IMG/VR virus record: IMGVR_UViG_3300006071_000052
Location: 1 to 33,006 of that record
DNA length: 33,006 nt
Reading direction: 5' to 3' (one strand)
Origin: a virus
Part shown: one piece after another, positions 1-33,006 of the stretch
Numbering within the stretch: position 1 is the first letter of the stretch
Layout of the letters: each line of letters starts with the position of its first letter
Program-made: the position numbers and the translations under genes
The notes under the pieces: generated by a model
Database searches by the model: none
What the model was told of the DNA's origin: nothing
What the model saw: the letters and a program-made list of their open reading frames with translations, nothing else

Positions 1-82
1 GCTAATATAACAAGAAAAACATCTCAATTACACTATAACAAGAAAAAATTAGCTAATATAACAAATTAAAAAACTAAAATAT
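1..82. repeat. Repeat-rich leader of the large terminase gene, with terminal direct repeat
   Basis: Bases 21-48 are identical over 28 bases to the last 28 bases of the window (32979-33006). GCTAATATAACAA also occurs twice here, near 1 and near 52. If the sequence is joined end to end, a tandem repeat of roughly 48-51 bp spans the junction. It may be a genuine tandem repeat in the terS-terL spacer or an assembly artefact at the point of circularisation. The final stretch before the ATG at 83 is an A-rich leader with no Shine-Dalgarno sequence. Confidence 0.7.
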
Positions 83-1390
83 ATGAATTTTGATTACGCA
101 CCACATAAATTTCAGCAAGCAGTACATAAATCTTGTGCACCCAACTCACCAAATTTCTGGACAGTAGTATGTGCTGGGAGGCAATCAGGCAAGTCTACAC
201 TTGCCAAATTTCAAACTATATTATGGTCAGTAAAGCATCCAAAGAGTCTAACTTGGTATGTAACACCATCTGAGTCTCAATCAAAGGTTGTATTTAGGGA
301 TATTGTAATGCAATTAACTCCGCATAATATAATAAAGAATAAGAATCAATCTAAGGGAAATATAATGATTGAATTGCTTAATGGTAGTAGAATTGAGTTT
401 AAATCAGCGGCATCAGAGGATACACTAAGGGGTAGTAGTGTAAATTATATGATACTAGATGAGGCGGCTTTTATAAAACAGAATACAATTGAAGAGATTA
501 TTCTACCAACTCTGGCAGCAGCTGGTAAGAAGATACTTGTAATCTCAACACCAAAGGGTAAGAATTTCTTTTATGATTTATGGCTTAGGGGTAGTAATGG
601 TGATAAATCATATAAGAGCTTCAAGTTTAATTCATTTGATAATCCCAAGGCGAATAAGGATTTAATTAATACATTTAAGTTAAGTTTACCAGAGGGAATA
701 TTTTCACAGGAGTTTTTAGCTGAATGGGTTGATAGCAATAGTGTATTTAGCAATATATATGAATTATGTGTATTAAATCCAATAAGTGGTCCAATATCAG
801 GTGATAGGTATAATATTGGTATTGATATAGCTCTAAAGAATGACTATTATGTCTTAACTGTAATAAATCAGAAGGGAGAGATGTGTTATATAGATAGGGC
901 AAGGGATATTCAAGTACCAGAGTTGCTTGAGAGGGTAAAGAATGTAAATAAATTATTCAAGCCAAGGGAGATAGTGGTAGAATCAAATAATCAAGGTCTA
1001 CCAATAATTCAATTATTAAAGAAGGAAATACCCAATATAAAGGAATTTAATACGACACAGGATACCAAGAGTGATATAATAAATCAATTGATAGCAGCCT
1101 TTTCAAGTAGGGAGATAAGGTGTCTTAATAGGGATGACTTAAAATTGGAGTTAAATAGCTTTATATTTGAGTATACGACAAGTGGTAAGATAAAGTTTCA
1201 CGCAAGTACAGGTCACGATGATATGGTAATGTCATTAGCAATAGCTTGGGATAGTTATTTAAAATATAAGTTACAAGGAGGTTATAGTGTATATAGTCCA
1301 GATGTAGCACCTATAGTAAAGAAAAGTAGTATAGGTATGTTTTTTGGGGAATATGGTAGTGAAGAGGTATATACTGGAGGTGGTTACTAG
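83..1390 (+). CDS. terL: Terminase large subunit (TerL)
   Basis: ATPase-nuclease motor that packages phage DNA into the prohead through the portal. The 435-residue length is usual. The ATPase half has a Walker A-type loop at residues 30-39 (AGRQSGKST), a Walker B at 122-129 (YMILDEAA, D126 and E127) and a coupling motif STPKGK at 155-160. The RNase H-like nuclease half shows acidic residues expected for metal binding: D248 in IGIDIA, E300 in IVVES and the HDD pair at 378-380. The start at 83 follows an A-rich leader and the gene ends in TAG. The small subunit lies at the other end of the window, adjacent if the genome is circular. Similar but non-identical sequence elements lie on both sides of this gene. 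Confidence 0.96.
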   Translation: MNFDYAPHKFQQAVHKSCAPNSPNFWTVVCAGRQSGKSTLAKFQTILWSVKHPKSLTWYVTPSESQSKVVFRDIVMQLTPHNIIKNKNQSKGNIMIELLNGSRIEFKSAASEDTLRGSSVNYMILDEAAFIKQNTIEEIILPTLAAAGKKILVISTPKGKNFFYDLWLRGSNGDKSYKSFKFNSFDNPKANKDLINTFKLSLPEGIFSQEFLAEWVDSNSVFSNIYELCVLNPISGPISGDRYNIGIDIALKNDYYVLTVINQKGEMCYIDRARDIQVPELLERVKNVNKLFKPREIVVESNNQGLPIIQLLKKEIPNIKEFNTTQDTKSDIINQLIAAFSSREIRCLNRDDLKLELNSFIFEYTTSGKIKFHASTGHDDMVMSLAIAWDSYLKYKLQGGYSVYSPDVAPIVKKSSIGMFFGEYGSEEVYTGGGY

Positions 1391-1541
1391 AATTACGTAA
1401 CAAAGTTCGTATAGCTCTGAGAATTACGTAAAAGTTTTTAAAAAGATTAGAGGAATCTCAATTACACTCTAAAGGATAAAAAGTCTCAAATAGTCTTTAA
1501 TTTTTAGAGAATAATAGTATTTATTAGATAAAAGATAAAAT
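1390..1541. promoter_or_regulatory. terL-fibre intergenic region with paired repeat elements
   Basis: GAATTACGTAA occurs at 1390-1400 and again at 1421-1431. The second copy is followed, 33 bases from its start, by AATCTCAATTACACT at 1454-1468. The same pair with the same 33-base offset occurs upstream of terL at 32945 and 32978. A degenerate second copy of the latter element (TCTCAAATAGTCTTTAA) lies at 1484-1500. A GTATTTA motif at 1517-1523 precedes the fibre gene ATG. Identical spacing of two elements on both sides of terL suggests binding sites or a duplicated promoter, but the function is inferred. Confidence 0.5.
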
Positions 1542-4500
1542 ATGTCACAAGAACAATTAAGTCTAACCAATATAATTAATTACTTTGCTGGACTTGCAGC
1601 CAATCACAAGCAAATAAATAGTTTTTTTTATGGTCCTAAATGGGATGTAAGTGTATCTGAGACTGCGATATATCCAATAATGCTTGTAATTCCACAGACA
1701 TCAAAGTTAAGGAAGGATAGTATTGTACTTAGACATAAGATACAAATACTTGACCAAGTAAGCAAGGATGAAACAAATCTTAATGTATTACTTTCAGATA
1801 ATTTTCAAACGTTATTAGATATCAAGGCATATATTGATAAGGATTTCTTTTATGATATGTTTCCAAGTGATGATTCAGATATGTCACCATACTTTGAGAA
1901 TTATGATGATGGTCTTGGTGGGTGGTCTATGGATTTGGAATTGCAATTGGATTGGTTGGCTGGGGTGTGTGACATACCTGGTCTGTATCCAAGTGGGGTT
2001 ACATTTCAAGCAAGTGGCAACTTTTATTCAGTTAATCTTGCACAATATCTTCCATTAGCTGGTGGACAATTAACAGGACCTCTAACAGGAACAACAGCCT
2101 ATTTTAATGATTATTTTTCAGGAGGTACAGAGTTATCTCAAGTAATATATAATATTGCATCAAGTGTAAAGGGTAATCTTCCATACTTACCACTATCAGG
2201 TGGTACATTAACAGGTGCATTAAGTGGTACAACCTATTATGGTGATGGTAGTCATTTAACAGGTATTTCAACAAAATATGTCACAGGATTCACAAATACT
2301 AATAATGTATTTACAATAACTGATAATACCAATACTAATTTCAATACTACGTTAAGTACACTAACAGGTCTAACTGTAAATGGTTTATTGAATGTAAGTA
2401 CTATATCAGCTACAACATATCAAGGATTACCTGTAACAACAGATACCTATGTAACAGGTTTTACATTTACACCTAGTAATTATAATTTAACTATATATCA
2501 AAATAATAATGTATCTCCATTAACAACCAATTTAGGTATTATTGGAGTTGATGTAACTGGTGGTACATATAATAGTTCAAATGGTTGTGTTACATTTATT
2601 ACCAATTCAGGAGGTACATTTACTGTTTGTGGATTCCTAACTGGTTATACAAATACATTTGTAAGTGGATTCACATATGATAATAATAACAATTTAAGTA
2701 TATATCAAACACAGAATGACCCTACGTTGAAGGTAAATATATCTCAAATGTCAGGTCTAACTGTTAATGGTACACTTAAATCAACAACTATATCGGCTAC
2801 TACATATCAAAATTTACCATTTAGTGTATTTACAACAGGTACAAGTGGAACATATTCAATAGCTGCAAATAATGGTACAGCTGTATCAACTGGTAATTAT
2901 TCAGTATCTGAGGGTTATCAAACATCAGCAACAACAAGTTATTCACACGCAGAGGGTCAATCGACATCAGCTGGAGGTTCAGCATCACACGCAGAGGGTT
3001 TTTCAACAAAAACAACTGGTAGTTATACACACGCAGAGGGTAGTCAAACATCAGCTGGAGGTTCAGCATCACACGCTGAGGGACAGAATACGACATCAAA
3101 TGGAACTGGAACACACGCAGAGGGTAATTATACAACAGCAAGTGGCAGTTATAGTCACGCTGAGGGTAGTTTTACTATAGCGAATGCAACTAATGCAAGT
3201 CACGCTGAGGGTTATTATACAACAGCAAGTGGTAATCAATCACACGCTGGAGGTGCATATTCTAAGGCATTAGGTATTAATTCATTTGTACACGGTAGTG
3301 GAAGTACAGCATCTGGTACAACAACAATTGTATTAGGTGATGGTATTACAGGTGGAAGTGCAAATACTGTATATGTAAACAGTTTAAATATAAAGAATGC
3401 ACCAACAGGAACAGCTACTAAGATACTTGAAATTGATGTTAATGGTAATGTGATAGCTAATGTAGCAAGTACAGATATACATACAACAGCCTTTACATAT
3501 ACATCAAGTGCGAATACGTTAACTATTTATGATAATTGGGGTAATTCATATAGTACAGCTATTAATAGTATGTCTGGATTGAGTATAACAAATACTCTAA
3601 AGGCAAATACAATATCAGCAACTACATATCAAAACTTACCAATTAGCCCATCTTTTTCTGGTTGGACAGGTGGAAGTGTTTCTTATTCTATTGTAGCTAA
3701 TAATTTAACTGGTAATTTAGCTCTTGCACCCTATACAATAAGTGAGGGTGATGCAACATCAGCTGGTATTAATGCTGGTATTCTTATGACAAGTGTTATA
3801 AATCAAATTGGGTTATTCAATTCAAGTTATGGTGATATAACATCTCAATTAAATGTAAATTTAAATTATGGTGTTATTGAGGATACTTCTTATGCTAATT
3901 TAGTTGGTAGTATACCAGTTCAATCTGGACCAGTTGGTTTATATTTAGGTGTATCAAGTCTAACAGGTGGTTTTAATATTGGTGATAGTGTAACTTCAAC
4001 AAGTGGAGGTAATGGACAAGTTTATCAAAATAATACAACAAGTATTTTAATTTATGATAATTCTGGTACATTTAATATTGGTGATACAGTAACTGATAGT
4101 AATACATCAGATACATTTGTCATTACAAGTCTTAATTCATTTGTAAATGTATCAAATAGTTTTAGTACAATACCAACACTTGGAACATCATTATTTTATA
4201 ATACTTTAGGTACTATAATAGATACTAAACCTATTGGTAGTAATTCACACGCTGAGGGGCAATTAACAAGTGCTATTGGTAGTTCTCATTCAGAGGGTCT
4301 TAGTACAACAGCAATTGGTGGTTCTCATTCAGAGGGACAAAATACACTTGCTACCAATACATCACACGCTGAAGGTTATGGTACAACGGCACAACAATCA
4401 AGTCACGCAGAGGGTCAAAATACAACAGCCTTAGTACAATCACACGCTGAGGGTATTAATACTCAGGCTAATAGTACAGGTCACGCTGAGGGTAATGGAA

Positions 4501-7500
4501 CAACAGCAAATGGTGGTGCATCACACTCAGAGGGTCTTAATACAAAGGCTCTTGGTGCCTACGCACACGCTGAAGGTCAAAGCACAACAGCAAATGGAAT
4601 AGCAACACATAGTGAGGGTTATAATACAGTAGCTAATAATACTTATTCACACGCTGAAGGTCAACAAACAACAGCATATAATGGTAGTCATTCAGAGGGT
4701 TATAATACAACAGCAAGTGGTATATTTTCACACTCAGAGGGTTATTCAACCAAATCATTTGGTAATTATGGTTCACACGCTGGTGGTTATAATTCAATTG
4801 CTAGTGGACAAACATCATTTGTTCACGGTTATAATTCAAGAGCAAATGGTGCAACAACAATTGTATTAGGTGATAATTTAACTGGTAATACATCAAATAC
4901 TGTATATGTAAACAGTTTGAATATTAAAACCCTTACAGGTTCAAGTATTAATTATTTAGGTATAACAAGTGGTGGTACAATAGTAACAGCTTCAACACCA
5001 ACAAGTGTTTATTCAACTGCTTTTACCAATACTAATAACGTATTTACATTAACTAATAGTACTGGTGGAACTCTAAGTACTACACTTAATACACTTACAG
5101 GACTTACAGTTAATGGTAGTCTTTCTGCAACAACAATTTCTGGTGGTACCGAATATATAAATAGACTTCTTGTTAATGCTAGTACTAATAATTTAACAAA
5201 TCCAGAAAGGTTACTTGTTAATGATGGTGGTACTGGAGGTACTGGTTATAGTAATACTATAGTTGGTATAGCTAGTGTAAATAACTATGCTCAATTAAAT
5301 ATTAATAATCAATATTCTGGTAATAATGCATCTTCAGATGTTGTAGCAACAGCTGATAATGGTAACGAAAGTATCAATTATATTGATATGGGTATTAACT
5401 CATCAACATTTAACCAAAATTATGTTGGTGGGGCTAATGATGCATATGTATATTCAACTGGAAATAATTTATATTTAGGTAATATTTCAACAGGAAAAAC
5501 AGTAAATATATTTGTTGGTGGAAGTAATGTAGCTACAACTGGTAATACAACAACTATTTTTAGTACAGGTAATACTACATCTTATGTTCCTTTTTATACA
5601 CCTACAATATCAGCTACTACATATTTAAATTTAAATACAAATGCTTGGAGTCCACAAGGTAATTCTGGATTAACCGCTGGTACTTATTTTTTGGGTACTA
5701 AAGATAATAATGGTTTAATGTTTAAAACAAATAACCAACAATCTGGTTATATTGATATAACAACAAATAATACATCTTTTGGTGTTGGTACGCTTACAGC
5801 AATTACTTCAGCAAATACATATAATGTTGCTATTGGTTATAATGCAGCACAAAATATATCCTCAACTGGCTCTTCTACTGGTTTTCAAAATGTTGCTATT
5901 GGTGCAAACGCATTAAAAAACAATATAAATGGTTACTCTAATGTTGCAATTGGATATAACGCATTAACAAGTATGAATAACGGAACTGCTGGAACAAATC
6001 AAAACGCTGGACATATTGCAATTGGTGCTTTAGCTATGGCTAATGCAACACCAACTGTTCAATCTATAATAGCTATTGGATATTCAGCATTAGGTGTTGG
6101 AGGTGCAACATCTGGTCCAACAATAGCTATTGGTCGTAATGCTTTAAACCAACTTACATCTGGGCAATCAAATATCGCTATTGGGAGTCAAACACTTCAA
6201 GCATCTACTGCTGATTTTGCAAATACAGCATTAGGACACACAGTATTTGCAAGTTTAAATGGTGGTTCATATAATACAGCTATGGGTTATCAAGCTGGTA
6301 ATTTGACAACAACAGGAGGATATAATTTATTTTTAGGTTATGGTTCTGGTTATTATAATACAACAGGTAGTTATAATACTTTTGTTGGAACTACTAATGT
6401 AACCAATAATAATGTAACTGGTTCGTATAACACAACTCTTGGTGCTTATATTCCTTTTATGCAAACTGGATTAACCAATTCAATAACTATTGGTTATAAC
6501 GCATCAGCAACAACAAGTAATACAATTCAATTAGGTAATAGTTCAATTAGTGGATTAACAATTGGAACAGGTGGTTTATCAACTATTGCTCAATCACCAA
6601 ATCTATATATTAATTCAAGTGGACAAGTATATCAATCAAGTTTAAATCTTGCAAACACATATTGGTCATTATTAGGTAATAGCGGAACAACTGCTGGGAC
6701 AAACTTTATTGGTACTACTGATGCTAAAGCTTTAATATTTAAAACAAATAATCAAACTTCTGGGATACTTGACCCAGTTGGATATAATGTTGGTTTTGGA
6801 ACTGGTTCATTAACTGGTTATACTTCCGCTTCGACTTATAATGTTGGTATTGGATATAACGCATTACCAATAACCTCTGGAGGCACTTATAATATTGCAA
6901 TTGGAGCTAACGCATTATCTATTAACACAGGCGGTTCAAATAATATCGCTATTGGTCAAGGTGCTTTAAAAGTATTTGCACCAAATAATGGTGGTGGTTT
7001 AAATATTGCTATTGGACAAAATGCATTAGCTGCTTGGGCACAAGGAACTTCAAATGGTAATACACAAGGTGCTGTTGCTATTGGATATAATTCACAAGCG
7101 GCAGCCAACTCTGCAATTGCAAATACTTCTGTTGGTTATAACAGTATGGCTTCATTAACAACTGGTCAATTAAATGCCGCTTTTGGTAGAGGTTCTATGC
7201 AAAACTATAATGCACTTTATGGAGCTGCATTTGGAGCAAGTTCATTATCAGCCGCTGCTGGTAACTATAACTCAGCATTTGGTTATGGTTCTGGTACTAA
7301 TACAACAGGAACAGGTAATAGTTTCTTTGGTGCACAAGCTGGTGGTCAAAATACAAGTGGTAGTTATAATACATTTGTTGGTGCACCAGTTGCTGGTGTT
7401 AATCCAAACAATATAGTAGGTTCTTATAATACAACGCTTGGTTATGGTGCTGATACAGCTTATTCGGCCTTAACAAACGCTACAGCAATTGGTTATTCAG

Positions 7501-8186
7501 CTCAATCATTAACAAGTAATAGCATTCAATTAGGTAACCCAAGTGTAACTGGTCTTACTATAGGTAATGGTGGGTTAGCAACAAGTACAAATTCTGCAAA
7601 TTTATATTACAATCCATCAACAGGATTGGTAAGTGTAAGTCCAAATAGTTTTACATCATTCTATGTAAGTAAGCCACTTGGACAAACAATTCAAGTTTCA
7701 TCATTTGCTGGTGGTGCAAGTTACCAATATTATTGGTGGCAATTTACTGGTAATACAACAAATGGTTTATTAAATAGAGGATTTAGTGGTGGAACTAATG
7801 GTACAATTACATATACTGGTGCATCTAATACATACTTTGAAGTAGATATTCAAGCAACAGTTACACCACAAGGAGCAACAAGTTTTTACTTTGGATTACT
7901 TAAAAATGTAACAGGTTCTACAAATGGACTACCAGCTATTCAATTCCCATCAAGTGGTACAACTAACTATTGGTCAGCAACAACTAATCAATATGGTGGT
8001 ATAGTGGCAAATGATAGTATTCAATATTGGGGTGTTACATCTGCTAATAATGCTTGGCCAATAGCATCATCAAGTGTAATTCAATTGAATACTGGTGATA
8101 TACTAGGTCTTGGTATAGCCTTTGCAACAAGTTCAGCTATTCAAGCTACAACAGCTGAAGCAAACATAAAATTAAGACAAATATAA
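1542..8186 (+). CDS. Giant tail fibre/adhesin with tail-terminator-like N-terminus
   Basis: A 2214-residue virion protein, probably the main receptor-binding fibre. Residues about 1-150 form a compact non-repetitive domain (IYPIMLVIP, then GGWSMDLELQL and CDIPG) resembling the stand-alone tail-terminator or completion protein I associate with Bacteroidota phages. It is followed at about 169-245 by YLPLSGGTLTGALSGT-type repeats typical of phage fibres. YadA-like head repeats (SHAEG/SHSEG) fill about 467-580 and 901-1105. AIGYNA-type repeats fill about 1425-1665 and 1765-1990, and a unique C-terminal tip covers 2040-2214. A unit starting WSPQGNSG (near residue 1366) recurs as WSLLGNSG near 1705, indicating an internal duplication. 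The repeats suggest a trimeric beta-roll stalk. Fibre identity is well supported; the terminator-domain call is from pattern recognition only. Confidence 0.85.
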   Translation: MSQEQLSLTNIINYFAGLAANHKQINSFFYGPKWDVSVSETAIYPIMLVIPQTSKLRKDSIVLRHKIQILDQVSKDETNLNVLLSDNFQTLLDIKAYIDKDFFYDMFPSDDSDMSPYFENYDDGLGGWSMDLELQLDWLAGVCDIPGLYPSGVTFQASGNFYSVNLAQYLPLAGGQLTGPLTGTTAYFNDYFSGGTELSQVIYNIASSVKGNLPYLPLSGGTLTGALSGTTYYGDGSHLTGISTKYVTGFTNTNNVFTITDNTNTNFNTTLSTLTGLTVNGLLNVSTISATTYQGLPVTTDTYVTGFTFTPSNYNLTIYQNNNVSPLTTNLGIIGVDVTGGTYNSSNGCVTFITNSGGTFTVCGFLTGYTNTFVSGFTYDNNNNLSIYQTQNDPTLKVNISQMSGLTVNGTLKSTTISATTYQNLPFSVFTTGTSGTYSIAANNGTAVSTGNYSVSEGYQTSATTSYSHAEGQSTSAGGSASHAEGFSTKTTGSYTHAEGSQTSAGGSASHAEGQNTTSNGTGTHAEGNYTTASGSYSHAEGSFTIANATNASHAEGYYTTASGNQSHAGGAYSKALGINSFVHGSGSTASGTTTIVLGDGITGGSANTVYVNSLNIKNAPTGTATKILEIDVNGNVIANVASTDIHTTAFTYTSSANTLTIYDNWGNSYSTAINSMSGLSITNTLKANTISATTYQNLPISPSFSGWTGGSVSYSIVANNLTGNLALAPYTISEGDATSAGINAGILMTSVINQIGLFNSSYGDITSQLNVNLNYGVIEDTSYANLVGSIPVQSGPVGLYLGVSSLTGGFNIGDSVTSTSGGNGQVYQNNTTSILIYDNSGTFNIGDTVTDSNTSDTFVITSLNSFVNVSNSFSTIPTLGTSLFYNTLGTIIDTKPIGSNSHAEGQLTSAIGSSHSEGLSTTAIGGSHSEGQNTLATNTSHAEGYGTTAQQSSHAEGQNTTALVQSHAEGINTQANSTGHAEGNGTTANGGASHSEGLNTKALGAYAHAEGQSTTANGIATHSEGYNTVANNTYSHAEGQQTTAYNGSHSEGYNTTASGIFSHSEGYSTKSFGNYGSHAGGYNSIASGQTSFVHGYNSRANGATTIVLGDNLTGNTSNTVYVNSLNIKTLTGSSINYLGITSGGTIVTASTPTSVYSTAFTNTNNVFTLTNSTGGTLSTTLNTLTGLTVNGSLSATTISGGTEYINRLLVNASTNNLTNPERLLVNDGGTGGTGYSNTIVGIASVNNYAQLNINNQYSGNNASSDVVATADNGNESINYIDMGINSSTFNQNYVGGANDAYVYSTGNNLYLGNISTGKTVNIFVGGSNVATTGNTTTIFSTGNTTSYVPFYTPTISATTYLNLNTNAWSPQGNSGLTAGTYFLGTKDNNGLMFKTNNQQSGYIDITTNNTSFGVGTLTAITSANTYNVAIGYNAAQNISSTGSSTGFQNVAIGANALKNNINGYSNVAIGYNALTSMNNGTAGTNQNAGHIAIGALAMANATPTVQSIIAIGYSALGVGGATSGPTIAIGRNALNQLTSGQSNIAIGSQTLQASTADFANTALGHTVFASLNGGSYNTAMGYQAGNLTTTGGYNLFLGYGSGYYNTTGSYNTFVGTTNVTNNNVTGSYNTTLGAYIPFMQTGLTNSITIGYNASATTSNTIQLGNSSISGLTIGTGGLSTIAQSPNLYINSSGQVYQSSLNLANTYWSLLGNSGTTAGTNFIGTTDAKALIFKTNNQTSGILDPVGYNVGFGTGSLTGYTSASTYNVGIGYNALPITSGGTYNIAIGANALSINTGGSNNIAIGQGALKVFAPNNGGGLNIAIGQNALAAWAQGTSNGNTQGAVAIGYNSQAAANSAIANTSVGYNSMASLTTGQLNAAFGRGSMQNYNALYGAAFGASSLSAAAGNYNSAFGYGSGTNTTGTGNSFFGAQAGGQNTSGSYNTFVGAPVAGVNPNNIVGSYNTTLGYGADTAYSALTNATAIGYSAQSLTSNSIQLGNPSVTGLTIGNGGLATSTNSANLYYNPSTGLVSVSPNSFTSFYVSKPLGQTIQVSSFAGGASYQYYWWQFTGNTTNGLLNRGFSGGTNGTITYTGASNTYFEVDIQATVTPQGATSFYFGLLKNVTGSTNGLPAIQFPSSGTTNYWSATTNQYGGIVANDSIQYWGVTSANNAWPIASSSVIQLNTGDILGLGIAFATSSAIQATTAEANIKLRQI
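2930..4770 (+). repeat. SHAEG/SHSEG coding repeats (YadA-like head motif)
   Basis: Two blocks, about 2930-3260 and 4240-4770, repeat a DNA core close to TCACACGCWGAGGGT at roughly 33-60 base intervals. Each copy encodes S/T-H-A/S-E-G followed by a Thr/Ala/Ser/Gly-rich segment of about 10-15 residues. This matches the repeating unit of trimeric autotransporter head domains. The repeats lie in the open frame of the fibre gene and explain the spurious alternate-frame ORFs over the same bases. The intervening stretch, about 3260-4240, is non-SHAEG fibre sequence. Confidence 0.85.
5640..7570 (+). repeat. Internal duplication of about 1 kb within the fibre gene
   Basis: The stretch starting near 5641 (WSPQGNSG, then FKTNNQ, then FGVGTLTAITS and a run of AIGYNAL motifs) reappears from about 6658 (WSLLGNSG, FKTNNQ, FGTGSLTGYTS, AIGANAL). 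The offset is about 1017 bases, or 339 codons. Both halves end with a similar tail (SNTIQLGNSSISGLTIG versus SNSIQLGNPSVTGLTIG). The copies have diverged at the DNA level, so the duplication is old or was acquired in diverged form. Confidence 0.8.
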
Positions 8187-8211
8187 CAATTAATTAAAAA
8201 CAAAAAAAATT

Positions 8212-8463
8212 ATGATTTTACCTTCACAAACAACAGTAACTCTTGCTCCAGCAGCAACAACTGTTACAAAAAATGTTAACATTCAATTTATGAATGATAA
8301 TTTATCAAGTGTAACCGCACAGGTACAATATGATGATGGAACAATTCAAAATCTTACTCTTTGGAATTCTAATTCAACTCCATCTTATGAATCAGTAGGA
8401 AATTGGACACAATCGCAAGCTAATGATAGAGTAGTTTGGTTAGTAACTGGTGGTGTGTTTTAA
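8212..8463 (+). CDS. Small virion-associated protein of unknown function
   Basis: An 83-residue protein with no recognised family. It has no signal peptide or membrane segment and looks like one small beta-rich domain, with alternating hydrophobic/polar stretches such as VNIQFMND and TAQVQYDDGTI. It lies 25 bases after the fibre gene behind an A-rich leader, in the same direction as the tail genes. A fibre accessory or tip protein is the natural guess from position. The reading frame is supported by gene-like spacing and lack of overlap, but the function is not known. Confidence 0.7.
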   Translation: MILPSQTTVTLAPAATTVTKNVNIQFMNDNLSSVTAQVQYDDGTIQNLTLWNSNSTPSYESVGNWTQSQANDRVVWLVTGGVF

Positions 8464-8532
8464 TTTAATATACGTATAAAAAATATCATTATTAGATATT
8501 TATTAATAATAAAAAAGAATTAAATTTAAAAT

Positions 8533-9990
8533 ATGTCACTAACGATAAATCCCCAAGTAACTGGTATTGACCCAGTATATAATCCTATGTATTTTCAATT
8601 AACTAGTAATGATTACAGTTATATTAATTTTAAATACGTATTTAATTTATATTCTGGTACCTCATCAACGGGTAATTTATTAAGTACTATTGCATTAAAT
8701 CCTAGACCAGATGGTAGTTGTCAATATAATCCAGCAAGAATACTTGAGAGTGTTGTTGGACCAGATAATGGAATAGCTACAATAAGTGCAATTACTCAAA
8801 GTAATTCTCAATTTGAACCCTATTCAATTAGTTTTAATGAGCAATATACTGGAGTTAGATTTAATGCTACACAAAATGGTGGAGGTGGATACGTTCAATT
8901 TAATACTGTTGGTGATAATCCATTTATATCTGGTGATAGTGTAACAGTAGTTCAAGATGCTGGTTATACATATTCTGGACAAAATGGTACTGGTATGGTG
9001 ACATATTCAAATGGAAGTTCAGTTACAGTTAATTTACCCTATGGTGGTAGAGGTACAACAAATCAAGGTACTATAAGTTATTCTGATGGTAGAACAATTA
9101 CATCAAGTGCAAGTACATATAGTGCATATACATTTAATGGTGTACTTCAATATACACAATATCCAAGTTGGAATCCAGCAACTTATACTATGTCTGAAAC
9201 AACAACATCATATAGTGGAAAGTTTTTAACTGACCAACCCAGAACACCAGGCACCCTAGTACGTAATCTAACCGATTATGGTACTCTTTCATTTATGATG
9301 AATGGTACCAATTTTAGTTCTGGTGGAAAGAGTATTGAAGTGGTTTATCGTATTACAGATATTTATGGTAATTTAGTTCAAAAAACACAAACTTTTTCAA
9401 CACCAATAACTAATATTGTGCATATACCAGCTGGACCAGCTAATATAAATTTAATGTTTTCTGGTAATCCAATTAATACTAATACTTCTAATTATACTAT
9501 TAGTCTTTATGAAAATAATCCTCCATTATTTCATAGTTCATATATATCTGAATATGTAAGATATAATTTTGATACTAATTGTAGTAAATATCAAACTGTA
9601 AGACTTCAATTTATGAATCCTTATGGAGCTTGGGATTATATTAATTTTAATATGATTTCAAGAGAGTTTGTTAATCTTACCAATAGAGGACAATATAAGG
9701 CTCAATTACCTATGAATTATTCAGTTGGTTTTAGAGAAAGAACTCAATTAGATATTTCAGGTAATTATACTTATTTAGTTAATAGTGAATGGCTTGATAA
9801 TACACAAGCAATATGGATGCAAGAATTGCTAACAAGTCCATATGTAAATATAATTAATTCTGATGGTAGTTATTGGCCAGTAAATATTCAAGAAATGTCA
9901 ATTGAAATTCACAAACAAATAAACGATAAAATGTTTATGTATTCGTTCAATTTGGATACTGCATATGATATAAATTCCCAAAGACCTTGA
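8533..9990 (+). CDS. Putative tail tip/baseplate structural protein
   Basis: A 485-residue protein beginning SLTINPQVTGIDPVYNPMYF. It is rich in Asn, Ser, Thr, Gly and Tyr and low in charge, as expected of a beta-structured tail protein. The segment NPRPDGSCQYNPARILESVV near residues 56-75 and the repeated MVTYSNG/ISYSDG blocks around 150-190 are the clearest landmarks. It sits between the fibre gene and the 1295-residue tail protein, only 3 bases before the latter, so co-translation and a shared structure are likely. I recognise it as a type of structural protein seen in Bacteroidota phages but cannot assign a precise role. A GATATTTA motif lies at 8495-8502 in its leader. Confidence 0.65.
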   Translation: MSLTINPQVTGIDPVYNPMYFQLTSNDYSYINFKYVFNLYSGTSSTGNLLSTIALNPRPDGSCQYNPARILESVVGPDNGIATISAITQSNSQFEPYSISFNEQYTGVRFNATQNGGGGYVQFNTVGDNPFISGDSVTVVQDAGYTYSGQNGTGMVTYSNGSSVTVNLPYGGRGTTNQGTISYSDGRTITSSASTYSAYTFNGVLQYTQYPSWNPATYTMSETTTSYSGKFLTDQPRTPGTLVRNLTDYGTLSFMMNGTNFSSGGKSIEVVYRITDIYGNLVQKTQTFSTPITNIVHIPAGPANINLMFSGNPINTNTSNYTISLYENNPPLFHSSYISEYVRYNFDTNCSKYQTVRLQFMNPYGAWDYINFNMISREFVNLTNRGQYKAQLPMNYSVGFRERTQLDISGNYTYLVNSEWLDNTQAIWMQELLTSPYVNIINSDGSYWPVNIQEMSIEIHKQINDKMFMYSFNLDTAYDINSQRP

Positions 9991-9993
9991 TAT

Positions 9994-12900
9994 ATGAATA
10001 GTAAAATAGAGTTAATAGTTCTTGGAACAAGTGGTAGTACAGCAAATGGTATTATTGATTTATATAGTGATGAACCAATTGAATTAAGTATATCTTGTGC
10101 TGATATATCTGATATTACACAAAGAAAGACTCCATTTACTAAATCTTTTATTGTACCTGGTACATCCAACAATAACGTCCTATTCAACTACATATTTGAG
10201 ATTGGTGAACAATCAGCATTCAATCCAGCTAAAAAAACACCTTGTCAATTAACTGTTGATAGTATTCCAGTAGTAACTGGTAATCTTCAATTAACAGGGA
10301 TTCAAAATGATGACCAAAAAAATATAAGTTATCAAGTAACTATTTTTGGTGATACTGAAGACTTGGTAGATGCAGTAGGTGCAAATTTAATAAGTGATTT
10401 AAATTATACCGATTTAAATCACGTATGGAATTTAACTAATATAATGAATAGTTGGACTGGTACTTCACAACCCTATTTTTATCCACTTATTGATTATGGT
10501 TATGATTTGAATTTATATGATATGCAACACACAGGTGTTGGTATTCAACAATTATATCCAGCTATTCAAGCAAAGCAAGTTTGGGATAGAATATTTAAAT
10601 CAGCTGGTTATACTTATTCAAGTACATTTTTAAATAGCACATATTTTAAGAATTTATATTTACCATTTAATGGAAATACTGATGGACAATTAACACCATC
10701 ATATATTAATAATTTTAAATTTAATGCTGTTACAACTGGTACAACAACTATAAGTTATCCTTTAACTGAACCACAAGGTTTTTTTGGATTTAAAGAAGTT
10801 TACGATTTAACTAATTATAATATTAATGTTAATTTTAATAGTACTTCAATAAATAATGGTTTCGATAATGGAAATAATTATAATACTTCAACATTTAAAT
10901 ATACCGTACCTAGTAATAGTATTCAACAATTTAATGTTAAATTAATTTATAATTTCACACATTCTGGTAGTACAACTATTAATAATACTAATGGTGTAGT
11001 GTATACAGTCTTTCAAAGAAGTGGATGGCCAGGATATCAATTCGCCTTCCCAGGTCAAAAACTACCAAATCCACTTCCATTAAATCAAACTCTTGAGCTT
11101 GATTTTACATCTCCAATTTTAAATGGAAATATTGGAACTCCTTATGAACCAGCACAATCTGGTGAGACTTTTTGGGTAACATTTTCAACAGCTGGTAAGG
11201 TTAATTTTCAAGATAATAGTGCTAACTATTATTTGAGAATGAATATACTAAGTGGTGGTACAATTTCTGGTGTAACAAATTATACTAGTTTTTATAACAC
11301 ACCACCAAATTCTTTAGTACCAAATACACTTTTACCAATACAAAGTATGGTACCTCAAAATGTCAAACAAATTGATTATTTGAATAGTATCATAACTATG
11401 CATAATTTATATATTGTTAGTGACCCTAATAATATAAAAAATTTATTAATTGAACCTAGAGATACATTTTATTCAACTGGTGCAACAAAAAATTGGTCTA
11501 GTAAATTAGATTTAACTACACCAATACAAACTAGTTTATTATCTGAACAACAAAGTAAACGTATTATATTTAGTTATACACCAGATAATGACTACTTCAA
11601 TAGTGATTATACTAATAATACAAAGCATATATTTGGTGATGAATATGTAACTATTAATAATGATTTTGTTAAAGACGACCAAAATATAAATGTAATATTT
11701 AGTCCAACACCTAGTTCACCAGTATTTGATTCTATACCTCAATTTTTACCTACATCAAGCGGTAATACTGGTGTATTTGTAAATGATTTTATTATACCTA
11801 AAATTGGTAAGATAAGTTCTAATAATCAATTTGGTAGTACTAATTTTAATATTAGAATTCTTCAAAAGAACCCAAGTAATACACTTTCATTAGCAAGTAA
11901 TGAATATTGGAATGTTACTGGTTATACATCTGTTGGTAATTTGACATCTCAAACATTTACAACATATCCATATTTAGGTATGCTTGACCATCCATTTAGT
12001 AGTACAACTGATATTGCATTTGGACAAGTAGCTTATGAGTATTATTCTTTACCAAGTATTACAAGTAACAATCTTGTAAATGCTTATTATACCAATTATT
12101 TAAATCAAATAATTGACCCAAATGGTAAAATTATTACTGCTAATTTTTACTTAACTCCAGCAGATATTCAGAACTTCAAGTTCTCAGATAATATATTTGT
12201 TGATGGACTTGGTAGTGATGGAATGGGTGAATACTTTATAGTTAATAGTATTACATATACACCAACAGCAAATCAAACAAGTGTTGTTGAATTGATTAAA
12301 GTACCTAATGAACAAGTAAGTATTACAAATAATTCAATAGCAACTAAGGGAAATAAAATACTTCAATCAGTAACTCTTGGTGGTGCTAGTACACTTTCAA
12401 CTCAAGTAATTGGTGTTGGTCCTAATGTAAGTATTGGTCAAGCAAGTAATGGAACAGTAGCTATGGGTAGTAATCTAATAGTTAATGGTAGTTCTAAATC
12501 TACTCTAATGATGGGTAGTAATTCTTCAGTAGGTGCTGGTTCTAGTAATTTAATTGCTTTAGGTAATAATAATTCAATAGGTGCTGCATTAAATAATGGT
12601 AGTGTTATAGGTAATAATATTACAGTTGGTGCAACCAATAATAATATTTATAATTTTGGTGATTATAATGTCTATAATGATTCAGTAACTAACACAGCTG
12701 TATTTGGTAATAATAACCAAGTTACATCAGCTGCAACAAATTCTTTTATTATAGGTAGCAATATTACAGCTACTACATCTGCTACAACTTATGTAAATAA
12801 TTTAGTAGTTTCAACTGGAAGTAGTGTTAATTATATTCCAATTAATACTATACTTACTGGAGCTACACTTTGGTCAAGTACAGGAAGTACATCAGGTACA

Positions 12901-13881
12901 TTTCAAAATAATGGTCAAGGTAACATAGCTAGTGGAGCATTTTCATTATCATTTGGACAAGGTAGTATAGCAAGTGGACAAGGTAGTTTTGCTGGTGGAG
13001 ATTCAACAGCAAGTGGTCCATATTCAACAGCACTTGGTGATTCTTGTGTTGCAAGCGGATATGGTAGTGTTGCTATGGGTGAAACAAGTAGTGCAACTAC
13101 AGGTATTGCAATTGGATATAAAAATCTAACCACAGGTACTTGGGGAATAACTATGGGTCAAGGTAATAAGGCTACAGGTTATTATACTATAGCTATGGGA
13201 CAAGGTAGTGAAGCAACTGGTGATTATAGTGTAGCTATTGGAACTGGTGTATCAGGTCATTCTGGTAGTACTATTGTAATTGGAACTAATAGTGTAGCTA
13301 CTAAATATAGTTCAATTAGTATTGGTAATACCAATCAAGTATTTGGACAATCAGCAATAGCAATACAAAATGATAATACAGCTGGTGGTGATTATTCCTT
13401 TGCAAGTGGATATGGAGTAAGTGCAACAAGATATGGTGAATTTAAGAGGTCAACTGACCCTATTACATTTAATAGTTATGGTAGTGTTCAAGCATTTTCA
13501 TATACAACAAATGCAACACCAACTGAAGCCTTTTTAGATAATGGAGTTGCTAATCAAAGATTTACAATACTAGATGGTACAGGAGTTAGAGTTGCAATAA
13601 CAGCAGTAGCTATTGTTGCATCAAATTTCCCATATACTGCTGTAACTGCAACAAAAGAATGGTCAGGAACAGTATTGGTAAAGAATAATGGTGGTACGGT
13701 AAGTATTATTGGTAGTCCTAGTTTAACATCAGCATTTGGTGAAGCAGCATTATCAACTGCAAGTATTTCGGTATCAGCTGATAATACAAATCGAAGTCTT
13801 AAGATAAGTGTAACTGGAGTAGCTGGAACAAATATACTATGGAATATACTTCTTAATTATATTGAGTCTAGTAGTTCTTAA
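9994..13881 (+). CDS. Large baseplate/tail-tip protein with C-terminal adhesin-like repeats
   Basis: A 1295-residue virion protein. Residues 1 to about 150 (ISCADISDITQRKTPFTKSF, then IVPGTSNNNVLFNYIF) match a pattern I associate with a baseplate or tail-tip protein of Bacteroidota phages. A large beta-rich middle follows. Residues about 809-1146 carry YadA-like head repeats (IALGNNNSIG, SFAGGDSTASG, SVAMGETSSA, GIAIGYK). The last 145 residues form a non-repetitive C-terminal domain suited to a fibre tip. It starts 3 bases after the preceding gene. With the giant fibre it is the second protein here carrying the same repeat class, so the particle may display two adhesin-type appendages. Confidence 0.7.
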   Translation: MNSKIELIVLGTSGSTANGIIDLYSDEPIELSISCADISDITQRKTPFTKSFIVPGTSNNNVLFNYIFEIGEQSAFNPAKKTPCQLTVDSIPVVTGNLQLTGIQNDDQKNISYQVTIFGDTEDLVDAVGANLISDLNYTDLNHVWNLTNIMNSWTGTSQPYFYPLIDYGYDLNLYDMQHTGVGIQQLYPAIQAKQVWDRIFKSAGYTYSSTFLNSTYFKNLYLPFNGNTDGQLTPSYINNFKFNAVTTGTTTISYPLTEPQGFFGFKEVYDLTNYNINVNFNSTSINNGFDNGNNYNTSTFKYTVPSNSIQQFNVKLIYNFTHSGSTTINNTNGVVYTVFQRSGWPGYQFAFPGQKLPNPLPLNQTLELDFTSPILNGNIGTPYEPAQSGETFWVTFSTAGKVNFQDNSANYYLRMNILSGGTISGVTNYTSFYNTPPNSLVPNTLLPIQSMVPQNVKQIDYLNSIITMHNLYIVSDPNNIKNLLIEPRDTFYSTGATKNWSSKLDLTTPIQTSLLSEQQSKRIIFSYTPDNDYFNSDYTNNTKHIFGDEYVTINNDFVKDDQNINVIFSPTPSSPVFDSIPQFLPTSSGNTGVFVNDFIIPKIGKISSNNQFGSTNFNIRILQKNPSNTLSLASNEYWNVTGYTSVGNLTSQTFTTYPYLGMLDHPFSSTTDIAFGQVAYEYYSLPSITSNNLVNAYYTNYLNQIIDPNGKIITANFYLTPADIQNFKFSDNIFVDGLGSDGMGEYFIVNSITYTPTANQTSVVELIKVPNEQVSITNNSIATKGNKILQSVTLGGASTLSTQVIGVGPNVSIGQASNGTVAMGSNLIVNGSSKSTLMMGSNSSVGAGSSNLIALGNNNSIGAALNNGSVIGNNITVGATNNNIYNFGDYNVYNDSVTNTAVFGNNNQVTSAATNSFIIGSNITATTSATTYVNNLVVSTGSSVNYIPINTILTGATLWSSTGSTSGTFQNNGQGNIASGAFSLSFGQGSIASGQGSFAGGDSTASGPYSTALGDSCVASGYGSVAMGETSSATTGIAIGYKNLTTGTWGITMGQGNKATGYYTIAMGQGSEATGDYSVAIGTGVSGHSGSTIVIGTNSVATKYSSISIGNTNQVFGQSAIAIQNDNTAGGDYSFASGYGVSATRYGEFKRSTDPITFNSYGSVQAFSYTTNATPTEAFLDNGVANQRFTILDGTGVRVAITAVAIVASNFPYTAVTATKEWSGTVLVKNNGGTVSIIGSPSLTSAFGEAALSTASISVSADNTNRSLKISVTGVAGTNILWNILLNYIESSSS

Positions 13882-13909
13882 TAAATAATAAAGTATAGTA
13901 TTTAATATT

Positions 13910-14221
13910 ATGGAAATCCAATATTATATAACAAATCAAAGATTACAAGATTTTTGTATTGAAGTTAAGGAAGATTTAAAAAAGAGACTTAAGAGTGCTG
14001 GTCACGTAAAAACTGGTCATTTATTAAATTCAATTAGCATTAATTATAAACAAACTAATATTGGTTTTGAATTAGATTTTGGTGGTCTAGATTATTTAAA
14101 GTATCTTGAAAGGGGTTCTTTTCTGGAAAAATTTATACTTGATACTAATATTAAATTTAAATCGATACTATCAGATAGTATAAAAAAAGACATAATTAAT
14201 TCAATTAAATCATCAATATAA
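13910..14221 (+). CDS. Putative HK97-gp10-like tail completion/head-tail joining protein
   Basis: A 103-residue protein. The segment LKSAGHVKTGHLLNSISI (residues about 27-44) followed by YLKYLERGSF (about 63-72) follows the HK97 gp10 pattern, in which a 'GxxKTGxLxxSI' segment precedes a 'YxxxxExG' segment. Such proteins act at the head-tail junction or end of the tail tube. The stop overlaps the tape-measure start by one base (TAATG), implying translational coupling. The assignment is by motif pattern only. Confidence 0.5.
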   Translation: MEIQYYITNQRLQDFCIEVKEDLKKRLKSAGHVKTGHLLNSISINYKQTNIGFELDFGGLDYLKYLERGSFLEKFILDTNIKFKSILSDSIKKDIINSIKSSI

Positions 14222-16083
14222 TGGCACAAGATTTTGAAATAAATGGTAAAATAAATATAGAAACTGGTGACGCTGAGACAAAAATACCTAATGTCAAAAA
14301 GGAAATTAGGGAATTATCTCAAGTTGCTAGGGAGGGTGGTGATGCTCTTGGTGGAATGGGTTCTGCTCTTGGTGAGACTGGAGAGGCTCTTAAATTGGCA
14401 TATGGTGCATCAAAATTGCTTAAGGGTGGCATTCTTGAATTGGGTGAAGCTATTCTTGCAAATCCAATATTTTTATTAGCTGGTGCTGTAGCAGCAGTTG
14501 TTGTTGCTTTTAATGAATTATCAAAAGAAAATAAAGAATTAAATAAATCAGTTGAGGATGGAAATAAATCTCTTGAAAAGTTTTCAGATGATATTGAGGA
14601 AATAAAAAATAAAGCTATTGAAAGTGCTGAAGAATTGGCAGTACTTAATGGTACTATGTCAGAATTTACAGCTGCTAGTAATAAGGGAGATAGAGAAAGA
14701 ATTAAAAGTAAGCAAGAATTAACAAAAAAATATTCAGAAGAAGTTGATAAACAAAATGAAATAATTCAAAAGGCTACTGAAGGGTTTTATTTTTCAGATG
14801 ATGACCAAGAAAAAGTTAAAGAAGCTAATTCTAATTTAATTAAATTAAGACAAGAATTAAATGAAGGTCTTCAATCTCTTGATGAGAAGTCTAATAATGA
14901 AGCTAAAATTGCTAAGAAAAAAGAGGATGATGAAGAAGCTAAAAAGGAAAAAGAAAAGCACGATAAAGAATTAAGAAATTATCAAGAATTTCTTAAAAAG
15001 AAACTTGGTATTATTGAAAAGAATGATGAGGCTACAATACTTAGAACTAAAAAAGATACTAAGGAAGAATTAGAGGCACAAGAAAAGAAATTAGATGATA
15101 ATAGTAATTTTTACAAACAATACGGTAAAGCACTTGATATGTCTCAAGATGAAATAAATGCTATTATTAATGAAAATAATGCTAAAAAAGAACAACTCGA
15201 AGTAGCTTATCAAGATAAATTAAAGAAATTACAAGACGAACAAGATAAAGAAACTGAAACTTATTATAAAAAGGTTGCTGAAGATGCAAGAAAAGCACAA
15301 GATGAACTACTTCAACAAAAGATAGATGCTGATGAAAAAGAAGTTAAGGCTGATGAAAAAACTAAGGATGATAGTTTTGATAGACTTCAAAAATATGTTG
15401 ATGCTGAAATACAATTAGAAAACGATAAATATGCTAAATTAGTAGCTATGGGTAAGGCAGATGAGGCTGCTAAACAAGCTCACGAAGATACTCTTACCAG
15501 TATTCAAGATAAGGCTACTAAAGATAGACAAAAGATAATGGATGTAGAATTTAAGGCTGCTACAGACTTAGTTAATGGTCTTGGTAGTCTTGGTGATATA
15601 TTATCAAGTAATTCAGCTGAATCAGCTAAAATACAAAAAGGTATTGCTCTTGCTCAAATTGGAGTTGATACTGCTAAAGCTATTAGTGGTTTAGTTGCAG
15701 CAGCTAATGAAAATCCATTAAATGGACCATCATTTGGTGCTGCTGGTATTGCTCAATATGCTGCTGGTATTACTAGTATTTTAACTAACGTAGCTAAGGC
15801 TAAACAATTATTGAATACTCCTACTTCAACTCCTACAGCTTCAAGTTTTAGTCCAGCAACTATGCCTAGTACTCAATCAGTAAGTAATAAAATGTTTATG
15901 GCACCTCAATTACAACAAATTGGTAATCAAGCTAACATTCAAGCTAATACTAATGCTTCAGCTACATTTAAAGGTACAAGTTCTTCAAGTCAACCAATTA
16001 AGGCTTATGTAGTATCTTCAGATTTAACTAAACAACAAAATGCAGATGCTACTCTTAGCAGAAGAGCTAGCTTTGGTAATTAA
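14221..16083 (+). CDS. Tail tape measure protein
   Basis: A 620-residue protein that would set tail length and sit inside the tube. A hydrophobic segment at about 78-98 (ILANPIFLLAGAVAAVVVAF) is followed by a long charged, Lys/Glu/Asp-rich coiled coil at about 100-450. A second hydrophobic, Ala/Gly-rich zone lies at about 475-535. This architecture and its place next to the frameshifting chaperone gene support the call. At the usual 1.5 angstrom per residue the tail would be roughly 90 nm (inference). No peptidoglycan-hydrolase domain is visible in it. It is coupled by TAATG to the preceding gene. Confidence 0.88.
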   Translation: MAQDFEINGKINIETGDAETKIPNVKKEIRELSQVAREGGDALGGMGSALGETGEALKLAYGASKLLKGGILELGEAILANPIFLLAGAVAAVVVAFNELSKENKELNKSVEDGNKSLEKFSDDIEEIKNKAIESAEELAVLNGTMSEFTAASNKGDRERIKSKQELTKKYSEEVDKQNEIIQKATEGFYFSDDDQEKVKEANSNLIKLRQELNEGLQSLDEKSNNEAKIAKKKEDDEEAKKEKEKHDKELRNYQEFLKKKLGIIEKNDEATILRTKKDTKEELEAQEKKLDDNSNFYKQYGKALDMSQDEINAIINENNAKKEQLEVAYQDKLKKLQDEQDKETETYYKKVAEDARKAQDELLQQKIDADEKEVKADEKTKDDSFDRLQKYVDAEIQLENDKYAKLVAMGKADEAAKQAHEDTLTSIQDKATKDRQKIMDVEFKAATDLVNGLGSLGDILSSNSAESAKIQKGIALAQIGVDTAKAISGLVAAANENPLNGPSFGAAGIAQYAAGITSILTNVAKAKQLLNTPTSTPTASSFSPATMPSTQSVSNKMFMAPQLQQIGNQANIQANTNASATFKGTSSSSQPIKAYVVSSDLTKQQNADATLSRRASFGN

Positions 16084-16084
16084 T

Positions 16085-16115
16085 ATTTACAATAAAAGAA
16101 TATAAACGATATTTA
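16085..16115 (+). promoter_or_regulatory. Candidate phage promoter or leader element
   Basis: ATTTACAATAAAA at 16085-16097 is followed after exactly 10 bases by GATATTTA at 16108-16115. The same pair with the same spacing occurs at 20177-20207. Both precede an ATG within 5-6 bases. Shorter GATATTTA or GTATTTA matches lie upstream of several other virion genes. It differs from the host-type TAnnTTTG box, so recognition by a phage sigma factor is possible but unproven. Confidence 0.4.
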
Positions 16116-16121
16116 ACATAT

Positions 16122-16766
16122 ATGAAATTAAATTATAAAATACCTAAAAATTGGTCAGATATAACTCTAGGTCAATATATTGCACTTAAAACTCTTAATG
16201 ATAATAAGTTAAAAATTAGTCAAGAAGAGTTTTTATTTAATTATATTAGTATTTTATTGAGAATATATTTAAAGGATGTCAGAGAATTTCCTATTAATAA
16301 AATACAACATATTGTTAGAGAATTACAACCATTTCAAGATATTCAATTAACAATAACACCTCAAAGAATATTTGAATATGAAGATAGATTCTTTGTAGCA
16401 GAATTTAGCTTTGAGAATGCCACTTTTGGTCAATATATTGATTTAAATATGTATAAAGACTTAAGTGATGATTATTGGGAATATGCACATAAAATAGCAA
16501 GTTCTTTTATTAGAGAAGCCTATCCAAAAAATAAGGCATTATTAAAGGCTAAAAGACTTCTTGGTTATAAACCAAAATTATCAGATTTTTTAATTGAAAA
16601 GTATGATTCAATTAAGGCAAATGCTAATGCTGAAATATATAAGAGTGAAATGGGAATGGATTTAATTTATACAGCTCTTAGTTTTTTTTTGATTTGGAAA
16701 GAAAAATCAAAGACAACTATGCTGGATTATTCCAAGAAACAAGAACAGGAGATGATAACAACTTAA
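16122..16766 (+). CDS. Tail assembly chaperone, zero-frame product (gpG-like)
   Basis: A 214-residue soluble protein (starts MKLNYKIPKNWSDITLGQY) next to the tape measure gene, in the position and size range of lambda gpG. Members of this functional class coat the tape measure during tail assembly. The family is recognised by context, a 'W.dIT.gQ' N-terminus and the downstream frameshift arrangement rather than by catalytic motifs. Near its end the codons TTT-TTG at 16686-16691 preceded by T form a canonical slippery heptamer, and an open -1 frame continues for 79 codons. Most ribosomes should stop at 16766. Confidence 0.78.
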   Translation: MKLNYKIPKNWSDITLGQYIALKTLNDNKLKISQEEFLFNYISILLRIYLKDVREFPINKIQHIVRELQPFQDIQLTITPQRIFEYEDRFFVAEFSFENATFGQYIDLNMYKDLSDDYWEYAHKIASSFIREAYPKNKALLKAKRLLGYKPKLSDFLIEKYDSIKANANAEIYKSEMGMDLIYTALSFFLIWKEKSKTTMLDYSKKQEQEMITT

Positions 16767-16930
16767 ATAGATTTCAAGAATTTGCTAAAAAATGGAATTG
16801 GTATTCAGTTCTTTTAGATTTAGCAAATGGAGATATAAGAATACTTGATGAAATTGCAGAACTTAATTTTTATGTTGTTTTCAATCATCTAAGTTATGAA
16901 AAAGAAAAGAATGATTTAAATAAAAGATAA
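16122..16930 (+). CDS. Tail assembly chaperone, -1 frameshift fusion (gpGT-like), 269 aa predicted
   Basis: Reading the first 190 codons in frame and slipping back one base at T-TTT-TTG (16685-16691) continues at GAT (16691-16693). The -1 frame then runs to TAA at 16928-16930, adding 79 residues (includes NRFQEFAKKWNWYSVLLDLA). The -1 frame has a TAG at 16679-16681, three bases before usable T-run sequence, so a slip is possible only in a short window that contains the heptamer. The downstream part has no ATG start of its own, only a TTG at 16694. In lambda the equivalent T domain contacts the tape measure or tube. Fusion is inferred, not measured. Confidence 0.78.
16685..16691 (+). promoter_or_regulatory. 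-1 ribosomal frameshift slippery heptamer T-TTT-TTG
   Basis: The run of nine T at 16682-16690 followed by G gives X-XXY-YYZ in the zero frame, with codons TTT and TTG. Slippage by one base re-pairs both tRNAs on TTT-TTT. It lies just inside the only stretch where both frames are open. I did not find a strong GC-rich stimulatory hairpin directly downstream, so stimulation may be weak or come from another feature. Confidence 0.78.
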
Positions 16931-16932
16931 TT

Positions 16933-17607
16933 ATGGAAAAGAAACTACCAGTATATAAATTAGAAGTATCAGAATGTGGTGATGGAACTTGCCCTACTGA
17001 AACTAATTTTATTAGTCTTGTTGAAACACCAGCTATTGAAGAAAACTTTATTGCTTTCTCAGCTAATTCAACTAAAAAACCCTATCAATTTAAAATTGAA
17101 AACTCTGCTAAACGTATGCTTGTTGGTCCGCTTATGATAGCTGACCTTCCAATTTATCGTAGAAATCCAGATACTGGAGAAGAATACTACGTCACTTTTG
17201 ATGCTCAAGCTATTGAAAATTGTGTAAAGAACTTCTCTAAAAAAGCCTATAATAACAATATAAATCTAGAACACGATGCTCCAGTTGATAATGCTTATTT
17301 ACTTGAATCTTGGATTGTAACTGACCCAAATAATGATAAAAGCAAAGCCTACGGTTTTAAAAATATAACTAAGGGTTCTTGGTTTGGTACTGTATATGTA
17401 CCTAATGAAGAATTATGGTCAGAATATGTAAAGACAGGTAAAGTTAAGGGATTTAGTGTTGAAGGAACATACGCACAATCTACTCAACCAATAGAGTATT
17501 TTACATCTCAAGCAACATTAAGTAAAGAAAAAGAACCTAATTTAACTAAAGAAGAAGAAGAGATTCTTGATTATTTAGTTAACTTATTGGGAATTAATGA
17601 AAAATAA
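16933..17607 (+). CDS. Prohead maturation protease, XkdF-like
   Basis: A 224-residue serine-protease-like protein expected to cleave scaffold or capsid during head maturation. It resembles the XkdF family: VGPLMIADLPIYRRNPDTGE at about 64-83, NLEHD at 111-115, ESWIVTD at 125-131, W150 and KGFSVEG at 172-178. H114 and S175 are the candidate catalytic pair. It starts 2 bases after the frameshift product and lies directly upstream of the scaffold and capsid genes, the usual place for a head protease. Residues 1-50 (contains ETNFISLVETPAIEENFIAF) probably form a short N-terminal arm. Confidence 0.85.
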   Translation: MEKKLPVYKLEVSECGDGTCPTETNFISLVETPAIEENFIAFSANSTKKPYQFKIENSAKRMLVGPLMIADLPIYRRNPDTGEEYYVTFDAQAIENCVKNFSKKAYNNNINLEHDAPVDNAYLLESWIVTDPNNDKSKAYGFKNITKGSWFGTVYVPNEELWSEYVKTGKVKGFSVEGTYAQSTQPIEYFTSQATLSKEKEPNLTKEEEEILDYLVNLLGINEK

Positions 17608-17667
17608 ATTAAAAAATTCGTCTAATGACGATATTTAACCATAACGTAAAATTTTAAAATAATTAAA

Positions 17668-18417
17668 ATGATGAAAAAAGAAAAAACAATCAAACAACTT
17701 TTCGCAGAAATTTTAGCTCTTACTAAAAAAGAAGCTTTCTTTGATGCTAAGTTAAGTGATGGTTCAATCGTCAGAACAGATGATGAAGCAATTAAACAAG
17801 GAAGTAAGTTAACGCTTATCTCTGAGGATGGTGTTGTAAGTCCAGTTGCTGATGGTGACTATACACTTGAAGATGGTACTAAGATTACCGTTAAGTCTGG
17901 TGTTGTTGAAGCTATTGTTGCTGCTGAAGCTACAACATCTGAAGATGCAAGTGTTGCTGATGCAACAACTGTTAATCCTACAGTAGATGCTCCAGCTGTT
18001 ATGGCTGATACAACTGCACCAACCGAAGCACCAGCTGAGACATCAGCACCAGCAGAAGGTGATTTAGCTCAATTACTTGAAATTCTAAAGAATTTAACTG
18101 ATAGAGTTGCTTCATTAGAAGAAGAAATTAAAGGTACAAAAATGTCAGTTGAAAAGATGGCTGCTGCACCTGCTGCAAAGGCATTTAATTCTAATTCTGG
18201 TAATAAGGAAACTATTGGTGATTATTTAGCTAAATATAAGGCTGAACATCAAGCTAAACAAAAGGCAAATCTTGAAAGAGTAACTAAGTTTAAGTCTGAA
18301 GTTGTTAAACCAGATGCTCAAAAATTCTCAGCAACACCTAAAAATGTAACTGAAAAACCTAATAATAAAAACTTATTTGATTTTGGATTCGGTAAGAGTT
18401 CAATTTCTAATGGATAA
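17668..18417 (+). CDS. Capsid scaffolding protein (putative)
   Basis: A 249-residue protein between the protease and major capsid genes. The first 90 residues form a small beta-rich domain (DYTLEDGTKITVKSGVVEAI). A low-complexity Ala/Thr/Pro/Glu linker follows, then a predicted coiled coil at about 130-165 (LLEILKNLTDRVASLEEEI) and a Lys-rich C-terminus. That composition and position fit a scaffold cleaved by the adjacent protease. An alternative start lies one codon later at 17671. The leader contains GATATTTA at 17630-17637 and a small CGTC-TAAT-GACG hairpin at about 17619-17630. Confidence 0.72.
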   Translation: MMKKEKTIKQLFAEILALTKKEAFFDAKLSDGSIVRTDDEAIKQGSKLTLISEDGVVSPVADGDYTLEDGTKITVKSGVVEAIVAAEATTSEDASVADATTVNPTVDAPAVMADTTAPTEAPAETSAPAEGDLAQLLEILKNLTDRVASLEEEIKGTKMSVEKMAAAPAAKAFNSNSGNKETIGDYLAKYKAEHQAKQKANLERVTKFKSEVVKPDAQKFSATPKNVTEKPNNKNLFDFGFGKSSISNG

Positions 18418-18448
18418 TATAAAATTTAAATAAAAAAACTAAAAAACT

Positions 18449-19462
18449 ATGGCATTAAATTTAGCCGCATTAACAAGTTACGTTGACCAATTGAGTCAAC
18501 CACTTATCAGTAAAGCTGTGCTTGAAGCACAAACTGCAAAGTATATCGACATCTTCCAAGGTGTAAAGTATGCTGACGCTATTAACATCTTGGATATTAA
18601 TCCATATGTAGTACAAGCTAACAACCAAGCAAACCAAGGTTTCCAAGATTCAGGTACAACTGTATTGACTCAAGTAAACGTAGTAGCTTGTCCTTTGAAA
18701 ATCCAAAACTCTTTCGTATTGGAAGGTATTGGTGGATTGGAACAAGTATGGTATGGTATGCTTATGAAAGCTGGTAGTTATCAAGAAAGTGCACCTGCAT
18801 TTGAAGAAGCTTTTATGGCACAATTGATGAAGTATACTTCACAAGCAACTGACTACACTCTTTGGTTAGGTTCTTATAACCCTGCAACAGCTGGTTGGAA
18901 CGGTAACGCTCACACAGGTGATACTGCTGGTACTTCTGGTTACCTAGGTGGTTGTCAAGGTATCCTTTATAACTTATTTAACGTACCTTCAAACTCTGGT
19001 GCTACTTATGTAACTTATTCTGGTGCTCCAACTGTTGGAACTATCTATAACATCATCGATTCTATTGTTGGTGCATTACCTTCAAATATGCTTATGTTGC
19101 CTAATATCTCTATTTGGTGTAATCCAATTTATGTTGATATGTACAAGAGAGCATTAATTAATAACAACAACTTCCATTACTTTACTCAAGGTTCTGAAGC
19201 TACTTCAGATTTGAACATCCAAATCCCAGGTCGTTCTAATATCCATTTGAGAGGAACCCCAGGTCTTGCTGGTGCTTCTGGTAACGGTTACCAAGGTTTC
19301 ATCTGTTCAAACGATGATAATTTGGTTATGGCAACTGACTTGTTGAATGACTATGAGAAAACAACTATTTGGTTCTCTAATGACTTCGACCAATTAAGAG
19401 CTACAACTAAATTTAAAGTTGGTGGTGCAGTTAAATTCCCTTCTCAAGTAGTAGTATACTAA
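18449..19462 (+). CDS. Major capsid protein
   Basis: A 337-residue protein placed after protease and scaffold, consistent with an HK97-fold shell protein (fold inferred). No single motif proves it. Its codon choice differs visibly from its neighbours: AAC, ATC, TTC, GAC and TTG are frequent, with few ATA codons, as expected of the most highly expressed phage gene. The ATG follows an A-rich leader without Shine-Dalgarno sequence. A strong hairpin terminator follows 26 bases after the stop. Confidence 0.85.
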   Translation: MALNLAALTSYVDQLSQPLISKAVLEAQTAKYIDIFQGVKYADAINILDINPYVVQANNQANQGFQDSGTTVLTQVNVVACPLKIQNSFVLEGIGGLEQVWYGMLMKAGSYQESAPAFEEAFMAQLMKYTSQATDYTLWLGSYNPATAGWNGNAHTGDTAGTSGYLGGCQGILYNLFNVPSNSGATYVTYSGAPTVGTIYNIIDSIVGALPSNMLMLPNISIWCNPIYVDMYKRALINNNNFHYFTQGSEATSDLNIQIPGRSNIHLRGTPGLAGASGNGYQGFICSNDDNLVMATDLLNDYEKTTIWFSNDFDQLRATTKFKVGGAVKFPSQVVVY

Positions 19463-19488
19463 GAAATAAAAAAATAAAATAATAAAAT

Positions 19489-19515
19489 GGGCTGGTCAAA
19501 TGGCCAGCCCTTTTT
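19489..19515 (+). terminator. Rho-independent terminator after the capsid gene
   Basis: GGGCTGGTC pairs with GGCCAGCCC (one T-G wobble) around an AAAT loop, followed by five T at 19511-19515. It is the strongest GC-rich hairpin in this AT-rich genome. It would end or attenuate transcripts after the capsid gene and lower expression of the tube gene downstream. Confidence 0.92.
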
Positions 19516-19551
19516 ATAATAGATAATATTAAAACTAAAAAATAAAAAAAT

Positions 19552-20118
19552 ATGGCAAGTTGTCAATTAACAAGCGGTTTAGCTCTTCCTTGCAAGAATT
19601 TTATGCCTGGTGTTAGAAGAATTTTTATTGCAAACTTTTACACAGGTTCAACTTCTACAACTGAGAACGTAACCTATACACTTAATTCTAGTAATCAGAT
19701 TACTGGTATGACAGTTACAACTGGAAAATTCTATACTTTTGACCTTACCAAAGAGGCTGCTGAAGTACAAGATTCAATCCATTCAAATCCACAAAATGGA
19801 CTTACATCATATGAATCTAACATTAATGTATATTTGAGTCAATACTCAACTTCAGTTAGAAATCAAATGGTGTTATTAGCAAACTCTAAACTATTAATTA
19901 TCGTTGAAGATAGAAATGGTCAATATTTCCTATATGGAACTGATGGTACAGGAACTGCTCCATCATCTTCAAATGGTGTTGATATGACTGAATCTACAGC
20001 AACAACTGGTAAAGCATATGGTGCTGACCCTAACGGTTACAACTTGGTGTTCAACGCTATAGAGAGAGTACCAGCACTTGAAGTATTGGGTACGGTTATT
20101 ACAAGTATAACTGCTTAA
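19552..20118 (+). CDS. Putative major tail (tube) protein
   Basis: A 188-residue protein starting MASCQLTSGLALPCKNFMPG. I associate this start with a widespread structural protein of Bacteroidota phages that is usually interpreted as the tail tube subunit. It is bracketed by two strong terminators, so it may be a separate highly expressed unit like the capsid gene. Conserved-looking features are the two N-terminal cysteines (C4, C14) and the aromatic, beta-rich middle. No sheath gene is seen nearby, which supports a non-contractile tail. Confidence 0.65.
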   Translation: MASCQLTSGLALPCKNFMPGVRRIFIANFYTGSTSTTENVTYTLNSSNQITGMTVTTGKFYTFDLTKEAAEVQDSIHSNPQNGLTSYESNINVYLSQYSTSVRNQMVLLANSKLLIIVEDRNGQYFLYGTDGTGTAPSSSNGVDMTESTATTGKAYGADPNGYNLVFNAIERVPALEVLGTVITSITA

Positions 20119-20144
20119 TAATCAAATTATAATTATTATAAAAA

Positions 20145-20170
20145 GGGATAGGTATTACCTATCCTTTTTT
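20145..20170 (+). terminator. Rho-independent terminator after the tail tube gene
   Basis: GGATAGGT (20146-20153) and ACCTATCC (20157-20164) pair perfectly around ATT, followed by six T at 20165-20170. Four A at 20141-20144 could extend the stem against the T run, so it may also act on the opposite strand. Confidence 0.9.
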
Positions 20171-20176
20171 GTTATC

Positions 20177-20207
20177 ATTTACAATAAAATATAAATTAAG
20201 ATATTTA
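20177..20207 (+). promoter_or_regulatory. Candidate phage promoter or leader element, second copy
   Basis: ATTTACAATAAAA at 20177-20189, ten bases, then GATATTTA at 20200-20207. It matches the element at 16085-16115 in sequence and spacing. It lies just after a terminator and before a new gene cluster, where a fresh promoter would be useful. The ATG is only 5 bases downstream of GATATTTA, so if it is a promoter -10 box the transcript would be close to leaderless. Confidence 0.45.
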
Positions 20208-20212
20208 TCAAT

Positions 20213-20641
20213 ATGATACAAATAAAACAAAATACTAGTAATGATGTTGTACTTGATTTAACTTGTAATAGTAGTTTATACATTTATTCTTCAATTACAC
20301 CTTATTTTTTATTTGAGTTTATTAATGAGTCTACCAATAATATAATATACTTTGTTTCAGATAATGTAGCTCCATTATCAGCTAGAAGTAGATATGATGA
20401 GTTCAGTATAATTGAAACGGGTAGTACTTCAACTAATTATACTGCTGGTACAATTACAATTTCAAATGGTAATTTCAGTAAATATAATGTATATCAACAA
20501 GTTAATCAATATAACCTTGACCCACTTCAAACTAATGGAATAGTAAGTACTGGTCTTGTGTTTTATACACCAAATACTAGTAATGGTTATACTACATTTA
20601 CTAGTAATAATAACAACAATATATTCTTTAAAAATTATTAA
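20213..20641 (+). CDS. Small structural protein of unknown role
   Basis: A 142-residue protein starting MIQIKQNTSNDVVLDLTCNS. It is beta-rich and Asn/Thr/Ser-rich, with landmarks YFLFEFINEST at about 31-41 and a short RYDEFSIIE segment at about 60-68. I associate this pattern with a small conserved structural protein next to the portal in Bacteroidota phages, without a defined role. It ends 2 bases before the portal gene, so the two are probably co-translated. A head-tail or neck function is a guess from position. Confidence 0.6.
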   Translation: MIQIKQNTSNDVVLDLTCNSSLYIYSSITPYFLFEFINESTNNIIYFVSDNVAPLSARSRYDEFSIIETGSTSTNYTAGTITISNGNFSKYNVYQQVNQYNLDPLQTNGIVSTGLVFYTPNTSNGYTTFTSNNNNNIFFKNY

Positions 20642-20643
20642 AA

Positions 20644-22251
20644 ATGGATGAAATAAACGAATTTAATGCGTTAATACAAGCACAACAAAGTGGATTTAAA
20701 GAAGGTAGTAGCCTTCAATCATTCAACTTTGCAACATATAATGTACCTATTTTCAAAGAAAAATTATATAAGAAATGGGTAAACGCTGGTCAAGATAATC
20801 TTTGGCCAAATTATCTTGTTGATAAAATGAATAAATGTGCAATACATAATGCAATCCTTGAGTCTAAAGTTAAACAAATTATTGGTGAAGGACTTCAAGT
20901 TGAAGACTCTCAAGATAAGGACCAATTAGCTCAAGTACATCAATTCCTTAAAAAAATTAATATAAAAAAATTAATTAGACGTATTGCTTTTGATTATGAG
21001 TTATTTGGTTACTTTTTTATTGGTATTACTTGGTCAAATGACAGGACTAAAATAGCTAATATTTATCACGTTGATGCTAGTACTATCAGATGTGGTGTTC
21101 CAAATAAAGAAACAAGAGAAATTGAAAACTTTTGGTATTCTGAGGATTGGACTCAATTTAAAAAGAAAGACTTTGAACCTGAAGAAATTCCTGTATTTGA
21201 CCCATCAAATAGAATTGAACCTAATTGCCTTTTAATGGTTAGAGGATACAGACCAAACACAAGGTTTTATAATTTACCAACTTATGTAGGTGCACTTAAT
21301 GCAATTGAGTTGAACTATGAAATTGGTAGTTATATGCTTAATAGTATTAAAAATGGTCTATCACCGTCTATGAATATCTCTTTCAATAATGGTAATCCAT
21401 CAGATGAAGAAAAAGAAGTAGTTTATAAATCAATAAGAAATCTATATAGTGGAAGTAATAATGCAGGTAAATTTATCTTATCGTTCAACCAAAGCAAGGA
21501 TAATGCAACAACAGTTGAACCTATTGAAACAGGTAATATGTCTGAAATTTATTCAAAATTATCTGAATTCTGTCAAAACGAAATTGTAAGAGGTCATAGA
21601 CTTCCTAACCCTGTTTTAGCTGGTATCAGCGTACCAGGTCAACTCGGCCTAACCAACGAACTTGTTCAAGCATCAGAATTATTCTATAATCAAGTTATCG
21701 CACCAGTTCAATTATTAATTGAAGAGACTATTCACGATTTGCTTGAAATTAATGGTTTCACTCTAAGAACCTTTATCAAGGACTCTAATCCAATTAGCTT
21801 TACATATCAAGATAGTTCTTTAATGAATATACTGACTATTAATGAATTACGTCAAAGAATTGGTATGCCACCATTATCTGAAAAGGATAAGGAAAATTTA
21901 CCAGCTCTTATGAAGGGTGGTTCTGCTGGTCAAAAACAACCTATGATGCCTGTTAAACCAAAAACAGCTGGTATGTCAAATGAGGATGAGGATGAGGATG
22001 ATGTAAAAACAAATGATATACTTAGGAATTTAACTGGAAGACAATATCAAGGACTAATGAGGATTATGAAACAAGTAAGTAATGGTAAATTAACTAAACA
22101 ACAAGGTGGAATTATGATGAAGTCAGCCTACGGTTTAGATGATGAACAAGTTGAAGTATTTCTTAGGGATGAAGATGAAGAAATGTCTCTCATACCAGGT
22201 ACACCCTACATCAATCAAACACCAGATAACAAGAAAAAATTAATTAAATAA
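20644..22251 (+). CDS. Portal protein
   Basis: A 535-residue protein expected to form the dodecameric ring at the packaging vertex. The N-terminal third has the portal-like run KWVNAGQDNLWPNYLVDKM, then HNAILESKVKQIIGEGLQV and IKKLIRRIAFDYELFGYFF. The middle contains VRGHRLPNPVLAGIS followed by a long helix with LLIEETIHDLLEI. The C-terminal region is acidic (NEDEDEDDVK near 435-445). It lies directly upstream of a connector-like gene, as expected, though downstream of the capsid gene. Confidence 0.86.
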   Translation: MDEINEFNALIQAQQSGFKEGSSLQSFNFATYNVPIFKEKLYKKWVNAGQDNLWPNYLVDKMNKCAIHNAILESKVKQIIGEGLQVEDSQDKDQLAQVHQFLKKINIKKLIRRIAFDYELFGYFFIGITWSNDRTKIANIYHVDASTIRCGVPNKETREIENFWYSEDWTQFKKKDFEPEEIPVFDPSNRIEPNCLLMVRGYRPNTRFYNLPTYVGALNAIELNYEIGSYMLNSIKNGLSPSMNISFNNGNPSDEEKEVVYKSIRNLYSGSNNAGKFILSFNQSKDNATTVEPIETGNMSEIYSKLSEFCQNEIVRGHRLPNPVLAGISVPGQLGLTNELVQASELFYNQVIAPVQLLIEETIHDLLEINGFTLRTFIKDSNPISFTYQDSSLMNILTINELRQRIGMPPLSEKDKENLPALMKGGSAGQKQPMMPVKPKTAGMSNEDEDEDDVKTNDILRNLTGRQYQGLMRIMKQVSNGKLTKQQGGIMMKSAYGLDDEQVEVFLRDEDEEMSLIPGTPYINQTPDNKKKLIK

Positions 22252-22253
22252 TT

Positions 22254-22907
22254 ATGTATTTTACACAAAATATTTATACGCCTGCTCCAAGTAATATATT
22301 TTTTATAGACCCAGTTTATTTAAAAAATGCTACTTCTCTGAATGCTAACGTTGATGATAAGTTGGTTTATGAGGCTATTCAAACAGCACAAGATATGTAT
22401 ATTCTTCCAATACTTGGAAGTACATTATATAAAGAAATTCAATTTCAAATATCTGGTGGAACTATTTCAACATCTCAAAATATTAACTATTATTATTTAT
22501 TAACATCATTCCTTCAACCTACATTAGCTTCTGCAACTATGCTTCATTTATTACCTTTTATTGGTTATCAATTTAAGAATAAGGGTGTAGTTACTCAACA
22601 TTCAGATTATTCTGATACAGCTAGTAGAGCTGATATAGAATGGATAATGGAAAAATATAGAGAAAAAGCAGCATTCTACGCACAAAGAACCATTCAATAT
22701 ATGCTTGATAATACAACCATATTCCCTGAATGGCTTAACCCACAATTATACAATACATCATCTGGAGCTGACTTATTCTATCCAGAATCAAGTTCTTATA
22801 ACTGTGGAATATTCCTTGAAGGTCTTACTTCAAATTCACCTAATAATGAATTTAGAGGATGGGGCCTTGATATCCAGCAATTTAATGATTTAAGAAATAA
22901 CCAATAA
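22254..22907 (+). CDS. Head-tail connector/adaptor (DUF6712-like)
   Basis: A 217-residue protein whose segment YEAIQTAQDMYILPILGSTL (about 39-58), followed by helical stretches and YREKAAFYAQRTIQYMLDN near 136-154, resembles the gp6-type head completion proteins that sit beneath the portal. It starts 2 bases after the portal gene and its stop overlaps the next ATG (TAATG at 22905-22909). Family membership is by pattern. Confidence 0.65.
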   Translation: MYFTQNIYTPAPSNIFFIDPVYLKNATSLNANVDDKLVYEAIQTAQDMYILPILGSTLYKEIQFQISGGTISTSQNINYYYLLTSFLQPTLASATMLHLLPFIGYQFKNKGVVTQHSDYSDTASRADIEWIMEKYREKAAFYAQRTIQYMLDNTTIFPEWLNPQLYNTSSGADLFYPESSSYNCGIFLEGLTSNSPNNEFRGWGLDIQQFNDLRNNQ

Positions 22908-22930
22908 TGTTTTATATTAAAAAAATAACT

Positions 22931-23128
22931 ATGGCAGTACAACATCATCATAATATGTTAGATACAATAAATAATATAGGTCAAGTAGGTACAGCAACTG
23001 GTACGGCAATCTGGCTTGAGGTAAATCATTTTAATGAGTTATTAACTACAATTAGTTTGATTGGTGCAATAGCTTTCACAATATATAAGTTTATAAGTGT
23101 TTATAAACGTAATCAAAAATATAAATAA
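22931..23128 (+). CDS. Small membrane protein, holin-like candidate
   Basis: A 65-residue protein with a His-rich N-terminus (AVQHHHNM) and one hydrophobic segment at about 36-55 (LLTTISLIGAIAFTIYKFI), ending in a basic tail (YKRNQKYK). I chose 22931 because it follows an A-rich leader like those of other genes here. An in-frame ATG at 22907 overlaps the previous stop and would add eight residues. Position at the end of the virion block and next to a second small membrane protein suggests a lysis role. No family is recognised. Confidence 0.55.
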   Translation: MAVQHHHNMLDTINNIGQVGTATGTAIWLEVNHFNELLTTISLIGAIAFTIYKFISVYKRNQKYK

Positions 23129-23129
23129 A

Positions 23130-23336
23130 ATGAAAAATATAATTGATAGAATAATGGCTCCAACTCCTAAATTATGGAGAAGAATTGGAACAGCAATTGG
23201 AACTCTTGGTGGTAGTATTACAGGTGTTGCAATTTTTGCTAGTAATCATACTTTAGCAATATTTGCTGGAATATGTACTGTAGTTGGTCCCTTTTTAACA
23301 AACCTTGCCGTTGAAGACCCTAAAGATAATACTTAA
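23130..23336 (+). CDS. Small membrane protein, putative holin
   Basis: A 68-residue protein starting MKNIIDRIMAPTPKLWRRIG, followed by two hydrophobic segments (GTLGGSITGVAIFAS and LAIFAGICTVVGPFLTNLAV) separated by a short turn. A charged N-terminus with two short membrane segments fits a small holin. It begins one base after the previous stop (TAAAATG). No endolysin gene accompanies it. It is the last gene of the plus-strand virion block and is followed by a bidirectional terminator. Confidence 0.62.
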   Translation: MKNIIDRIMAPTPKLWRRIGTAIGTLGGSITGVAIFASNHTLAIFAGICTVVGPFLTNLAVEDPKDNT

Positions 23337-23364
23337 GTTTTCATCCAACTTATTTATTATTAAT

Positions 23365-23394
23365 AAAAAAGAGCCTTTTTTAAGGGCTCTTTTT
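23365..23394. terminator. Bidirectional terminator between convergent gene blocks
   Basis: A-rich flank, GAGCC, a T-rich loop, GGCTC and a T run (AAAAAAGAGCC then GGGCTCTTTTT). Both sides have the U-tract in the RNA, so the hairpin can stop the virion block on the plus strand and the minus-strand block ending at 23491. Confidence 0.85.
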
Positions 23395-23402
23395 CTTTTA
23401 AC

Positions 23403-23450
23403 ACTAGGTCTAACATCTGGAAACAATAACAATAACAATAACCACCTAGT
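23403..23450. repeat. Inverted repeat enclosing short tandem repeats
   Basis: ACTAGGT at 23403-23409 and ACCTAGT at 23444-23450 are inverted copies with 34 bases between them. The spacer contains a run of AATAAC repeats. It sits in the 154-base gap between two converging blocks, next to the terminator. It may add a second stem-loop to minus-strand transcripts; nothing more can be said. Confidence 0.5.
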
Positions 23451-23490
23451 ATATATAAATATATGAAACTTTATTATTTTGTAAATAATA

Positions 23491-23967
23491 TTAAAAATTA
23501 TCTGGTTTAAAATCAAAACCAAAATCCATACTATTATTAATATTTTTAGCTATTCTAAGAGCTTCTTCTTTTTCTTTTTCTTTTTTTATTTTAAGTCTAA
23601 TATATCCTGTTAAATTAAGACTATGTTTATTCTTAGGTAAATCAGTTTCTTTCAAATAAATAAAATCACTAGTATCTTCTTTTCTGAATGCTACAATAAG
23701 ACCATCTTCTTTTTTAAATAGAATATTACCATCTTCACTTGTCCATTCTTCAACAAGTGAAATAAATGAATAAGTCTTTGTAATTCTTAGTTTATTATCC
23801 AATACAATTTGTTTTATGACCTCTAAATCTATTTGTTGAGGACTAATACCATAAGTATGATTTAACTCTTGTAGAGTGGTTATAATGCGTATTGTGAGTT
23901 CACCTCTAACAGCAATTATCTCTAAAGTATTTTTATTAAAACTAATATTAATTGAATAGTTTTTCAT
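23491..23967 (-). CDS. Hypothetical protein, last gene of the minus-strand block
   Basis: A 158-residue protein with no recognised family. The first half looks globular and mixed alpha/beta (SINISFNKNTLEIIAVRGEL, then SFISLVEEWTSEDGNILF), and a Lys/Glu-rich helix (KKEKEKEEALRIAKN) lies near the end. It overlaps the upstream 61-residue gene by 20 bases, which argues for a real operon. Being opposite to the virion genes and near the replication-like gene, it is probably an early or accessory function. Confidence 0.65.
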   Translation of the reverse strand: MKNYSINISFNKNTLEIIAVRGELTIRIITTLQELNHTYGISPQQIDLEVIKQIVLDNKLRITKTYSFISLVEEWTSEDGNILFKKEDGLIVAFRKEDTSDFIYLKETDLPKNKHSLNLTGYIRLKIKKEKEKEEALRIAKNINNSMDFGFDFKPDNF

Positions 23968-24133
23968 CTTGAATATCTGGATTTATTTGAACATCATTAT
24001 TGCTTATATCAATAAAGGGTATATGATTCTCTTTTTCGTATAGCATATTATTTAATAGGTTTATTTTATCAGTACTATTAGCAATTATATTTAAATGCTT
24101 TCTGATTTCAATTTGTATTTGTTTTATTGTCAT
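23948..24133 (-). CDS. Small hypothetical protein
   Basis: A 61-residue protein, mostly predicted helix in the first 35 residues (IKQIQIEIRKHLNIIANSTD) with an acidic C-terminus. It overlaps the upstream gene by four bases (ATGA) and the downstream gene by 20 bases, so translation is probably coupled across the three. No family recognised. Confidence 0.6.
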   Translation of the reverse strand: MTIKQIQIEIRKHLNIIANSTDKINLLNNMLYEKENHIPFIDISNNDVQINPDIQDEKLFN

Positions 24134-24387
24134 TTTTGATAGGTTTTATATAGCTCTTCTCTGATGTAATTATCTTGAGATTCAAGTTTATTTTTCCATT
24201 TTGTTGCATCAATATTTGATAGAGTTGAAAGAAGTATTGATGTATCGTAGATTATTAAGTCTATTTTATTTCTTACTTCGTAGGCTTTTTCATATTCTTC
24301 TTGATTGGAATATGAAACTAATTTTTGATTTTCAGTTACTAAAAAATCAGAAATTTCTGAGATTGTTTGTTCTAGTAGTATTGTCAT
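24130..24387 (-). CDS. Small helical protein with a UVR-like motif
   Basis: An 85-residue, largely helical protein. The segment EEYEKAYEVRNKIDLI at about 31-46 resembles the UVR helical hairpin (E.YE.A...R..I) found in UvrB and UvrC. The rest has no nuclease or helicase features, so any link to repair is only a motif resemblance. Its stop overlaps the next start by four bases (ATGA). Confidence 0.6.
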   Translation of the reverse strand: MTILLEQTISEISDFLVTENQKLVSYSNQEEYEKAYEVRNKIDLIIYDTSILLSTLSNIDATKWKNKLESQDNYIREELYKTYQK

Positions 24388-24437
24388 AATTTAATTGTTT
24401 TATTATAAATATTACGTTTTTAGTAAAAGTTCAAAAA

Positions 24438-24782
24438 TTAATATGTAAAGATTGACATACTTTCATTAGGATATTGAGATGGTTGTCCTTGGGAATAAAA
24501 AGTACCATCAATAAAAACGGTAAAATTATATTGTAAAAAACCACAAATAATAATATTATCACCTTTTTTTATATTAACGCTATAACTAGTTGTATTAGTT
24601 TCTTTTGGGGACCAAAGAATAGGATTATTAGTATTATTGATATAAATACTTAAAACCTCATTATTTGGTGAGGCAAGTGTATTACAATTAATGGTCATAA
24701 TATGATTAGGTTGTGCCATTTCTTGTTTTGTACAAGATGTTAATGCTAAAATTGCAATTGCGATAATAATTAGAGTTTTCAT
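24438..24782 (-). CDS. Phage-encoded lipoprotein
   Basis: A 114-residue secreted protein. Residues 1-17 form a lipoprotein signal (MKTLIIIAIAILALTSC) with lipobox LTSC and acylated C17. The mature part of about 98 residues is beta-rich, with no recognised domain. It has its own TTTG-N20-TACCTTTG promoter just upstream, unlike its neighbours. Phage lipoproteins of this size are often superinfection-exclusion proteins or outer-membrane spanins; its location away from the holin-like genes favours exclusion (inference). No acidic surface-export stretch follows the cysteine, so a periplasmic-facing location is more likely. There are 50 bases between it and the next gene. Confidence 0.78.
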   Translation of the reverse strand: MKTLIIIAIAILALTSCTKQEMAQPNHIMTINCNTLASPNNEVLSIYINNTNNPILWSPKETNTTSYSVNIKKGDNIIICGFLQYNFTVFIDGTFYSQGQPSQYPNESMSIFTY

Positions 24783-24803
24783 AGTTTTTCGTTTTTACTT
24801 ATA

Positions 24804-24835
24804 CAAAGGTATAAATAATATTTCAATCCACCAAA
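24804..24835 (-). promoter_or_regulatory. Host-type (Bacteroidota) promoter for the lipoprotein gene
   Basis: Read on the minus strand: TTTG (24835-24832), 20 bases, then TACCTTTG (24811-24804). This is an exact match to the Bacteroidota primary-sigma -7 box TAnnTTTG with a TTTG -33 box at the expected distance. Transcription should start roughly 7 bases further on, giving a leader of about 15 bases before the ATG at 24782. Confidence 0.78.
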
Positions 24836-24851
24836 TTTATTTTAATTTTTT

Positions 24852-25037
24852 TTATTTTATGGTTATAAATACGTAAGTTGAAAAGCGACCATTTTCAAAT
24901 CTTTTAACCGTTTCCCTGGCTATTTTTCCATCCTCAAGCAATTCTTTTATTGCTTTTTTATTATATGTTCCAGTAATAATTCTCATTTTACCGTTATTGG
25001 CTAATAGTTTTGAGACGATTTCTTCTTTTGTTTTCAT
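24852..25037 (-). CDS. Small basic protein, possible DNA-binding
   Basis: A 61-residue protein starting MKTKEEIVSKLLANNGKMRI. I took the ATG at 25037 because the upstream in-frame ATG at 25067 lies inside the preceding gene. The segment AIKELLEDGKIARETVKRFENGRFSTYVFI reads as helix-turn-helix followed by a beta wing, a winged-helix-like order, but it is too short to assign. It follows the replication-like gene by 13 bases. Confidence 0.6.
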   Translation of the reverse strand: MKTKEEIVSKLLANNGKMRIITGTYNKKAIKELLEDGKIARETVKRFENGRFSTYVFITIK

Positions 25038-25050
25038 ATGTTTTTTGGTT

Positions 25051-25908
25051 TTAGTTATTATTATCAATTATTAAATAAACAGCATCACTTAATTCTGACA
25101 TATTCTCAAATTCATTTTTAAGAATTCTTTCTTCAAACATTTTGATATCTTGTTGAGGTAAATCATCATTCTTACTTCTTACAAATTTAATCATTCTTAT
25201 ATGTAATTGTGTCATTTCTTTTGATTTTAAGATTATTTCTTTAACTTCTGGTGTATTATCCTTTTCAATAACTGATACATCTTCTAATTGAGAATTTAGA
25301 CCCTTAACAAAGGTTTTTAATTCATATTTATTCCAATATTCTTTTATAGTTCTGATTGAAAATCCTTTACCATACTTTTCAGTTAATCTTATTGAAAGTT
25401 CTTTTTGAGTAATCTTTTTATCATTATTCCAAGATTTAATCTCATTATAAATCATTTGTAGAGTTTCTGCTGTACGTTTTTCACCTTGATTTTTATTTGA
25501 AATGCTAACTCTTTCTTTACCAGTAAAATCACTATCAATAGAAAAAACAGTATAAATCTTAGTATTATTCTTTAATATAATACCATTTTCATCTCTATAT
25601 TTAAATATCTTTTGAGTAATTTTATCAATAGTTACTTGAGATAATGGATGATGTATAATACCTTTAGTGTTATTAATATTATCAATATAATAAGCTATTT
25701 GTTTTTGTGACCAATTTGGATTGAGGCCTAATACATTAAGACCTAATGCAAATAAAAACTTACCTCTTTTATTATTAGGTATGTTTCTTGGTATTCTTAA
25801 TTTATTAATGTAAATTCCCTCTGGGAAAAATTGGTGATTTTCACCATTTGTTATAAATTTATAACCATTATTGGTTATCAATTTAAGTACTTCAACTTCT
25901 GTTTTCAT
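25051..25908 (-). CDS. Putative replication protein with a PriCT-like domain
   Basis: A 285-residue protein. Residues about 47-108 (RGKFLFALGLNVLGLNPNWS, then YYIDNINNTKG, PLSQVTIDKITQKIF) fit the primase C-terminal (PriCT) pattern found behind archaeo-eukaryotic-type primase domains in phage and plasmid replication proteins. No catalytic primase domain precedes it. The middle has a helix-turn-helix-like stretch around 165-190 (ITQKELSIRLTEKYG, then IRTIKEYW). The C-terminus is helical and acidic. It is transcribed away from the repeat-rich region, as an initiator gene next to its origin would be. The replication role is inference from pattern and place; a regulator is an alternative. Confidence 0.55.
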   Translation of the reverse strand: MKTEVEVLKLITNNGYKFITNGENHQFFPEGIYINKLRIPRNIPNNKRGKFLFALGLNVLGLNPNWSQKQIAYYIDNINNTKGIIHHPLSQVTIDKITQKIFKYRDENGIILKNNTKIYTVFSIDSDFTGKERVSISNKNQGEKRTAETLQMIYNEIKSWNNDKKITQKELSIRLTEKYGKGFSIRTIKEYWNKYELKTFVKGLNSQLEDVSVIEKDNTPEVKEIILKSKEMTQLHIRMIKFVRSKNDDLPQQDIKMFEERILKNEFENMSELSDAVYLIIDNNN

Positions 25909-25954
25909 AATCTTTTTATTCTCACTTTATGTTATTTTTCTCTTTTTAGCTTTA

Positions 25955-25999
25955 ACTGGGGTGAGAACGAAGGGCTAATTACTTCCCTTCGAACCCAGT
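25955..25999. promoter_or_regulatory. Bipartite hairpin in the leader of the replication-like gene
   Basis: ACTGGG (25955-25960) pairs with CCCAGT (25994-25999), and CGAAGGG (25968-25974) with CCCTTCG (25985-25991), giving two stems separated by an asymmetric bulge (7 versus 2 bases) and a 10-base loop. It stands out as GC-rich in this region. On the minus strand it would lie in the 5' leader about 47 bases ahead of the ATG. It could be a regulatory leader, operator or small RNA part. Confidence 0.5.
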
Positions 26000-26089
26000 A
26001 CATTTTTAAGTAGTTATGTTCTACTATTATAAATATATCAATTTTTACGAAAAGATAAATAAAAAGTTACATTTTAATAAAATATTTTT

Positions 26090-26126
26090 AAAAAGGTGCA
26101 ATTCGCTGCATATAATACTATTAATA
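26090..26126 (+). repeat. Left arm of the 37-bp inverted repeat (36/37 identical)
   Basis: Begins AAAAAGGTGCAATTCGCTGC and is matched in inverted orientation by 26545-26581 with one mismatch (A for G). Read toward the minus-strand operon it ends in TGCAG-CGAA-TTGCA followed by CCTTTTT, a small hairpin with a T run. The inner copies at 26256-26271 (same orientation), 26302-26316 and 26383-26398 (inverted) share only the 16-base core. Confidence 0.85.
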
Positions 26127-26135
26127 ATTGAAAAG

Positions 26136-26197
26136 ATTGCCGTAGGCTTGTTGAAGATGTTTTATACCTTACATTTCCATTTGATATTGCCGTAGGC
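26136..26197 (+). repeat. Direct repeat ATTGCCGTAGGC, two copies 50 bp apart
   Basis: ATTGCCGTAGGC at 26136-26147 and 26186-26197, start-to-start distance exactly 50 bases, close to five helical turns. The repeat is GC-richer than its surroundings. Two same-face sites suggest a protein-binding pair. Confidence 0.75.
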
Positions 26198-26320
26198 CAA
26201 TAAAAATAAAAAGATATAAAATAAATAAAAGATAAGATAATTGAAGGATAAAATAAAAAAGGTGCAATTCGATATTATTATATATATATTATTATGTAAT
26301 GGAACTGCACCTTTTTATAA

Positions 26321-26370
26321 TTCATTATTTTTAATTATTTTTAATTATTTTTAATTATTTTTAATTATTT
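26321..26370. repeat. 10-bp AT-rich tandem array (TTAATTATTT x4 plus one variant)
   Basis: TTCATTATTT at 26321-26330 is followed by four perfect copies of TTAATTATTT to 26370. All units are 10 bases, near one helical turn, so the A/T tracts are phased. It lies between two inverted copies of the 16-base element. The array looks like a DNA-unwinding element or an intrinsically bent segment. Confidence 0.85.
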
Positions 26371-26544
26371 TATATATGTAATCGAATTGCACCTTTTTAA
26401 AAATTTATCATATTTCAATCTAATTGAATATATAATACAAAATTAATAATTTATTTTCAATTATCTAAACTTTTATTGAATTATTTTTAAAATAATATAA
26501 AAACATCTCAACAGAGCGAAGCGATACTTTTCATTTCAAATAAA

Positions 26545-26581
26545 TATTAATAGTATTATATGCAGCGAACTGCACCTTTTT
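26545..26581 (-). repeat. Right arm of the 37-bp inverted repeat
   Basis: Inverted copy of 26090-26126. It contains TGCAG-CGAA-CTGCA, a perfect 5-bp hairpin with a four-base loop, then CC and seven T, so read rightwards it resembles a terminator or attenuator ahead of the sigma gene. Both arms present the same sequence in the same sense to the operon they face. Confidence 0.85.
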
Positions 26582-26589
26582 TTAAAATT

Positions 26590-26633
26590 ACCCAACCATA
26601 ACCCAAAATAACCCAGGTATAACCTTAAGGTTA
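26590..26633. promoter_or_regulatory. Phased ACCCA repeats and a 14-bp palindrome upstream of the sigma gene
   Basis: ACCCA occurs at 26590, 26601 and 26611, with AACC at 26621, so the spacing is 10-11 bases. The perfect palindrome TAACCTTAAGGTTA covers 26620-26633. This is the shape of an operator or iteron set about 50-90 bases upstream of the ATG at 26682. Confidence 0.6.
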
Positions 26634-26681
26634 ATTAAAATAATATTATTTAAACTTTTAAATAAAACGTTATATTTATTA

Positions 26682-27278
26682 TTGAATATGTTAACATTTG
26701 AACAAATACTTTCTAATTGGAAAAGATATATAGAAATTCAAGCTAATAGCTATTTTAAACCAAATGATACCGTACAAGATTTAAAATTAGCTGGTACTGA
26801 AGGTCTTTGGGTTGCCTTCAATAAATGGGATAAATCTAAAAATTTTGGTCCATATGCAATATCCTATATAAAATCATATATGCTTAATTACTTACAACGT
26901 TTCGATGGTCAAATTTACATACCTAATACTCACTATTGGCAAACTAAAAATGAATATATAACCAGTAGTCTCAACCAATCAATAGATTTTGATGAAAATC
27001 TTGAATTACAGGATATATTACCTTCAGAACCTATATTACCCTCAATTGAGGATAAAGAGGCTGTAATAGCTCAAAATGAGCTTATAGAGGATTTATTATC
27101 TGAATTAAAACCAAAAGACCAATTAATAATAAAAATGTATTACGGAATAGGATATGATTTTTCAAAAAATGGAGAACAAATAGCAGAAACTCTTGGTTGT
27201 ACCAGACAAAACATATCATCAAAACTAAAACTAATTCATAAAAAATTAAAAGAAAAATGCTCACAACAAAAGAAATAA
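26682..27278 (+). CDS. Sigma-70 family sigma factor
   Basis: A 198-residue phage sigma factor. Region 2 spans about 15-72, with LAGTEGLWVAFNKWDKSKN at 36-54 and PYAISYIKSYMLNYLQ at 57-72. IYIPNTHY at 78-85 resembles the IRIP-type start of region 3. Region 4 covers about 133-190, with KPKDQLIIKMYYG and the recognition helix area GEQIAETLGCTRQNISSKLK at 164-183. It is the first rightward gene out of the repeat region, so it probably acts early to direct host RNA polymerase to phage promoters. It overlaps the next gene by 22 bases. Confidence 0.88.
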   Translation: MNMLTFEQILSNWKRYIEIQANSYFKPNDTVQDLKLAGTEGLWVAFNKWDKSKNFGPYAISYIKSYMLNYLQRFDGQIYIPNTHYWQTKNEYITSSLNQSIDFDENLELQDILPSEPILPSIEDKEAVIAQNELIEDLLSELKPKDQLIIKMYYGIGYDFSKNGEQIAETLGCTRQNISSKLKLIHKKLKEKCSQQKK

Positions 27279-27808
27279 ATGAACTTTATGAAAAACTAAA
27301 ATTATATTCAGTAAACTTTAGCTTTATGTATCTTTATTGTTCACCTCACGACAGGAATACAATCATAAATAATGTGATGGTGAACCTGGTACAGAAGATG
27401 AATGAGGGTAAAGTATCAAAAGTTTGGAAGGAATCTGAGGGTTATATCACAAGGTCACTCTCAAATGAGTTATATAAAACATTCAATAAACGTAACACAA
27501 AAAGAGCAAAATATACTGAAAATACATTCCTTGAAGATGTGAGCTATCTATCACCAATAACTTATCAACCAGAACTTGATAAGAAAAGAACTGTAAAAGA
27601 TTTTTGTAAAACATTAACACCTAAAAGAAGAGCTTATTTTAGGTTTATTTTAAGAGGGTGGTCACAAATATATGCTGGTCAACAAATATTTGGATGGTCG
27701 AAAGAAAACAGTTGGAATCATTATGCTACATTAAAAAAAGATTTAAAAGAGTTTTTAACGAATACGCCGCCTAGAAAAAGATATGTCACTAAATTCAGTC
27801 AACTTTAA
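27257..27808 (+). CDS. Second sigma-factor-like protein (divergent)
   Basis: A 183-residue protein. The N-terminal half (NNVMVNLVQKMNEGKVSKVW, then GYITRSLSNELYKTFNKR) reads like a helical sigma region 2, and the C-terminal segment TPKRRAYFRFILRGWSQIYA followed by IFGWSKENSWNHYATLKKDL like a region 4 helix-turn-helix. Conservation to known sigma factors is weak. It overlaps the true sigma gene by 22 bases, so the two are co-translated and may act together. Its 3' end overlaps a minus-strand gene by 54 bases. A DNA-binding regulator without sigma activity is an alternative. Confidence 0.55.
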   Translation: MLTTKEINELYEKLKLYSVNFSFMYLYCSPHDRNTIINNVMVNLVQKMNEGKVSKVWKESEGYITRSLSNELYKTFNKRNTKRAKYTENTFLEDVSYLSPITYQPELDKKRTVKDFCKTLTPKRRAYFRFILRGWSQIYAGQQIFGWSKENSWNHYATLKKDLKEFLTNTPPRKRYVTKFSQL

Positions 27809-28183
27809 TTGAATTAACTCACCAAACGCAATACTATTGGTTTTAAGCAACTCATTTGTTTTAAAGTCGGTTATCTCATTCTTCAATAGAAAAGTCGTCT
27901 CAAGGGCAAAAAAACCATTCCTAGTCTTCTCTAAATTCTCTGGGAAGTCTAGGTCAATAAAACTATATAATATATTTTTAGGTAGTACATCAAAACTTAT
28001 TGATTTAATAAATACATTTAAATCTCGTTTTAATTTTGGTATAATCGATATATCAGTTAATGATAACCAACCAGAAACTACTATATAGAAGCTCTTAGTC
28101 TTCTTAAAATCGACAGTACCAAGTGTAATCGTCATATTACTTAGTTCAAATCTATCTTGGGTACATACTTTATCATTTGGCAT
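27755..28183 (-). CDS. Hypothetical protein with a regulated host-type promoter
   Basis: A 142-residue soluble protein with no recognised family. It looks beta-rich and globular (FYIVVSGWLSLTDISIIPKL, FALETTFLLKNEITDFKTNE) and has a basic C-terminus (FSRRRIR). It is the only minus-strand gene in the right half. Its ATG lies 4 bases from a perfect 10-bp palindrome that overlaps its promoter. Transcription in the opposite direction to all neighbours, with an own promoter, suits an immunity, exclusion or moron-type function, but no homology supports any of these. Confidence 0.65.
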   Translation of the reverse strand: MPNDKVCTQDRFELSNMTITLGTVDFKKTKSFYIVVSGWLSLTDISIIPKLKRDLNVFIKSISFDVLPKNILYSFIDLDFPENLEKTRNGFFALETTFLLKNEITDFKTNELLKTNSIAFGELIQLKLTEFSDISFSRRRIR

Positions 28184-28186
28184 ATT

Positions 28187-28231
28187 TGGTATATTTTAAC
28201 AAATATACCATTATTTTTTGATAAAAGCAAA
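28187..28231 (-). promoter_or_regulatory. Host-type promoter with overlapping palindromic operator
   Basis: On the minus strand TTTG (28231-28228), 20 bases, then TATATTTG (28207-28200) matches the Bacteroidota TTTG/TAnnTTTG promoter. The perfect inverted repeat TGGTATATTT-TAAC-AAATATACCA at 28187-28210 covers the -7 box and the start region. A dimeric repressor bound there would block initiation. The leader before the ATG at 28183 would be about 10 bases. Confidence 0.75.
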
Positions 28232-28249
28232 TTTATTTTCACTACTACC

Positions 28250-28266
28250 AGGTTTTTTCAAAACCT
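28250..28266. promoter_or_regulatory. Small hairpin in the divergent spacer
   Basis: AGGTTTT and AAAACCT pair around TTC. It lies between the minus-strand promoter and the plus-strand gene at 28356. It lacks a following T run on the plus strand, so it is more likely a binding site or a chance AT-rich stem than a terminator. Confidence 0.4.
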
Positions 28267-28355
28267 CTACATATTTATAATAAACAACTAACAAAAAATA
28301 CTATTTATTGTATATAAGAATAACATATAACAATAGTATATTTCACAAAAAAGGA

Positions 28356-28964
28356 ATGATAAAAATTAACACATTAAAACCTGAACAAATAAGTTTTGTT
28401 TTTTGCTCTCTTAGAGAACGTATTGCATTCGCAGAATTGCTTAATCACCAAAATTATAGATTACATTATGAATCTGACCCAGAGGGTTATGAAAGTTGGG
28501 ACGTAATCTATTCAGATGATTTTTCAAGAAATATTACAGAAATTAAAGTTAGAAAATATTTTTTAAAACAATTTGAAACTGATGGATTTATATTCGAAAA
28601 ACATAAATATGACCAATTAAGAGAATTTAATGAGTCTGAAATTAGTAAAGAAACTAGACTTTTATCTCAAATACCAAATAAACTTAAATACATTAATTTT
28701 TTGTATGATTGTGTATTAATTTGGGATGTATCTTGTTTAGCTTCAAAAAACCCAATTATAAAGGATTTAATAGAGACAACTATAAATTCAAACGGTAATA
28801 CCAAACCAAAAGATACATACCTCCTAGACCCTAAGGATGCCATTAAAATCGATTTTAAATTAGATTATGATTGTTTACATAATAACGCAATACTTTTATT
28901 CAAAATGCTTTTTCCAAATAACATAAAAGATATAGAAAATATTAAACTAGACTATGAAAACTAA
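28356..28964 (+). CDS. Possible PD-(D/E)XK-type nuclease
   Basis: A 202-residue protein. I start it at the ATG at 28356, after AAGGA; an upstream TTG at 28308 would add 16 residues. Residues 45-90 (YESWDVIYSDDF, then TEIKVRKYFL, then FIFEKHKYDQL) follow the PD-(D/E)XK order: D49, E62-x-K64, then a conserved-looking Lys (K84) in an EKxKYDxL segment, which recalls restriction-like nucleases of the Holliday-junction-resolvase type. The C-terminal half is unassigned. It begins the run of plus-strand genes that continues to the small terminase. Fold assignment is from motif order only. Confidence 0.55.
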   Translation: MIKINTLKPEQISFVFCSLRERIAFAELLNHQNYRLHYESDPEGYESWDVIYSDDFSRNITEIKVRKYFLKQFETDGFIFEKHKYDQLREFNESEISKETRLLSQIPNKLKYINFLYDCVLIWDVSCLASKNPIIKDLIETTINSNGNTKPKDTYLLDPKDAIKIDFKLDYDCLHNNAILLFKMLFPNNIKDIENIKLDYEN

Positions 28965-29112
28965 AACTAAAACCGACAAAGAAATGCTTGATGCAATTCT
29001 AAAACAAATCCAAAAATTGGATAAAACAATTAATCAAATAAAGTTTACAATAAACGAACACTCACAGATATTTTCTTCAAATATCTCAAATGAAACAGGA
29101 ATCAAAGTATAA
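28954..29112 (+). CDS. Small coiled-coil-like protein, overlapping both neighbours
   Basis: A 52-residue reading frame starting at 28954 inside the end of the previous gene (11-base overlap) and ending 23 bases into the next gene. It encodes a Lys/Thr-rich start (KTKTKTDKEML) and an amphipathic helix (AILKQIQKLDKTINQIKFTI). The double overlap and the lack of any other coding explanation for this gap support a real gene. Function unknown. Confidence 0.6.
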   Translation: MKTKTKTDKEMLDAILKQIQKLDKTINQIKFTINEHSQIFSSNISNETGIKV

Positions 29113-29482
29113 AGAATCAACTCAACTATCAATCGGAATGCTAAAGGATATAAAACACTTACATAAATTTGTAAATTATTGCGAACATCTTCAAGAAGAA
29201 GATGATGATGAAAATACACTATGGCTTCAACAAATAGTTAGCCTCAAGGCAACTAGAGACGAATTATTAGATGATGCCGTCCAAACTCTTGAAGTATATT
29301 ATAAATGGCTTCAAGTGGCCCAAAAAAACGAATTATACGCATCCTGTGGCCTAATATGGGATTGTATCCAAATTGAAACAAGACATTATATTCAATTGGG
29401 TAAAGCCCTTAAATATAACATTAATAAAGACCTACAAGAAATTAATGAAGAATATAAAAAACAATACTTGTATGTGTTGTAA
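29090..29482 (+). CDS. Hypothetical helical protein
   Basis: A 130-residue protein, mainly helical, acidic in the first half (EHLQEEDDDENTLWLQQI) with two cysteines near 106 and 112. No family recognised. It overlaps the previous small gene by 23 bases and precedes the third sigma-like gene by 13 bases, so it is part of one operon. Confidence 0.65.
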   Translation: MKQESKYKESTQLSIGMLKDIKHLHKFVNYCEHLQEEDDDENTLWLQQIVSLKATRDELLDDAVQTLEVYYKWLQVAQKNELYASCGLIWDCIQIETRHYIQLGKALKYNINKDLQEINEEYKKQYLYVL

Positions 29483-29495
29483 ACCAACATCCAAA

Positions 29496-30005
29496 ATGGA
29501 TATAATTAGACAATTGGCTAGTAATGAACAACTTTTATATGAACTTAAAAACATTCACCAAGCTGAATACACAGATGACGTAATTCAAGATATTTGGCTC
29601 AGATTTATTGAGTGTGAAGATGAAGATAAACTTATTAAATTATGTGAACAAAACCAAATGAAATTCTACCTAATCAGAATTCTTATCAACCAAACCAGAA
29701 GTAATAACTCAAAAACCAATAGGACATATAAAATAAAAACAGAAATCAATCCTCTCACATTAATCAATATGACAGAAGAAACAAATAATATTGATAATGA
29801 ATTGGTGCAAGATATTATTACATCAGAATTAAATAAATTAACATTTTACGATAGAAGAATTTTTGAACTTGTGGCAAATTCATCTAAGACATTCAAAGAA
29901 CTTGAACAAGAAATTAAAATTAAGAATTATAATATATTCTACACTTTTAATAAAGTTAGACTACAATTACGTAAAGCTCTAAAAAAATACGATTTAAATG
30001 AATAA
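29496..30005 (+). CDS. ECF-like sigma factor (third sigma-like protein)
   Basis: A 169-residue protein. Region 2-like sequence YTDDVIQDIWLRFIE (about 24-38) is followed by KFYLIRILINQTRSNN (about 57-72), which matches the sigma region 2 order of a D-D-[V/I]-Q-[D/E] helix and an N-x-x-R-[S/N] end. The C-terminal part (LTFYDRRIFELVANSSKTFK, then QEIKIKN) fits region 4 with its helix-turn-helix. I chose the ATG at 29496 because it has an A-rich leader; 29472 would add eight residues (MCCKPTSK). Its last 8 bases overlap the next gene. Late-gene activation is the natural role (inference). Confidence 0.65.
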   Translation: MDIIRQLASNEQLLYELKNIHQAEYTDDVIQDIWLRFIECEDEDKLIKLCEQNQMKFYLIRILINQTRSNNSKTNRTYKIKTEINPLTLINMTEETNNIDNELVQDIITSELNKLTFYDRRIFELVANSSKTFKELEQEIKIKNYNIFYTFNKVRLQLRKALKKYDLNE

Positions 30006-30198
30006 TGACTTTAAGTACATCAAACAACTATTAAAACAAGGTCTTGTCTATAAAAATGATAGAAAAAAGATATTTAAGCTATATAATAAGTATTTTAAAC
30101 AATACCCACAAGGTAAAATAACTTGTGGAGGTTGTATAAAAGATACTCTTGAACAATTAAATAAATACCTAATACTAATAAACTTTATAAATAACTAA
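29998..30198 (+). CDS. Small hypothetical protein with a Cys-Gly-Gly-Cys motif
   Basis: A 66-residue basic protein with ITCGGCIKDTLEQLNKYL at 41-58, containing C-G-G-C at 43-46. A single CxxC could bind a metal only with a partner, or be a redox site. It overlaps the sigma-like gene by 8 bases and ends 1 base before the ATP-grasp gene. Confidence 0.6.
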   Translation: MNNDFKYIKQLLKQGLVYKNDRKKIFKLYNKYFKQYPQGKITCGGCIKDTLEQLNKYLILINFINN

Positions 30199-30199
30199 T

Positions 30200-31477
30200 A
30201 TGTCAAAATCAAATCTGAGAGCTGTTGTGGTAGAAAATGTGGGTGGTATGTATCTACCACTTGCCGTTGAATTATCTAAATACTTTAGCAAAATGTATTA
30301 CCATACAGCCTACCAATCACCATTCCCCTATATGGCACCAGACCAAGTTGGTACTGGTTATGTTCAAATTGAAGTAATACGTAACTTCTGGGATAAACTT
30401 GACCAATTTGATGTGGTAATTTTCCCAGATATCTACTTTGAAGATTGGGGAGTAGCACTTAAAAAACTTGGTAAACTAGTTTGGGGTGGTGGACCTAGTG
30501 AAGATATTGAGACAAATAGAAACCTATTCTACGGCATACTTGAACGCCTTTATATGCCAAATGGTGAATACCAAACAATAACTGGAATACAAAAACTTAA
30601 ACAATATCTTAAAAATAAGAAAAATGTATTCGTAAAGGTATCTTACTTTAGAGGTCAATTTGAAACATTCAATTGGATAAATCAACAACATAATGGAGTA
30701 CAACTAGATGAAATTGAATATAATCTAGGACCTCTAGGTGATACAGTAGAATTTATAGTTCAATCACCAATTAAATCAGATGCTGAAGTAGGTTATGATG
30801 GATACGCAGTTAATGGCAAATTACCAACAAAATTTATTCAAGGAATTGAAATAAAGAACGCTGGTTATCTTGGTAAGGCTGACTCATATTCAACAGCCCC
30901 TGAACCAATAACTCAAATAAATGATAAATTTGAACCAGCTCTTGTTGCCTACAAACACACAGGATTTTATTCGAGTGAAGTTAGATATGACTCTAAATCA
31001 AAACAATCCTACTATATTGACCCCTGTATGAGAGCTGGAAGCCCTCCTAGTAATACTTACCTAAGTATGATTGATAATTGGGACCAAATTATTGTTGAAG
31101 GTGCTAAGGGTAACCTAATTGAACCTCATTTTAAGGCTAAATACGGTTGTGAAATAATACTCAAGTCTAGCTATGTAAACCATAACTTTCTACCAATTAG
31201 CTTTCCATCAGAATATAAAGATAATATCAAATTAAAGGGTTCTTTCATTAAAGAAGGAATATATAATATAATACCATTCCAAAAGGTAGTAGGATATGAA
31301 TTAGAAGAAATAGGTAGCGTAGTAGTAATAGGTAACGATTATAACCAAATACTAAAAGAAGCTCTCAATATAGCTAGTAAAGTAGAAGCATATGACTTGA
31401 GATACGAAGAAACTGCACTTGAAAAAGCCCTTGAACAAATGAATAACCTTGAAGATAAACTAAAATTTAAATTCTAA
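30200..31477 (+). CDS. ATP-grasp enzyme, GARS-like (phosphoribosylamine-glycine ligase-type fold)
   Basis: A 425-residue ATP-grasp ligase. Landmarks in order: WGGGPSEDIETNRNLFYGIL at 95-114, matching the GP..E..K segment before the ATP-grasp domain; KNVFVKVSYF at 141-150 with the ATP-contacting K146; VEFIVQSPI at 183-191; and YIDPCMRAGSPPSN at 272-285, matching the metal-binding E/D-x-N/C-x-R-x-G-x-P loop of this family. Known relatives join a carboxylate to an amine via an acyl phosphate. Purine synthesis is possible, but no other purine genes are here. Position between the sigma-like gene and terS, followed by two tiny Cys-containing proteins and a HAD phosphatase, suggests a small modification module. 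Substrate not identified. Confidence 0.75.
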   Translation: MSKSNLRAVVVENVGGMYLPLAVELSKYFSKMYYHTAYQSPFPYMAPDQVGTGYVQIEVIRNFWDKLDQFDVVIFPDIYFEDWGVALKKLGKLVWGGGPSEDIETNRNLFYGILERLYMPNGEYQTITGIQKLKQYLKNKKNVFVKVSYFRGQFETFNWINQQHNGVQLDEIEYNLGPLGDTVEFIVQSPIKSDAEVGYDGYAVNGKLPTKFIQGIEIKNAGYLGKADSYSTAPEPITQINDKFEPALVAYKHTGFYSSEVRYDSKSKQSYYIDPCMRAGSPPSNTYLSMIDNWDQIIVEGAKGNLIEPHFKAKYGCEIILKSSYVNHNFLPISFPSEYKDNIKLKGSFIKEGIYNIIPFQKVVGYELEEIGSVVVIGNDYNQILKEALNIASKVEAYDLRYEETALEKALEQMNNLEDKLKFKF

Positions 31478-31481
31478 ATAT

Positions 31482-31577
31482 ATGAAAGAAGAATTAACAG
31501 TAGTAATTAAATACTTTACTTGCGAACAATGTGATGAAATGATTGAACTTTGCACTTGTGATGATGATGAAAAATAA
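31482..31577 (+). CDS. Tiny Cys-rich acidic protein, zinc-ribbon-like
   Basis: A 31-residue reading frame with YFTCEQCDEMIELCTCDDDE, giving CxxC and CxC pairs, the layout of a small zinc ribbon. It begins 4 bases after the ATP-grasp gene with an A-rich leader. It is too short for confident gene calling, but the regular spacing and Cys pattern support it. Confidence 0.55.
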   Translation: MKEELTVVIKYFTCEQCDEMIELCTCDDDEK

Positions 31578-31599
31578 CATATATTAAATATAAACTCAT

Positions 31600-31698
31600 A
31601 TGAAACTAAATCAATTAACTAATAAATGTGGATGTAAAGGAAAACCAACTCCTCAACCAACACCTCCACCTGTTGTAATACCAACTCCTAGCAAATGA
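31600..31698 (+). CDS. Tiny Cys/Pro-rich peptide
   Basis: A 32-residue frame with CGCKGK at 10-15 followed by a Pro/Thr-rich tail (PTPQPTPPPVV). Its TGA overlaps the next ATG (ATGA at 31695-31698), which strongly suggests a translated, coupled gene. Small Cys-Gly-Cys plus Pro/Thr peptides could be modification substrates of the upstream ATP-grasp ligase or scaffolding peptides; no family supports either. Confidence 0.55.
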   Translation: MKLNQLTNKCGCKGKPTPQPTPPPVVIPTPSK

Positions 31699-32012
31699 TA
31701 AACTTCGATAAACAAATATGGGGTATAGACTTTGATGGTACCCTAGATAAACCAATATGGCAATTTACAACTTGGTACCTAAAAGAACAAGGTAAAACAA
31801 TATATGTAATCACTAATAATAGCGATAAACAATATATTTACCATACTACAGATAGACTTCAAATACCAAGAGAAAATGTAATATTTACTGAACATCAACC
31901 AAAATCAGTACCAATAAAGTTACATAATATTGAAGTATTTATTGATAATACTCAAGAAGTTCTAGATGAAATTAATAAAAATGCTCCTAATACACAAACT
32001 ATATTAGCTTAA
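31695..32012 (+). CDS. HAD-superfamily phosphohydrolase, small
   Basis: A 105-residue protein with motif I WGIDFDGTL (D12, D14, T16), motif II ending VITNNS (T40), a Lys in the QPKSVPIK segment for motif III (K70 or K75), and motif IV VFIDNTQEV (D84, N85). All HAD motifs are present despite the short length, so it has no cap domain and should act on exposed phosphate groups. Its start overlaps the previous gene by four bases and it ends 2 bases before the small terminase. It could act on nucleotides, polynucleotide ends or a phosphorylated product of the ATP-grasp step. Confidence 0.8.
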   Translation: MINFDKQIWGIDFDGTLDKPIWQFTTWYLKEQGKTIYVITNNSDKQYIYHTTDRLQIPRENVIFTEHQPKSVPIKLHNIEVFIDNTQEVLDEINKNAPNTQTILA

Positions 32013-32014
32013 TT

Positions 32015-32656
32015 ATGGCAAAAAAAGTTGATGCTTATATACAAAGAAAATTAGAGGAAAAGGAAAACCCTAAGCCTAAACCTAAAAATAATTCAGAGAA
32101 AAAACACCTAAAAACAAAATGGGATGAAGCTCTGAATGAAAAACAATTAGCATTTATAAGACATATAGTGATGGATAATATGTCACCACAACACGCTTAT
32201 TTGGCTGTTTATAAGGGTGTTAGTAGGCCAGTAGCTAGCACTAACGCCTACCGACTTTTGAAGAAGCCAGCAGTAAAGACTGCTTTAACTGAACTATCTG
32301 AACAAAGGAAAGCTTTAAGTAACATCCCTAAGTCGTTCATTTTGGACAAGTTAAAGGAAATATTATCTAAGGCTGAAGAGGAAGGAAACTTCAAATATCA
32401 GATAGAAGCTCTTGATATGGTTAATAAGATGATGGGTCATTATGAGACAACAAAGACGAATATAAATGTCAACTTGACAGAACAGCCAATAAGTTTTGGC
32501 GGTTATAATCCTGATGAGTTTATCGAATTAGAATCATCAGATACACCTCTTATAACTGACTCTGAAGAGTCTAATGAATATGAGGTTGAGGGCTATGATG
32601 ATAGAACCGATAACATAGATGAGTTACCTATTGAGCCAGATAGTAATGATATATAA
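32015..32656 (+). CDS. terS: Terminase small subunit (TerS)
   Basis: A 213-residue DNA-recognition subunit. After a Lys-rich arm, residues about 40-90 (LNEKQLAFIRHIVMDNMSPQ, HAYLAVYKGVSRPVASTNA, YRLLKKPAVKTALTEL) form the helix-turn-helix pattern typical of the Terminase_2 small subunit. The central helical part would form the ring, and the acidic C-terminus (from about 165) is suited to TerL contact. It is followed directly by the repeat-rich spacer that leads to terL on a circular map, where its DNA-binding sites would be expected. Confidence 0.85.
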   Translation: MAKKVDAYIQRKLEEKENPKPKPKNNSEKKHLKTKWDEALNEKQLAFIRHIVMDNMSPQHAYLAVYKGVSRPVASTNAYRLLKKPAVKTALTELSEQRKALSNIPKSFILDKLKEILSKAEEEGNFKYQIEALDMVNKMMGHYETTKTNINVNLTEQPISFGGYNPDEFIELESSDTPLITDSEESNEYEVEGYDDRTDNIDELPIEPDSNDI

Positions 32657-32692
32657 TGGCCCGAAGGGCCAATATCAATCATATATATTGGC
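32657..32692 (+). other. Two competing hairpins just after the small terminase stop
   Basis: Hairpin A: TGGCCC-GAA-GGGCCA at 32657-32671. Hairpin B: GCCAATAT at 32668-32675 with ATATTGGC at 32685-32692. They share bases 32668-32671 and cannot form together. Neither is followed by a clear T run. This may be a switch, a weak terminator or chance; A is the more stable by GC content. Confidence 0.55.
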
Positions 32693-32749
32693 TCTTATTA
32701 ACCGCCTATTATATATGGCTGATATCCCCTCTACCACGTATATCTCTCT

Positions 32750-32757
32750 TATCTTTG
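32750..32757 (+). promoter_or_regulatory. Possible TAnnTTTG promoter box ahead of terL
   Basis: TATCTTTG fits the -7 consensus on the plus strand in the terS-terL spacer. No TTTG is visible about 20 bases upstream, so the match is weak. It could drive the terL and virion block on a circular or permuted genome. Confidence 0.3.
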
Positions 32758-32777
32758 GCTGGCTATTAATTGAGATG

Positions 32778-32928
32778 TTTGTTTAAACAAATATTGTAGA
32801 TAGTCTACTAAGTTGATAGGTTAGGTGGTTAGATAGTTGATTAGATAGTCTACTAAGTTGGTAGGGTAAGTGATTAGATAGTCTACTAAGTTGATAGGTT
32901 AGGTGATTGAGACATTTGTTTAAACAAA
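32778..32928 (+). repeat. Three 33-bp direct repeats framed by 14-bp palindromes
   Basis: AGATAGTCTACTAAGTTG occurs at 32798, 32843 and 32876, each beginning a unit of about 33 bases (the first carries about 12 extra bases). The perfect palindrome TTTGTTTAAACAAA lies on both sides at 32778-32791 and 32915-32928, each preceded by TTGAGA plus two bases. The array is in the terS-terL spacer, where phages often place packaging or TerS-binding sites. It is also compatible with an origin or partition site. Confidence 0.75.
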
Positions 32929-32944
32929 AGTTGGTTAGGTTGGT

Positions 32945-33006
32945 GAATTACGTAAATGTTAATATTTTGAAGGACGCAATCTCAATTACACTATAACAAG
33001 AAAAAA
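32945..33006 (+). repeat. Repeat pair upstream of terL and terminal direct repeat
   Basis: GAATTACGTAA at 32945-32955 and AATCTCAATTACACT at 32978-32992 repeat the pair seen at 1421 and 1454 with the same 33-base offset. The last 28 bases repeat exactly at 21-48. Read on, the sequence would continue into terL. Confidence 0.75.

Follow-up and report, generated by a model that had tools for sequence, protein, structure and literature searches.

We describe an apparently new family of ATP-grasp ligases, large and virus-encoded, whose members probably attach an amine during late infection, because in other phages the ligase gene is frequently paired with the gene of a probable amine-making enzyme. 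The member studied here is encoded in an IMG/VR virus record of 33,006 bp with 30% GC, the whole of which is referred to as the window. The most economical reading is that an amine-making decarboxylase supplies an amide ligase whose gene sits among head and tail genes. In its full form, which we put forward tentatively, the ligase, acting late in infection, forms an amide bond between an amine and a carboxylate, with the amine supplied by the neighbouring decarboxylase or, in the lineage of the window, by the host. This would give a testable reason for the presence of SpeD-like genes without spermidine synthase in some phages, namely that they feed an amide ligase. If true, it would also mean that late in infection phages produce a conjugated amine, which might serve virion assembly or the packaging of DNA, and it would connect the puzzle of polyamine genes in phages with a concrete enzyme.

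The ligase gene and its neighbours in the window are the following.

29998 to 30198, plus strand: small protein with a CGGC motif, directly 5' of the ligase (tblastn match to L016)
30200 to 31477, plus strand: GARS-fold ATP-grasp ligase, 425 aa (profile match to PurD, AlphaFold/Foldseek, invariant residues)
31482 to 31577, plus strand: 31-aa Cys4 mini-protein, CxxCDEMIExCxC plus acidic tail (homologues in L020 and L119)
31600 to 31698, plus strand: 32-aa CGC-Pro/Thr peptide frame (chance unlikely jointly with the 31-aa frame)
31695 to 32012, plus strand: capless HAD phosphatase-like protein, 105 aa (four HAD motifs; homologues in L016 and L119)
32015 to 32656, plus strand: terminase small subunit terS (PHROG_51, E 1.2e-11; Pfam Terminase_2, 4.7e-7)

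As the first-pass annotation had described, the ligase, the two tiny frames and the HAD gene form one tight run before terS, with successive spacers of 4, 22, -4 and 2 nt, and the end of the 32-aa frame is coupled to the HAD start by an ATGA overlap. The terS neighbour places this module among the late genes, which in the window include terL (83-1390), portal, head protease-like and tape measure genes besides terS; as the ligase gene lies among head, packaging and tail genes, its product is probably made late. The small CGGC protein that precedes the ligase matches its positional counterpart in L016, encoded immediately before the ligase there (tblastn 6.6e-6), and this counterpart retains the CxxC, as CGNC.

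Upstream of the module lie two genes, 26682-27278 and 27257-27808, whose small products resemble sigma factors (PHROG sigma factor at E 5e-25 and 3e-8); near both of them, the frame 29373-30005 has only a marginal PHROG sigma match (E 0.55). Repeats of the TAGATAGTCTACTAAGTTG type with GTTTAAAC palindromes are found 3' of terS (32780-32960). About 28 bp by the left end (ATCTCAATTACACTATAACAAGAAAAAA) are found again at the right end, which suggests that the genome is circularly permuted or nearly complete.

Taken as a single sequence, the window ligase gave no Pfam, PHROG, NCBIfam or PDB sequence match, and tblastn against 50,697 phage records gave none either. A profile built from 14 relatives matches PurD structures (2yw2, E 6e-5; 3mjf; 2xcl; 1vkz), and Foldseek with the AlphaFold model (pLDDT 87.7, pTM 0.89) returned PurD chains as its top 15 matches (2yw2, TM 0.76), with carboxylases, amino acid ligases and PurT/PurK below them. 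The model and these matches reveal the ATP-grasp fold together with a pre-ATP-grasp domain, and the initial assignment as a GARS-like ATP-grasp enzyme is upheld. Among BFVD viral models the best query-normalised TM was 0.44.

Across 124 sequences, E104, K146, R151-G152, E155, D200, E217, K219, E260, D274, R278, P282 and N293 are invariant, E260 and D274 supplying the acidic positions of the final strands in the kinase-like domain. The ATP-grasp template comprises a basic linker residue and a lysine in the RAGNYA strand (PMC4431377); in the family the former, located via the PurD alignment, is R107 in 123 of 124 sequences and Lys in one, and the latter, located by order and conservation, is K146 throughout. 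This linker residue sets the family apart from the R2K/CDC123 clade (PMC4431377), which is likewise phage-encoded, of ATP-grasp type and predicted to form peptide-like bonds, but in which R2K lacks the basic residue. Most members have D-P-C or D-P-T in place of the ExN motif, which is typical of ATP-grasp enzymes and not universal (PMC4431377), and R-x-G-S-P-P in place of the R-x-G-D-P-E of PurD. Given the PurD fold and the invariant residues on one side and these two replacements on the other, the window ligase is very likely an active enzyme, as predicted from its sequence, and not an ordinary PurD. An ExR formed by E260 and R262 was considered as a mark of a peptide-ligase clade and rejected, as the published ExR sits in another strand.

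Seed scans using the ligase and terS found no relatives; these first came to light through the motif IDPxxRxGSPP, scanned for at the DNA level. With IMG/VR profile scans (the best 80 of 218 and the best 80 of 161 stretches, and 9 from a third scan for the window clade), about 124 distinct relatives were gathered, nearly all from uncultured viruses. Identity to the window ligase is 77% for L016, 56% for L020 and 30-39% over most of the length for many others. Searches with two further members against the 50,697 phage records, and with one member against plasmids, gave no match. A GTDB motif scan gave one true match, in Bradyrhizobium YR681, and two surveys of related genomes found the ligase in 1 of 399 and 1 of 385, the same Bradyrhizobium genome each time. 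This sole member from a bacterial genome record (L109, Bradyrhizobium sp. YR681) is on a 31,428-bp contig, probably of a phage, and has a SpeD-like gene upstream. The family appears almost confined to viruses and is without a match in Pfam, PHROGs or, for the window member, NCBIfam; the expectation of an undescribed system was justified in that the ligase family is apparently undescribed. Among 70 large flanking proteins, portal, terminase and tail proteins make up most of those with an assignment, and the adjoining structural gene varies by lineage, being a tail gene in some and a portal or terminase gene in others.

Outside the window clade, the commonest partner of the ligase is a SpeD-like (AdoMet decarboxylase) gene, located upstream in 49 of 123 distinct loci and ending -13 to +15 nt from the ligase domain start in 34 of these 49. 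The partners in L035, L052 and L059 score above the Pfam AdoMet_dc cut-off (E 6e-16, 3e-15 and 1e-7), others match it more weakly (E 2e-4 to 0.04), and against the PDB the sole matches of a partner profile were AdoMetDC structures, at weak scores (best E 0.005). The pyruvoyl Ser63 and the Cys83 named for SpeD / class 1b AdoMetDC (PMC10407285) both have equivalents in 49 of 49 partners. At the position of His68, 42 partners have Asp, six have His and one has Glu, and it is because of the Asp in most of them that their catalytic activity is uncertain. Several phage SpeD homologues act on ornithine or arginine as decarboxylases and have no AdoMetDC activity (PMC9992855, PMC10407285); the ligase partners are like these phage enzymes in keeping the pyruvoyl Ser and the catalytic Cys, and unlike them in mostly having Asp for the expected His. 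The word ‘ligase’ occurs in neither of these papers and ‘ATP-grasp’ is missing from PMC10407285, so no link to the ligase family is described there, and a literature search found no paper tying ATP-grasp to SpeD or arginine decarboxylase in phages. Spermidine synthase (PF01564) was found in none of 16 such virus records, with a positive control, which makes spermidine synthesis an unlikely role for the partner, although a host enzyme might stand in.

The strongest argument for the amine reading comes from L007, in which a PvlArgDC (pyruvoyl arginine decarboxylase, E 5e-45) lies beside the ligase and the 14-kb record contains no SpeD-like gene. In the tree, L007 nests among SpeD-bearing lineages, and the replacement of the SpeD-like gene by an unrelated PvlArgDC in this lineage suggests that the two share a product. 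Neither a SpeD-like, nor a HExxE, nor a PvlArgDC neighbour is present in 49 of the 123 loci, some of which are incomplete. Apparent fusions of SpeD or HExxE to the ligase were rejected on inspection as artefacts of stop-to-stop frame ends.

We therefore see the constancy of the ligase, with decarboxylase, HAD and Cys-rich mini-proteins alternating around it, as favouring an amide ligase that joins an amine and a carboxylate. On this reading, the window protein would be an active amide ligase; its family, specific to viruses, has the fold of GARS (PurD). The recipient of the amine could be a virion protein, a small metabolite or DNA. To judge from the fold and the intact active site, ATP would turn the carboxylate into an acyl phosphate, which the amine would attack to give an amide and ADP. 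In many relatives the gene pairing indicates that the adjacent decarboxylase, SpeD-like or in one lineage PvlArgDC, is probably the local source of the amine, and the presence of PvlArgDC suggests agmatine or a similar product of amino acid decarboxylation. As the window encodes no recognisable decarboxylase, its phage would draw the amine from the host, and the HAD and Cys4 proteins would be optional helpers. The weakest points of the amine reading are the loss of His68 in most partners and the lack of a decarboxylase in the window clade; moreover, an ATP-grasp fold does not reveal the substrate.

In the tree, the window forms a 100/100 clade without SpeD together with L016/L026, L020, L028 and L029. 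Neither SpeD nor PvlArgDC was found in the four other clade records, nor SpeD in the window, though the records may be fragments; with neither decarboxylase found in these records, the amine role in the clade is an extrapolation. The Cys4 frame has homologues directly 3' of the ligase in L020 and directly 5' of a HAD-ligase fusion in L119, and thus adjoins the ligase in three virus contigs, the window included. The four Cys are kept in all three, with tails CDDDEK, CED and CEE, and the mini-protein probably binds metal. In IMG/VR the Cys4 motif was found in only 5 stretches (the record of the window not among them), 2 of them beside a ligase. No Cys4 frame lies beside the ligase in L016, and neither Cys4 frame nor HAD does so in L029 and L197-L201, in most of which the ligase is directly followed by a tail gene; L028 has another Cys-rich frame. 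A second Cys motif, CHxNCQC...CDYC, is found in a separate gene upstream of the L020 ligase and fused to the C terminus of the L189 ligase.

Among the 123 ligase loci examined, the 32-aa frame is confined to the window. Of first-order Markov resamplings of the 217-nt gap, 0.02% contained two ATG frames of at least 31 aa that did not overlap, a figure that counts as support and not as proof, since both frames had been chosen after the fact. Together with a base composition by codon position that is compatible with coding, this rarity suggests that the 31- and 32-aa frames are probably real genes. The description of the third companion as a capless HAD was confirmed, with motifs I (DFDGT, DxDGT), II (T), III (K) and IV (D) invariant in the window, L016 and L119. 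Its homologue adjoins the ligase in L016, and in L119 it is joined to the ligase N terminus. By profile, the window HAD weakly matches class B acid phosphatases, and that of L016 matches PF06189 below the cut-off (E 1.7e-4). The neighbourhoods of the ligase homologues thus bear out the linkage to HAD (L016, L119) and to the Cys4 frame (L020, L119), and not the idea of tiny peptides as constant companions.

Several other functions have to be weighed against the joining of an amine. The ligase gene is constantly located among late structural genes, in the window clade often directly between tail genes, and its product could instead attach an amino acid or a short peptide to a protein of the virion or of the packaging machinery (tail, portal, terminase), without any connection to polyamines in this clade. 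ATP-grasp amino-acid ligases exist, and two of them (3vot and BacD/YwfE, 3vmm) are among the Foldseek matches, sharing the amide-forming ATP-grasp fold; yet their fold similarity is below that of PurD, they show no sequence match and their gene context is different. Such tagging, which is possible and in our view somewhat unlikely, leaves the pairing with decarboxylases without explanation, and the structural neighbour is not the same across lineages (tail versus portal or terminase). The first-pass annotation had considered a peptide- or DNA-modifying module plausible and a nucleotide salvage role possible. In a peptide-modification module of the graspetide-like RiPP kind, the tiny peptides would be precursors modified by the ligase. 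Both tiny frames are probably real genes and the Cys4 frame does adjoin the ligase in three contigs, but its conservation resembles that of a small metal-binding protein and not a variable core. Graspetide ligases are GshB/RimK-like, whereas the window ligase is GARS-like, and no precursor gene is conserved beside the ligase in most clade members. With most close relatives lacking either frame beside the ligase and the 32-aa frame lacking a homologue, peptide modification is not supported as a general function, and we consider it quite unlikely.

We find it improbable, too, that the Cys4 protein is a minimal phage carrier, whose acidic C-terminal carboxylate the ligase would activate and load with the amine, with HAD processing the adduct. 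LysW, the amino-group carrier used with the ATP-grasp ligase LysX, is a tiny Cys4 protein with an acidic C-terminal EDWGE tail, and the window likewise has a tiny acidic-tailed Cys4 protein next to an ATP-grasp gene. However, the window protein lacks EDWGE, the ligase is GARS-like and not RimK-like, and most family members are without the mini-protein. If true, this would be a very small amino-group-carrier system and a lineage-specific branch of a broader decarboxylase-ligase pathway in phages. A true phosphoribosylamine-glycine ligase or a nucleotide-salvage enzyme would agree with PurD as the nearest fold and profile, along the full length and in the order of the ATP-grasp elements, and with a nucleotidase-like role of the adjacent HAD, as the sub-cut-off PF06189 match could indicate. 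It is very unlikely in our judgement: the family has only ~12% identity to PurD, has exchanged GDPE for GSPP and ExN for DP(C/T) in most members, and pairs with amine-making decarboxylase-like genes away from purine genes, and no other purine gene was found among the window proteins scanned, in agreement with the initial annotation. Equally improbable to us as the carrier is a role in modifying phage DNA or nucleotides, which the proximity to packaging genes and the HAD partner could suggest, but no enzymes of this kind were seen among the scanned window proteins, except a protease-like protein with a methyltransferase-labelled PHROG.

Besides the decarboxylases, a small HExxE-type protein neighbours the ligase in 32 of 123 loci, with H48, E52, D70 and H91 invariant, and its high-confidence model matched no solved fold. 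Both HExxE-type neighbours tested by Pfam, encoded 3' of the ligase at L056:2690-3382 and L058:4890-5585, combine the metal-site-like HExxE protein with an Erv1/Alr sulfhydryl oxidase domain (E 8e-8 and 6e-7). Within the ligase itself, L010:1798-4152 carries an intein-like insertion inside the conserved RGD-ETF motif. The ligase C termini of L014, L022 and L024 share a short motif (~G.ISD+..DK), perhaps an interaction tail, which is also found in nearby small basic proteins of L053, L074 and L048.
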